DNA of 64,000 nt from an uncultured Pelagibacteraceae bacterium (GTDB lineage: Bacteria > Pseudomonadota > Alphaproteobacteria > Pelagibacterales > Pelagibacteraceae): assembly GCA_902548405.1 (NCBI GenBank), contig CACCRN010000002.1:18874-82873 (forward strand). The letters are read 5' to 3'. Shown here one piece after another: positions 1-64,000 of the stretch (position 1 is its first letter; every line of letters begins with the position of its first letter). The notes beneath the pieces are model-generated. The model was given only the letters and a program-made list of their open reading frames with translations, was not told where the DNA came from and searched no databases. A program made the translations under genes and the position numbers.

Positions 1-2
1 AA

Positions 3-230
3 GAAGCAAATAAAAATCTTCAAATATTTTTAAAAAATGAAGGTTTCTCCATCGATTTTCAATCTTGTGTGAATAACAAAAATATTGAGGATTTTGTGTT
101 AAATGACCGAATAGATGGTTCTAAAAACTTCAAAGTAAACTCAACTCCTACGATAATAATAAATAACGAAAAATTCGAAAAAAAACTTAATTATAAAAAT
201 TTAAAAAAAGCACTAGAAAAAATGATATAA
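3..230 (+). CDS. C-terminal fragment of DsbA-like thioredoxin-fold protein (truncated by window edge)
   Basis: Open frame from window start ending EANKNLQIFLKNEGF...VNSTPTIIINNEKFEKKLNYKNLKKALEKMI*; 'TPTIIIN' cis-Pro motif typical of the DsbA/thioredoxin fold. Confidence 0.6.
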   Translation, partial: EANKNLQIFLKNEGFSIDFQSCVNNKNIEDFVLNDRIDGSKNFKVNSTPTIIINNEKFEKKLNYKNLKKALEKMI

Positions 231-238
231 GTTAGTGC

Positions 239-2812
239 ATGGAGTTTAAAAAAATCCAATTAAATGGATTTAAATCATTTGCTGAAAAAACAAATTTCTT
301 GATAGAAGAAGGTCTTACTGGAATTGTTGGTCCTAACGGCTGTGGAAAATCAAACATAGTAGAATCTTTAAGATGGGTAATGGGAGAGACCTCTGCAAAA
401 AGTATGAGAGGATCAGGAATGGAAGATGTAATTTTTTCAGGTACATCTAATAAAGCATCAAAAAATATTGCAGAAGTTTCCATAGAAGTAGAGAACAAAG
501 AAAAAGAAGGTCCCATTCAATATCGTGAATTAGAAAACATTCAAGTTAGACGAAAAATTGAAAAAGATAAGGGTTCTAAATTTTATATTAATGACAAAGA
601 GGTAAGAGCAAGAGATGCTCAAATGTTTTTTGCAGATCTTTCAACGGGCGCACATTCCCCTTCTATGATTAGTCAAGGAAGAATTGGGGCTTTAGTGACA
701 GCAAAACCTACTGACAGAAGAGCAATACTTGAGGAGGCAGCTGGAATTTCTGGTTTACATGTAAGAAGACATGAAGCTGAACTTAGACTTGGCGCGGCTG
801 AAAATAATTTAAAAAGAGCCGATGAATTACGAAGGCAACAAGAAAAACAATTGGCAAATCTTCAAAAACAAGCGGAAGAAGCTACAAAATACAAATTAAT
901 TTCAGAGGAAATAAAAAAAATAGAGGCTGGTCTATATTATCTAAGATTGTTGGATATCGATAAGGAAATAAGAATAGAAAATGAAATTAATACAGAGGCA
1001 GGAGGAGAAGTTGAAAGTTTCAACAATCAGATATCTGAACTTGAAAACTTAATAAAAACTTCAACTGATAAAGTTGCTCCACTTAGAGAAAAAAATATTG
1101 AGAATTTATCAAGAATACAGAGACTTAATTTAGAACTACAGAACCTAGATGAAGAAAATACTAGAATTCAAGATGAAATTGAAACAATTAAGAAATCAAT
1201 AAAGACTTTAGACGAAGACATAACTAGAGAAAATGGAATTATTATTGATGCTAACTCTAATGAAAAAAGATTAAAGGAAGAAAAGTCAGACTTAATTGAA
1301 GTAGATTCAAAATATTTTGAAACAGAAAAGTTATCAAATGAAGATCTAGAAAATGCAAAAAATGAACTTGAAAGAGAGCAAAAAGAAGTTGACGAAGTTG
1401 TTAATAATTTAGCTGACGATACAATTAAAATAAGCATTGGTCCTATAAAGAATGTAAAAAATTCAATTACTAGAGCAAAAGAATTAATTGATAGAAATGA
1501 GATAAATCAAGCAGTTACATTACTAGATAGATGTAATATGGAATTAGACAATTTTATTAATGATTTAAAAAACGAAAAATCAAGAACAGAGCTATTAAGT
1601 GTAAATGAGAAATCTCAAAATATAAAAATACTTCAAGAAAAATATGCTGATGCATACAGTAAAAATCAGTCAATAAAGAATGAATCAGTAAAAAGAAATG
1701 AAAGAATAAAAACAATAGAGACTGAAATAGAAAGCTGGAAAAATCTTTTATCTAATTCAGAAAAGATGGTAAATGAATTAACTGAAAGAAAAAATAAATT
1801 ATCTAAACAATTAAATGATTTAGAAAATCAGCCAAGAGTACAAGCAGAAAGAAAAGGTCAAATTACAGAAAATTTAAGAATTTCTGATGAAGAAAAAATA
1901 GAGAACGAAAAAATTATAGAAGAAACTGATAAAAAAATTGAAACTTTAAGAGCTCAACTAAACGAAATACAAGAGCAATCAATTCAAATTAGAGAGCGAA
2001 AAGCTAGCTCAGGTGCAACCATAGAAGGTTTACAAAAAAGAAAAAATGATTTGCTTGATAGGGTTAATACAGAATTAAATTTAACAGAAGAAAATATTTT
2101 AGAAAATTCAAATTTATTTGGAGTTGAAGAACTTCCAAATCATGTTGATCAAGAAGATGCATTAGATAAAAAAAAACAACAAAGAGATCAATTAGGTTCT
2201 GTAAATTTAAAAGCAGATGAGGAAACTAGTAAGTATGAAGAAGAAATAAAAAAAATGGAACAAGATCGTAGTGACCTAGTTACCGCAATTATTAAACTTA
2301 AAGATAGTATTGATGAGCTAAATCAAAAAGGAAGGGAAAGACTTGTTGAGGCATTTGAAAAAGTTAACAGAAAATTTAATGAGGTTTATACAAAACTTTT
2401 TAATGGAGGAAATGCCAAGCTTGAATTAGTAGACTCTGATGATCCATTAGAAGCTGGTTTAGAAATGTTGGTCAGTCCACCAGGAAAAAGACTTCAATCT
2501 ATAACTTTATTGTCTGGTGGTGAACAAGCACTAACTGCCCTATCTTTAATATTTGCAGTATTTTTAACTAACCCTTCTCCAATTTGTGTTTTAGATGAGG
2601 TGGATGCTCCTCTTGATGATGCTAACGTTACAAGATTTTGTAGCTTGCTAGAGGAGTTAATTAAAATTACTAACACTAAATTTATAATTGTTACTCACCA
2701 CGCCTTAACAATGTCTAAAATGAACAGGCTATATGGAGTAACTATGCCACAAAAAGGGATAAGCCAACTGGTAGCTGTAGACCTACAAAAAGCAGAAAGT
2801 ATGGTTGCTTAA
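239..2812 (+). CDS. smc: Chromosome segregation SMC-family ATPase, short (857 aa)
   Basis: Walker A GPNGCGKSNIVESLRWVMGE, signature LLSGGEQALTALSLIFAVF, Walker B PICVLDEVDAPLDDANV; coiled-coil middle. Confidence 0.93.
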   Translation: MEFKKIQLNGFKSFAEKTNFLIEEGLTGIVGPNGCGKSNIVESLRWVMGETSAKSMRGSGMEDVIFSGTSNKASKNIAEVSIEVENKEKEGPIQYRELENIQVRRKIEKDKGSKFYINDKEVRARDAQMFFADLSTGAHSPSMISQGRIGALVTAKPTDRRAILEEAAGISGLHVRRHEAELRLGAAENNLKRADELRRQQEKQLANLQKQAEEATKYKLISEEIKKIEAGLYYLRLLDIDKEIRIENEINTEAGGEVESFNNQISELENLIKTSTDKVAPLREKNIENLSRIQRLNLELQNLDEENTRIQDEIETIKKSIKTLDEDITRENGIIIDANSNEKRLKEEKSDLIEVDSKYFETEKLSNEDLENAKNELEREQKEVDEVVNNLADDTIKISIGPIKNVKNSITRAKELIDRNEINQAVTLLDRCNMELDNFINDLKNEKSRTELLSVNEKSQNIKILQEKYADAYSKNQSIKNESVKRNERIKTIETEIESWKNLLSNSEKMVNELTERKNKLSKQLNDLENQPRVQAERKGQITENLRISDEEKIENEKIIEETDKKIETLRAQLNEIQEQSIQIRERKASSGATIEGLQKRKNDLLDRVNTELNLTEENILENSNLFGVEELPNHVDQEDALDKKKQQRDQLGSVNLKADEETSKYEEEIKKMEQDRSDLVTAIIKLKDSIDELNQKGRERLVEAFEKVNRKFNEVYTKLFNGGNAKLELVDSDDPLEAGLEMLVSPPGKRLQSITLLSGGEQALTALSLIFAVFLTNPSPICVLDEVDAPLDDANVTRFCSLLEELIKITNTKFIIVTHHALTMSKMNRLYGVTMPQKGISQLVAVDLQKAESMVA

Positions 2813-2821
2813 CCAAAATAA

Positions 2822-3097
2822 ATGGCAAAAGACCCTTTTAAAACTCGCTTAGAGATTGCAAAAAGCAAGATTTCTAAGAAAAATCTTTATAACAAGAAGG
2901 ATAATCCCTCGCCTATTGGAACTGCATTCAAATTGAGCACAGAACTTGTTTCTGCAGTGGCTGTCGGGACAATTATTGGGTTTATTTTTGACAAGACCTT
3001 TGGTACTAAACCCTGGTTTATATTAATATTTTTTTTTGTTGGGGTGATCGCTGGAATAATAAACGTGATTAGATCAGCAAAAAAGATGCAAAAATAA
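2822..3097 (+). CDS. atpI: ATP synthase protein I (AtpI-like)
   Basis: Small protein with two TM segments directly upstream of atpB; AtpI-like TM pattern. Confidence 0.75.
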   Translation: MAKDPFKTRLEIAKSKISKKNLYNKKDNPSPIGTAFKLSTELVSAVAVGTIIGFIFDKTFGTKPWFILIFFFVGVIAGIINVIRSAKKMQK

Positions 3098-3106
3098 GTT
3101 AGTACT

Positions 3107-3841
3107 ATGGCAGCAAACCCGATGTCCCAATTCGATGTTTATAGAATTGGACCTGAAATAAAAGTTGGAGCATTTGATATATCTTTTACAAACGCAAGTT
3201 TGTTTATGATTATAAGTACAGTTTCTATTTTATTAATTTTTAATTTAGGATCTAAGAAAAATTCAATCTTACCAAATAAAATTCAATTATTAGCGGAACT
3301 TAGCTACACCTTTGTTGCTAAAATGATTAGTGATACAGCTGGTTCTAAAGCAAAACCATATTTTGCATTTATTTTTTCATTGTTCATGTTCGTTTTATTT
3401 TGCAACATGTTTGGAATGATACCGTACACATTCACTGTAACTAGTCATATTATCGTTACATTTGTTCTTGCTGCATTTATCTTTATTGGCGTAACAGTAA
3501 TTGGATTTATTAAACATGGTTTTGGATATTTAAAATTGTTTGTACCAAGTGGAGTACCAGCGGTATTACTTCCTTTAATAGTAGTTATTGAAATTATTTC
3601 TTATTTAAGTAGACCAATAAGTCTATCAGTTAGATTATTTGCAAATATGATGGCTGGTCATACAATGATGAAAGTTTTCGGAGGCTTTGTAATTAGTCTT
3701 GGAATAGTTGGTGGATGGCTTCCACTAAGTTTTTCGGTTGCATTAACTGGTTTGGAGATATTAGTTGCTTTTCTTCAAGCATATGTTTTTGCAATTTTAA
3801 CCTGCATCTATTTAAATGATGCATTAAATTTACACCATTAA
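3107..3841 (+). CDS. atpB: F0F1 ATP synthase subunit a
   Basis: SVRLFANMMAGHTMMKV motif and operon position. Confidence 0.97.
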   Translation: MAANPMSQFDVYRIGPEIKVGAFDISFTNASLFMIISTVSILLIFNLGSKKNSILPNKIQLLAELSYTFVAKMISDTAGSKAKPYFAFIFSLFMFVLFCNMFGMIPYTFTVTSHIIVTFVLAAFIFIGVTVIGFIKHGFGYLKLFVPSGVPAVLLPLIVVIEIISYLSRPISLSVRLFANMMAGHTMMKVFGGFVISLGIVGGWLPLSFSVALTGLEILVAFLQAYVFAILTCIYLNDALNLHH

Positions 3842-3858
3842 TAACAGAGGAGGATATA

Positions 3859-4086
3859 ATGGAATTAGAAGCAGCAAAAATGATCGGAGCAGGTTTAGCA
3901 GCAATAGCTTTAGCTGGTGCCGGTGTTGGTATTGGAATAATTTTTGGAAATTATTTATCAGGCGCTATGAGAAACCCATCAGCAGCTCAGAAACAATTTC
4001 CTAACCTACTTTTAGGTTTTGCACTTGCTGAAGCAACAGGATTATTTGGATTAGTTGTTGCATTGATTATTTTATTTGCGTTTTAA
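3859..4086 (+). CDS. atpE: F0F1 ATP synthase subunit c
   Basis: 75 aa, GAGVGIGIIFG...RNPSAAQ...LLGFALAEATGLFGLV; SD aggagg upstream. Confidence 0.98.
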   Translation: MELEAAKMIGAGLAAIALAGAGVGIGIIFGNYLSGAMRNPSAAQKQFPNLLLGFALAEATGLFGLVVALIILFAF

Positions 4087-4090
4087 GTTA

Positions 4091-4681
4091 ATGGTAAAAA
4101 AAATATATCTTCATCTGGTATTTTTAAGCTTCTTTTTTATCAAAGAAGCTTTTGCCGCTGAAAGTGGAGGTATGCCTCAATTAAATCCAGAGTTTTGGGT
4201 TTCTCAGATTTTCTGGTTGGTACTTACTTTTGGGATAATGTATTTGGTTTTATCTAAACTAATCCTTCCAAAAATTAGTAACAACTTAGAATCTAGAAAA
4301 TCTCAAATTCTAGAAAATATTGAGGCAGCTGAAAAACAAAGAGAAGATAGTGAGACCAAACTTAAAGAATATGATCAAATAATTTTAAAAAGCAAAACTG
4401 AAGCTAATGCTATGTTTAATCAAGCAAGAGAAAAGGCAGTTAAAGATATAAATGCTAAAAGAGACGTTCTTGATAAACAAATAGATGACGAAATAGCTAA
4501 AGCGGAAAAAGAAATCCAAGCTTTAAGAGATAATGCACCTGATAAAATAAATAAAATTGCTATAGAAACATCATCCGAATTACTTCAAAAACTTATTGGT
4601 GCTGAAGTAAATAATAGCAGTATATCAGCAATTGTTGACGATCTATCTAGAAGAAATGGAGATAAATACTATGGCAATTGA
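4091..4681 (+). CDS. atpF': F0F1 ATP synthase subunit b' (start refined to the internal ATG at 4091)
   Basis: N-terminal TM plus charged helical tail; position after atpE. Confidence 0.88.
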   Translation: MVKKIYLHLVFLSFFFIKEAFAAESGGMPQLNPEFWVSQIFWLVLTFGIMYLVLSKLILPKISNNLESRKSQILENIEAAEKQREDSETKLKEYDQIILKSKTEANAMFNQAREKAVKDINAKRDVLDKQIDDEIAKAEKEIQALRDNAPDKINKIAIETSSELLQKLIGAEVNNSSISAIVDDLSRRNGDKYYGN

Positions 4682-5168
4682 TGCAACTTTCTGGGTAGCA
4701 ATTTCATTTGTAATCTTCATCGGAGTTTTAGTTTACTTTAAAATTCCACAAAAAATTTCTCAAATGCTTGATGGTATGATTTCTGATATCAAAAATGAGA
4801 TAGATGAAAGTGAAAAATTGAGAACAGAAGCAAAAACTTTGCTCGATAATGCTCAAAAAAAATTAGATACCGCTACTTCAGTAATTAATGAAATTTTGGA
4901 GAATGCAAAAAAAGAGTCGGATAAATTAATAATAGATTTAAATGATAAATTTCATAAATCATCAGAAATTAAAAAAAGTTTAGCTGAAAATAAAATTAGC
5001 CAAATGAAAGAGGCTGCATTGAAAGAAATAAAAGATGCTTCAATCAAAATAGCGGTAGATTCAGTAAAAAAAATCATAACTACATCAGTTGATAAATCTA
5101 AACTGGATGCTGTATTTCAAAAAAATTTAGAAGAAACTAAAGAACAGCTAAAAAAAATAAACTCATAA
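4671..5168 (+). CDS. atpF: F0F1 ATP synthase subunit b (start refined to MAIDATFW at 4671)
   Basis: MAIDATFWVAISFVIFIGVLVYFKIP typical of alphaproteobacterial b subunits; operon position. Confidence 0.9.
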   Translation: MAIDATFWVAISFVIFIGVLVYFKIPQKISQMLDGMISDIKNEIDESEKLRTEAKTLLDNAQKKLDTATSVINEILENAKKESDKLIIDLNDKFHKSSEIKKSLAENKISQMKEAALKEIKDASIKIAVDSVKKIITTSVDKSKLDAVFQKNLEETKEQLKKINS

Positions 5169-5207
5169 TACGGTTACAATTTCCTGAAAAAGCTATAAAT
5201 TACAGAA

Positions 5208-6668
5208 ATGAATTCTATAGTTATTGGATCTGGATTTGGTGGTATTGCTGCAGCAATAAGACTAAGAGCCAAAGGACACAAAGTAAAATTAATAGAAAAA
5301 CATTCAGACCTAGGTGGAAGAGCTAGAGTTTTCAAAAAAGATGGTTTTACCTATGATGCTGGGCCAACAGTAATAACAGCTCCATATTTAATTAACGAAC
5401 TATTCAGTTTGTTTAATAAAAATCCTGAGGACTACATAAAACTAACCCCACTTAAAATTTGGTATCAATTTGTTTTTGAGGACCAAACTAAATTTAATTA
5501 CTCAGGTGATGAAATAGAAATGAAAAAACAAATTGAAAATTTAAATCAAAAAGATGTTAAGGGGTATGAAGATTTAGTAAATTTTACCAAAAAAATTTTT
5601 GAGAAGGGATTTTTAGAGCTTGCAGATGTTCCATTTGATAAACCTTTTTTTATGATGAAACAGCTGCCAGCATTATTAAAACTTAAGAGTTATAAATCAG
5701 TTTATTCATTAGTATCGTCTTATGTAAAAAATGAAAAATTAAGAAGGATGCTTAGTATGCATCCACTTTTGGTTGGTGGTAATCCGTTCACAACTACATC
5801 AATTTATGGGCTAATTCTTTATTTAGAAAAAAAATGGGGCATTCATTATTCAATGGGTGGTACGGGAAATATAATTAAAGGATTTGAAAAGTTAATGGAG
5901 GAAATAGAAATCGAAATAATAAAAAATACTGAGGTAAATGAAATTATTACTAAGAATAATAAAATTACTGGTGTTGTAGTTGACAATGAAGAGATTATCG
6001 AGGCTGATAATGTTATTTGTAATGCAGACCCTCCTGCTTTTTATGAAAAGATGACTAGTAAAAACCTAAAAAATTCAATGCTGTTTGATTGGAAACAAAA
6101 GAGGATGGATTACTCAATGGGTTTATTTGTTTATTATTTTGGAACCAAAAAAGTCTATGAAAACGTTGAACATCATACAATTAAATTTGGGAACAAATAC
6201 AAAGAACATCTGGATGATATTTTTGATTATAAAAGATTAAATAACGATATTAGCTATTATCTACATAGACCTTCTGCAACAGATAAGAGCATGGCTCCTG
6301 AGGGTAGTGATTGTTTTTATGTATTGGTGCCAGTTCCAAACAATCAATCAAATATAGATTGGCAAATAGAAGGTGAAAAAATGAAAAATCTTGTGGTTGA
6401 TAAAATGGAAAATGATTTAATGCCAAATCTTAGAGATAATATCGTATCAGACTTTTATCTTACACCTGATTATTTTGAGAAAGAACTAAATACCAAATAT
6501 GGATCAGGTTTTTCAATTCAGCCTAAATTCACTCAATCAGCTTATTTTAGATTTCATAATAAATCAGAGATTTATGATGGTTTATATTTTGTTGGTGCTG
6601 GAACTCACCCAGGTGCGGGAGTACCAGGAGTACTTTCATCAGCAAAAGTATTAGATAAATTGATCTAA
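5208..6668 (+). CDS. crtI: Phytoene desaturase (CrtI family)
   Basis: N-terminal GSGFGGIAAAIRLRAKGHKV...EKHSDLGGRARVF, C-terminal GAGTHPGAGVPGVLSSAKV. Confidence 0.95.
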   Translation: MNSIVIGSGFGGIAAAIRLRAKGHKVKLIEKHSDLGGRARVFKKDGFTYDAGPTVITAPYLINELFSLFNKNPEDYIKLTPLKIWYQFVFEDQTKFNYSGDEIEMKKQIENLNQKDVKGYEDLVNFTKKIFEKGFLELADVPFDKPFFMMKQLPALLKLKSYKSVYSLVSSYVKNEKLRRMLSMHPLLVGGNPFTTTSIYGLILYLEKKWGIHYSMGGTGNIIKGFEKLMEEIEIEIIKNTEVNEIITKNNKITGVVVDNEEIIEADNVICNADPPAFYEKMTSKNLKNSMLFDWKQKRMDYSMGLFVYYFGTKKVYENVEHHTIKFGNKYKEHLDDIFDYKRLNNDISYYLHRPSATDKSMAPEGSDCFYVLVPVPNNQSNIDWQIEGEKMKNLVVDKMENDLMPNLRDNIVSDFYLTPDYFEKELNTKYGSGFSIQPKFTQSAYFRFHNKSEIYDGLYFVGAGTHPGAGVPGVLSSAKVLDKLI

Positions 6669-6669
6669 A

Positions 6670-7521
6670 ATGTTAACTAAAAATTATTTAGCAACATATG
6701 CAAAATCATTTAATTGGGCTGGTTTTTTTTTACCAAAAAAAACTTATGATAAATGTTCTGCGCTTTATGATTTTTGTAGAGAAGCAGATAATATTGCAGA
6801 TGATCCAGGAAAATTAGAAGACAAAATAATTAAATTTGAAAAATTTAAGAAAGATTTTTTAAATAAAAACTTTCAAAACATTGTTATTAAAAATATTTGG
6901 GCACTTATAGATGAATTTAGTATTTCAACAAAAGTAATTAATGATTTATTTGATGGGATTAATTCAGATATTAAAGAAAGAGTGGAATTAAAATCAAAAA
7001 AAGAGTTATTAATTTACTCTTACAGAGTAGCAGGCACAGTTGGTTTAATGATGGCAAAAGTTTTAAAAGTTAATAAGACAAATTCCTTGAAATCAGCAAT
7101 CGATCTTGGAATAGCAATGCAGCTTACCAATATTTCAAGAGACGTAATTGAAGATAAAAATAATAAAAGAATTTATATCAATGAAAATTTCAAAGATATC
7201 AAATCTACCATTTCTTTATCTGAAAAATTTTATGAAAATTCTTTTTACTCAATTAAAGAAATACCTTTAAGTTTCAGATTCTCTATTTTAGTTGCAAGAC
7301 GAGTCTACAGAAAAATTGGACACAAAATAATTAATAAAAATAATTTAGAAAATTATAAAAGTTCTGGAAAAATTTATGTAACAAAAATTGAAAAAATTAT
7401 TGAAACTTTTTTATCAATTTTTGATTTAATAATTTTAATATTTACAAATAAAAATGATAATAACATTGAACATGATCATTCATTAATTAATGAAGAGATA
7501 AATTTAAATGAAAGATTTTGA
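6670..7521 (+). CDS. crtB: Phytoene synthase
   Basis: YDFCREADNIAD (DxxxD-type) and LTNISRDVIED motifs; follows crtI. Confidence 0.93.
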   Translation: MLTKNYLATYAKSFNWAGFFLPKKTYDKCSALYDFCREADNIADDPGKLEDKIIKFEKFKKDFLNKNFQNIVIKNIWALIDEFSISTKVINDLFDGINSDIKERVELKSKKELLIYSYRVAGTVGLMMAKVLKVNKTNSLKSAIDLGIAMQLTNISRDVIEDKNNKRIYINENFKDIKSTISLSEKFYENSFYSIKEIPLSFRFSILVARRVYRKIGHKIINKNNLENYKSSGKIYVTKIEKIIETFLSIFDLIILIFTNKNDNNIEHDHSLINEEINLNERF

Positions 7522-8572
7522 TTACATAATTATCGGTGGCGGTTGTGCAGGTTTGTCTTTGGCTTATGAACTTGAAATTTCTGATAAATTAAAAAATAAA
7601 TCTTTGGCTATAATTGAGCCTAGGGATGAATATAAAAGAGATAAAACTTGGTCATTTTGGAAAGTATTTCCACATAATTTTGATGATTGTGTAAAAAAAA
7701 GTTGGGATAATTTTTCTATAAACATTCCTAATGATACAAAGTTTATTGATTGTAAACTAACACCTTACCAATCTATAGATACTGGAAAATTTTATGACAA
7801 AATTCTTTCAAAACTTAAATTAAATGAAAATATAAAATTTTTTAATAATATTAATGATATTGAATTATCAAATTCAATAATTTTTAACAGCGTTCCAAAT
7901 TTTGAAAATAAGCCAAATAATTTATGGCAACATTTTTGTGGTGTAGAAATTGAAACTGAAAAAGATTTTTTTGATGACCAAATATTTAACTTAATGGATT
8001 TTGCATGTGATCAAAAAAATGAGGTTCATTTTTTTTACACTTTACCTTTTTCAAAAAAAAGTGCACTTGTGGAGACTACCTGGATATCAAATTTAAGTAA
8101 TGAAAGTATAAAAGATTATGATAATCAAATAGATCAATACTTAAAAAACCATTTAAATATCAGAAATTATAAAATCAATTTTAAAGAAGAAGGCTCTATA
8201 CCTTTATTTAGAAATAAAAATCTAAAAAAATTAAATGAAATATATATTGGATCAGCCGGTGATATGACAAGATTAAGCACGGGTTATACTTTTTTAAATA
8301 TTCAGGAACACAGCAAATATATAGCAGAAAACATTGATAATATTTCTAAAGTTAAATTGTTTAAAATTAAAAAAAAATACGATTTTTTGGACAATATTTT
8401 TTTGAAAGTTTTAAGAAATAACTCTTCAGATATGGGGGAAATTTTCTTTAAAATGTTCAATAGTTCACCTAAGACTGCTATTAATTTCTTATCTAATAAA
8501 AGTAATTATTTTGAAGATTTAGAAATAATTTTAAAAATGCCTAAATGGAAATTTTTAAAAGAATTATTTTAA
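7508..8572 (+). CDS. crtY: Lycopene beta-cyclase (CrtY type)
   Basis: FDYIIIGGGCAGLSLAYEL, DKTWSFW, GSAGDMTRLSTGYTF motifs; operon context. Confidence 0.92.
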   Translation: MKDFDYIIIGGGCAGLSLAYELEISDKLKNKSLAIIEPRDEYKRDKTWSFWKVFPHNFDDCVKKSWDNFSINIPNDTKFIDCKLTPYQSIDTGKFYDKILSKLKLNENIKFFNNINDIELSNSIIFNSVPNFENKPNNLWQHFCGVEIETEKDFFDDQIFNLMDFACDQKNEVHFFYTLPFSKKSALVETTWISNLSNESIKDYDNQIDQYLKNHLNIRNYKINFKEEGSIPLFRNKNLKKLNEIYIGSAGDMTRLSTGYTFLNIQEHSKYIAENIDNISKVKLFKIKKKYDFLDNIFLKVLRNNSSDMGEIFFKMFNSSPKTAINFLSNKSNYFEDLEIILKMPKWKFLKELF

Positions 8573-9520
8573 ATGACTAATCAATTAATTAAAAAAATTA
8601 ACCTTAATCATTCATTTATATTTTTTTTGTTAATTAATCTATTTTCTGTTGTGATGTTTAGATTAAATTATTTAGATATTTCATCATCAATTTGCTTATT
8701 TTTAATTTTAACTATTGGAGTTTCACACGGTGCATTAGATAATATTAAAGGTAAAAAACTTCTTAAATTATTTAATTTTGAAAGAATATATATTTTCTAT
8801 ATTTTCTATATTTTTATAGCAGTTTGTGTCATTATTATTTGGTCACTATTACCTGCAATCACACTGTTAGTTTTTCTTATAGTGGCATCATTTCATTTTG
8901 GTAAAGAAGATACACAATTTTTAATAAACAAAAAATCTTACTTAATTCAAATATTATACCTTTTAAAAGGATCACTCATAATTCTTGCCCCGCTTTTTTT
9001 TCATTTTGATGATACTGTGAAAATATTCAAATCATTACTTGTTGTTAATGAAAATTTTTATTTATTCTTAGAATTTTTAGAAGAAAAAAAGATAATCGAG
9101 ATATCAATTATTTTGAGTTCATTATCAAGTATATTTTTATTTATTGATAAGTTTGAATTAAAAAAATTCACTATTTTTTTTGATTATTTCTCAATTGTAA
9201 TTTTAAATTACTACTTTACTCCTTTAGTAGCTTTTACAATTTATTTTTGTTTTTTACATTCTGTGAGGCACTCTATTTCACTTGCGGTAGACCTTGATGA
9301 AAACAATCTCCAAAATGGACTAAAATTATTTATTTTAAAGGCTTTACCACTTACACTTTTAACAATCTTGGTTTCAATAATTGTATTATTATTATTAAAT
9401 GAGGTTAATTATATAGATGATGCAATCTTAAAACTAATTTTTATTGGTTTGGCGTCTTTAACCTTTCCACATATATTGCTGGAATATTTTTTAGAGAAAA
9501 ATGAAAAACAAACAAATTAA
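8573..9520 (+). CDS. blh: Brp/Blh family beta-carotene 15,15'-dioxygenase (retinal-forming)
   Basis: Polytopic membrane protein with ISHGALDN-like VSHGALDN, ASFHFGKED, HSVRHS, FPHILLE His motifs; adjacent to crtY. Confidence 0.9.
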   Translation: MTNQLIKKINLNHSFIFFLLINLFSVVMFRLNYLDISSSICLFLILTIGVSHGALDNIKGKKLLKLFNFERIYIFYIFYIFIAVCVIIIWSLLPAITLLVFLIVASFHFGKEDTQFLINKKSYLIQILYLLKGSLIILAPLFFHFDDTVKIFKSLLVVNENFYLFLEFLEEKKIIEISIILSSLSSIFLFIDKFELKKFTIFFDYFSIVILNYYFTPLVAFTIYFCFLHSVRHSISLAVDLDENNLQNGLKLFILKALPLTLLTILVSIIVLLLLNEVNYIDDAILKLIFIGLASLTFPHILLEYFLEKNEKQTN

Positions 9521-10445
9521 AATTTTACTTTCTGCTCCAAGAGGTTTTTGTGCTGGTGTTGAGAGAGCTATAGAGATTGTAGAAAAATCTATTCAAAAAT
9601 ATGGATCGCCAGTTTATGTTAGACACGAAATCGTTCATAACAAGCATGTTGTTGATAATTTAAAAAATAAAGGTGCTATCTTTGTTGAAGAATTAGAGGA
9701 AATTAATGACAAATCTAGACCTGTTATTTTTTCTGCGCACGGTGTTCCAAAAAAAATACCAGAAGATGCTGAAAATTATAAAATGACTTATGTAGATGCT
9801 ACTTGTCCACTAGTTTCTAAAGTTCATAGAGAAGCGGAAAACTTAAATAAAGCTGGTTATCATATTATTTTGATTGGACATGAGAACCATCCAGAAGTAA
9901 TAGGCACTATGGGTCAATTACCTAAAGGATCTATTGATTTGGTTCAAAATGAAGCTGAAGCAATGGAGTATAAAACCAATCATAGAGAAAAATTGGCTTA
10001 TATAACTCAAACAACACTATCCGTTGATGACACTAAAGAAATAATAAAGATTTTGAAAGATAGATTTACAAACATTAAAGAGCCAGCAAAAGAGGATATT
10101 TGTTATGCAACAACTAATAGACAAATGGCAGTAAAAAATATTGCAAAAGAGTGTGATATGTTTTTTGTAATAGGTAGTAGAAACTCTTCAAATTCAGTTA
10201 GACTTGTTGAAGTAGCAAAAAAATCAGGTTGTCAAAATTCACAACTTTTTCATTCTGAAAGTGAAATTCCTTTTGATCAAATACAGAATTCAAATACTAT
10301 TGGTATATCATCAGGAGCATCAGCACCTGAAATTCTTGTAGAAGATTTTATTAATGAATTAAAAAAAAAATTTTCTATAAATGTTGAGGAAGTAGAAATT
10401 ATAAAAGAAAATGTGGTCTTTAAAGTTCCTAACAAATTAAATTAA
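9501..10445 (+). CDS. ispH: 4-hydroxy-3-methylbut-2-enyl diphosphate reductase
   Basis: PRGFCAGVERAIEIVE, DATCPLVSKVH, CYATTNRQ. Confidence 0.97.
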   Translation: MKNKQIKILLSAPRGFCAGVERAIEIVEKSIQKYGSPVYVRHEIVHNKHVVDNLKNKGAIFVEELEEINDKSRPVIFSAHGVPKKIPEDAENYKMTYVDATCPLVSKVHREAENLNKAGYHIILIGHENHPEVIGTMGQLPKGSIDLVQNEAEAMEYKTNHREKLAYITQTTLSVDDTKEIIKILKDRFTNIKEPAKEDICYATTNRQMAVKNIAKECDMFFVIGSRNSSNSVRLVEVAKKSGCQNSQLFHSESEIPFDQIQNSNTIGISSGASAPEILVEDFINELKKKFSINVEEVEIIKENVVFKVPNKLN

Positions 10446-11411
10446 ATGGCTGTATATACAAAAATAAATCAGAGTGATATCGATATAATAAACAACAAGT
10501 TTAATATTGAAAAAATTTTAAGTTTCCAAGGAATTACTAAAGGAATTGAAAATACAAATTACGTTTTAAAATCCAAAAATAAAAAGTTTATTCTCACAAT
10601 TTTTGAGAAGAGAGTTCTTCCAAAGGAGATACCTTTTTTTATGAAATTAATGGATCATTTAAATGATTCAAAAATTATTTGCCCAAGACCACTTAAAACT
10701 AAAGACAAAAATTATTTAATTAAACTAAAAAATAAAACAGCTTGTATTGTCACTTTCTTGAATGGAAAAGATAAAAAGAAAGTTAACGAAAATGACTGCT
10801 ATGCTATTGGAAAAGCAATAGCTAAAATGCATCTGGTTACTAAGAAGATACAATTTACTAGAAAAAATTCAATGGGTGTAAAATATTTAAAACCTTTACT
10901 CCAGAGTATTAAATTTAAATCAAATAAAGGATCAAATTTGAAAAAATTTTTATTTAATAATTTTAATGATATTAAAAAAATTTGGCCAAAAAAACTTCCT
11001 TCTGGGATTATTCATGGTGATTTATTTGTAGATAATATTTTTTTTAATAAAAATAAGCTGTCGGGAATTATAGACTTTTACTTTGCTGCAAACGATTACT
11101 ACATGTATGAAATAGCAATCTGTATTAATGCACTATGTTTTGATGAAAAAAATAAAAAATTTGTAATTAATAAGAAGAAAGTTGATAAATTAATCAAGGG
11201 ATACAACAATGTTAAGAAAATTAAATTAAATGAAAAAAACAATTTAAATATTTTGTGTAGAGGTGCTGCCCTTAGATATCTGTTAACTAGACTATATGAT
11301 TATACAAATACTCCAAAAACAGCATTAATCAAAATTAAGGATCCGAACGAATATTATCAAAAACTTATTACCCATAACAATTTGAATAGTTTTAAAGATT
11401 ATTTGATTTAA
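10446..11411 (+). CDS. thrB: Homoserine kinase (ThrB2/APH-fold type)
   Basis: IENTNYVLKSKNKKFILTIFEKR...IIHGDLFVDNIFF...GIIDFYFA; conserved ispH-thrB-rnhA order. Confidence 0.9.
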   Translation: MAVYTKINQSDIDIINNKFNIEKILSFQGITKGIENTNYVLKSKNKKFILTIFEKRVLPKEIPFFMKLMDHLNDSKIICPRPLKTKDKNYLIKLKNKTACIVTFLNGKDKKKVNENDCYAIGKAIAKMHLVTKKIQFTRKNSMGVKYLKPLLQSIKFKSNKGSNLKKFLFNNFNDIKKIWPKKLPSGIIHGDLFVDNIFFNKNKLSGIIDFYFAANDYYMYEIAICINALCFDEKNKKFVINKKKVDKLIKGYNNVKKIKLNEKNNLNILCRGAALRYLLTRLYDYTNTPKTALIKIKDPNEYYQKLITHNNLNSFKDYLI

Positions 11412-11836
11412 TGATTAAAATTTATACAGATGGCTCATGTTTAAAAAATCCAGGAAATGGTGGATGGGCAGCAATAATATGTACTGATAATGAAGTGAAA
11501 AAAATAAGTGGAAGTGAAAAAGATACAACAAATAATAGAATGGAATTAATGGCGACAATCAATGCATTAAAAGAGGTAAATTCTGAAGATTTGATAGAAA
11601 TCTACACAGATTCTAAATATGTTAAAAATGGAATTACTGATTGGATCCACAATTGGATTAAAAATAATTGGAAAACATCTAGTAAAGAAGATGTTAAAAA
11701 TAAAGATTTATGGGTTCAATTACATGATTTGAATAATAATTCTAAGATTAAGTGGAACTGGGTTAAAGCTCATGCTGGAAATCCACTAAATGAAGAAGTT
11801 GATTTATTAGCTAAAAAAGCTGCAAGTCTAGATTAA
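11411..11836 (+). CDS. rnhA: Ribonuclease HI
   Basis: IYTDGSCLKNPGNGGWAAI, TTNNRMELMA, YTDSKYVKNGI, VKAHAGNPLNEEVDLLA. Confidence 0.97.
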   Translation: MIKIYTDGSCLKNPGNGGWAAIICTDNEVKKISGSEKDTTNNRMELMATINALKEVNSEDLIEIYTDSKYVKNGITDWIHNWIKNNWKTSSKEDVKNKDLWVQLHDLNNNSKIKWNWVKAHAGNPLNEEVDLLAKKAASLD

Positions 11837-12313
11837 TTTAAAGAAATTTTCTGCTGCTGAGATTTCACAAGATCCTGTATCTGCTTCTTCCTGAAGTTTA
11901 ATAACCTTCATGTTATCAACAAACATCGTGTATCTATTAGATCTAATTCCTAACCCTCTGCCACTTTTATCAACATCTGCACCAATTTCTTTTGTGAAAT
12001 TAAGAAATGGATCACCCATCATAACAATTTTTTCACCTACATCATTTTGTTTACCCCAAGCATTCATCACAAAGGGATCATTTACTGAAATACAAATTAT
12101 ATGATCAATACCTTTTTCTTTATATTGATCATGCATCTTAATATATCCTGGCAAATGTTTAGCAGAACATACAGAAGTATATGCCCCGGGTAGTCCAAAT
12201 ATTACAACTTTTTTGTCTTTAAAAAAATCTTCTATATTTTTTTTTACAGGCTCTCCATCTTGAAGAACAAAAATTTCTGAATTTGGTAGGTTATCGTTTT
12301 CTTTTATTTTCAT
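11828..12313 (-). CDS. Peroxiredoxin (Prx5-like)
   Basis: VVIFGLPGAYTSVCSAKHLPGY peroxidatic Cys motif; NDPFVMNAWGK. Confidence 0.93.
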   Translation of the reverse strand: MKIKENDNLPNSEIFVLQDGEPVKKNIEDFFKDKKVVIFGLPGAYTSVCSAKHLPGYIKMHDQYKEKGIDHIICISVNDPFVMNAWGKQNDVGEKIVMMGDPFLNFTKEIGADVDKSGRGLGIRSNRYTMFVDNMKVIKLQEEADTGSCEISAAENFFKLI

Positions 12314-13692
12314 TTGGATCTATCTTTAATATGTTCTTTTACTTTTTCGATATCATTTTCAAGAATATCATAATTTTCTTTCTCATTTAATATAAATTGA
12401 AGTTCATTTGGTAACTCAGCTTTAATATTTATAGCACTTTTAATTGCATCAGGAAACTTACATGGATGTGCTGTTGCTAGCACAATATTATTACCATTGA
12501 GATTATGTTTATCAAAAGCTCCATAACCAATTGCAGTATGAGGGTCTAAAACAATATTAAATTCTTGATAAACAGACTTAATAATATCAAGTGTTTCGGT
12601 CTCGCTCATTCTTGCTGATAAGAAATCTTGATTAATTAAATTCAACTTTTCTTTATCAATTGAATATTTTCCTTCTTCTTTAATTTTTATCATGTCTTTT
12701 GATGTTTGTTCTGAATTCTTATCACTCAGATCAAAAATAAGTCTCTCAAAGTTACTTGCGATCTGTATATCCATACTAGGAGAAATAGTTTCGGAAACAG
12801 TTTCAGCCTCGTAATTACCGTTTGAAATAGCTCTATGGAGAATGTCATTTTGATTTGTTGCAACAATCAATTTATTAATGGGCAAACCCATTTTTTTGGC
12901 TAAGTAACCTGCGTATACATCTCCGAAATTCCCTGTGGGAACAGAAAAATTAGTGGGTTTAGAGTGATCTTCAATGAGATAATAGCTGTAAAAGTAATAA
13001 ACACATTGAGCAATAATTCTTGCCCAGTTGATTGAATTTACACCTGACATATTAATATCTTGAGAAAATTTTGTGTCAGAAAACATTGATTTAACTAAGT
13101 TTTGGCAGTCATCAAAATTTCCTTTAATAGCGATATTAAATACATTTTCATGTTTTCCAGTAGTCATGATTTTTCGCTGAACAGAAGAAACTCGATTATC
13201 AGGATGTAGTACAAAAATATTTAAATTTTCTTTTCCTTTTATTGCATCTATAGCTGCTGCCCCTGTGTCTCCAGATGTGGCAACTACAATATTAATTTTT
13301 TCTTTTTGCTTTCTTAAATAAAATTCATAAAAATTTCCAAGAAGTTGCATAGCAACATCCTTAAAGGCTAGTGTTGGGCCATGAAATAACTCTAAGACTG
13401 ATCGATCCCCTATTTTTATGAAATCAATTACATTTTCTCTTCTAAAAACAGAATAAGATTTATCAATTATTTTAGACAATTCATCTTTATTCATAAAATT
13501 TCCTATAAAAGGAAAAATAATTTTTTTTGCTAAATCTGAATAATTTAGTGACCTCAATTCTTGAATTTCTTTTTCACTATAGTTTGGAAGTGAGCTAGGA
13601 ATAAACAATCCCCCATCATCAGCAAGACCTTTGATAAAAACATCCTTAAATTCATATGTTTTTGAAGTATTTCTGGTGCTGACGTATCTCAT
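12310..13692 (-). CDS. thrC: Threonine synthase
   Basis: MRYVSTRNTSKTYEFKDVFIKGLADDGGLFIP; HGPTLAFKDVAMQLLG; ATSGDTGAAAI. Confidence 0.97.
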   Translation of the reverse strand: MRYVSTRNTSKTYEFKDVFIKGLADDGGLFIPSSLPNYSEKEIQELRSLNYSDLAKKIIFPFIGNFMNKDELSKIIDKSYSVFRRENVIDFIKIGDRSVLELFHGPTLAFKDVAMQLLGNFYEFYLRKQKEKINIVVATSGDTGAAAIDAIKGKENLNIFVLHPDNRVSSVQRKIMTTGKHENVFNIAIKGNFDDCQNLVKSMFSDTKFSQDINMSGVNSINWARIIAQCVYYFYSYYLIEDHSKPTNFSVPTGNFGDVYAGYLAKKMGLPINKLIVATNQNDILHRAISNGNYEAETVSETISPSMDIQIASNFERLIFDLSDKNSEQTSKDMIKIKEEGKYSIDKEKLNLINQDFLSARMSETETLDIIKSVYQEFNIVLDPHTAIGYGAFDKHNLNGNNIVLATAHPCKFPDAIKSAINIKAELPNELQFILNEKENYDILENDIEKVKEHIKDRSK

Positions 13693-14345
13693 TAATAATT
13701 TTTTTTTCTAAAGTATAAATATATTAAAAGAATTGAAATCGCCATCAAAAACCAAGTAATTGCATACTTTTTGTGGTTATTTGAAATTTTAGCAGTGATC
13801 ACTCTTGGTCTTGGGTTTTTGTAGTTACCGTTTAAATAAATAATATATTTCGAAAAGTTTTTTCCTGTAAATTTTAAAATATCTTCCCGATCTAGTGTGA
13901 ACCAATAATTTTTATCTAATTCATTCTTGGGTTTGAATGAACTTGATTTTGATTGAAGCATTAAAGTACCAATAATATTTTTTTGATCAACAACATTAAT
14001 CTCTGGTTTGTTTTTTTGGTCAAAAGATATCCAGCCTCTATTAATTAAATAATCTTCATTTCCAACTTTAATTGGGTTGATAACTTCAAATCCAGGTTTA
14101 CCAGTTTCGTTAAGATTATAGAGATAAATTTGTTTTTCAAAATCAATTTGTCCTGATGTTTTTATTCTTAAATAATTTTTTTTTTCTACATTTTGAAGTT
14201 CAACAGGATCCATCTTTAAAGAATTTTCAATTTGATTGATTAAATCTAATTTCCAACTCAATCTATACAATTGCCAAAAGCCTAATGACAACAAGACTAA
14301 AATTATAAAATAAACGAAAACGGAAAATAGAAGCTTATTCTTCAA
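13692..14345 (-). CDS. SURF1 family cytochrome oxidase assembly protein
   Basis: FWQLYRLSWK...INRGWISFD...YAITWFLMAISI; located after coxC. Confidence 0.9.
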   Translation of the reverse strand: MKNKLLFSVFVYFIILVLLSLGFWQLYRLSWKLDLINQIENSLKMDPVELQNVEKKNYLRIKTSGQIDFEKQIYLYNLNETGKPGFEVINPIKVGNEDYLINRGWISFDQKNKPEINVVDQKNIIGTLMLQSKSSSFKPKNELDKNYWFTLDREDILKFTGKNFSKYIIYLNGNYKNPRPRVITAKISNNHKKYAITWFLMAISILLIYLYFRKKNY

Positions 14346-14355
14346 GGATTAAATA

Positions 14356-15144
14356 TTAACTTCCCCAAACGTAGATAGCCGCAAACAAAAATAACCAAAC
14401 AACATCAACAAAGTGCCAGTACCAAGCAGCTGCCTCAAAACCAAAGTGGTGTTCTTTCGTAAAGTGACCCAATCTTCCTCTCCATAAACAAACAGCAAGA
14501 AAAATTGTTCCAACAATTACGTGGAAACCGTGAAAACCTGTTGCCATATAAAATACTGCACCATAAATATGTCCTGAATAATCAAATGTAGCATGATGAT
14601 ATTCGTAAGCCTGTAACAAAGTAAAAAAGAAGCCTAGTGCAACAGTTGCTGTTAATCCTTGAATAAATCCCTTTCTATCGTCTTCTAATAAAGAGTGGTG
14701 AGCCCAAGTTACTGTAGTACCAGATAATAATAAAACTAGTGTATTGATTAATGGAATGTCCCATGGATCAAAAGTTTCTATGTCTTGTGGAGGCCATACA
14801 TTTCCAACAAACTCATTTGGGAACAAGCTTATATCAAAATATGCCCAAAACCATGCAACGAAAAACATAACTTCAGAAGCAATGAATAACGTCATTCCAT
14901 ATCTATGATGGATTTGAACAACTGGAGTATGGTGACCTTGATGTTCAGCTTCAATGACAACATCTCTGAACCACATATAAGCTGCATAAATTACAAGAGC
15001 TAATCCCAAATACATTCCCCAAGATACATCATTGTGCATATAAAAAATTGCTCCGATAGCTAGTACCAAGCATGCAAAAGATGTAAATATTGGCCAAGGA
15101 CTTGGGTCTACTAAGTGATAATCATGTTTTTTTTCAGCTGACAT
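14356..15144 (-). CDS. coxC: Cytochrome c oxidase subunit III
   Basis: HRYGMTLFIASEVMFFVAWFWAYF; GFHGFHVIVGTIFL; WYWHFVDVVWLFLF. Confidence 0.98.
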   Translation of the reverse strand: MSAEKKHDYHLVDPSPWPIFTSFACLVLAIGAIFYMHNDVSWGMYLGLALVIYAAYMWFRDVVIEAEHQGHHTPVVQIHHRYGMTLFIASEVMFFVAWFWAYFDISLFPNEFVGNVWPPQDIETFDPWDIPLINTLVLLLSGTTVTWAHHSLLEDDRKGFIQGLTATVALGFFFTLLQAYEYHHATFDYSGHIYGAVFYMATGFHGFHVIVGTIFLAVCLWRGRLGHFTKEHHFGFEAAAWYWHFVDVVWLFLFAAIYVWGS

Positions 15145-15154
15145 ATTTTTTTAA

Positions 15155-15688
15155 TTATGATTGTTTATAATAATCTGTCGAGAAAAAAGTATACGACATA
15201 GTTACATCCTGTAAGTTTTTAACTGTTGGATCATTTACCAGTTCTGGGTCCAAATAAAAAGTCATAATATAAGTTGCCTTCTCACCTGCCTTAAGTTCCT
15301 GTTTTTCGAAGCAAAAACAGCCTAATTTACTATAATATTTACCAAAACTTGCAGGCGAAACATTGAAACTAGCAACTCCATAAGTTGTTTCGTCTCCATA
15401 GTTCTCAACCTCAAACTCAATTCTATTTACCTGGCCAACCTTAACATCAATGACATTTGATTTAGCCTTAAAATCCCAAGTAAGATTGTTTACATTCGTA
15501 TCAAATCTTACACTTACAACTTTATCTAAAACTATTTTCGGAGCTTCTTTAGATACTTGGGTTGTTCCTCCAAAGCCAGTTACACGACAAAAAAGATCAT
15601 ATAAGGGCACTGCCGCAAAAGATAAACCTAACATTAAACAAAAAATACCTGCTAGAAGTAATGGAGTTAATGTTTTGCTCTTAATCAT
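15155..15688 (-). CDS. ctaG: Cytochrome c oxidase assembly protein CtaG/Cox11
   Basis: PLYDLFCRVTGFGGTTQ; KLGCFCFEKQ; DPELVNDPTVKNLQDVTMSYTFF. Confidence 0.96.
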   Translation of the reverse strand: MIKSKTLTPLLLAGIFCLMLGLSFAAVPLYDLFCRVTGFGGTTQVSKEAPKIVLDKVVSVRFDTNVNNLTWDFKAKSNVIDVKVGQVNRIEFEVENYGDETTYGVASFNVSPASFGKYYSKLGCFCFEKQELKAGEKATYIMTFYLDPELVNDPTVKNLQDVTMSYTFFSTDYYKQS

Positions 15689-15810
15689 ATCTGCCTATCA
15701 AAAACACCAACGTTATATAATGTAAAAATAAACAAAAAAACCATAAAAGCTAAAATTGCTAAAGCAGTAATAATATTTTTTTTCTTTGTTTTTTTATCGG
15801 GTGTTATCAT
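15685..15810 (-). CDS. 41-aa single-TM protein, CoxF-like (missing from the supplied ORF track)
   Basis: Reading frame MITPDKKTKKKNIITALAILAFMVFLFIFTLYNVGVFDRQI*; overlaps both ctaB stop and ctaG start by ATGA junctions; cationic N-terminus plus one TM. Confidence 0.75.
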   Translation of the reverse strand: MITPDKKTKKKNIITALAILAFMVFLFIFTLYNVGVFDRQI

Positions 15811-16718
15811 AAAATTTTATCTATTAAGAAAAATACAAAAACTAAAAACAAATATAATATCGAGTATCCAAAAATTGTTTTTGCTTTTTTTGCATCAAAC
15901 TTGTTCTTCTTAAATTTATAAAGTTCAAAACATAAGTAATTATAATAAATTGTCAAAATTAATGATGGAATTAAAAATACTAGACCAACAAAATTAATTG
16001 CATATGGGAAAACAATAACTGGCAACATTATTAATGAATAAACAAATATATTTAATTTTGTACTTTCAACACCATTAGTCAATGGAAGCATTGGAATATT
16101 TGCTTTTTTATAATCATCAGATTTATATAAACTTAGTGCCCAAAAATGTGATGGTGTCCAAAAAAAGATAATTAGAAAAAAAGTTAATGGCTCAAGTGAA
16201 AGTGAGTTGGTAGCTATAGTCCAACCAATTACAGGAGGTAATGCTCCTGCAGCGCCTCCAATAACTATATTTTGAGGCGTTTTTCTTTTAAGCCAAACGG
16301 TATAAACCAGCACATAAAACAAAATTGTAAATAACAATAAAGCTGCTGAAACTGTATTTGCAAAATAATCTAAAGCAACAACAGAAAATATTGATAAAGC
16401 GATACCAAAAATCAAAGCTTGGTTTTTATTTACCTTCCCAGTTGGTATAGGTCTCAAACAAGTCCTTGTCATTAATGCATCTAGATCAGACTCGTACCAC
16501 ATATTAAGAGCTCCGGCAGCACCTGCTCCAATAGAAACTAAAATAATTCCAATGATTGCATCTTTTGTTGGAATGATATTTGGTGCCATCAACAATCCAA
16601 CTGCACACGTGAAAATTACAAGAGACATTACTCTTGGCTTCATAAGTTTAAATAACTCAGAGAAATTGAATACGTCTTCTTGACTTAAATTTCTATTTTT
16701 TAACTTAGATTTAATCAT
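15807..16718 (-). CDS. ctaB: Protoheme IX farnesyltransferase (heme O synthase)
   Basis: LMKPRVMSLVIFT; NMWYESDLDALMTRTCLRPIPTG; UbiA-type. Confidence 0.96.
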   Translation of the reverse strand: MIKSKLKNRNLSQEDVFNFSELFKLMKPRVMSLVIFTCAVGLLMAPNIIPTKDAIIGIILVSIGAGAAGALNMWYESDLDALMTRTCLRPIPTGKVNKNQALIFGIALSIFSVVALDYFANTVSAALLLFTILFYVLVYTVWLKRKTPQNIVIGGAAGALPPVIGWTIATNSLSLEPLTFFLIIFFWTPSHFWALSLYKSDDYKKANIPMLPLTNGVESTKLNIFVYSLIMLPVIVFPYAINFVGLVFLIPSLILTIYYNYLCFELYKFKKNKFDAKKAKTIFGYSILYLFLVFVFFLIDKIL

Positions 16719-16748
16719 TTAATTTTAGACAAAAAATCTAAATACTTT

Positions 16749-19200
<2,452 letters not shown>

Positions 19201-19260
19201 TTTTTTACCCTATATAGAACGTCTTCAAAAAAATTACACTTTAGTTTTCGCGACAAAATA

Positions 19261-19962
19261 TCAATTTATGGCGTATTTTATGATCGATATAGCTGAAATT
19301 ACAGCTGTTTCAGATCTCAATATATTCTCATTAATTTTCAATGGTTGAACACCTCTAAATTTTAGAATCTTAGCTCTTTCCTCTTCAGAAAAATCTCCTT
19401 CTGGACCTATAATTACACATGTAGGTTTATCTGTAACCTTCTTTAAATCTACTTTGGTATTTTCAGAATTTAGATCAGTAAAAATTAAATCAACTTTATT
19501 GTTATTTAAAAAATCATCTAATGATTTTGGGTCTTCAATATCTGGAACATTAATTCTATTCGATTGCTCTGCTGCTTCAATAATTACTTTCTCTAATCGC
19601 TCTTTATTAATTTTACGAACAATCGTTCTATCAAATATTATTGGAATAAATTTTGTAACTCCTAACTCAGTTGCTTTTTGAATCATAAAGTTAAAATAAT
19701 TTGATTTAATTGGAGAAAATGCCAACCACAATTCTTTTGGATTTTCTTTCTGTCTTAATTGTTTTGTAACATTAAATTCAACAACACCTTTTGAGATATT
19801 TAAAATTTTTGCTTCCCATTCACCACTGCTGTTAAATAATGAGAAAGTTTCATTTTCTTTAACTCTCATTACTTTGTTTACGTAATGTGATTGAGATTTA
19901 TCAAGTGTACCAGTTAAATTATTAGATAAACTTTTAGAAAAATATAATCTAATGTTACTCAT
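19261..19962 (-). CDS. rsmE: 16S rRNA (uracil1498-N3)-methyltransferase
   Basis: IGPEGDFSEEE and LRSETAVISAISII motifs, SPOUT family. Confidence 0.93.
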   Translation of the reverse strand: MSNIRLYFSKSLSNNLTGTLDKSQSHYVNKVMRVKENETFSLFNSSGEWEAKILNISKGVVEFNVTKQLRQKENPKELWLAFSPIKSNYFNFMIQKATELGVTKFIPIIFDRTIVRKINKERLEKVIIEAAEQSNRINVPDIEDPKSLDDFLNNNKVDLIFTDLNSENTKVDLKKVTDKPTCVIIGPEGDFSEEERAKILKFRGVQPLKINENILRSETAVISAISIIKYAIN

Positions 19963-19978
19963 ATTATTAAATTAGTTT

Positions 19979-20644
19979 ATGAAAAATATTAAAGCAATAA
20001 TTTTTGACGCTTACGGCACTTTATTCGATGTAAATTCAGCAGCAGAAAAATGCAAAGATAAAATTGGTGATAAGTGGGAGGCTTTTGCAAATTATTGGAG
20101 AACTACACAATTAGAATACACATGGCTTAGAAGCCTAATGAAAAGACACAAAGATTTTTGGCAAATCACTGAAGACAGTTTGGATAAATCAATGAGTGTT
20201 TTTAAAATAGACAATTCAATGAGGGATGAATTATTAGATTTATATAAAATTCTTTCACCATTTGAGGAAGTTCCTGATGTATTAAAATCTTTAAAAGAAA
20301 AAAATTTCAAACTAGCAATACTTTCTAATGGTACTCCTTCTTTAATAAATGAATTAGTACAAAGTAATAATTTAAATAATTTATTTGATGATATTTTTTC
20401 AATCGAAGAAGTTGGTGTTTTTAAGCCTGTCTCTAAAGTTTATGATATGCCAATAAAAAAATATAAAATTGAAAAAAATGAAGTTGCTTTTTTAAGTGCA
20501 AACACCTGGGATGTATCTGGTGGAGGAAACTATGGATACAATTCAATATGGGTAAATAGAAATAATAATATCTTTGATAAACTTGATTATTCACCACAAA
20601 ATGAAATTAAAAACTTAAATGGTCTACTTGATATAACTAAGTAG
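19979..20644 (+). CDS. HAD family hydrolase (2-haloacid dehalogenase type II-like)
   Basis: IIFDAYGTLFDV; LAILSNGTPSLI; SANTWDVSGGGNYGYNSIWVNR. Confidence 0.88.
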   Translation: MKNIKAIIFDAYGTLFDVNSAAEKCKDKIGDKWEAFANYWRTTQLEYTWLRSLMKRHKDFWQITEDSLDKSMSVFKIDNSMRDELLDLYKILSPFEEVPDVLKSLKEKNFKLAILSNGTPSLINELVQSNNLNNLFDDIFSIEEVGVFKPVSKVYDMPIKKYKIEKNEVAFLSANTWDVSGGGNYGYNSIWVNRNNNIFDKLDYSPQNEIKNLNGLLDITK

Positions 20645-20662
20645 ATAATTATATAAGCATTC

Positions 20663-21499
20663 ATGAAATCAATTGAAGTATCTAAAATTATAGATCCTAT
20701 TCCAGCGTCAGATGGTGCGGGAGTAAAATTAAAAAGAAGTATTGGTGTTGAACCAAATTATTTTGATCCTTTCTTAATGCTAGATGAGTTCGGATCTGAA
20801 AATAGTGAAGACTATATTGCAGGTTTTCCCCCTCACCCACATCGAGGAATTGAAACTGTTACTTATATGTTGGCGGGAGATTTTGAACACAAAGATAGCA
20901 CTGGTGGTGAAGGAAGAATGACTGCAGGTGATGTTCAGTGGATGAAAACAGGAAGTGGAATTATTCATTCAGAAATGCCAGCTATGAAAGAAGGAAGACT
21001 TCATGGCTTTCAATTGTGGATTAACATGCCTGCTAAATTAAAAATGAGTAAGCCTGAGTACATTTATATTGATGCTGACAAAATGAGTGTTCATAAAGAT
21101 GATGATAAACAAGTTAAAGTCATTGCAGGAAAATTTGAAAATGCTGAAGGACCTGTAAAAGGTCATAATGTTGAACCAGTTTACTTTGATGTAGAATTAA
21201 AAAAAGACAAAGAATTTAATTTTAATATTCCATCAACTCACAATACATTTATTTATCTAATAAATGGCGAAATAGAAATTGGCAGTCAAAAACATGATAA
21301 TGTTAAGGATAGTACTCTAATATTATTAACAAAAGGTGAAGAGCTTAAAGTGAAAGCAAAAACAGATGCTAAGTTTCTTGTGATATCTGGAAAGCCAATA
21401 AATGAGGATATTGCAAGAGGTGGGCCTTTTGTAATGAACACTAAAGCAGAAATCTTGCAAGCAGTACAAGATTATCATAATGGTACATTTGTAAAATAA
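20663..21499 (+). CDS. Pirin family protein
   Basis: DPFLMLDEF...FPPHPHRGIETVTYMLAGDFEHKDS; HGFQLWINMP. Confidence 0.95.
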   Translation: MKSIEVSKIIDPIPASDGAGVKLKRSIGVEPNYFDPFLMLDEFGSENSEDYIAGFPPHPHRGIETVTYMLAGDFEHKDSTGGEGRMTAGDVQWMKTGSGIIHSEMPAMKEGRLHGFQLWINMPAKLKMSKPEYIYIDADKMSVHKDDDKQVKVIAGKFENAEGPVKGHNVEPVYFDVELKKDKEFNFNIPSTHNTFIYLINGEIEIGSQKHDNVKDSTLILLTKGEELKVKAKTDAKFLVISGKPINEDIARGGPFVMNTKAEILQAVQDYHNGTFVK

Positions 21500-21502
21500 A
21501 TT

Positions 21503-22474
21503 ATGAATTCAGTAATAGTATCAAAAGCAGGTGGACCAGAAGTTTTAGAATATAAAGAACTTAAGCTTGAAGAACCAAAAGCTGATGAGGTGACGATTAA
21601 AAACCATGCTATTGGTTTAAATTATATTGATACTTATCATCGATCAGGACTTTATCCATTAACTCTTCCCTCTCCAATTGGCTTAGAGGGAGCTGGAGAA
21701 ATAACTAAAGTTGGCTTAGATGTAAAAGATTTTAAAGTGGGAGATAAAGTTGCATACTGTGCAGCTCCTCTTGGTGCCTATTCAACTCATAGAAATTATC
21801 CAACAAAAAACTTGGTAAAAGTTCCTGATAATGTTGATTTAGAAACTGCAGCAACTTTAATGACAAAAGGAATAACTACTTTTTATCTTTTACACAAAAC
21901 TTATCCTGTAAAATCTGGAGAAGACATTTTATTTCACGCGGCAGCTGGAGGTGTTGGTCAAATTTTTGGGCAGTGGGCTAAAAGTTTAGGATGCAATGTT
22001 ATTGGTACTGTCGGTTCTGATGAAAAAATAGAGAATGCAAAACAAAATGGCTACGACCATGTGATTAATTATAATAAAGACAATTTTGCTGAAAAAGTAA
22101 AAGAGATTACTGAAGGAAAAGGGTTGTCTGTTGTTTATGATGGAGTAGGAAAAAATACTTTTGATGGTTCAATTGAATGTTTAAAATTAAGAGGAATATT
22201 GGTTTCTTTTGGAAATGCATCTGGTCCTTTAGATCCTGTTAATGTTGCAAAATCAATTCAACCAAAAGGACTTTATTTAACAAGACCAAGTATTATGCAG
22301 TATACTACAACAAGAGAAGAGCTTGATGAAGCTGCAAATAAAGTTTTCGAAATGGCCTCAAGTGGAAAAGTAAAAGTAAAGATTTCAAAAAAATATCATC
22401 TAAAAAATATTGCACAAGCACATAAAGATTTAGAGTCTAGAGTTCTTACTGGTCCAGCAGTTATACTTCCTTAG
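21503..22474 (+). CDS. Quinone oxidoreductase (MDR family)
   Basis: GLNYIDTYHRSGLYP; AAAGGVGQIFGQWAKSLG; VVYDGVGKNTFD. Confidence 0.94.
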   Translation: MNSVIVSKAGGPEVLEYKELKLEEPKADEVTIKNHAIGLNYIDTYHRSGLYPLTLPSPIGLEGAGEITKVGLDVKDFKVGDKVAYCAAPLGAYSTHRNYPTKNLVKVPDNVDLETAATLMTKGITTFYLLHKTYPVKSGEDILFHAAAGGVGQIFGQWAKSLGCNVIGTVGSDEKIENAKQNGYDHVINYNKDNFAEKVKEITEGKGLSVVYDGVGKNTFDGSIECLKLRGILVSFGNASGPLDPVNVAKSIQPKGLYLTRPSIMQYTTTREELDEAANKVFEMASSGKVKVKISKKYHLKNIAQAHKDLESRVLTGPAVILP

Positions 22475-22884
22475 CCTACATCCACGTCCATATCAGACAT
22501 ATGGAGTTTAAGTGCATTCGTTGAAATTTGAATTTCTCTTATAAAAAAAATAATTGATATGATCATGGATAAACAACATGAGCCAAAAATTACTCTCGCT
22601 GCAAATACTTCATCCAAATAAAGTGCAAAAACTGTAAGCATATTAAATAGGAAGCCAAATGAAGCAAATAAAATTGTCCATCTAAGAAGTGTTATCCTGC
22701 CACTTAAATTTATAAACTGCTTCTTCCATTCAGGTGGAATATGCTTTTCATAAACATGCTCATCATGAAGTTGTCGAATTAAGATACTTAGAGAGTGAAA
22801 TCTGTTGCTATAAACACTCATTAGTAACGGAATAGCTGGAAACATTAATGCAGTAACTGTGTAGTCTATATTCATACGAATCAA
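22471..22884 (-). CDS. DUF2721-like membrane protein
   Basis: ALMFPAIPLLMSVYSNRFHSLSILIRQLH...LSGRITLLRWTIL pattern; two to three TM helices. Confidence 0.75.
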   Translation of the reverse strand: MIRMNIDYTVTALMFPAIPLLMSVYSNRFHSLSILIRQLHDEHVYEKHIPPEWKKQFINLSGRITLLRWTILFASFGFLFNMLTVFALYLDEVFAARVIFGSCCLSMIISIIFFIREIQISTNALKLHMSDMDVDVG

Positions 22885-22927
22885 TTTGATTATGAAACTA
22901 CCCTTTGTTATTTACAAGTAAAATATT

Positions 22928-23794
22928 ATGAACCAAATTAAACTTTTCATTGAATTAACAAGATTAAAAAAACCTATTGGCTACATGCTTTTATTTTGGC
23001 CATGTGCGTGGGGTCTAACTTTAGCTTATGATTTTTCATCAAGTTGGAATGACTATTATTTTTATTTAATATTATTTTTTATTGGTTCAGTTCTAATGCG
23101 TTCAGCTGGCTGCATCGTGAATGATATATTGGATAGAAAATTTGATGCTAAAGTTTTTAGGACTAAGGATCGACCCATAGCCTCAGGAAAAATTTCTGTA
23201 AAGCTGGCAATTGTTTACTCAATTATTCTTTGCTTATTAGCTTTTATAGTTTTAATTAATTTTAACTTATTTACTATAATTCTTGCATTAGGTTCAATGC
23301 CACTTGCATTTACATATCCTTTGATGAAGAGGTTTACTTATTGGCCTCAATTATTTTTAGGTATTACTTTCAATTATGGTTTGATACTTGGATGGACAGC
23401 AATAAATGGTGAAATTAATATAATCCCTATCTTATTTTATTTTGGAGCCATATTTTGGACATTAGGCTATGACACGATATATGGGTTCCAGGATATTAAG
23501 GATGACGAAATTATAGGGCTAAAATCAACATCTATAAAGTTTAAAGGAGATGCAAAAAAATTTCTATTTTTATGTTACTCAATTCTATTAGTTTTATTTT
23601 TGATCGGAGGATTTCTTATAGAATTTAAATATATTTATTATTTTTTATCTATATTTCCTCTTATGCATTTATTCTTATATCAAATGAAAGTTTTTAATCT
23701 TAATGATCCATTTAGTTGTTTAAAAGCTTTCAAAAGTAACAATTTATTTGGTCTAATTATTTTTATAAATATTTTAATCTCTAAAAACTTTTAA
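22928..23794 (+). CDS. ubiA: 4-hydroxybenzoate polyprenyltransferase
   Basis: LTRLKKPIGYMLLFWPCAWGL; RSAGCIVNDILDRKFDAKVFRTKDRPIASG; YDTIYGFQDIKDD. Confidence 0.94.
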   Translation: MNQIKLFIELTRLKKPIGYMLLFWPCAWGLTLAYDFSSSWNDYYFYLILFFIGSVLMRSAGCIVNDILDRKFDAKVFRTKDRPIASGKISVKLAIVYSIILCLLAFIVLINFNLFTIILALGSMPLAFTYPLMKRFTYWPQLFLGITFNYGLILGWTAINGEINIIPILFYFGAIFWTLGYDTIYGFQDIKDDEIIGLKSTSIKFKGDAKKFLFLCYSILLVLFLIGGFLIEFKYIYYFLSIFPLMHLFLYQMKVFNLNDPFSCLKAFKSNNLFGLIIFINILISKNF

Positions 23795-25530
23795 TGAATA
23801 AATCAGAAATTTATAAAAGATTGTATCAGGACTATTCAAAAAACTATTTAAATAAAATTTTTTTATCAGCTTTTTTATCTATATTAGTAGCTGGGAGCAC
23901 TTCTTCAATTGCATGGCTTTTAGATCCTGCAATAAAAAAACTTTTTATTGATAAAGATCAATCATTATTAGTTTTGATACCTTTAATGATAATATTCGCT
24001 TTTACAACCAAAGGTCTATCTCTGTACTTTGCAAAAGCAACAATGATAGGCGTTGGGGAATCGATTAAAAAAAAATTGCAATACGACATGGTAAATAATT
24101 TGGTTTCAACGGATACACAAATTATTGACAAAAAACATTCGGGAAAATTTATCTCGAATCTAACTTATGATGTTACACACATTACAAATTTACTTAGTAA
24201 TGCAATATTAACTTTATTCAAAGATTCCTTAACTCTAGTTGGTTTATTAATAGTTATGTTTTCACAAAATTGGAAATTAGCTCTTATTTCTATTATCATG
24301 ATACCATTGGCAAGCTTATCTGCTAAAACTTTAGGAAAAAGAATCAGTAAAGTAGCTACAGAAGCTCAAGAAAAATCAGGTTTTCTAACTACCTATTTGG
24401 TTGAACTTTTCAAAAATCACAAACTAATTAAAATTTTTCAAAAAGAGGAATTCGAAAAAAAAAGAGCTGATTTATTTTTAACAGAATTAAAAGAGAAAAA
24501 TCAAAAAATACAAACTGTATTTGTAAGGATGTCTCCAATTATGGAGACTTTAACAGGTATAATGATTGCGATTTTAATTTTTTATTCAGGATTGCTAATG
24601 TCAAGAGGGGAACTGGAAATTAATAATTTTTTTTCTTTTTTAGCAGCAATGATGTTAGCATATCAACCTGTAAGAGCTCTATCCACATTGAACTTAGTGG
24701 CAAATCAAGGTTTATCTGCAGCCTCAAGAATTTTACCAATAATTGATCAACAAAATAAAATAAAAGATAAAATTAATTCAGAAGCTCTTAAGATAAAAAA
24801 TTCAAAAATTAAATTTTCAAATGTTAATTTTGCTTATGAAGAACAAGGAGAACAAACTTTAAATTCAATAAGCCTAACATTTGAAGGAGGTAAAATGACG
24901 TCGTTAGTTGGGCATAGTGGTTCGGGTAAATCTACAATTATGAATTTAATTCCTAGATTTTATGATAAAATTTCTGGAGATATTTCAATAGACGATCAAT
25001 CAATATATGATGTAAGCATTAAGACTCTAAGAAATGAGATTTCTCTTGTAAGTCAAGAAACTACACTTTTTGATGATACTATTATGAATAATATAAAGTA
25101 TGCTAAAGAGCACGCTACTGATGAAGAGATTTATAAAGTTTCAAAATTATCTTTTTGTGAAGAATTTATAAATAATTTACCAAACAAATATGAAACTATA
25201 ATTGGTGAAAATGGAGTTAGATTATCTGGGGGAGAAAAACAAAGGCTTTCAATTGCTAGAGCTATGATGAAAGATAGTTCAATCATTCTTCTTGACGAAG
25301 CAACTTCATCCTTAGACTCGGAAACGGAAACAAAAATTCAAGAAGCTTTAAAAATTTTAACTAAAAATAAAACAACAGTTGTTATAGCTCATAGACTTTC
25401 AACCATTCTAAAATCTAATAATATTTACTTGATTGATAAAGGAAAAATTATTGATAACGGAAAACACGAAGATTTGCTTAAAAATTCTAATCTTTATAAA
25501 AGTTTTTATGAAAAACAAATACAAAAGTAA
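23794..25530 (+). CDS. ABC transporter permease/ATPase (MsbA-like lipid flippase)
   Basis: GHSGSGKSTIMNLIPRF; LSGGEKQRLSIARAM; IILLDEATSSLDSE; next to kdtA-lpxK. Confidence 0.9.
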   Translation: MNKSEIYKRLYQDYSKNYLNKIFLSAFLSILVAGSTSSIAWLLDPAIKKLFIDKDQSLLVLIPLMIIFAFTTKGLSLYFAKATMIGVGESIKKKLQYDMVNNLVSTDTQIIDKKHSGKFISNLTYDVTHITNLLSNAILTLFKDSLTLVGLLIVMFSQNWKLALISIIMIPLASLSAKTLGKRISKVATEAQEKSGFLTTYLVELFKNHKLIKIFQKEEFEKKRADLFLTELKEKNQKIQTVFVRMSPIMETLTGIMIAILIFYSGLLMSRGELEINNFFSFLAAMMLAYQPVRALSTLNLVANQGLSAASRILPIIDQQNKIKDKINSEALKIKNSKIKFSNVNFAYEEQGEQTLNSISLTFEGGKMTSLVGHSGSGKSTIMNLIPRFYDKISGDISIDDQSIYDVSIKTLRNEISLVSQETTLFDDTIMNNIKYAKEHATDEEIYKVSKLSFCEEFINNLPNKYETIIGENGVRLSGGEKQRLSIARAMMKDSSIILLDEATSSLDSETETKIQEALKILTKNKTTVVIAHRLSTILKSNNIYLIDKGKIIDNGKHEDLLKNSNLYKSFYEKQIQK

Positions 25531-25532
25531 AA

Positions 25533-26783
25533 ATGCTATTTCTTTATCAAATAATTATTTTAATTATTTTAATATTATCTCCTTTAATAATTATTTTTAG
25601 GATAGTAAAAAAAAAAGAACATAAACAAAGATTTATAGAAAAATTTAGTTTTCCGTCAAAGAAAAGAATCAATGGTAAGCTCATTTGGTTTCATGGAGCA
25701 AGTGTGGGTGAAATTATGAGTGTTGTACCTTTAATAAAACATTATGAAAAAAATAAATCTATTAAACAAATATTAATTACATCTAGCACATTAAGTTCCT
25801 CAAAAATTATTAAAAAATTTAAGTTTAAAAAAACTATACATCAATTTTACCCTATGGATTTCTATCTATTTACAAATAGATTTTTGGATTTTTGGAAACC
25901 AGATGTTTCAATATTTATAGACTCAGAAATTTGGCCTTGCATGTTTCAAAATATTAAAAAAAGAAAAATTCCTCTCATTTTGATAAACGCAAGATTAACA
26001 AAAAAAACTTATAATAATTGGATGAAAATCAAGAACTTTGGGAAATCAGTATTTGATAATTTAACAATTGCCTATCCACAAAATAGAGAAACAAATTCTT
26101 ATTTAAAAAAACTCACAAGTAGTAATATTGATCATCTAGGAAATTTAAAATTTGTAGAGATTGGAAATTATCATTTTGATAAATTTAAATCCAATTTAGA
26201 GTCTGAATTTAAAAAAAAAAAAATTTGGGTTGCTTCAAGTACACATAATCCAGAGGAAACATTTTGCGGTAAAACACACATTTACCTTAAAAAAAAATAT
26301 AAAAATCTTTTAACAATAATTATTCCAAGACACATACATAGAACAAATAAAATCAGTTCTGAATTAAATAATCTTGGACTAAAAGTTACTTTACATAGTT
26401 CTAAAAATCAAAATCTTAAAAATACAGATATCTATTTAGTTGATAGCTTTGGTGAAACAAAAAAATTTCACAAAATCAGTTCATCAGTTTTTTTGGGTGG
26501 CTCCATAACAAATAGAGGCGGGCAAAATCCATTAGAAGCAGCAAGATTTGGTGCTAATATTTTACATGGTCCAGATATCAGCAATTTTACTGATATCTAT
26601 AAACTCCTTAAATCTTTAAATGTCTCAAAAACTATTTATTCTCCAAAACAATTAGCGTCGTCAATTAGATTCAAAAAAAATAATAATACTGGGATCAAAA
26701 TAAAAAATATTGGAGATAAAATTTTAAAAAAAACTATAAAAGAACTTGATAAATATATCCTAAATGAATTTAAAAAAACCTAG
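25533..26783 (+). CDS. waaA: 3-deoxy-D-manno-octulosonic acid (Kdo) transferase
   Basis: WFHGASVGEIMSVVPLI; SEIWPCMFQNIKKRKIPLILINARL; GGSITNRGGQNPLEAARFG. Confidence 0.92.
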   Translation: MLFLYQIIILIILILSPLIIIFRIVKKKEHKQRFIEKFSFPSKKRINGKLIWFHGASVGEIMSVVPLIKHYEKNKSIKQILITSSTLSSSKIIKKFKFKKTIHQFYPMDFYLFTNRFLDFWKPDVSIFIDSEIWPCMFQNIKKRKIPLILINARLTKKTYNNWMKIKNFGKSVFDNLTIAYPQNRETNSYLKKLTSSNIDHLGNLKFVEIGNYHFDKFKSNLESEFKKKKIWVASSTHNPEETFCGKTHIYLKKKYKNLLTIIIPRHIHRTNKISSELNNLGLKVTLHSSKNQNLKNTDIYLVDSFGETKKFHKISSSVFLGGSITNRGGQNPLEAARFGANILHGPDISNFTDIYKLLKSLNVSKTIYSPKQLASSIRFKKNNNTGIKIKNIGDKILKKTIKELDKYILNEFKKT

Positions 26784-27690
26784 ATTTTGGGAAAATGAAA
26801 AACCTAATTTGTTGGCGTACATATTGCTTCCTCTTGCAAAATTAATTCAATTATTAAGTTTTTTAAAAAGTAAGCAAAAAAAAAATAAATTTAAAATTAA
26901 AACTATCTGTATTGGAAATATTTATTTAGGGGGTACTGGTAAAACATCATTATGTGTAGAACTTAAAAATATTTTAGAAAAAAAAAATAAAAAAACTTGT
27001 TTTGTAAAAAAATTTTACAGCAATCAACAAGATGAACAAATTCTCTTAAAAAATTACGGTCAACTTTTTTTGTCTAATAAAAGATCTGATGCTATCAAAG
27101 ATGCAGAAGATAAAGGCTTTGAGATTGCTATCTTGGATGATGGTCTCCAGGATCAAAGTATTGACTATGATACAAAAATAATTTGTTTTAATAATTTAAA
27201 TTGGATTGGAAATGGCCTTACCATACCATCAGGTCCTTTAAGAGAGGGTTTAAACAACCTAAAAAATTATAAGCAAGTATTTATAAACGGTAACTTAGAA
27301 AATTTGGAATATTTGAAAAAAAAAATTTTAAAAATAAACCCAGAAATAAACATCAATGTTGGAAAATATATTCCAGAAAATTTAGATGAATTTAATATTG
27401 AAGATAAATATTTAGTATTTTCAGGTATTGGTAATCACAAAACACTTGTTTCAATGATGAAAGAATATAGTTTTAAAATTTTAAAAGATTTAGAATTTCC
27501 AGATCACTATCAATATAAAGATAATGATATAAAAAAAATAACTAATTTAGCAAAAGAGTTAGATTGTAAAATAGTGACAACTGAAAAAGATTTTTTACGA
27601 TTGAAAAATATGAATTTCGAAAATTTGAAATTTATAAAATCTAAGTTGAAAATCTTGGAGGAAGAAAAATTTATTAAATCAATTATTTAA
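26764..27690 (+). CDS. lpxK: Tetraacyldisaccharide 4'-kinase
   Basis: IGNIYLGGTGKTSLCVEL; ILDDGLQDQSI; PSGPLREGL. Confidence 0.92.
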   Translation: MNLKKPRFWENEKPNLLAYILLPLAKLIQLLSFLKSKQKKNKFKIKTICIGNIYLGGTGKTSLCVELKNILEKKNKKTCFVKKFYSNQQDEQILLKNYGQLFLSNKRSDAIKDAEDKGFEIAILDDGLQDQSIDYDTKIICFNNLNWIGNGLTIPSGPLREGLNNLKNYKQVFINGNLENLEYLKKKILKINPEININVGKYIPENLDEFNIEDKYLVFSGIGNHKTLVSMMKEYSFKILKDLEFPDHYQYKDNDIKKITNLAKELDCKIVTTEKDFLRLKNMNFENLKFIKSKLKILEEEKFIKSII

Positions 27691-27693
27691 AAT

Positions 27694-28554
27694 ATGAAAC
27701 TTATAAAATATTTATTTCAATTTTTACTGGCTATTTTTTGTTTTGTATTTTTTAAAATATTAGGGGCCAAATTAGCTTCAGGATTAAGTGGAAAAATATT
27801 TGAAAAAATTGGACCATTTTTTAGGTCTAAAAAAATAATTGATGAAAATATTAAAAGAGCAATTCCTAATATAAATGATGAACAATTAAATAATATCAAA
27901 ATATCAATGTGGAACAACTATGGAAGAGTGTTTGCTGAATATATTTTTATTAAAGATTTTAGGAAAGGGAATTTAGAAGAGAATATAGAAATTAAAGGTG
28001 AAGAAGTTTTAGATGAAATAAAGAAAAAAAATTTACAAGTAATTTTTATATCAGGTCATTTTAGTAATTTTGAATTGATGGCAATGAGCTTGGAAAAAAA
28101 CGATATCAAACTTGCAACAATTTATCGTCCTTTAAATAATGTATTTTTAAATCTGATAATGGAAAAAATTAGAAAAAAATATATCTGTAAAAATCAAATT
28201 AAAAAAGGAATCGGTGGTCTAAAAAATTTGTTAAAATATAAAAAGCAAAATTTTTCAACTGCATTAATGATAGATCAAAGAGTATCGGAAGGTATTTTAA
28301 GTGATTTGTTTAACAAAAAAGCATTAACCACAACCATACCGGCACAATTGGTTAAAAAATATAACATTCCCATAGTGCCCGTCTTTATAGAAAGAATAAA
28401 TGATTTAAAATTTAAAATAACTATCGATAAACCAATATTTTTTTCAAAAGATATCTCAATAAATTCTATTACTGATGAACTAAATAAAATTCTAGGAAAA
28501 ATGATAATACAAAAACCTGAGCATTGGATTTGGACTCATAACCGTTGGAAGTAA
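27694..28554 (+). CDS. Lysophospholipid/lipid A acyltransferase (LpxL/HtrB family)
   Basis: ISGHFSNFELMA (HX4E/D-type motif); IYRPLNN; DQRVSEG; follows lpxK. Confidence 0.85.
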   Translation: MKLIKYLFQFLLAIFCFVFFKILGAKLASGLSGKIFEKIGPFFRSKKIIDENIKRAIPNINDEQLNNIKISMWNNYGRVFAEYIFIKDFRKGNLEENIEIKGEEVLDEIKKKNLQVIFISGHFSNFELMAMSLEKNDIKLATIYRPLNNVFLNLIMEKIRKKYICKNQIKKGIGGLKNLLKYKKQNFSTALMIDQRVSEGILSDLFNKKALTTTIPAQLVKKYNIPIVPVFIERINDLKFKITIDKPIFFSKDISINSITDELNKILGKMIIQKPEHWIWTHNRWK

Positions 28555-28564
28555 ATTTATTATT

Positions 28565-28753
28565 TTATGATATTTCTCTTTTTTTATTTGCTTCTATATA
28601 TGAATAGTATGCTTCCTGCCTATCTACATTCCAATAGGTTAAATTTTCTAACATAATTTTTTTTCCTGAAATAGCACATATAACATAATCGCCAGCTTCT
28701 AACACATTAAAGTTATTAGGTAGATATTTTAATTTAGCTAATTTATTTTTCAT
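28565..28753 (-). CDS. DUF2093-like small protein (start refined to MKNKLAKL at 28753)
   Basis: KLKYLPNNFNVLEAGDYVICAISGKKIMLENLTYWNVDRQEAYYS pattern; located next to lpxK/lpxL. Confidence 0.75.
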   Translation of the reverse strand: MKNKLAKLKYLPNNFNVLEAGDYVICAISGKKIMLENLTYWNVDRQEAYYSYIEANKKREIS

Positions 28754-28776
28754 TTCTAAGATATATAAATAGTTAT

Positions 28777-30042
28777 ATGAAAATTGCAATTTTAGGTAGT
28801 GGAGGAAGAGAACATGCTCTTACATTTTCAATATCTAAATCAAATAAAGTTAATAAAATTTACTGTATACCTGGTAATGCCGGAACATCCTCACTAGCTG
28901 AAAATATATCTATAGATATAAATAATTTTGAATCAATATATGAGTTTTTAAAAAAAAATAATATCGATTTTGTTGTTGTTGGACCTGAAGATCCGCTTGT
29001 AAATGGTATTGTGGATTATTTGGAAAAGTTAAATATAAAAGTTTTCGGACCTAATAAAATTGCTTCACAACTTGAAGGTTCAAAAATTTTCACAAAAAAT
29101 TTATGCAAAAAATATAACATACCAACAGCAGAATTTGGTGTTTTTGAAAATGCTGAGGAATCTTATAATTATATTGATAATGCAAAGCACCCTTTAGTAA
29201 TTAAGGCAGATAATTTAGCAGCTGGTAAAGGTGTTTATATTTGTAGAGAAAAAAAAGAATCATATTTAGCAGTGAAAGAGATATTTGACGGTAAGTTTGG
29301 AACTGCAAAAAATATTCTGTTTGAAGAATTTTTAGAAGGTGAAGAAATGAGTTATTTTATTGTTAGTGATGGAAAAACATTCAAATATTTTGGATCGGCT
29401 CAAGATCATAAAAGAGTTGGAGAGGGAGACAAAGGTAAAAATACTGGAGGGATGGGTGCTTACTCACCATCAAGATTATTTAATAAAGAATTAGAGCAAA
29501 AAATTTTAGAAAAAATAATAAGACCAACATTAAAAGGCATAAATGATTTAGGAACAAAATATAGAGGTTTTCTATATGCTGGATTAATGATTGTTAAGAA
29601 TGAACCATTTTTAATTGAATACAATGTAAGGATGGGTGACCCCGAGTGCCAAACAATTTTGCCAACTTTAGACACTGATATCATTAAAATTTTTCAATCG
29701 TGTATCGATGAGAAACTTGATGAAATAGAGATAAAATGGATAAACAAAAAAAGTTTGTGTGTCGTATTATGCTCAAATGGTTATCCAGACAAATATGAAA
29801 AAAATATAATTATAAATAATTTTGAGAAATTAAACTTAAATGAAAATAATTATCTTTTTCATGCTGGGACACAAAAAAAAGATAATAAAATTTATGCTAT
29901 TGGAGGCAGAGTATTAAATTTTATATCACTTTCAAAAAAATATATTGAAGCTAAAAAAAATATCCATGAAAACTTAGAAAAATTAAACTGGGAAAAAGGT
30001 TTTTTTAGAAAAGATATTGGGCACAAAGTCATTAATAAATGA
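28777..30042 (+). CDS. purD: Phosphoribosylamine-glycine ligase
   Basis: ILGSGGREHALTFSI; VVVGPEDPLVNG; NVRMGDPECQTILP. Confidence 0.97.
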   Translation: MKIAILGSGGREHALTFSISKSNKVNKIYCIPGNAGTSSLAENISIDINNFESIYEFLKKNNIDFVVVGPEDPLVNGIVDYLEKLNIKVFGPNKIASQLEGSKIFTKNLCKKYNIPTAEFGVFENAEESYNYIDNAKHPLVIKADNLAAGKGVYICREKKESYLAVKEIFDGKFGTAKNILFEEFLEGEEMSYFIVSDGKTFKYFGSAQDHKRVGEGDKGKNTGGMGAYSPSRLFNKELEQKILEKIIRPTLKGINDLGTKYRGFLYAGLMIVKNEPFLIEYNVRMGDPECQTILPTLDTDIIKIFQSCIDEKLDEIEIKWINKKSLCVVLCSNGYPDKYEKNIIINNFEKLNLNENNYLFHAGTQKKDNKIYAIGGRVLNFISLSKKYIEAKKNIHENLEKLNWEKGFFRKDIGHKVINK

Positions 30043-30602
30043 GAATTATTGGTGGTAATTTTAAAGGTAAAAAAATTCTTGAACCTAAAGATAAAGAAAC
30101 GAGACCTTTAAAAGATTTAACAAAAGAATCTATTTTTAATATTATTAATCATTCAAATAAATTTACTATAGACCTTGAAAAATCTTATGTTTTAGATTTA
30201 TTTTCTGGAACAGGATCTTTTGGTTTAGAATGTTTATCAAGAAAAGCAAAGAAGGTATGTTTTGTAGAAAATTACAAAGGAATATTACCAATATTAAAAA
30301 AAAATTTATCAAATTTAAAAATGGTCAAAAATTATTCAATTATTGAGAAAAATATTTTAGTTAATATTGATTTTTTAGAAAAAAAAGAAAAGTTTGATAT
30401 TATTTTTTTAGATCCTCCATACAAAAAAAGAGAAATTAATACTATTTTAAATAATCTTTCTAAATTCAAAATTCTCAAATCAAATGGGATAATAATTATT
30501 CATAGGCATAAAAAAGAAAGAGATAAATTTCCAGATAATTTTAAGATTATTGAAGAAAAAAAATATGGAATTTCAAAAATAATATTTGGAAAATTTGTTT
30601 AA
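30039..30602 (+). CDS. rsmD: 16S rRNA (guanine966-N2)-methyltransferase
   Basis: MRIIGGNFKGKKI; RPLKDLTKESIFNII; DLFSGTGSFGLECLSR; FLDPPYKK. Confidence 0.93.
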   Translation: MRIIGGNFKGKKILEPKDKETRPLKDLTKESIFNIINHSNKFTIDLEKSYVLDLFSGTGSFGLECLSRKAKKVCFVENYKGILPILKKNLSNLKMVKNYSIIEKNILVNIDFLEKKEKFDIIFLDPPYKKREINTILNNLSKFKILKSNGIIIIHRHKKERDKFPDNFKIIEEKKYGISKIIFGKFV

Positions 30603-31753
30603 CCTAAAATTTTCTTTGTTTCAGTTTTAATTAATTCTACAGCTGGTTGATCAAAAGGGTTGATTTTAAGAGCTCTTCCCAACAATATTGTTTCTAAAAT
30701 AAAGAAAGTAAAAAGTTCTCCTAGAGTTTTTTCATCTCTTTTCAAAATTTCAAAACTCCTAAAAGGTATTTTCTTATTTTTAAAAACATTCTCTGTAGCT
30801 TTTTTTTGAGCATAAACAATATGATCAATATCTTTATTTTTTAAATAACTTTGGATTTGTAAAATTTGACTATTATTTATTTTTAGAGAATTTTTTTCTT
30901 TAACATAAAAAAATGTAAAAAAATTATTTTTAAAACCATCTAAATATAATTGCATGACACTATGATTGTCTTTCGGCATATTTGAAACTATAGGAAGAAT
31001 TCCAACACCTTTTTTACCTAAACTTTCAGCAACTAATTGTTGGTACCAATTAAATAAATTCGTAGATTTTTCATCATAATTTATAATGACTGAGTTAAAT
31101 TTTTTTCTCTTTGCAAAATATAAAATTTGATCGACATTACTTATTAAAGAATTTAAATAATTTTTATTTTTAACTAAACTGTTCAATTGTTTAAATTTAG
31201 AAGAGTCTAGTCCCATCAACTCTGCTGGTAGCATTCCTACTTCTGATAAAACAGAATATCTGCCCCCTATGAAATTATTATGATGAATTATTTCTGATTT
31301 AAATTTTTCAGCTAAAATATGAAGATAGTTTTTTTTATTTTCTGTAATGAATATATTTTTATTTTTATTTTGAACAAAAATATTTGTATTTACAATTGTT
31401 TCTGTTGTATTTCCAGATTTAGAGATTATTAAATTTAAACATCTTTTATTTTGATTTTTTTTTATATGTGGTTGAAGATTGTCTAAAAATTCAAATTTTT
31501 TCTTTATTTTATGTTCTAAAAAATCATATATCGCATGGGCTCCTAATGAAGACCCCCCCATACCTATAACTCTATAATGAATAAAGTTTTTAAATTTCGA
31601 TATTTTGCTTTTATTAAAATTATTTTTATATTCTTTTCTTAAAGATTTAATAACGAAATTTTCCGCGTTAAGAAGATTTGTTAATTTTATTTTTAAGTTT
31701 TTCTTTAACTTTTTTTTTTTAAATAGTTTTAATTTTATGTTTTGTGTGAGCAT
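30599..31753 (-). CDS. pgi: Glucose-6-phosphate isomerase, short form (384 aa)
   Basis: GMGGSSLGAHAIYDFL; SKSGNTTET; GGRYSVLSEVGMLP; DNHSVMQLYLDG. Confidence 0.88.
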   Translation of the reverse strand: MLTQNIKLKLFKKKKLKKNLKIKLTNLLNAENFVIKSLRKEYKNNFNKSKISKFKNFIHYRVIGMGGSSLGAHAIYDFLEHKIKKKFEFLDNLQPHIKKNQNKRCLNLIISKSGNTTETIVNTNIFVQNKNKNIFITENKKNYLHILAEKFKSEIIHHNNFIGGRYSVLSEVGMLPAELMGLDSSKFKQLNSLVKNKNYLNSLISNVDQILYFAKRKKFNSVIINYDEKSTNLFNWYQQLVAESLGKKGVGILPIVSNMPKDNHSVMQLYLDGFKNNFFTFFYVKEKNSLKINNSQILQIQSYLKNKDIDHIVYAQKKATENVFKNKKIPFRSFEILKRDEKTLGELFTFFILETILLGRALKINPFDQPAVELIKTETKKILG

Positions 31754-32064
31754 TAATTATTTTTAATTTTGCCCAAAATAGTTTCCTCTAGATTACCACC
31801 GGATGTTTCTTGTTCAACATCTACATTATTATCTTTGATAAGATTTTTTATATTATTTTCTTTTTGTTGATCATTATCTATATTTTGATCAGGAATAGGT
31901 AATTCGTTAAATTCTGGTGGCATCACTAAAGGAGATTTTTTTTCTACTAAAAATTCATCACTGCTATTTTTTTTAGGGTTTTGAAATCCTTCTTTAATTG
32001 TACTACATCCTGAAAGAATAATTAAAGCTGTACCTATAATAAATAATAAGTTAAATTTTTTCAT
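31753..32064 (-). CDS. Small lipoprotein, DUF3035 (BamF-like) candidate
   Basis: Lipobox LIILSGCSTIKEG; SSDEFLVEKKSPLVMPPEF; immediately downstream of lspA. Confidence 0.65.
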   Translation of the reverse strand: MKKFNLLFIIGTALIILSGCSTIKEGFQNPKKNSSDEFLVEKKSPLVMPPEFNELPIPDQNIDNDQQKENNIKNLIKDNNVDVEQETSGGNLEETILGKIKNN

Positions 32065-32575
32065 TATTTGTTGCTTCAGGTTTGTTAATAACTTCAATTA
32101 AAATCAATAAAATTATACCTATAGTTATAAATATATCTGATACATTAAAAATAAACCAATGAAAATTACCTACATGAAAATCAATAAAGTCGGGAACTGC
32201 TTTATAAATTAGCCTATCAAAAAAGTTTCCTAAAGCACCACCTAGTACTAATAATAGCGAATATTTTCTTAGAGGATCACTTTTCCTTATCATAAAAATA
32301 ATAAAAATAATTACTATAAATATTAAAAAAGTTAGAAAATTATACAAATAATCTTCATTAAATGAAAATAGTCCAAATGCTATTCCTTCGTTCCAAATTA
32401 GATGAATGTTCAAAAATTTTGATGAGTATATTTCAGAATTAAAATTAAGTTTATCCTGATGAATTACAAATAGTTTTGATATTCTGTCTAAAAAAAAAAT
32501 AATTAAAATTAAGATCGTTTCTAAATAATAATTTTTAAATATTTTATTTAAAGTCATTAAGAATTTTGAGGACAA
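32051..32575 (-). CDS. lspA: Lipoprotein signal peptidase
   Basis: LVLGGALGNFFDRLIY; VPDFIDFHVGNFHWFIFNVSDIFITIG. Confidence 0.96.
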   Translation of the reverse strand: MSSKFLMTLNKIFKNYYLETILILIIFFLDRISKLFVIHQDKLNFNSEIYSSKFLNIHLIWNEGIAFGLFSFNEDYLYNFLTFLIFIVIIFIIFMIRKSDPLRKYSLLLVLGGALGNFFDRLIYKAVPDFIDFHVGNFHWFIFNVSDIFITIGIILLILIEVINKPEATNNEKI

Positions 32576-35286
32576 TTAGATCTAGCACATCCTTTTTCGT
32601 TTATTTTCCAACACATCGAGCATTTTGTCCCTTTTGCTTTTTCTGTGAGAACATTTGTGTCAATGTTATTTTCATAGATAACTTCGGCTTTAGAAGTAAT
32701 ACAAAGCTCCGAAAAATCTATATCCTTTGTAATATTTTTTAGATTTTGATCTAAATAAATTTTAATTTCAGCTTCTAAACTTGATCCTATTTCTTTGGCT
32801 GCTCTTTTTTCTTCTATACTTACATTGCATAAATTTCTGATTTTAATTAACTCAATCCACTTCTGATTTAATTTTTCATTATGAAAGTTTTTTGGAAAAT
32901 TTATAAAGTTTTCTAAATGAATACTTTTCTGGTTTTTAAATAATAATTGATAAATTTCTTCAGTTGTAAAAGACAATATTGGAGCAAACCATCTAAGCAG
33001 AGAGTTCAAAATTATATTCAACAATAAAATAGTTGATTTTCGCTTAGTGTTATCTAAAGAGTCACAGTATAAAGTGTCTTTTCTTATATCAAAATAAAAA
33101 GCTGATAAATCTACAGTACAAAAATTTAATAATTCTTTATACAAATTATGAAAATCATAATTCTCAAAATATTTTTTGAAATTGTTGTTTAAAGAATACA
33201 ATTTGTTTAGCATGTACTGCTCTAAATCAGGTAATTTATTTAAATCTATTTTTTCAAGATCAATCATTTCAAAATTATCATTAAGATTTCCTAATAAATA
33301 TCTAAATGTATTTCGAATCTTCCTATAAGAGTCTGCATGTTGATCTAAGATTGAATAATCTATTCTTAAATCTTCTGAATAATTAGATGAGGCTACCCAA
33401 ATTCTTAAAATATCTGCTCCATATTTTTTTAAAATATCTTCTGGAGCAATCACATTTCCTAATGATTTAGACATTTTTAAACCTTTTCCATCTACTACAA
33501 AACCGTGGGATAAAATGGAGTCAAAAGGAGCTCTACCTCTAGTTCCACATGATTCTAATAGTGATGAATGAAACCAACCTCTATGCTGGTCTGATCCTTC
33601 TAAATACATTGATGCTGGCCATTTAAGGTCATTTCTTTTCTCTAATACAAATGAATGCGTTGAGCCACTATCAAACCAAACCTCAACAATATCACTTAAT
33701 TTATCATAATCTTGGGCTTTATATTTATCGCCTAAAAATCTTTGCGGATCGTCTGAAAACCAACAGTCAGATCCCTCTTTTTCATAAATTGATGCAATAT
33801 TTTCATTAACTTCATCATCAACTAAAATTTCTTTAGTTTTTTTATTAACAAAAATAGGTAAAGGCACGCCCCATACTCTTTGTCTGGAAACACACCAATC
33901 AGGCCTGGTTTCGATCATAGATTTTAATCTTTCTTTTCCCTTGCTTGGATAAAATGTTGTATCATCAATGGCCTTTAGGGCTTTATCTCTTAATTTGTGA
34001 CTTTCCATAGAAATAAACCACTGAGGTGTTGCTCTATGAACCAACGGTGCTTTTGATCTCCAAGAATGAGGATAAGAATGAACTAGTTCACCATTTGAAA
34101 GTAAATTTTTTTGCTCTTTAAGTTTTTCAATTACTATTGGGTTAGCTTTAAAAATATGAATCCCTTCAAATAATTTTACATTATTTGTATATTTCCCATC
34201 ACCATCAACTGTCTCTATTGCTTTAATTCCATTATTCAAACATAAATTAAAATCATCTGGTCCATGACTTGGCGCACAATGAACTATTCCTGTACCCTGC
34301 TCTGTCGTCACAAATCTTGCTTCTAACATTGGGATTTGAGTTTCATAACCTAAATTTAAAAAGGGATGGTTACAAATAGTATCTTTAAACTCTATTCCCT
34401 TAAAATTTTTAATCTCTTTATAATTTTTAATTCCACATTCTTTTATTACTGACTCAAGTAAAGCTTGTGCAACAACTATTTTTCTGTTTTGAAAATCTCC
34501 CTCATCATCAACTTGCAACAAAACATAATCTAATGCTTCATTATAAGCTAATGCTTTATTAGCAGGAATTGTCCATGGTGTAGTTGTCCAAATTATAATT
34601 TCACTTTTTTCTAATTCTTTAATTTTAGAAGATCTAACTGAAAACGATGTATATATAGTATCTGACTTATGATCTTGGTATTCTACTTCTGCATCAGCAA
34701 GAGCAGTTTTTTCAACAGTTGACCATAAAACTGGTTTGTAACCTCGATATAAACTTCCTTCTTTAAGAAATTTTCCTAGCTCTCTTACTATTTGAGCCTC
34801 TGCATCAAAACTCATTGTAGAATAATAATTTTCCCAATCACCAACTACACCCAATCTTTTAAATTGACCTTTGTGAATTTCGATCCATTTTTCAGCAAAA
34901 GATCTACATTCTTTTCTAAACTCAACTATAGGGACATCATTTTTATTTTTCTTATTTTTTTTATATTCTTCTTCTATTTTCCATTCGATCGGCAAACCAT
35001 GACAATCCCATCCAGGTACATAAATTGAGTCTTTACCATCCATTTGATGAAATTTTACAATTATGTCTTTTAAAATTTTATTTAATGCTGTTCCCATATG
35101 AATATTGCCGTTTGCATATGGGGGACCATCATGTAATACAAATTTTTCTCTACCTTTGCTCGACTTTCTTAATTCATCATAAAGGTTTATTTTTTGCCAA
35201 TAATTTAAAATTTCTGGTTCTCTAGTTGGCAAGTTCGCCTTCATTGAGAAAGCTGTTTTAGGTAGATTTATATCAGATTTGCTCAT
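32557..35286 (-). CDS. ileS: Isoleucyl-tRNA synthetase
   Basis: DGPPYANGNIHMGTALNKILKD; DQHRGWFHSSLL; GLKMSKSLGN; C-terminal Zn site CSMCWKINEKGCARSNCPQ. Confidence 0.99.
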   Translation of the reverse strand: MSKSDINLPKTAFSMKANLPTREPEILNYWQKINLYDELRKSSKGREKFVLHDGPPYANGNIHMGTALNKILKDIIVKFHQMDGKDSIYVPGWDCHGLPIEWKIEEEYKKNKKNKNDVPIVEFRKECRSFAEKWIEIHKGQFKRLGVVGDWENYYSTMSFDAEAQIVRELGKFLKEGSLYRGYKPVLWSTVEKTALADAEVEYQDHKSDTIYTSFSVRSSKIKELEKSEIIIWTTTPWTIPANKALAYNEALDYVLLQVDDEGDFQNRKIVVAQALLESVIKECGIKNYKEIKNFKGIEFKDTICNHPFLNLGYETQIPMLEARFVTTEQGTGIVHCAPSHGPDDFNLCLNNGIKAIETVDGDGKYTNNVKLFEGIHIFKANPIVIEKLKEQKNLLSNGELVHSYPHSWRSKAPLVHRATPQWFISMESHKLRDKALKAIDDTTFYPSKGKERLKSMIETRPDWCVSRQRVWGVPLPIFVNKKTKEILVDDEVNENIASIYEKEGSDCWFSDDPQRFLGDKYKAQDYDKLSDIVEVWFDSGSTHSFVLEKRNDLKWPASMYLEGSDQHRGWFHSSLLESCGTRGRAPFDSILSHGFVVDGKGLKMSKSLGNVIAPEDILKKYGADILRIWVASSNYSEDLRIDYSILDQHADSYRKIRNTFRYLLGNLNDNFEMIDLEKIDLNKLPDLEQYMLNKLYSLNNNFKKYFENYDFHNLYKELLNFCTVDLSAFYFDIRKDTLYCDSLDNTKRKSTILLLNIILNSLLRWFAPILSFTTEEIYQLLFKNQKSIHLENFINFPKNFHNEKLNQKWIELIKIRNLCNVSIEEKRAAKEIGSSLEAEIKIYLDQNLKNITKDIDFSELCITSKAEVIYENNIDTNVLTEKAKGTKCSMCWKINEKGCARSNCPQNS

Positions 35287-36206
35287 TTAGTTTTTTTTGC
35301 AATATTTAAATCAGATTTAATTTGTTTTCTGAGTTGATCAACATTCTTAAATTTTTTTTCTTTTCTAATAAACTTTAAAAACTGCACTGATAAAAGCTTA
35401 TTATAAAGATTTCCAGAAAAATTAAACAAATGAACCTCAAGTAAGATTTTTTTTTGATTAAATGTGGGTCTATAGCCAAGATTTGCTATACCGCTCAATT
35501 TTTTTTGATTTTTTTTCCTTAGCACTCTTACTGCATAAACACCTGGCTGTGCTAAGACATAATCCTTAATATCTATATTGCATGTTGGAAAACCAATTTT
35601 TTTTCCAACTTGTCTTCCCTTTTGAACTATTCCATCAATTGTCCACTCTCTTCCTAAAAATTTATTGGCTCTATTTAAATTACCTTTTTCCAGCAAGTTT
35701 CTTATTATCGTTGAAGATACTATTTTTTTACTTTTTAAAAGAGGTTTTGGTTTAATAACTTTATAATTATAATTTTTTTCATTTTGTATAAGCAATTTAA
35801 CATCACCTTCTCTTTTATTTCCAAATCTAAAATTATTACTTACAAATATAAACTTACACTTGAGTTTTTTATATAAAATTTCTTTTATGAATTTAATTGA
35901 TTTTATTTTAGAAAAATTTTTATCAAATTTTTTTGTAATTATAAAATCTACTTTTAATTCTTTAAGTAATTCTAATTTTTGATTTACAGACGAAATTTTA
36001 AAATTCTTCAAAGAATTGTTAAAATACATCTTGGGCATTGGATTAAAATTAATCACACCAATTTTTGAATTATATTTTTTTTTATATGATAGAGCTAATT
36101 TAAATAATTTTTGATGTCCTAAATGAAGACCATCAAAATTTCCAATTAATATAATTGAATTTTTATGGTGATTATTAATATTGAAATTTTTATATAATTT
36201 TACCAT
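35283..36206 (-). CDS. ribF: Bifunctional riboflavin kinase/FAD synthetase
   Basis: IGNFDGLHLGHQKLF; SSTIIRNLLEKGNLNRANKFLGR; GFPTCNI; PGVYAVRV. Confidence 0.94.
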   Translation of the reverse strand: MVKLYKNFNINNHHKNSIILIGNFDGLHLGHQKLFKLALSYKKKYNSKIGVINFNPMPKMYFNNSLKNFKISSVNQKLELLKELKVDFIITKKFDKNFSKIKSIKFIKEILYKKLKCKFIFVSNNFRFGNKREGDVKLLIQNEKNYNYKVIKPKPLLKSKKIVSSTIIRNLLEKGNLNRANKFLGREWTIDGIVQKGRQVGKKIGFPTCNIDIKDYVLAQPGVYAVRVLRKKNQKKLSGIANLGYRPTFNQKKILLEVHLFNFSGNLYNKLLSVQFLKFIRKEKKFKNVDQLRKQIKSDLNIAKKTK

Positions 36207-37018
36207 TTTAATTCTGTTTGAGTAAAATTAACGATAGCTTCATACTCTTTTGAAACTTCAGTAACTCCTTTGTTCTGTATTTCTTCTTTATGAATTCCAT
36301 TACAAACCAACAAGGAATGGTAATTTAATAAGTTAGCACCCTTTATATCTGTATTTAAATTATCACCAATTGCTAAAACTTTCTTACCAACATTGTCTAT
36401 AGACTGATTGTAAACTTCCGCATGAGGTTTACCAAAATAAATTACTTCTCCACCCATTTTTTCAAAAACCATAGCAACTGAACCTGCACATAATTCTCTA
36501 ATATTTCCTCTATCAACAATTAAATCAGGGTTGGTACAAATCATTTTTTTTGTTGTGTGTTTTTCAAGTAAGTTTTTGTAATAACTTAAATCATCTTCAT
36601 GGTCGTCGAACAAACCTGTGCAAAGTAAATATTCACTTTCATTTAGTTCGGTAGATTTATTATTTTTAAATTCATTGAATAAATCAAAATCTCTTGGAGG
36701 ACCTATGTGAAAAAAATTCTCAGATTTAAAAGAGGTTTTTAAAAAATTTAAAGCTGCCTCGCCCGAAGTATAAACATGCTTTGTCAAATCTTCACTCATG
36801 CCCATTTTTTCTAAAAAATTATTTACTGTATTATTTGGTCTTGGAGCATTGGTTAAAAGAACAAAACTTTTATTTTTTTTCTTTAGTTCATTTAGAGTTG
36901 ATATTGCTGAGTTATGTAATTTGATACCATTGTGAATGACCCCCCATAAATCTATGTAAAAAAGGTCATAATTATCAGCAATTGACTGAAGGCCATCTAA
37001 GTCTAAATTTTTAGTCAT
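36200..37018 (-). CDS. HAD-IIA family hydrolase
   Basis: FYIDLWGVIHNG; LTNAPRPNNTV; CTNPDLIVDRG; YFGKPHAEVYNQS; IGDNLNTDIKGA. Confidence 0.92.
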   Translation of the reverse strand: MTKNLDLDGLQSIADNYDLFYIDLWGVIHNGIKLHNSAISTLNELKKKNKSFVLLTNAPRPNNTVNNFLEKMGMSEDLTKHVYTSGEAALNFLKTSFKSENFFHIGPPRDFDLFNEFKNNKSTELNESEYLLCTGLFDDHEDDLSYYKNLLEKHTTKKMICTNPDLIVDRGNIRELCAGSVAMVFEKMGGEVIYFGKPHAEVYNQSIDNVGKKVLAIGDNLNTDIKGANLLNYHSLLVCNGIHKEEIQNKGVTEVSKEYEAIVNFTQTELKW

Positions 37019-37084
37019 TATTTTACCTATAAACCATAATATTTAGATTTTCCTAGCATAATTACTCTGAAAAGATTCTCTTAT

Positions 37085-37113
37085 CTTGAAATAGTCTATG
37101 AAATATCTATATG
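37085..37113 (+). promoter_or_regulatory. Sigma32-like heat-shock promoter candidate upstream of groES
   Basis: cttgaaa (37085-37091), 15 nt spacer, ctatat (37107-37112); compare consensus CTTGAAA/CCCCATNT; the -10 half is weak. Confidence 0.4.
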
Positions 37114-37148
37114 AGGCTCATATTTATATAGAATTATAAAGGAGATTT

Positions 37149-37439
37149 ATGAAGTTTAAACCGTTACATGATAGAGTATTAATCGAAGTTTTAGACAGTA
37201 GTGAAAAAACCGCTGGTGGAATAATTATACCAGATACAGCTCAAGAAAAACCTCAAGAGGGAAAAGTTGTTGCTGTTGGTGGTGGAGCTAAAACAGAAGA
37301 TGGAAAAATAATTCCAATGGATGTTAAAGTTGGTGACAAAGTTTTGTTTGGCAAATGGTCAGGGACCGAAGTCAAAATAGATGGCAAAGAATATAGCATA
37401 ATGAAAGAGTCTGACATTATGGGTATTTCAAGTAAGTAA
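37149..37439 (+). CDS. groES: Co-chaperonin GroES
   Basis: [43 protein letters not shown]. Confidence 0.99.
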
Positions 37440-37444
37440 TTTAA

Positions 37445-39127
<1,683 letters not shown>

Positions 39128-39178
39128 TACGTTTCCATTTAGAGAACACTCTAAATACATACACTAAACAAAATTAGA

Positions 39179-39210
39179 ACCCTCGAAACGAAAGTTTCGG
39201 GGGTTTTTTT
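39179..39210 (+). terminator. Rho-independent terminator after groEL
   Basis: ccctcgaaac-gaaa-gtttcggggg hairpin followed by ttttttt. Confidence 0.88.
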
Positions 39211-39246
39211 ATTGCTGTATAATTTGAAATTATATAAGAAGTAATT

Positions 39247-39633
39247 ATGCCTTTAGTAAGAATAGACCTAAACAAATCATATAATGCTGAAAACTCAAAA
39301 AAAATTGGTGAAATTATATATCGTGCTATGGAGCAAGAGATAAGTGTTCCAAAAGATGATAAGTTTCAAATTATAACAAAGCATGACGATACAGAGTTAA
39401 ATATTCCTGAAAGTTATCTTGGAATTAAATACACAAATAAAATTGTTATAATTCAAATAACTCTAAATAGTGGTAGATCAACAGAATTAAAACAAAAATT
39501 ATATAAAAGAATTGCTGAAGATCTAAACAAAGAACTAGATATTAGAAAAGAGGATGTTTTTATAAGTTTGGTTGAGGTTGCAAAAGAAAACTGGTCATTT
39601 GGAAACGGAGAAGCACAATACGCTCCTAAATAA
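39247..39633 (+). CDS. Tautomerase family protein
   Basis: MPLVRIDLNKSYNAENSKKIGEIIYRAM with N-terminal Pro after Met; VFISLVEVAKENWSFGNGEAQY. Confidence 0.85.
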   Translation: MPLVRIDLNKSYNAENSKKIGEIIYRAMEQEISVPKDDKFQIITKHDDTELNIPESYLGIKYTNKIVIIQITLNSGRSTELKQKLYKRIAEDLNKELDIRKEDVFISLVEVAKENWSFGNGEAQYAPK

Positions 39634-39707
39634 TATATTTAAAAATAAAAAATTTCTTCAATTTGCCAATTTACCTTTTTACTTGCTTTTAAATTATTGA
39701 GTTTTCT

Positions 39708-39731
39708 CAATGAAGTTTTCAATGAAGTTTT
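39708..39731. repeat. Perfect tandem 12-bp duplication (caatgaagtttt)x2
   Basis: Read directly from the sequence. Confidence 0.9.
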
Positions 39732-39754
39732 TTAAAAAGTAAGATATTATGCGA

Positions 39755-39826
39755 GGTATGAGAGAATGTAATCCCACTACTCTAAAACTAAAATTTAAAA
39801 GGCCATCACATGATGGCCTTTTTTTT
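39755..39826 (+). ncRNA. Candidate small RNA or leader/attenuator ending in an intrinsic terminator
   Basis: tattat -10-like element at 39745-39750, no supported ORF in 39755-39826, strong terminator at the 3' end. Confidence 0.35.
39797..39826 (+). terminator. Rho-independent terminator
   Basis: aaaaggccatca-ca-tgatggcctttttttt, near-perfect stem with U tract. Confidence 0.88.
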
Positions 39827-39841
39827 ATGCAAATTTAAATT

Positions 39842-39958
39842 ATGTCAAAAAGATACAGCGGAAAGTCATTTAAGGATTCGAGTATAAAAAAGAAACCTAA
39901 ATTAAGTTTTAAAGAAAAAAGGAAACTTAAAAAAGATAAACAAAAAAAGCCTAATTAA
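39842..39958 (+). CDS. Candidate 38-aa highly basic small protein
   Basis: MSKRYSGKSFKDSSIKKKPKLSFKEKRKLKKDKQKKPN*; too short for the supplied track; no clear SD. Confidence 0.4.
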   Translation: MSKRYSGKSFKDSSIKKKPKLSFKEKRKLKKDKQKKPN

Positions 39959-40043
39959 TCACAAGTTATTTAAATTAATCAAGCCAGTCATGAGTTTTTT
40001 TAAGTTTTAATATCAAATTAAATATGTATAAGAGCCACAATTT

Positions 40044-41870
40044 ATGAGCAACAATATAAGAAACATCACAATCATAGCCCATGTCGACCATGGCAAAACT
40101 ACTTTAATTGACAACTTAATGAAACAAAGTGGATCATTTAGAGAAAATGAAGTTGTTGATGAAAGATTAATGGACTCTGGGGAACTAGAAAAAGAAAGAG
40201 GAATTACAATTCTTGCAAAACCTGCCTCGATAAACTGGAATGATTCAAGAATAAATATTATTGATACACCTGGCCACAGAGATTTTGCAGCAGAAGTTGA
40301 AAGAGTTTTGAGTATGGCTGATGGAGCTCTTTTATTAATTGACTCTGCAGAAGGAGTAATGCCTCAAACAAAATTTGTTTTATCGAAAGCATTAAAACAA
40401 GGTTTAAAACCAATTGTAGTTATTAATAAATTAGATAAAGCAGATCAAAGAGCTAATGAGGTCTTGGATGAAACTTTTGATCTGTTTGTAAGTTTAGATG
40501 CTAATGAAGAACAATTAGATTTTCCTGTTTTATATGCAAGTGGAAGATCTGGATGGGCAGATCATGAGGTAGATGGACCAAGAAAAAATTTAAATCCTTT
40601 ATTAAACTTAATAGTGGACCACGTTAAACCAGCTGAATTAGATAAGACTAAACCTTTTGCAATGTTATCTACATTGCTTTATTCAGACAGTTTTTTAGGT
40701 AGAAGTCTTGTAGGTAGAATTACACAAGGTACAGCAAGAGCAAATCAACCAATCAAAGCTATTAATTTAAATGGTGAAAAAGTTGATGAAGGAAAATTAA
40801 CAAAGATTTTTAGATATGAAGGAACTAAAAAAGTTCCAATTGATGTTGGAGAGGCAGGAGATATTGTTGTTGTAGCTGGATTAGAAAAGGCAAATGTTGC
40901 TGATACAATCTGTAATTTGGAAGTTAATGATCCTATACCAGCAACTCCAATTGATCCTCCTACAATGTCGATTACAATAACTGTTAATACTTCTCCATTA
41001 GCAGGAACAGAAGGTAAAAAACTTACAAGTACACAAATTAGGGAAAGATTAGTTCAAGAAGCACAAAACAATGTTGGAATTACTTTTTCAGAAAATGATG
41101 GAAAAGATTCATTCGTTGTAAGTGGACGAGGTGAATTAATGTTGGAAATACTTCTTACTCAAATGAGAAGAGAAGGTTTTGAAATGACAGTGAGTCCACC
41201 AAAAGTTTTGTTTAAGACTGATGAGCAAGGAAACAAACTTGAGCCAATTGAAGAAATTACTATGGATTTAGATGAAGAACACTCTTCAAAAGTAATCGAC
41301 TCAATGAATAGAAGAAAAGGTAAATTAATTGAACTAAAAGATACCGGTACAAATAAGAAAAGATTGATATTTCATGCACCTACGAGAGGTTTGATGGGAT
41401 ACACAAGTAGATTTCTAACGCTTACAAAAGGGGAAGGTGTAATTAATAGAATATTCCACGACTACGGACCTTTCGAAGGTGAAATGGAAGGCAGAAGAAA
41501 TGGTGCATTGATTGCTATGGAACAAGGTAAAGCAGTAGCTTTTGCAATATTTAACCTTCAAGCAAGAGGAGAAATGTTTGTTACTCACAATGATCCTGTT
41601 TATCCAGGTATGATTGTTGGATTATCACCAAAACCGGGTGACATGATTATAAATGTCATGAAAGGAAAAAAATTAACAAATATGAGAACACAAGGAACAG
41701 ACGAAAACGTCGTTCTTACTCCTGTTAGAAAAATGTCAATAGCTGAACAACTAAGTATGCTTAACAGTGATGAAGCATTAGAGATCACACCTGAGTCTTG
41801 TAGATTGAGAAAAGCAATTCTTGATCCTCATGAAAGAAAAAGAAGTGAGAAAACTAGCGCAGCTGCTTAG
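40044..41870 (+). CDS. typA: Translational GTPase TypA/BipA
   Basis: IIAHVDHGKTTLIDNLM; ERGITILAK; DTPGHRDFAAEVERVL; NKLDKADQR. Confidence 0.98.
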   Translation: MSNNIRNITIIAHVDHGKTTLIDNLMKQSGSFRENEVVDERLMDSGELEKERGITILAKPASINWNDSRINIIDTPGHRDFAAEVERVLSMADGALLLIDSAEGVMPQTKFVLSKALKQGLKPIVVINKLDKADQRANEVLDETFDLFVSLDANEEQLDFPVLYASGRSGWADHEVDGPRKNLNPLLNLIVDHVKPAELDKTKPFAMLSTLLYSDSFLGRSLVGRITQGTARANQPIKAINLNGEKVDEGKLTKIFRYEGTKKVPIDVGEAGDIVVVAGLEKANVADTICNLEVNDPIPATPIDPPTMSITITVNTSPLAGTEGKKLTSTQIRERLVQEAQNNVGITFSENDGKDSFVVSGRGELMLEILLTQMRREGFEMTVSPPKVLFKTDEQGNKLEPIEEITMDLDEEHSSKVIDSMNRRKGKLIELKDTGTNKKRLIFHAPTRGLMGYTSRFLTLTKGEGVINRIFHDYGPFEGEMEGRRNGALIAMEQGKAVAFAIFNLQARGEMFVTHNDPVYPGMIVGLSPKPGDMIINVMKGKKLTNMRTQGTDENVVLTPVRKMSIAEQLSMLNSDEALEITPESCRLRKAILDPHERKRSEKTSAAA

Positions 41871-42514
41871 TTAAATATTTTTCCAACTAAAAATAATCCT
41901 AAAGCTACACAAGGGCCAATTCCAAAAGCAAATATAAGTGTGCCTATTCCAACGGTCCCACCTAAATACCAACCAACAATTACAACTGTAATTTCTAAAA
42001 AAGCTCTTACCAATGCTATAGGTAAGTTTGTTGTTTTTGTTAATCCTGTCATTAAACCGTCTCTTGGACCTGGACCAAGATTAGCAACTAAATAAATACC
42101 ACTACCAAGACCTACTAAAATTACTGAAAGAACTGCTAACAAGTACTTTATGAAAAGAGATGAAGGTGGTTGAAAATAATTTAGAGTGAAATCAATCATA
42201 GCAGCAATTACAATGATATTAAATATTGTTCCAAGACCTGGTTTTTGTTTTAAAAAAATCCATAAAAAAAGAACTCCTACACTTACAAAAAAAGTTGCTG
42301 CACCAATAGATAGACTAGAGTTAAGTGAAATTCCTTCGGCTAATACTGACCAGGGTGAATTTCCAGTTGTTGATAAAATTAATAAACCTTCTCCTAAACC
42401 AAAAATTGTTAATCCAAAAATTAAGAAAAATGATGTTGAAAACTTTGGCCTGAAATTCAAACTTTCATTTGAGCTCCAATTTACTTTCGGAATATTTTTT
42501 ATAGATAGGAACAT
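41867..42514 (-). CDS. YczE/YitT-like integral membrane protein
   Basis: GEGLLILSTTGNSPWSVLAEGIS; NLGPGPRDGLMTGLTK; about 5-6 TM segments. Confidence 0.78.
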   Translation of the reverse strand: MFLSIKNIPKVNWSSNESLNFRPKFSTSFFLIFGLTIFGLGEGLLILSTTGNSPWSVLAEGISLNSSLSIGAATFFVSVGVLFLWIFLKQKPGLGTIFNIIVIAAMIDFTLNYFQPPSSLFIKYLLAVLSVILVGLGSGIYLVANLGPGPRDGLMTGLTKTTNLPIALVRAFLEITVVIVGWYLGGTVGIGTLIFAFGIGPCVALGLFLVGKIFN

Positions 42515-42559
42515 TAAATACTGATACTCTTAAAATTCTTTTTTATTTAAATTAATATC

Positions 42560-43240
42560 ATGAAAAAATTTTATATTATTTTTATATTATTTTTATTCAC
42601 TTTTAGCTCAAACGCACATGTTGGTCATTATAATAAGTTCAAAAAAATTGAACTTGAAATCTTAAGAAATAATGAAGTTATAGGATACAACAATTACTCT
42701 TTTTCCAGAAGAGACAATCAAACAACTGTAAATAATGAATATAAATTTACAGTAAAACTACTTGGGGCAACTATTTTTGAAGTAGAAGGTTTTGGGGAAG
42801 AAAAATATTTAGGAGATAATTTAATTTCTTTTAAATCTAAAACACGTCAGAATAAAAAAGAAAAATTTGTAAATTTAATATTAAATAATCAAACTAAAAA
42901 ATTTGATATTCAAGGATCTTCTTTTTCTGGTGAAGCTTCTTTGAAAAATACAATTGGAAATTGGTGGAGCCATAAATTGTTACAGGCAGAGAGCCAAATT
43001 AGCCCTATTTCTGGAAGTATAAAAGAACAACTAGTTACATTTATCGGTAAAGAAAAGATCACAATCAATGGGAAGGAATTTGATACTGATCATTTTAAAC
43101 TCACTTCTAAAGATATGACACTTCCAGAAGATAAAAGATTAAATTTTGATATATGGCTTGATAAAAAAACTTCAGTGATAGTTAAAGTTACCTATGAAAG
43201 AATGGGAAGTTGGGAGTATAGAATTAAAAATATTGAGTAA
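42560..43240 (+). CDS. Secreted DUF6134-like protein
   Basis: Signal peptide; FKKIELEILRNNEVIGYNNYSF...GNWWSHKLL pattern. Confidence 0.6.
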   Translation: MKKFYIIFILFLFTFSSNAHVGHYNKFKKIELEILRNNEVIGYNNYSFSRRDNQTTVNNEYKFTVKLLGATIFEVEGFGEEKYLGDNLISFKSKTRQNKKEKFVNLILNNQTKKFDIQGSSFSGEASLKNTIGNWWSHKLLQAESQISPISGSIKEQLVTFIGKEKITINGKEFDTDHFKLTSKDMTLPEDKRLNFDIWLDKKTSVIVKVTYERMGSWEYRIKNIE

Positions 43241-43242
43241 TT

Positions 43243-44214
43243 TTATCTGTTTATTTTCCTAAAAAGGTCATTAGCACTTATCCATCCCGCTTCTAGCCTA
43301 GGTCCAACAAACCAATCAGCACAAACTCCTAAATTAATTTTTGAATTCCAATAACTTTTAATTTCTAAAGGTTTTGAATTTGATGAATACATCCAACCAT
43401 GATTTAAAGAAAAAAGGATATTGCTTTTTTTAATACCAGTAAGATTAAAAAATTTATTAATTAATATTTTTGAATTCAAATCTTTATTTTCTTTGTTTTT
43501 CAAAATTTTTTTATTTGCCCACATTGCTGTACTTTGAAGTGTCCAAAATTCATAAATACTTTTAAATCTTAACTTGCTATTTTCTCTAGCGGCCCAACCT
43601 AAAATTTGATCATCAAACAAAAAACTACTTATATTTTTTTTTGTTTTTTTCATTTTTATCATGACTGTAATATTTGCATCCATTTTTAATTTTTTTTTAA
43701 TAAATGAATGATTAATAAATTTTTTTGCTAATTTAAGTAATTGAGGATGTGGGCACGTTAAAATAAGATTATCATAAAATTTATTATCACCATCAGCAAA
43801 TGTAAGTTTCCATTTGTTTTTATTATAATCAATTTTTTTTAATTCTTTTTGAAAATTACAATTAATTTTTTTTAATAAATACTTACTAATATCGTTATTA
43901 CCTTGCCTACCAATTATTTTTTGATGATTTTTATTTTCTTTTATTTTTTTATTTTGAAAAATATGCTGACCCTTCCAATTTTTTAATATTTTTTTTGCTA
44001 TGAGTTTTGTTGTAAATTTTTTAAACTCAGTACTCTTAGGGGAAATATATTGAACGCCATGATCAAACCCCACTTTTTTATCTAACCTTTTAAATGATGA
44101 TCTCCCACCAGGACCTCTTGCTTTATCATAGAGATCTACAGAATGTTTTTTATTTAATAAATTTGAAATTGTAGCACCAGATATTCCTGAACCAATTACA
44201 CAGTAAGTGCTCAT
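43243..44214 (-). CDS. NAD(P)/FAD-dependent oxidoreductase (renalase/amine oxidase-like)
   Basis: YCVIGSGISGATISNLL; DKARGPGGRSSFKRL; FDHGVQYIS. Confidence 0.88.
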   Translation of the reverse strand: MSTYCVIGSGISGATISNLLNKKHSVDLYDKARGPGGRSSFKRLDKKVGFDHGVQYISPKSTEFKKFTTKLIAKKILKNWKGQHIFQNKKIKENKNHQKIIGRQGNNDISKYLLKKINCNFQKELKKIDYNKNKWKLTFADGDNKFYDNLILTCPHPQLLKLAKKFINHSFIKKKLKMDANITVMIKMKKTKKNISSFLFDDQILGWAARENSKLRFKSIYEFWTLQSTAMWANKKILKNKENKDLNSKILINKFFNLTGIKKSNILFSLNHGWMYSSNSKPLEIKSYWNSKINLGVCADWFVGPRLEAGWISANDLFRKINR

Positions 44215-45527
44215 TTACCTGCAACTGTCATTCCCTCTATCATCATAGTTGGTGAGTTGATAGAATATTCAAAATCTAAATCACTAGCTAAAGTTATATT
44301 TTTGAACATATCTTTAAAATTTCCTGCAATTGTTATCTCATTTACTGGAAATTTAAATTCACCATTTTCAATTAGGAAACCTGTTGCACCTACTGAATAA
44401 TCTCCTGTAACTAAATTACTTCCATGGCCAATTGTTTCTGTTACATAAATGTGTTTTGTGTTACTTTTTAATAAATCTTCGAAACTAATTTTCCCATTAT
44501 CAAAATATAAATTTGTTGTTCCACCAGATCTTCCATTTGATTTTAAGTTAAGTTTTTTCCCATTGTACGTATCGACTAGATAATTTTTTAAGATACCGTT
44601 TTGCACAAGATTCAAAGTATCTGATTTTACTCCCTCTGAATCAAAAATTTGAGATCCAACACCTTTATTTACATCTGGTTTATCAATCACGTTTATTGTT
44701 TCTGTAAATATTTGTTCATTAATTTTATCTTTAAGAAAAGATGTTCCTCTAGAAATCGCAGATGATGATATGGCTCCAGCAAAAGCTCCTAACATTCCTT
44801 TAGCTATCCTTTTGTCAAATATAATGCTTATTTTTTCACTTCCAATTTTATTTGGGCTTAATTTTTTTATAGTTTGTTCAGAGGCTTTTTGACCAAGCTC
44901 TTTTGCACCCTTAATATCTGATAAATGACGTTTACTTGTAAATTCATAGTCTCTTTCCATACTATTTTCATCTTTAGCAACAGTAACACAAGATGCACTA
45001 AATGAAGATGATTTGTATCCTTCACAAAATCCATCACTATTTGCTAAAATAAAGTTAGATTTATTTTCAGTAAAACTAGATTCAGTATTTATGATTTTTT
45101 CTTCTGAAGATGCAACGCTCTCAAGCTCTTTCAAATATTCAATTTTTTTTTCATTATCAAAGTGTGTTTCATCATATAAATTTAAATTTTTAATTTCTTT
45201 AGCCAAAAGATCTTTATCCGGTAAAGAATTAAATTCATCTTCAGGAGTATTTTTGGTTGTTTCAAAACATTTTTCTATTAATGTTTTAATATTATCCTCT
45301 AATAAGTTTGACGAAGAAATTGATGATCTTTTTTTTCCCAAATAAGTCTCAATGCTTATTGCTAATCCATCAGATCTATTAGACTCGTCTAAAGTATTAT
45401 TTCTAAAATTTACAGTTTCAGAAATTGAATGACCTACTGTTACGCTTGATCCAGTTGCACCTAACTTTTTAGCTAAATCTAAGCAATATGATGCTTTTGA
45501 TCTTAAATATTCTTGATCCTTAACCAT
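44211..45527 (-). CDS. pmbA: TldE/PmbA family metalloprotease-related protein
   Basis: PmbA family organisation; GATGFLIENGEFKFPVNEITIAGNFKDMF; paired with tldD. Confidence 0.93.
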   Translation of the reverse strand: MVKDQEYLRSKASYCLDLAKKLGATGSSVTVGHSISETVNFRNNTLDESNRSDGLAISIETYLGKKRSSISSSNLLEDNIKTLIEKCFETTKNTPEDEFNSLPDKDLLAKEIKNLNLYDETHFDNEKKIEYLKELESVASSEEKIINTESSFTENKSNFILANSDGFCEGYKSSSFSASCVTVAKDENSMERDYEFTSKRHLSDIKGAKELGQKASEQTIKKLSPNKIGSEKISIIFDKRIAKGMLGAFAGAISSSAISRGTSFLKDKINEQIFTETINVIDKPDVNKGVGSQIFDSEGVKSDTLNLVQNGILKNYLVDTYNGKKLNLKSNGRSGGTTNLYFDNGKISFEDLLKSNTKHIYVTETIGHGSNLVTGDYSVGATGFLIENGEFKFPVNEITIAGNFKDMFKNITLASDLDFEYSINSPTMMIEGMTVAGK

Positions 45528-45530
45528 AAT

Positions 45531-46943
45531 TTAAAGTTTTGTCCCACCAACTGTCATTTTGTCAATTAAGATTGAAGGTTGAGCTACTCCAACTGGAACA
45601 CCTTGTCCAGCTTTACCACAAGTTCCTATACCAGGATCTAACATCATATCGTTTCCAACCATAGAAACTTCTTTTAAAATTGAAGGACCATCTCCTATTA
45701 ATGTCGCTCCCTTTATCGGTGAACCAATCTTTCCGTTATTAATTTCGTATGCCTCAGTACAATTAAATACAAATTTTCCAGATGTTATGTCAACTTGTCC
45801 TCCTCCAAAACTTACTGCAAAAATTCCTTTACCTACTGATTTGATCATTTCTTCTTGAGTTTGATTTCCACTCAACATCATTGTGTTTCTCATTCTTGGC
45901 AAAACAACGTGTCTATAATTTTCTCTTCTTCCTGAGCCAGTCGATTTGGTATTCATCAATCTAGCATTTAATCTATCTTGCATAAAATTCTTTAATATCC
46001 CATTTTCAATCAATACTGTTTTTTCTGTTGGTGTACCTTCATCATCAATAGTTAAGCTGCCTCGTCTATTATCAATTGTTCCATCATCAACAATCGTAAC
46101 TCCATCACTGGCAACTTTTTGGCCCATAAGATCATGAAATGCTGAAGTTTTTTTTCTATTAAAATCTCCTTCTAAACCATGGCCAATGGCTTCATGTATT
46201 AAAATTGCTGGCCATCCAGGCCCTAAAACAACTTTCATTTCTCCTGCTGGAGCAGGTTTGCTCTCTAAATTTACTGAGGCAATTCTAAAAGCTTCCTCAC
46301 ATACAGTTTTCCAATTGTCATCTTTTAGATATTCATCATAAGATTGTCTTCCACCTATTCCATAAACGCCAGTTTCTTTTCTTCCATTTTTTTCTAACAT
46401 CACAGATACATTAAATCTAATTAATGGTCGAACATCTGTTAATACTTCACCACCTGATCTTATAATCTCAATAGATTTTTGTTCACCTGCAAAACTCGTA
46501 GTAACTTGTTTTACTGATTGATCTTTTTTCCTTAGATACTCATTTACTTTATTTAATACTTCTAATTTCGAATTTAATGTTTTTTGCTCTATGGGATTAA
46601 TATCCTGATAAAATTTTCTATTAGATCTTGAAATATCTTTATTGTAGGTACCTTTCATAGACTTAAGTGTAGATTTTAAATTTTCAGAAGATTTTTTTAA
46701 TGAATCTTTTGATATTTCATTAGAGTGAGAATATGCAACAACCTCTCCTGTAATTGCTCTAAATCCAAAACCTAAATCTGAACTATAGCTTGAGCTTTTA
46801 ATTTTATTATCATCTAGTAATATGGATTCGGATTTTGTATCCTCCAAATATAGCTCACCATCATCACAATTTTGCAATGTATCAGATACTATTGCATCAG
46901 CATCTTTTTTTGTTAAATCAGATTTGTCAAAAAAATTACTCAC
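45531..46943 (-). CDS. tldD: Metalloprotease TldD
   Basis: LIHEAIGHGLEGDFNRKKTSAF HExxxH site; GTCGKAGQGVPVG. Confidence 0.96.
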   Translation of the reverse strand: MSNFFDKSDLTKKDADAIVSDTLQNCDDGELYLEDTKSESILLDDNKIKSSSYSSDLGFGFRAITGEVVAYSHSNEISKDSLKKSSENLKSTLKSMKGTYNKDISRSNRKFYQDINPIEQKTLNSKLEVLNKVNEYLRKKDQSVKQVTTSFAGEQKSIEIIRSGGEVLTDVRPLIRFNVSVMLEKNGRKETGVYGIGGRQSYDEYLKDDNWKTVCEEAFRIASVNLESKPAPAGEMKVVLGPGWPAILIHEAIGHGLEGDFNRKKTSAFHDLMGQKVASDGVTIVDDGTIDNRRGSLTIDDEGTPTEKTVLIENGILKNFMQDRLNARLMNTKSTGSGRRENYRHVVLPRMRNTMMLSGNQTQEEMIKSVGKGIFAVSFGGGQVDITSGKFVFNCTEAYEINNGKIGSPIKGATLIGDGPSILKEVSMVGNDMMLDPGIGTCGKAGQGVPVGVAQPSILIDKMTVGGTKL

Positions 46944-47029
46944 ATAGCTTAGATAGTGCTTTATTGTTAATTTTCAACTAATCATTTGGCGCATTTACAT
47001 GCTTAATTTTAAAGTTAATATAATTTTAT

Positions 47030-47410
47030 ATGAAAGTTTATTTTAATAACTCTTGCAAAATCTGTAGATCAGAAATCAATATGTATAAAAAAGAAAATAT
47101 TAAAGATATTGATTGGATAGATATTACCGATAACAGAGATGCAGAAAAAGAAACGTCCAAAAATGACAAAGAGCTTTTAAGAAGATTGCACATTAAAGAA
47201 AATGACCGGGTAATTGAAGGTGCGGAAGCTTTTCTATATGTCTGGAGGAGAATACCAAAATATAAATTCTTATATAATTTTTTTAAACTTCCTATCATTT
47301 TTACTATTTTTAAGTATGGATATGAAATAGTTGCGTATTTTTTATATTTGAAAAATAAAAAACAATTAAAAAAATTAATTAAGAAAAAATATCAAAATTT
47401 GACTCAATAA
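47030..47410 (+). CDS. DCC family thiol-disulfide oxidoreductase (DUF393-like)
   Basis: VYFNNSCKICRSEINMYKKEN (CxxC); AFLYVWRRIPKYKFLYNFFKLP. Confidence 0.82.
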   Translation: MKVYFNNSCKICRSEINMYKKENIKDIDWIDITDNRDAEKETSKNDKELLRRLHIKENDRVIEGAEAFLYVWRRIPKYKFLYNFFKLPIIFTIFKYGYEIVAYFLYLKNKKQLKKLIKKKYQNLTQ

Positions 47411-47668
47411 AGACATTGAGAGAATAAACATAACTAAAACTACAGAATACATAAGAGTAATAATTTTATTTCTTTTTCTTCTTAGTCTTACAAAATTTTT
47501 ATCATCTAAATCTGATATGTCCCTTTCTCCATCAACTTCATAATCATAACTCCATCTCCAAGTTGATTGTCCTAGCCTTTCATCTTGACTATTAAAATAT
47601 CTTATCCAAGCAAGAATATAACTTAACAGAGCATATAAAATCGCCATCGCAATTATTCCGTAAAACAT
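47375..47668 (-). CDS. Small membrane protein of unknown function (two TM segments)
   Basis: ORF with N- and C-terminal hydrophobic helices flanking a charged core; overlaps the 3' end of the DCC gene by 36 bp. Confidence 0.6.
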   Translation of the reverse strand: MFYGIIAMAILYALLSYILAWIRYFNSQDERLGQSTWRWSYDYEVDGERDISDLDDKNFVRLRRKRNKIITLMYSVVLVMFILSMSLLSQILIFFLN

Positions 47669-47698
47669 AACTAATAATACTTAAATTAAACGTAATAA

Positions 47699-48901
47699 TT
47701 AATTGTTATTTTTGGCTCTTTTTCTTGCAATTAATTGAGTTAGAGAATCCACCATCGTGTCTGAAGCTTTGAATATTTCATTATTTTTAAATTCGTGAGA
47801 GATGTTTTTTTCAGGATTAGTTTTATCTTCAATAACTATACCTTCATCAGGAGAATTATTTTTAATATAAATTAATAATAACCATTCCTCATCAGGAGCC
47901 TCGTCCCATTTAACAAATATCTCTCCTGTTTCAAATCTTCTATCAATACATCGAAAAATAGACATGTGTCTTGTGATGTGTCTTTTATTTAATTGGAAAA
48001 CTAAACTACTGGCACTCCTATAAAAGCTTTCAAGAGCAAATTCAATTTTTTGTCTTGCTAATGTAAATTCTTTTTCTTTCCTTAATAATGTTTCCCTATC
48101 CTCATTACCTTGAATTTTAACACCTAATGCCTCTACTCTCTCTCTAATTTTTTGATCTCTTATTATTCGATATTTTTCTTTTAATTTCTCAATTCTCTGT
48201 TGAAGTCCTGCGTAATCTTCTCTCTTTTCTTTTAATGATATTTTTTCTAGTTTTTCTAATTCTTTAACTTCTCTTACTCTAAATTTTTCAATCTGCTTTT
48301 CTAATTTTAATTGTTGTAAAAATTTCTTTTGCTTTTCAGCTTGTTCAATTCTCAATAAAGCCTGTTCTTTTCGTAGGAATAATTTAATCTCTTTTGTTCT
48401 TTGTTTTTCTAATCTAATCTCTTCCTTCAATACCTGTTCATTAAGCTTTAACTTTAATTCTTGTTCCTTCTGCTTCTCTTGCTGTAAGGCTAGTTTTTCC
48501 TGTCTCTCTTGCTCTTGTTTTTCAAGTTTTATTCTTCTCTGTTCATCTTTTTTAAGAGTTTTATAATTATTGATTATTTCAGATATTTTATCAAAAAATG
48601 CCTGAATATATTTTTCTATATTGAAATTTATTTTGAATTTAAATTCAGGTTTTAGTGAATTTTGAAAATTAATTATTTTTAAAAGAAAACTTTTTTCTTT
48701 AGGTTTATTTAGAATTTTTTTTTTTATTTTTTCTTTTACTTTTGAAATATTTTTTTTTTTAGCTTTAACTTTATTTTTTTTGTTAATTTTTGGTTTTATT
48801 TTTTTTACTTTAGAAATTTTTTTAGATCTTTTTGATTTTAATTGAGATTTTTTTTTACTTTTTTTAATAGATTTATTTTGTTTTTTTTTTATTTTTTTCA
48901 T
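47699..48901 (-). CDS. Unknown protein: poly-Lys N-terminus, long coiled coil, predicted folded C-terminal domain
   Basis: N-term MKKIKKKQNKSIKKSKKKSQLKSKRSKKISKVKK..., central EQERQEKLALQQEKQKEQELKLK..., C-term FYRSASSLVFQLNKRHITRHMSIFRCIDRRFETGEIFVKWDEAPDEEWLLLIYIKNN. Confidence 0.85.
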   Translation of the reverse strand: MKKIKKKQNKSIKKSKKKSQLKSKRSKKISKVKKIKPKINKKNKVKAKKKNISKVKEKIKKKILNKPKEKSFLLKIINFQNSLKPEFKFKINFNIEKYIQAFFDKISEIINNYKTLKKDEQRRIKLEKQEQERQEKLALQQEKQKEQELKLKLNEQVLKEEIRLEKQRTKEIKLFLRKEQALLRIEQAEKQKKFLQQLKLEKQIEKFRVREVKELEKLEKISLKEKREDYAGLQQRIEKLKEKYRIIRDQKIRERVEALGVKIQGNEDRETLLRKEKEFTLARQKIEFALESFYRSASSLVFQLNKRHITRHMSIFRCIDRRFETGEIFVKWDEAPDEEWLLLIYIKNNSPDEGIVIEDKTNPEKNISHEFKNNEIFKASDTMVDSLTQLIARKRAKNNN

Positions 48902-48929
48902 TTAAAGGAAATTATTATTTACCAATAAA

Positions 48930-50120
48930 TTATTGATAAATATAGTCTCTTGTAACTGGTGTGGAAGTATAATTTTTAGTAAGCTGAAACTGATATACAA
49001 CTTGGTCTCCCCATTTAAATGCCATTTCACAACCTGCTAAATAAAACTCCCACATTCTAAAAAAACGCTCATCAAACATGTTAATAATTTTATCTTTATT
49101 TTTTAGACAATTTTCTTTCCAATGTCTTAATGTATGAGAATAATGCATTCTTAGTACCTCAATATCAGCGACGATTAAGCCAGCTTTTTCAATTGGGGTA
49201 GTTACTTCACTTAGACTGGGTGTATAACCACCTGGAAATATATATTTTGTTATCCACGGATGGGGGTCTCTTGGGGGATTTACTGATCCAATGGTATGAA
49301 TTAACGAAACTCCATCATCTTTAAGAAGTTTTTCAACTTGTGAGAAAAACTTTTTGTAAAATTTTCTTCCCACATGTTCAAACATTCCAACACTTACAAT
49401 TCTATCAAATTTTTCATCCAGCTCCCTATAATCCATCAACTTAAATGTTAGTTGATTTTCTAAATTCAGTTCTTTAGCTTTTTGTTTGCAATATTTAAAT
49501 TGATTCTCAGATAATGTGATACCAGTTACTTCACAATTAGCTGATTTTGCAATATCAACTGCTAGAGATCCCCACCCACATCCAATATCAAGGACTTTTT
49601 GATTTGGCTTTATATTTAATTTTTTAATTATATGCTGAATTTTATTATTTTGAGCTGTCTCTAAAGTATCATTTTCATTTTTGAAATAAGCACATGAATA
49701 TTGTCTTTTGGGATCTAAAAATAAATCATAAAGATCATCTTTGATATCATAATGATGTGAAACATTCATTTTAGATTTTTTGATAAAATTAAAATTTGTT
49801 AGATATCTATATGAGCCCCTTAATCTATTAATTAAGTAACTAAAAAAGTTTAAATCTCCTCTACCAAAATTCATCAAAGACAAATCTAAAAAGTCTGTAA
49901 GACTACCGTTCTCAATAACTATTTCTCCATCGGTATAAGCTTCTCCAAAATATAGATCGGGATGAAATAAAAGTTTATAATGAAGTTTTTTGTTTAATAT
50001 TTTAACTTTTATAGGATTTTCATTCTCAGGATTTCCAATTATATAACTTTTAGAATTTGCATCGACTAGGATAAAACCATCTTTCTTAAAAACACTATTT
50101 AAGAACCTTGCTAATTGCAT
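48930..50120 (-). CDS. cfa: Cyclopropane-fatty-acyl-phospholipid synthase family methyltransferase
   Basis: SHHYDIKDDLYDLFLDPKRQYSCAYF; VLDIGCGWGSLAVDIA; GMFEHVGRKFYKKFF; YIFPGGYTPSLSE. Confidence 0.94.
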   Translation of the reverse strand: MQLARFLNSVFKKDGFILVDANSKSYIIGNPENENPIKVKILNKKLHYKLLFHPDLYFGEAYTDGEIVIENGSLTDFLDLSLMNFGRGDLNFFSYLINRLRGSYRYLTNFNFIKKSKMNVSHHYDIKDDLYDLFLDPKRQYSCAYFKNENDTLETAQNNKIQHIIKKLNIKPNQKVLDIGCGWGSLAVDIAKSANCEVTGITLSENQFKYCKQKAKELNLENQLTFKLMDYRELDEKFDRIVSVGMFEHVGRKFYKKFFSQVEKLLKDDGVSLIHTIGSVNPPRDPHPWITKYIFPGGYTPSLSEVTTPIEKAGLIVADIEVLRMHYSHTLRHWKENCLKNKDKIINMFDERFFRMWEFYLAGCEMAFKWGDQVVYQFQLTKNYTSTPVTRDYIYQ

Positions 50121-50121
50121 A

Positions 50122-51006
50122 TTAAGCTGCCATTGATGATTTAAATGAAAAATCTAATTTCTCTAAATTATTTAAAAGATCAAATTCTTCCTCTTTATTC
50201 AGAATTCTTAAAGGAGGAAGTAAATTTTCATAAATACTGTCTTTATGCTTAAAAAAGGTATGTAAACCAGAAATTAAATTATATTTTTCAAATGTCCCTC
50301 TTACATCACATAATTTGGTATTAACTTCCTGTTCTTTTCCTTCTTTAAAATCATCATATACTTTTCGAGCAAGTTTTGATGTTGCGTTACATGTTGCTGT
50401 GATTATTCCTGAGCAGCCTAATTCTAATCCCTTTAATAATTTCGATTCTGAACCTGGCATAACAAAAAAATTATCTATCTTTAAACTTTCAAAAAGATTG
50501 TACGAACTGTCCTTAACTCCAACAATTTGGTCTGGAAAATTTTTGACTAGTTTTTCAACACACTCTACACTGAATTTGTAGCCACAAAGTTTTTCAAAAT
50601 TATATAATACAATCTTAGCATTTGGAATTGACTCTATGATTTTAGAGTAAAAATTAAAAACATCTTCATCACTGTATTTATAGAATGCGGGTGGCATAAT
50701 TAAAAATTTTTCTAAGTTCAATGAAGTTGCAACTCTCATTAAATTTATTATTTCTCCTAAAGAATTTAATCCTGTACCGATAATAAAATTATCTTTATAT
50801 TTATTAGTTGATATTTTATTTAGAAGTTTAATTTTTTCAGCAACTGGTATCAGCTGTGCTTGTCCTGTACTTCCGAAAATTGCAGCTCCATGGCAACCAT
50901 TTTCTATCACCATTTCAGAGTGCTCAATTGTTTTATCGATGTTTAATGTCAAATCATCATTTAAAACAGACATTGATGCAGCATAAATACCTTTTAATAA
51001 ACTCAT
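50122..51006 (-). CDS. Dihydrodipicolinate synthase family protein
   Basis: GCHGAAIFGSTGQAQL; VLYNFEKLCGYKFS; IVGVKDSSYNLFESL; GCSGIITATCN. Confidence 0.88.
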   Translation of the reverse strand: MSLLKGIYAASMSVLNDDLTLNIDKTIEHSEMVIENGCHGAAIFGSTGQAQLIPVAEKIKLLNKISTNKYKDNFIIGTGLNSLGEIINLMRVATSLNLEKFLIMPPAFYKYSDEDVFNFYSKIIESIPNAKIVLYNFEKLCGYKFSVECVEKLVKNFPDQIVGVKDSSYNLFESLKIDNFFVMPGSESKLLKGLELGCSGIITATCNATSKLARKVYDDFKEGKEQEVNTKLCDVRGTFEKYNLISGLHTFFKHKDSIYENLLPPLRILNKEEEFDLLNNLEKLDFSFKSSMAA

Positions 51007-51042
51007 ATATTTTTTAAAAGAATATAATAATTCAAAAAAAAA

Positions 51043-51978
51043 ATGAATAAAAAAGTAAACTTAATTATTGGATCAGGTGTATTAGGAGCATATCTATCTG
51101 CTGAGCTATTAAAGAAAAACGAAAAAATAATTGTTACTTCAAGGAAATTAAATAAAAACTTTACTAATTATGAATATTTAAAAATTAAAAAAAAAATAAA
51201 TTTTGAAAAGCTAAACACAAATAACAAAAAAGAAATTCATCATATTTTAAAAAAACATAATCCTAAAAAAATTTTTTATTTTAGTGGACAAAGCTCAATT
51301 CCAAAAAGTATCAAATTAAAAAAAACAACTTTTTCATCTCACTTTGTTGGAACAAAAAATTTTCTCGATATTTTAAAAAAGGAAAAGTCAAATATAAAAT
51401 TTTTCAAAGCAAACTCTGGATATATATTTTCACCGAAAAAAGGTTTAATCAATTTAAATTGTAAATTCTCAATAAACAAAAATCCATATATCCAAACACA
51501 AAAAGAAGTATTCAAGTTAATAAAAAAATACAGGAAATATAATTTAAATTTATTTAACTTAGTATTTATGCAGGTTGAGTCACCTTTAAGACCTGATGAT
51601 TTTTTTATCAAAAAAATTTGCCTTGCTGCAAGAAATAAAAAAAAAGTAGAGGTTGGCAATATAAATACATATAGAGATTACTCATGGATAACAGAAGTTG
51701 TAAAATTAATATTAAAAATATCAAATTTTGAAGGTAAGGATTTGATTATTTCACCAGGGAAAAAATTATCTGGGGAAGAAATATTAAAAACAGCTTATTA
51801 TTTAAACAAACTTGATTATAAAAAATATTTCTCAATAAATAAAAAATATTTCAGAAAACAAGAAAATAAATTATTAGCTAGTGATAGCAAAAACTCTTTA
51901 TTATTAAAAAAAGACTATAATTTTAAATTTAATATTGTTGGGAAAAAACTTATCAGAAAAATGTATAATTCTTTATGA
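51043..51978 (+). CDS. NAD-dependent epimerase/dehydratase family protein (SDR extended)
   Basis: IIGSGVLGAYLSAELLKK; IFYFSGQSSIPKSIKLKKTTFSSHFVGTKNFLDIL; KVEVGNINTYRDYSWITEVVKLI. Confidence 0.78.
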   Translation: MNKKVNLIIGSGVLGAYLSAELLKKNEKIIVTSRKLNKNFTNYEYLKIKKKINFEKLNTNNKKEIHHILKKHNPKKIFYFSGQSSIPKSIKLKKTTFSSHFVGTKNFLDILKKEKSNIKFFKANSGYIFSPKKGLINLNCKFSINKNPYIQTQKEVFKLIKKYRKYNLNLFNLVFMQVESPLRPDDFFIKKICLAARNKKKVEVGNINTYRDYSWITEVVKLILKISNFEGKDLIISPGKKLSGEEILKTAYYLNKLDYKKYFSINKKYFRKQENKLLASDSKNSLLLKKDYNFKFNIVGKKLIRKMYNSL

Positions 51979-52913
51979 AAACAGGAATATATTTAAGCTA
52001 TTCTGGATTAGGAGCAAATTTAATACATCTTGCATACTGCCATCAGGTAGCAAAAAAATATGGGCCAGTTACAATTATTACACTTTGTAAAAATTTAAAA
52101 GAAACATTGGCTGATGATCCATTAATTGAAAATGTATTTTACTTAGATAAGTTTACTAAAAAATTTTTTGACATATTTAAACTTAGTAAAATTTTAGACA
52201 AATTTAATTTTGAAAATTTATTAATTTATTACCCAAGTTTAAGAATTTATCTTGCAGCAAAAATTTCAGGTATAAAGAATGTTTATTCTTATAAATTCTA
52301 TAAAAAAAAAAATTTACATTTGATTAAGACAGCTAAATTATTTACTGAAGAAACACTAAATATCAAAAATTCTCCAACAGAAACAAAATTTTACATTAAA
52401 AAAGAAAGATTAGACAAAATTAAATCAGAAATAAAAAATGATTATTTTAAAATAGTTCTTGGTGTGGGATCTTCTGGACCAACAACAAGATGGGGTTCAA
52501 AAAATTTTGCAAATTTAATTAACAATTTGAATAAATCAGGAAAATATTTTTTTCTAATTTTATGCGGTCCAAATGAAAAAGATGTTGAAAATGAAATTAC
52601 ATCAAATTTAGAAAATAATAATTTTTTGACATTAAGTGATAAAAAAATTTATGATGTTTTGCCCTACTTATGTGCGTCAGACATGTATGTTGGTAACGAC
52701 TCTTTTGGCTCTCATGTAATTTCTCAATCGGGTAAAAAAAGTGTTGTTTTTTTATTAGACGCTCCAAAAGCTTACACCGATTATAGTAAAAATCATTTTA
52801 GATTAGTACCTGATGGTTACAATATTGAGGAAATAACACATGGTACAAATGCAGATCCAAACCTTATTTCTGTGAAAAGAGTAATTGAAACAATAAATAA
52901 ATTAAAAAGTTAA
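51975..52913 (+). CDS. Glycosyltransferase family 9 (heptosyltransferase-like)
   Basis: IVLGVGSSGPTTRWGSKNFANLINNL; ILCGPNEKDVENEI; YVGNDSFGSHVISQSGKKSVVFL. Confidence 0.82.
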   Translation: MKTGIYLSYSGLGANLIHLAYCHQVAKKYGPVTIITLCKNLKETLADDPLIENVFYLDKFTKKFFDIFKLSKILDKFNFENLLIYYPSLRIYLAAKISGIKNVYSYKFYKKKNLHLIKTAKLFTEETLNIKNSPTETKFYIKKERLDKIKSEIKNDYFKIVLGVGSSGPTTRWGSKNFANLINNLNKSGKYFFLILCGPNEKDVENEITSNLENNNFLTLSDKKIYDVLPYLCASDMYVGNDSFGSHVISQSGKKSVVFLLDAPKAYTDYSKNHFRLVPDGYNIEEITHGTNADPNLISVKRVIETINKLKS

Positions 52914-53410
52914 CTAATATCATTGAGAACAATTTCTTTAGCCTCATTTACTAAAGTAGATAGCCTAGAAGTTTCAGGTGAAATATCCGGATGAATTTTT
53001 TTTTGTATTTTAACGTAGGCTTTATTTACATCTTCTTTAGTTAAATTTTTAGAGGGATTTAAATTAAGTATACGATAAGCTTCTTCAGTAGACATTGTGT
53101 TTAAATTTGATGCAGTGTTATTAAATGAAAATCTCCCTGAATTTCTTAAAGTTTGTATTAATCTGTACAATGAAATTAATTGAAAAATAGACATACCTTT
53201 CAATTTTAAAAGAGCAAGACTTGCAAGGGTAAAAGGTAAAGTAAGTAAAAATTTACCTCCGATTGCAAACAAAACTGCAAGGATAATTAAAACTATGAAT
53301 AAGAATACTCTTAAACCTTTTGATATTTTTTTTGACGCAACTTGAGTAAAAAGTCTTAATAAAAAATATAAACCAAATACAATTAATAATGTATAAATTA
53401 TAAAATTCAT
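52910..53410 (-). CDS. Membrane-anchored J-domain protein (Tim14/Pam18-like arrangement)
   Basis: N-terminal TM segments; C-terminal EEAYRILNLNPSKNLTKEDVNKAYVKIQKKIHPDISPETSRL with HPD. Confidence 0.85.
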   Translation of the reverse strand: MNFIIYTLLIVFGLYFLLRLFTQVASKKISKGLRVFLFIVLIILAVLFAIGGKFLLTLPFTLASLALLKLKGMSIFQLISLYRLIQTLRNSGRFSFNNTASNLNTMSTEEAYRILNLNPSKNLTKEDVNKAYVKIQKKIHPDISPETSRLSTLVNEAKEIVLNDIS

Positions 53411-53426
53411 ATATTTCCAGTTAAAA

Positions 53427-55502
53427 ATGAAAGTACCATATCTAAAAAAAAAACCAGAGCTAAAATCTTGTCACAATATAGAGTGGGAAGATAACTATAG
53501 CTGGATACATCAAGAAAATATTTTAGAAGTCTTGCAAGATAAAACTAAGCTTCTTCCAGAGGTAAAAGAATATTTAGAAGATGAAAATAGATATACTGAG
53601 TATCATCTAAAAAATACTAAAAATGCTCAAAAAGTATTATTTGATGAAATTAGAGGGAGAATAAAATTAGACGATGAAAGCTTATCTTTTAAAGATCATA
53701 TATATGAGTATTGGACAAAGACTACTGCCAAAGGAAATTACTCTATAAAATTAAGAAAAAAAATTGGTTCATCAGAAATTGAAGAAATTTGGAATGGAGA
53801 TAAAGAAAAAGAAAAATTAAATGTTGAATATTTTGGTGTTGGTGATTTAGAGGTAAGTAACAATGATCAATATCTTGGGTACTCACTAGATACCAAAGGT
53901 TCAGAGTATTATACAATTTATGTAAGAAATATTAAAAATAACAAAATAATTTCAAAAGAAATAAAAGAAACATCAGGAAGTATAATTTTCAGCTTGGATG
54001 ATAAGTATCTTTTTTATTCAAAGTTAGATGAAAATCATAGAGCTAGAAAAATTTATAGACATAAAATAGGAAATTTTGAAAGTGAAGATGAACTAATCTT
54101 TGAGGAAAAAAGTGAAGCTTTCACTGTTAGTATTGGATTAAGTTCTGATGAGAAATATTATTTTATAAACACTTCGGATCACAATACTTCGGAGCAATAT
54201 TACTTTAATGTAAATGAAGCAAAACCAAATCCAAAATTAATAATTAAACGCGAAAAAGGAATTCTTTACTCTGTAAATTCATGGAATGGAAAATTTTATA
54301 ATCATACAAATAAAGATGCAGAGGATTTTAAAATAGATATTTCAGAAACTTTAGAAAATCAGAATTGGGAGACATTTATTCCTGCAAAAAAAGAAGTGTT
54401 AATTGGTGGACTTTCATTTTTAAATAACTGGATAATTAGATCAGAAACGTCAGATGCTTTGGACAAATTGTTTGTTATTGATACTTCAACAAATAATGAA
54501 GAAGAACTAATTTTTTCTGACGAAAAAGTGTGTGTTCCTGGTGTTTCATTAACACAAAGAAATAGATACACAGATGAGATTTATGTTTCATATTCTTCAC
54601 CCAAAACACCTTCGAGAGTTTACAAATACAATTTAAAAACTAAATCTAAAATACTTGTAAAAGAACAAGAAATACCATCAGGCCATAATGCAGATGATTA
54701 TATAGTTGAAAGAATTGAGTTTAGTTCCCATGACGGAAGAAAGGTTCCACTTACGATCACAAGACACAAAAATACAAAAATAGACGGGACAGCAAATTTG
54801 TTACTATACGGATACGGATCGTATGGTAGTTCGATGAGTCCAAGTTTTTCCTCAACAAGACTGAGCTTAATAAATAGAAATATTATTTGGGCTACTGCAC
54901 ACATTAGAGGTGGAATGGAAAAAGGAATGAAATGGTGGAAAGAAGGAAAGTTAACAAATAAAAAAAATACGTTTGAAGATTATATTTATGCTGCAAAATA
55001 TTTGATAGAAAACAACTACACCTCAAAAGGAAAAATAATCGGAATGGGTGGATCTGCTGGTGGTTTATTAATGGGAGTTGTTGTTAATCAGGCTCCTGAA
55101 TTATTTTTAGGTATAATTATGGCTGTTCCCTTTGTTGATTCATTAACTACAAATCTTGATCATTCTTTACCTCTCACAGTTGGTGAATTTGATGAATTTG
55201 GTAATGCTAAAGAAAACAAAGAGCACTTTGATTATATATTTTCATATGCTCCATATAATAATATAAAAAAAATGGATTATCCTCATATGCTAATAACAAC
55301 TAGTTTAAGTGATAACAGGGTTTTGTTTGATGAACCTGCAAAATTTACAGCAAAACTTAGAGACTATAAAACTGATAATAATTTATTACTTCTCAAAACA
55401 GAAATGAATGCAGGTCATGGAGGTAAATCTGGTAGAGATGGAGCAATAGAAGAAATTGCACTCGACTACGCATTTGCATTAAAAATTTCAGAAAAAATTT
55501 AA
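53427..55502 (+). CDS. ptrB: Oligopeptidase B / prolyl oligopeptidase family S9A
   Basis: GMGGSAGGLLMGVVVNQAPELF; LLYGYGSYGSSMSPSFSSTRLSLI; AGHGGKSGR. Confidence 0.95.
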   Translation: MKVPYLKKKPELKSCHNIEWEDNYSWIHQENILEVLQDKTKLLPEVKEYLEDENRYTEYHLKNTKNAQKVLFDEIRGRIKLDDESLSFKDHIYEYWTKTTAKGNYSIKLRKKIGSSEIEEIWNGDKEKEKLNVEYFGVGDLEVSNNDQYLGYSLDTKGSEYYTIYVRNIKNNKIISKEIKETSGSIIFSLDDKYLFYSKLDENHRARKIYRHKIGNFESEDELIFEEKSEAFTVSIGLSSDEKYYFINTSDHNTSEQYYFNVNEAKPNPKLIIKREKGILYSVNSWNGKFYNHTNKDAEDFKIDISETLENQNWETFIPAKKEVLIGGLSFLNNWIIRSETSDALDKLFVIDTSTNNEEELIFSDEKVCVPGVSLTQRNRYTDEIYVSYSSPKTPSRVYKYNLKTKSKILVKEQEIPSGHNADDYIVERIEFSSHDGRKVPLTITRHKNTKIDGTANLLLYGYGSYGSSMSPSFSSTRLSLINRNIIWATAHIRGGMEKGMKWWKEGKLTNKKNTFEDYIYAAKYLIENNYTSKGKIIGMGGSAGGLLMGVVVNQAPELFLGIIMAVPFVDSLTTNLDHSLPLTVGEFDEFGNAKENKEHFDYIFSYAPYNNIKKMDYPHMLITTSLSDNRVLFDEPAKFTAKLRDYKTDNNLLLLKTEMNAGHGGKSGRDGAIEEIALDYAFALKISEKI

Positions 55503-55513
55503 TTTCTCATATA

Positions 55514-55540
55514 TTGAAATTTTTTTAATCATACCTAAAT
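55514..55540 (+). promoter_or_regulatory. Sigma32-like promoter candidate upstream of hsp20
   Basis: ttgaaa (55514-55519), 14 nt spacer, cctaaat (55534-55540). Confidence 0.4.
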
Positions 55541-55603
55541 AGACATTGTGAGTCGCCTTATGGGGCTTGCATAAAATAAACTTGCTTAAAAAAGGAGGAT
55601 ATT

Positions 55604-56050
55604 ATGACAAGTAAGGATCTATCTATATTTAACTCACTAAGACCTTTTTCAATTGGCTTTGACGATATGTTTGAGCAATTTGAAAGTATGTTGGGCAATG
55701 GAGGTTTGACAATGCAATCAAACTACCCCCCATACAACATCAGAAAAACTGGTAAGGATAATTATGCAATTGAAGTTGCATTGGCTGGTTTTAATAAAAA
55801 TGATGTTGAGGTTGAGTTTGAAGATAATTTATTAACGGTAAGAACAAAACAAGTTAATAAATCTGAAAACAATGAAGTTAACGGAGAAATAATTCATAAA
55901 GGTATTTCTCAAAGACAATTTACAAGATCATTCACTATTGCTGATGATGTTAAAGTTAATGGTGCTGAACTTAAAGATGGTCTTTTAACAATATCTTGTG
56001 AAAGAATTATCCCAGAACACAAAAAGAAAAAACTTATAGAAATTAAATAA
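55604..56050 (+). CDS. Hsp20/alpha-crystallin small heat shock protein
   Basis: YPPYNIRKTGKDNYAIEVALAGFNKNDVEVEFEDNLLTVRTK; RSFTIADDVKVNGAELKDGLLTISCER; SD ggagg. Confidence 0.96.
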   Translation: MTSKDLSIFNSLRPFSIGFDDMFEQFESMLGNGGLTMQSNYPPYNIRKTGKDNYAIEVALAGFNKNDVEVEFEDNLLTVRTKQVNKSENNEVNGEIIHKGISQRQFTRSFTIADDVKVNGAELKDGLLTISCERIIPEHKKKKLIEIK

Positions 56051-56051
56051 G

Positions 56052-56089
56052 TTTACCCTTACTTGCGAGGATTTATCCTCGCAGGTAAA
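56052..56089. terminator. Nested inverted repeat between convergent hsp20 and lipoprotein genes (candidate bidirectional terminator)
   Basis: tttacc...tgcgaggat-tt-atcctcgca-ggtaaa; no strong U tract. Confidence 0.55.
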
Positions 56090-56091
56090 AC

Positions 56092-56397
56092 CTAAAAACA
56101 TCCATTAGAAGCAAATCCAATTACTATCTTATCTGGATTTATCTCAAATCTTCTCTCACATGGAAAGCCATACTTCTTGGTATTATAAATAAAAATGAAA
56201 TTACCTTTTTCATTTTCAAAATCTTCATCAGGTTTTCCAAGTTCCATTTGTAATTTACTTGCTGATTGACCAATAAATTCACTCAACTTTTTATTTTCTT
56301 TTTCTATAGCAGCATCAGTTTTTTGCTTTACTGTTTGACACCCTGAAACAAATAAAAAGATAAAAAACGTAATAAATAAAATTCGCAAATTTTTCAT
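56092..56397 (-). CDS. Small putative lipoprotein
   Basis: Lipobox FLFVSGCQTVKQKT; ASKLQMELGKPDEDFENEKGNFIFIY resembles BamE/SmpA-type repeats. Confidence 0.7.
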   Translation of the reverse strand: MKNLRILFITFFIFLFVSGCQTVKQKTDAAIEKENKKLSEFIGQSASKLQMELGKPDEDFENEKGNFIFIYNTKKYGFPCERRFEINPDKIVIGFASNGCF

Positions 56398-56523
56398 ATA
56401 ACAACACTATCATTACAATTATGGCATAAATATAAACTTGTGGGTTGAATTTTGTGAATAAAAGTGACTTATTCAAAGTATTATTCAACAGAATCAAATA
56501 TTTATCTGACATTAGGAGGACAA

Positions 56524-57834
56524 ATGCTTGACAATTATTTTAATTATAAAAAACACAAAACAGATTTTAAAACAGAAGTCATAGCGGGAACTACAACGTT
56601 CTTAACGATGGCTTATATAATGTTTTTAAATCCATTTATCTTATCGGGAGAATTCGCCGGACCCGAAAAAGGTTTCTTTGATTTTGGCGCAGTATATACA
56701 GCTACTATTTTAGCTACAGCTTTAGCATGTTTTATTATGGCTTTTTATGGAAAAACTTGGCCAATAGGACTTGCGCCCGGAATGGGTATTAACGCATTCG
56801 TTGCATTCGGAGTATGTGCAGGCATGGGATACTCACCTCAAGAAGCGCTTGGTGCAGTATTAGTTGCTGGTGTATTATTCTTAATAATATCTTTAACACC
56901 AATAAGAGCATGGCTGATTAACTCAATTCCAAAAAGTTTAAAATTAGGAATTGGTGCAGGTATAGGATTGTTTTTAGCAATTATAGGACTTCAAATTATG
57001 GAAGTAGTTGTGGATGATCCTGTAACTTTAGTTAAACTTGGAAATCTTAGCGATCCTTTAGTTCTTTTAGGATGTGCAACTTTTATAGCGATCATTGTTT
57101 TAGAAAAAATGAATGTAAAAGGAAATATCATTATAGGAATTTTGGTATTTAGTATTATTGCTTGGGCTGCTGGCCTTGCTAAATTTAATGGTTTAGCTAG
57201 TTCACCTCCACCAATGACATATCTATTCGAATTTGATTTGTCAGCTGCAATGACTGCTGGAATGTCTACAGTTATATTTACTTTATTGTTTGTAGACTTT
57301 TTTGATACAGCTGGAACATTAACATCCGTTGCAAACGTTGCGGGTAAAGTTGATAAAGATGGAAAAGTTAAAGATATCAATAAAGCAATGTTATCTGACA
57401 GTGTTGGGACAGTTGCGGGTGCAATGATGGGAACAACTACTGTAACAAGTTATGTTGAGTCTGGTGCTGGCGTAAAAGCAGGTGGTAAAACTGGAATGAC
57501 ATCACTTGTAATAGGTATTTTGTTTTTAGCGTGTATATTTTTTGCTCCTTTAGCAACTAGTTTACCTAAACAAATTGATGGTGCGGCTTTAGTTTTTGTT
57601 TCTGTTCTTTTTGTAAGAAATATTACAGATATTGAATGGAATGATATTTCTGAGTCTGCTCCTGCAATACTTGCAATGATTGCAATGCCATTAACATATA
57701 GTATTAGTAATGGAATTGCCCTAGCATTTGTTTCTTATGCATTAATTAAAATATTTACTGGAAAGTTTTCAAGCACTTCTCCAGCGATATGGGTAATTGC
57801 AATACTTAGCGTTATAAGTTTTGCTGTAAGTTAA
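56524..57834 (+). CDS. NCS2 family purine permease (AzgA-like; start refined to 56524)
   Basis: SD aggagg at 56514-56519; VIAGTTTFLTMAYIMFLNPFIL; GMGINAFVAFGVC; TTTVTSYVESGAGVKAGGKTG. Confidence 0.92.
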   Translation: MLDNYFNYKKHKTDFKTEVIAGTTTFLTMAYIMFLNPFILSGEFAGPEKGFFDFGAVYTATILATALACFIMAFYGKTWPIGLAPGMGINAFVAFGVCAGMGYSPQEALGAVLVAGVLFLIISLTPIRAWLINSIPKSLKLGIGAGIGLFLAIIGLQIMEVVVDDPVTLVKLGNLSDPLVLLGCATFIAIIVLEKMNVKGNIIIGILVFSIIAWAAGLAKFNGLASSPPPMTYLFEFDLSAAMTAGMSTVIFTLLFVDFFDTAGTLTSVANVAGKVDKDGKVKDINKAMLSDSVGTVAGAMMGTTTVTSYVESGAGVKAGGKTGMTSLVIGILFLACIFFAPLATSLPKQIDGAALVFVSVLFVRNITDIEWNDISESAPAILAMIAMPLTYSISNGIALAFVSYALIKIFTGKFSSTSPAIWVIAILSVISFAVS

Positions 57835-57844
57835 ATAAGCTTTT

Positions 57845-57870
57845 AACAGGGCTAGTTTACTAGCCCTGTT
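57845..57870. terminator. Perfect hairpin between convergent permease and phosphoribosyltransferase genes
   Basis: aacagggctagt-tt-actagccctgtt, 12-bp stem. Confidence 0.65.
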
Positions 57871-57872
57871 AA

Positions 57873-58406
57873 CTAATTTCTTTTAATTAATTCTTCAATA
57901 GATAATTCTTCATAATGTTCAGTTGGCTGAACAATCCAAGGATCAGAATCTAGTATTACAGGACAGAAGTCTGGTTCGAAAGTTGATGATTTTTTTTTCC
58001 AAAGACAAGCTGTTTTAACTTCTTTTATAAAATCTTTTGTTTGAGGATAATTTTTTAACCACTCAATACTTTTATTTAAAGTTAGACCAGTATCAGAAAG
58101 ATCATCTATCAATAAAACTTTACTAAAATCCTCGTTATTAGCTAATGAGCTTATTTCTCTCGCAAACATAAGTTCACCTTGCTTATCTTCCATTCCTTCA
58201 CCTGAATAACTTTGAATAACAATGTAGGCTATTGGTAATTTTAAAATCCTTGATAAGATATCAAGGATTGGTGCAGCACCTCTCATAATACCAATTAAAA
58301 CTGTAGGTTTGTATTCTTTGTGAATTTGTATTGCCAGTTTCTCAACAATTTTTATATATTCATCAAAAGAGATTATGAGTTTGTCAGCCATGAAGTTTAG
58401 TATCAT
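57873..58406 (-). CDS. Purine phosphoribosyltransferase family protein (Gpt/Hpt-like)
   Basis: PTVLIGIMRGAAPILDILSRIL; VLLIDDLSDTGLTLNKSIEWL; DPWIVQPTEH. Confidence 0.88.
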   Translation of the reverse strand: MILNFMADKLIISFDEYIKIVEKLAIQIHKEYKPTVLIGIMRGAAPILDILSRILKLPIAYIVIQSYSGEGMEDKQGELMFAREISSLANNEDFSKVLLIDDLSDTGLTLNKSIEWLKNYPQTKDFIKEVKTACLWKKKSSTFEPDFCPVILDSDPWIVQPTEHYEELSIEELIKRN

Positions 58407-58431
58407 AAGTAAAAAAATTTAAAAAGGAGAA

Positions 58432-58731
58432 ATGATGAAAGTTTACTGGATTGCTTTGTATAAAAAGATAGATAGCCAAGAAAATATTAAAAAATATGGA
58501 GCTAAAGTTACAGATATAATCAAAAGTTATGGAGGTGTACCATTGGTAAGAGGAGGAAAGTTTAATACTTTAGAGGGAGAAACTTACCCAAGAACAGTAA
58601 TTTGGGAATTTCCTAGTTATGACAAAGCTATTGAGTGTCATGACTCTAAGGAATATCAAGAAGGTTGGGCACTCGCAAAAGATACTACCGAAAGAAACTT
58701 GCAGATAGTCGAAGCTTTTAGTATTGAATAG
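58432..58731 (+). CDS. DUF1330 domain protein
   Basis: KAYWI-like KVYWIALYKKID; GGVPLVRGGKFNTLEGETYPRTVIWEFPSYDKAIECHDSKEYQ. Confidence 0.87.
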   Translation: MMKVYWIALYKKIDSQENIKKYGAKVTDIIKSYGGVPLVRGGKFNTLEGETYPRTVIWEFPSYDKAIECHDSKEYQEGWALAKDTTERNLQIVEAFSIE

Positions 58732-59353
58732 GCTCAGGATCTATACTTCTCCAAAGATACCATGTGGCTACAGAACAATATGGGGAAAATCTTCTTTGTA
58801 ATAAGTTTACATAGCTTTCTGGTGGAAGATATTTTTTATTATAATTTTTTGAAATAGCTCTTAGAAGTCCTATATCTTGTACAGGCCATATATTGGGACG
58901 ATTATAAGTAAATAATAAAATCATTTCAGCAGACCATCTACCTATTTGTCTTAGTTTAGATAAATAAATAATTGCTTCTTCATCAGACATACTTGGAATA
59001 ACTTTAGGATTAAATGTTTTGTTTAATACTTGTTCTGCTAAACTTTTTATACCCTTAACTTTTTGTCTGCTTAATCCACAGCTCTTTAATTCAAAGCTTG
59101 ATAATTTATTCACTGTTTTTGCATTAATTTTATTTTTACACTTTTTTTTAAACTTTAAAAAAACTGAGTTAGCGGCAGCTACACTAATTTGTTGACCAAT
59201 TATACTTTTACAAAGAGAAAAGAAAACATCTCGCCTTGATGTAAGAACAGTTTCTGATGGTGACTTATATTTTTTAATCAAAAAAGACATAGTTTTATCT
59301 TTTTTTGATAAAAATTTTTTTGCTTTATTCCAATATGATGGGGTTTTACTCAT
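58718..59353 (-). CDS. DNA-3-methyladenine glycosylase (AlkA-like HhH-GPD)
   Basis: SIIGQQISVAAANSVFLKF; LRQIGRWSAEMILLFTYNRPNIWPVQDIGLLRAI. Confidence 0.92.
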   Translation of the reverse strand: MSKTPSYWNKAKKFLSKKDKTMSFLIKKYKSPSETVLTSRRDVFFSLCKSIIGQQISVAAANSVFLKFKKKCKNKINAKTVNKLSSFELKSCGLSRQKVKGIKSLAEQVLNKTFNPKVIPSMSDEEAIIYLSKLRQIGRWSAEMILLFTYNRPNIWPVQDIGLLRAISKNYNKKYLPPESYVNLLQRRFSPYCSVATWYLWRSIDPEPIQY

Positions 59354-60227
59354 GACGTGAAACAGATAGTTTTTTTTTCAAATACATTTCTCTTCTAAAT
59401 ATAATTATAGATGAAACAATAACTAATAAAGCACCTAATAAAGTTTTAGAAGTTGGTATTTCATTCCAAATAAAATATCCAAATATTATTGCAAAAACTA
59501 ATCCAAGATATTTTAAGGGAGAAACCAAACTAACTTCTGAATATTTATAAGATTGTGATAGCCATAAATTTGCAAGACCACCTAATATACCAACCATTGA
59601 TAACAAAAATAAATCAAATAAACTTGGCAAGATCCATCCCTGATAAAACGATAAAAAACTTAGAAGCATTATCGAGAATGAAAAGAAAAAACTAATCAAC
59701 CAGGCAGGTTCGGTTGATGATAATTTTCTTATAGCAATTGCTACATAGGAAAGACCTAAACAAAAAATAATTGGGTAAATATAATACACATTTAAAGCAC
59801 TAAATCCTGGCTCGGTAATAAATATTATTCCTAAAAATCCAACTAGCACTGCCATCCATCGATATAAACCAACTTTTTCATTTAATAAAAAAATTGAAAA
59901 AATTGTAATAAAAATTGGTGCGGCAAAGGAAATACTTACAACAGTTGCCAAAGGTAAATTTCTAAGTGCAACAAATATAGAAACTAAAGCTATAAGTCCT
60001 GCTAAGCATCTTTTAAAATGAAGTACAGGTCGCGTTGTTTTATAGAAATCAAGATACCGATCTTTAGGAATGAGGAATAAAATTGGGATTATTCCACAAA
60101 AGCCTCTAAAAAACAAAACTTGCCCAACTGGATAATCATCAGACCATTTAACAATTAAATCCATTAGCGAGAAAGCGCATACAGATATAAACATATAAAA
60201 AAAGCCCAATTGATTTTTTGACAACAT
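59346..60227 (-). CDS. EamA/DMT family transporter
   Basis: Ten-TM pattern; FYMFISVCAFSLMDLIVKWSDDYPVGQVLFFRG; ATVVSISFAAPIFITIFS. Confidence 0.9.
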   Translation of the reverse strand: MLSKNQLGFFYMFISVCAFSLMDLIVKWSDDYPVGQVLFFRGFCGIIPILFLIPKDRYLDFYKTTRPVLHFKRCLAGLIALVSIFVALRNLPLATVVSISFAAPIFITIFSIFLLNEKVGLYRWMAVLVGFLGIIFITEPGFSALNVYYIYPIIFCLGLSYVAIAIRKLSSTEPAWLISFFFSFSIMLLSFLSFYQGWILPSLFDLFLLSMVGILGGLANLWLSQSYKYSEVSLVSPLKYLGLVFAIIFGYFIWNEIPTSKTLLGALLVIVSSIIIFRREMYLKKKLSVSRHE

Positions 60228-60260
60228 GTGATTAACTTAGATTAATTAAGGTATTTATCA

Positions 60261-60704
60261 ATGGAAATAGCAATTTTAGGTTTAGGATGTTTTTGGGGAC
60301 CAGAAATAAAGTTCAGTAAACTTGACGGTATCGCAAAAACAGAAGTAGGATATTGTGGAGGTAACTCTGACAAAACAAATTATAAAGAAGTTTGTTCTGG
60401 TACAACCAATCATGCTGAAGTAGTTAAGTTAGAATTTGATCCAAATATAATTTCATACGAAAATATTCTTGAACATTTTTTTAAATTTCATGACCCCACT
60501 ACTTTAAATTCTCAAGGCCCTGACTTTGGTACTCAGTATAGAAGTGAAATTTTTTATACAAACGATGATCAAAAAACTACTGCGGAAAAGATGGTAGAAA
60601 AAGAAAATATTAAACTATCTGGCAAAGTAGTCACAAAAATTTCATTAAATAAAAACTATTGTACAGCAGAAGAGTATCACCAAAAGTATCTGGAAAAGAG
60701 ATAA
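60261..60704 (+). CDS. msrA: Peptide-methionine (S)-S-oxide reductase
   Basis: LGLGCFWGPEIKFSKLDGIAKTEVGYCGG; YEEVCSG-like YKEVCSGTTNHAEVV; QYRSEIFY. Confidence 0.96.
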   Translation: MEIAILGLGCFWGPEIKFSKLDGIAKTEVGYCGGNSDKTNYKEVCSGTTNHAEVVKLEFDPNIISYENILEHFFKFHDPTTLNSQGPDFGTQYRSEIFYTNDDQKTTAEKMVEKENIKLSGKVVTKISLNKNYCTAEEYHQKYLEKR

Positions 60705-60705
60705 T

Positions 60706-61518
60706 ATGTCATTGGTTGATACAGATTGGCTAGAGAAAAATCTAGACAAAGTGAAGATAATTGATTGTTCTTGGCATATGCCTGCTGAAAATAGAAATGC
60801 TCAAGATGAGTTTGATAAAGAGCATATCCCAAGTGCTATTTTTTTTGATTTAGATAAAAATTCAAAACAAGACACAGACCTTCCTCATATGCTTCCAAGC
60901 TTAGTGGCTTGGAATGAAATAATTTCAGACTTAGGAATTTCAAATGATGATCAAATTGTAATTTATGATAATTCAAATGTCATAAGTTCATGCAGAGGTT
61001 GGTATAATTTCATTTATTTTGGTCATGATCCAAAATTGGTTAATGTTCTTGATGGTGGTTTTAAAAAATGGAAAAGTGAAAATAAAAAGACCTCAAATAT
61101 TTCAGCAAATTTAAATAAATCTAACTATGAGGGTAATGAATTATCTAAACTTGTAAAAAATAAAGCCTTAATTGATCAAAATATTTCTAAAAAAGAATTC
61201 AAAGTAGTAGATGCGCGAAGTAGAGAAAGATTTGAAGGTAAAGCTCCAGATCCAAGAAAAAATGTAAGAAGTGGTTCTATCCCAAATTCGGTATGTTTAC
61301 CTTTCGTAGAGGTAATAAATGAAAATAAGACTTTTAAAAATAAAGAGGATTTAAATAAATTATTTCAAGAAATATCAAAGAATTTTGAGGAAAATTTAGT
61401 TTTTTCGTGTGGATCTGGTGTTACTGCATGTGTTTTAGCGCTTGCATATTCTTTAGTTAATACTAAATATCTCCCAACCATTTATGACGGATCTTGGTCA
61501 GAATATGGAAAAATTTAA
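60706..61518 (+). CDS. sseA: 3-mercaptopyruvate sulfurtransferase (rhodanese tandem)
   Basis: VDTDWLEKNLDKVKIIDCSWHMP; FVFSCGSGVTAC-like LVFSCGSGVTACVLALAY. Confidence 0.93.
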   Translation: MSLVDTDWLEKNLDKVKIIDCSWHMPAENRNAQDEFDKEHIPSAIFFDLDKNSKQDTDLPHMLPSLVAWNEIISDLGISNDDQIVIYDNSNVISSCRGWYNFIYFGHDPKLVNVLDGGFKKWKSENKKTSNISANLNKSNYEGNELSKLVKNKALIDQNISKKEFKVVDARSRERFEGKAPDPRKNVRSGSIPNSVCLPFVEVINENKTFKNKEDLNKLFQEISKNFEENLVFSCGSGVTACVLALAYSLVNTKYLPTIYDGSWSEYGKI

Positions 61519-61521
61519 ATT

Positions 61522-62517
61522 ATGAAAACATCAACTAAAATCACCAGTATAATCGTCATCTTCTTTTTAATTATTGCCATAGTAATTATTGGTAGAACAA
61601 TGATTGGAAATCATTTTAAGAAAAAATTTAGTAAAAGACCTCCTCCCGGAATAATAGTAACCACAACACAAGAGAGAACTTTTGAAAATGTTATAAGTAC
61701 ATATGGAACAGCAGCACCAGTTAAAACCCAGTCATTTAAGGTTGAAAAGTATGAGATATTAAAGCCAATAGATTTTAATAAAAAAGTTAAAAAAGGCGAT
61801 GTTGTTGCTAATCTTAAGAATCGGAAAATTATTGCTCAATTTGATGGGGTTATTGGAAAAAGAGAATTTTCTGAAGATTTAGAAGTATCAAAATCTTCTT
61901 TATTAATTAATTTAGAAGATACTAGCTCACTGTATTGCGATGTTGATATACCAGAAATTTTTGTTCCATTTATAAAAGTTGGTTTACCTGTTGATATAAA
62001 GTTTTCTGGATATAAAAACAAAATTTATAAAGGTGAAGTTGACTCCTTCGCAAGCAGAATAAGTCAAGACACCAGATCATTAGCTACAAGAATAAAAATG
62101 GATAATAAATCTGGAGAAATTTTACCAGGTTCATTTTTAGAAATTTCAATTAAATACAATGTTAGAGATGGTTTAAGTGCACCTGACACAAGCACAATAG
62201 TCGAAGGTGAAAATATATTTATTTATAAAGTGGATGAGAAAAATAAAGTAATGAAAACAAATGTTACTGTAGGTGATAGATATTTAGGATTTGTAGAGAT
62301 TTTAGATGGATTAAATAAAGGAGATAAAATTGTTGCTGAGGGTACAAAAAAAGTTAGACCAAATTTAACGATTAGACCTATAGAAAAAGGTGCAAAGAAA
62401 AAACAAGGAAATTCTGGTTGGGGTAAAAAAAAGGGATCCAAAAAAACTGAAGAAAAAAAAGGTAAATTTGATTGGTTAAAAAATATTTTTAAAAAATCTG
62501 AAAAAGAAAAAAAATAA
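61522..62517 (+). CDS. RND efflux periplasmic adaptor subunit
   Basis: N-terminal TM; AAPVKTQSFKVEKYEIL..., KKGDVVANLKNRKIIAQFDGVIG; GDRYLGFVEILDGLNKGDKIVAEGTKKVRP. Confidence 0.9.
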   Translation: MKTSTKITSIIVIFFLIIAIVIIGRTMIGNHFKKKFSKRPPPGIIVTTTQERTFENVISTYGTAAPVKTQSFKVEKYEILKPIDFNKKVKKGDVVANLKNRKIIAQFDGVIGKREFSEDLEVSKSSLLINLEDTSSLYCDVDIPEIFVPFIKVGLPVDIKFSGYKNKIYKGEVDSFASRISQDTRSLATRIKMDNKSGEILPGSFLEISIKYNVRDGLSAPDTSTIVEGENIFIYKVDEKNKVMKTNVTVGDRYLGFVEILDGLNKGDKIVAEGTKKVRPNLTIRPIEKGAKKKQGNSGWGKKKGSKKTEEKKGKFDWLKNIFKKSEKEKK

Positions 62518-62521
62518 TTAA

Positions 62522-64000
62522 ATGTATATAACCGAAGTTAGTATTAAACGACCTGTTGTTGCTTGGGTAATGTCTTTAATTCTAATTATTTTTGGAATAT
62601 TTGTTTTTGCAGAGCTACCAGTTCGAGAACTTCCAGATGGAATACAGCCTCCAGTAGTTCAAGTTCAAACTGATTATAAATCAGCGTCAGCAGAAATTGT
62701 TGATGAAGAAATAACTCAAAAACTTGAAGATGTTATAGGTGGTGCAGAAGGTATTAAAAACATCGACTCTAGTTCTTTGAATGGACGAAGCAGAATTAAT
62801 ATACAATTTAATACAGATATTGATTTAGACGATGCAGCGAATGATATTAGAGAAAGAGTTGCTCGTGTTGTTGACAATTTACCTAGCGAGTCTAATCCAC
62901 CCCAAATTCTAAAACAAGCAGCAGGTTTCACAACTACAATGTGGGTAGCACTGACATCTCCTACATGGGACGATCTTGATCTTGGAGATTATGCCGAAAG
63001 ATATCTGATAGATGCTTTTTCAAGTGTTCCAAATGTTGGAAGGATCTTAGTTGGCGGACTAAGAGAGCTTAGTGTAAGAGTTTGGATAGATCCTATCAAA
63101 TTAGCAGCCAATAACCTTACAATTCAAGAGGTTGAAAGAGCTTTAAGAAATGAAAATCTTAATATTCCTGCTGGTACATTAGAGGCAAATAATAAAGATT
63201 TAACTTTAAATATAGATAAGTCTTATTCAAACATAGATACTATAAAGCAACTACCTCTAAGAAAAAATAAAGACAAAGTAGTAATACTTTCTGATGTTGC
63301 AAATATAGAATTTGGACCTGTTTCAGAGAAAACTTTATTCAAAGCACAAAGTAAAAATGCACTCAACTTAAAAACTGTAGGAATTGGCATATACGCTAAA
63401 AGTGGTGCTTCAACAGTAGAGTTATCAAACCAAATTAAAGCCAAAATAAAAGAACTAAATAAATCACTTCCAGATGGACTAAGTTTAGAGATAGCATTTA
63501 ATAGAGCAACATATATTGGTGCTGCAATCGAAGAAGTTTATAAAAGTTTAATTATTGCTTTTGTTTTAGTAGTTTTAATTATTTATCTTTTTCTTGGAAA
63601 TCTTAAAGCAGTAATTGTACCAGCTGTAGCTCTTCCTGTTAGTTTAATTGGTTCATTTCTTGGATTATACATTTTTGATCTCTCAATAAATATTTTTGTA
63701 TTATTAAGTTTTATTTTAGCAATAGGAATAATTACTGATGATTCTGTCATTATGACAGATGCTATTTATACTAGAATAGAAAACGGTGAAACACCGCTAG
63801 TTGCTGCTTATAAAGGTTCTAAGCAAATTACTTTTGCTATTATTGCAACTACTTTGATTTTAATTGCGGTATTCTTACCACTAATTTTTATAAAAGGAAT
63901 ATCTGGAACATTGTTTAAAGAAACTGCAATAGCATTATCCTTTTCAATTGTAGTATCATCCTTTGTTGCATTAACTCTGTCGCCAATGCTTGGAAGTAAG
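62522..64000 (+). CDS. RND efflux transporter permease (3' truncated by window edge)
   Basis: MYITEVSIKRPVVAWVMSLILIIFGIFVFAELPVRELPDGIQPPVVQV...; open frame to the end of the window, TM motif IGIITDDSVIMTDAIYTR. Confidence 0.95.
   Translation, partial: MYITEVSIKRPVVAWVMSLILIIFGIFVFAELPVRELPDGIQPPVVQVQTDYKSASAEIVDEEITQKLEDVIGGAEGIKNIDSSSLNGRSRINIQFNTDIDLDDAANDIRERVARVVDNLPSESNPPQILKQAAGFTTTMWVALTSPTWDDLDLGDYAERYLIDAFSSVPNVGRILVGGLRELSVRVWIDPIKLAANNLTIQEVERALRNENLNIPAGTLEANNKDLTLNIDKSYSNIDTIKQLPLRKNKDKVVILSDVANIEFGPVSEKTLFKAQSKNALNLKTVGIGIYAKSGASTVELSNQIKAKIKELNKSLPDGLSLEIAFNRATYIGAAIEEVYKSLIIAFVLVVLIIYLFLGNLKAVIVPAVALPVSLIGSFLGLYIFDLSINIFVLLSFILAIGIITDDSVIMTDAIYTRIENGETPLVAAYKGSKQITFAIIATTLILIAVFLPLIFIKGISGTLFKETAIALSFSIVVSSFVALTLSPMLGSK

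Follow-up and report, generated by a model that had tools for sequence, protein, structure and literature searches.

A conserved SAR11 protein with a polylysine tail, a long charged helix, and an orphan C-terminal domain: a candidate polyanion-held adaptor

Background

The closest described systems in which a Lys-rich tail is joined to helical segments are PhaF and HbhA. PhaF, a phasin of Pseudomonas, consists of an amphipathic helix, an oligomerization segment, and a histone H1-like tail that is thought to bind DNA, and it serves as a nucleoid tether (PMC9239181). AlgP of Pseudomonas associates with polyphosphate granules (PMC9239181). HbhA of Mycobacterium tuberculosis contains a hydrophobic segment, a coiled coil, and a Lys-rich tail that is required for DNA binding, and it has been reported to be nucleoid-associated (PMC10665949). 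For P. ubique HTCC1062, a 2008 COILS survey gives three proteins with >100 coiled-coil residues and two "rod proteins" of unknown function; in that survey a rod protein is defined as having >80 residues of coiled coil and no known domain (PMC2680258).

SAR11 bacteria rank among the most abundant cells on Earth. The organization of their tiny cytoplasm is poorly known. Here we describe a SAR11 protein, referred to below as the rod protein, whose near-universal presence in one family, unmatched fold, and selected polycation tail make it a concrete target for study. Free-text literature searches on lysine-rich or coiled-coil proteins in SAR11 or Pelagibacter returned no paper on it.

The gene and its modules

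The gene (P0001) lies in a 64,000-nucleotide stretch of DNA from an uncultured Pelagibacteraceae bacterium (the window), whose genome contains one copy. A sequence-only reading had placed it at 47699-48901; these coordinates are exact, and the minus-strand open reading frame (ORF) encodes 400 aa matching the sequence quoted there. That reading was silent on strand, which is minus. A plus-strand reading of the interval, which contains 35 stops, is ruled out. The tail cannot be avoided by choosing another ATG start, since the next in-frame ATG occurs only at residue 313. The features are as follows.

47699..48901, minus strand: whole gene P0001, 400 aa plus stop; ortholog in 121/147 Pelagibacteraceae genomes
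48695..48901, minus strand: disordered poly-Lys tail, residues 1-69, net charge about +35; pLDDT about 43-54; charge kept, sequence drifting
48620..48694, minus strand: linker with a short helix (72-80), residues 70-94; from structure prediction
48563..48619, minus strand: amphipathic helix forming the first turns of the rod, residues 95-113; muH 0.72, periodicity p = 0.014
48125..48616, minus strand: rod, one unbroken charged helix, residues 96-259 (164 aa); from structure prediction and periodicity tests
48098..48124, minus strand: helix-breaking loop, residues 260-268; from structure prediction
47702..48097, minus strand: conserved C-terminal domain (helix, five strands, helix), residues 269-400; from alignment and structure prediction

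Thus, the protein does have the modular plan that led to its earlier description as tripartite, but there are four modules (tail, amphipathic helix, rod, and head) rather than three. Comparison of homologs indicates that this order is common to full-length members from many genera.

Distribution and gene neighborhood

When the C-terminal 129 aa are used as the query, matches are found in 121 of 147 Pelagibacteraceae genomes, including 50 of the 53 good ones. They cover 12 of 14 genera, always with a single copy per genome except for one split match. Two good genomes of the same genus, G127 and G143, have no match, perhaps owing to gaps in their assemblies. At the level of the order, 184 of 247 genomes match; all of the matches listed come from Pelagibacteraceae, and the second-family genomes that are listed have none. 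In this sister family the genes that flank the rod gene are scattered, and a search of one near-complete genome found no long charged rod. A class-level search of about 380 other alphaproteobacteria yields no homolog, the matches outside the family being chance ones (E >= 0.009), and a search of viral contigs yields none either. Two of the class-level matches were inspected; one is a UDP-GlcNAc epimerase-like gene and the other encodes an unrelated secreted protein, and neither is homologous. The rod protein is a near-universal, single-copy, Pelagibacteraceae-specific orphan SAR11 core family.

Three genes flank the rod gene in the window.

48930..50120, minus strand: CMAS-family (cyclopropane fatty acid synthase-like) gene, upstream neighbor; Pfam CMAS, 2.5e-97
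50122..51006, minus strand: DHDPS-family gene, two upstream; from profile search and synteny
47375..47668, minus strand: 97-aa hydrophobic protein, downstream; only among close relatives, with no Pfam family above cut-off

In most genera the DHDPS-family, CMAS-family, and rod genes lie head to tail. In other genera the rod gene stays and its neighbors are, by reading of the sequence, a putative HpaI-type aldolase, a DsbA-like protein, or others. Because they are exchangeable in this way, the neighbors are weak evidence of function. No DNA-binding gene is found among the neighbors in synteny across genera.

The polylysine tail

The poly-Lys N-terminus noted from the sequence is real and lies far above background: it reaches net +35 in 70 aa, compared with +17 for the runner-up among the 63 ORFs of the window. 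In G003, a complete genome of the same genus that served as the background proteome, the tail of the ortholog (+40) ranks first of 1236 ORFs for the most basic 70-aa segment. Within the genus, the tail has 48% identity and 30% gap cells, while the mean pairwise identity of the C-terminal domain is 93%. The composition of the tail is nevertheless maintained, with K+R averaging 54% and D+E 0.7%. Exchanges of K with R outnumber those of K with E by 7.3:1 in the tail, compared with 1.7:1 in the initial portion of the rod, both kinds of exchange being single transitions. Since the charge stays as the sequence drifts, and K-R exchanges exceed K-E exchanges, it is the charge of the tail that is under selection and not its sequence. 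This conservation of charge also makes it plausible that the tail binds a polyanion. In one homolog (L116:3567-5120) the tail is extended by several near-identical repeats of ~35 aa (KTKTKKKTLPKKKKIKVSKLKKTKPIRSKKNTKSV).

The tail could instead be a by-product of A-rich codon drift, in which case what matters would be the head and the conserved helix alone. The genome is AT-rich, and 89% of the Lys codons in the tail are AAA, a share close to that elsewhere in the protein. However, acidic residues hardly occur even though a single transition would produce them, K and R replace each other, and the tail is present in every full-length homolog inspected, across many genera. We therefore regard drift as a most improbable source of the tail.

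Polylysine tails on other SAR11 proteins

When the ORFs of G003 are ranked by their most basic segment, the next places go to tails at the N-terminus of an aldehyde dehydrogenase, of an acetyl-CoA synthetase, and of a CarD regulator. Consequently, the comparison with a histone tail made in the sequence-only reading holds for composition but is not specific. These tails also indicate that poly-Lys extension is a recurrent SAR11 addition. The aldehyde dehydrogenase (loci L288-L290; G003:C1:877158-878897 and two other same-genus genomes) carries an N-terminal poly-Lys tail of 50-65 residues, which precedes the start used in other genera; those genera lack the tail. The acetyl-CoA synthetase (G003:C1:39805-41892; loci L158-L159) has an N-terminal poly-Lys tail of about 50 aa, and ORF lengths, the only measure used here, suggest that several SAR11 genera share this extension, whereas genera g5 and g12 and the second family lack it. 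CarD-like regulators with Lys-rich N-terminal extensions are found in both families of the order (G003:C1:141252-142115 and G147:C1:268203-269027). In the sister-family genome G147, the CarD-like gene adjoins one encoding an 85-aa histone H1-like protein (C1:269064-269321) with KKAAP/KRKPA repeats and a charge of +46 in 70 aa.

These tails bear on what the tail of the rod protein might hold. It may dock on a polyanion other than DNA, making this a polyphosphate-, RNA-, or ribosome-associated protein like AlgP of Pseudomonas. The presence of poly-Lys tails on metabolic enzymes of the same genus suggests a shared docking site, which could be something other than DNA, and AlgP provides a precedent (PMC9239181). 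However, neither profile searches nor synteny reveal a domain or neighbor related to RNA binding, ribosomes, or polyphosphate, and we judge this alternative unlikely. A broader and more speculative idea, to which we give little weight, is that SAR11 might use N-terminal poly-Lys tails as a common docking tag. The tag would bring structural proteins, CarD, and enzymes of central metabolism together on one polyanionic surface, which the rod protein, as the sole tailed protein retained by almost all Pelagibacteraceae, would organize. A shared docking function would be directly testable, because the same kind of tail occurs on unrelated enzymes.

The amphipathic helix and the rod

An amphipathic helix that the sequence-only reading missed follows the tail at about residues 94-113. 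Its muH, up to 0.72, exceeds that of all 500 shuffles, and in homologs it is usually the most amphipathic segment; its net charge is about -1 and variable. The only significantly periodic segment of the protein is residues 93-116 (p = 0.014).

The long helix that had been described as ~200 residues of heptad-like coiled coil is indeed predicted, although it spans 164 aa (96-259), and the heptads do not hold up: across residues 113-268 the hydrophobic periodicity of 3.5 is absent and no other period is significant. Salt bridges from i to i+4 are not enriched in the rod either (16 observed versus 20 expected from shuffles). Because of these results, the term "coiled coil" is unproven for this rod. 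The idea of a single alpha-helix was rejected on the same salt-bridge count. At 0.15 nm per residue, the rod would be about 25 nm long; some genera have a far shorter one. G003 also encodes two further long charged rods with basic N-termini, C1:799708-800805 (365 aa) and C1:934641-935378 (245 aa), which lack the C-terminal domain of the rod protein. Of the three long charged rods in this genome, that of the rod protein is the shortest, and the other two are more likely to form filaments.

SAR11 cells are curved rods. The protein could act as a peripheral scaffold of the inner membrane, with the tail on acidic phospholipid, the amphipathic helix inserted, and the rod and head projecting into the cytoplasm, in the manner of intermediate-filament-like or curvature proteins. 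The succession of a polybasic stretch and an amphipathic helix fits such a scaffold, as does the lipid-modifying CMAS-family gene that adjoins the rod gene in most genera; the two P. ubique rod proteins of unknown function given in the 2008 COILS survey also agree with it (PMC2680258). However, the amphipathic helix has a slightly negative and variable charge, several genera keep the rod gene without a CMAS-family neighbor, heptads are not significant, the much shortened rod of some genera fits a filament poorly, and two other SAR11 rods are longer. A membrane scaffold is thus possible but doubtful.

The C-terminal head

AlphaFold2 predicts that residues 269-400 form a helix, five strands, and a helix (alpha-beta5-alpha) with high confidence (pLDDT 90.3, pTM 0.82), which bears out the description of this part as a compact domain. 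In an alignment of 18 diverse members, L21, R26, F108, and D112 are invariant, and N36, K37, D51, E55, E89, K91, and D116 are nearly so (numbering of the aligned fragment). In alignment A3, the last residues are KKAS or KAS in many homologs from other genera and NNN or similar in close relatives of the window protein.

The sequence-only reading recognized no family for this domain. Searches by profile and fold agree, giving no confident match to a characterized family. The head matches nothing in Pfam, NCBIfam, PHROG, or PDB sequences; no enzyme, metal-binding, or nucleotide-binding family scores above cut-off in Pfam and NCBIfam profile searches; and Foldseek gives nothing at E <= 0.001. The best PDB fold match is frataxin (E 0.07, TM about 0.41, 13% identity), and uncharacterized phage proteins appear from E 0.02, which is not significant. 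Below threshold are TIGR03847 (E 0.094, 12.4 bits versus a curated cut-off of 117) and DUF3090, matched by 2 of 18 members with E no better than 0.022; judged from these profile scores, the two weak matches may be one lead. With an orphan C-terminal domain that has no Pfam, NCBIfam, PDB, PHROG, or significant fold match, the suggestion of an undescribed architecture stands.

A polyanion-held adaptor

The reading that we prefer, although tentatively, is that the rod protein is a soluble, elongated SAR11 adaptor anchored to a polyanion, for which nucleoid DNA is the likeliest candidate. The disordered Lys tail would provide a charge-based hold on the polyanion. The amphipathic helix and the long charged helix would either oligomerize or keep the two ends of the protein about 25 nm apart, and the alpha-beta5-alpha head, presumably a binding rather than a catalytic domain, would contact a protein partner or itself. 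Near-universal orthologs, the shared module order, the charge-selected tail, the folded head, and the lack of a match to an enzyme family favor an adaptor. DNA is favored as the partner of the tail because of the precedents of PhaF and HbhA, an argument by analogy. Similar tails, however, are found on enzymes whose presence on DNA would have no evident purpose; given those on aldehyde dehydrogenase and acetyl-CoA synthetase, the target may instead be polyphosphate, RNA, ribosomes, or membrane. The lack of DNA-binding neighbors and of a significant heptad signal that would back oligomerization also counts against the adaptor.

Comparison with known systems

Core histones and HU differ from the rod protein, which has no Pfam match to either and a head whose predicted fold is unlike theirs. 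The head resembles frataxin in its order of helix, strands, and helix, but the fold E value is 0.07, there is no Pfam match, and helix 1 of the head (RQKIEFALESFYRSASSLVFQLNKRH) is not acidic and forms no acidic ridge. The likeness to DUF3090 and TIGR03847 is a weak profile likeness that comes from two libraries and lies far below their cut-offs.

In TolA a long charged helix precedes a C-terminal globular domain. The rod protein has the same succession, but its N-terminus is poly-Lys rather than a transmembrane anchor, and there is neither a Pfam TolA match nor an adjacent tol gene. Crescentin and FilP share with it an end domain, a long helical rod, and another end domain (PMC2680258). Here, however, the heptads are not significant, and the rod measures 164 aa and is far shorter in some genera; set beside the intermediate-filament-like criterion of >80 coiled-coil residues, the rod protein has a predicted continuous helix of 164 aa that lacks heptad periodicity.

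There are also likenesses in design to PhaF and HbhA. Like PhaF, the rod protein combines an amphipathic helix, a helical segment, and a disordered Lys-rich tail (net +35 in 70 aa, low pLDDT). However, the tail of PhaF is C-terminal and contains KPAA repeats, whereas the rod protein carries its tail at the N-terminus and without such repeats; PhaF resides on PHA granules and has no alpha-beta5-alpha head, and the rod protein has no Pfam phasin match (E <= 1). With HbhA it shares a hydrophobic segment, a long helix, and a Lys-rich tail, but the HbhA tail is C-terminal with AKKA motifs, HbhA has no folded head, and no family match joins the two. Thus, the rod protein is built like PhaF and HbhA, with its modules in another order, but is unrelated to both.
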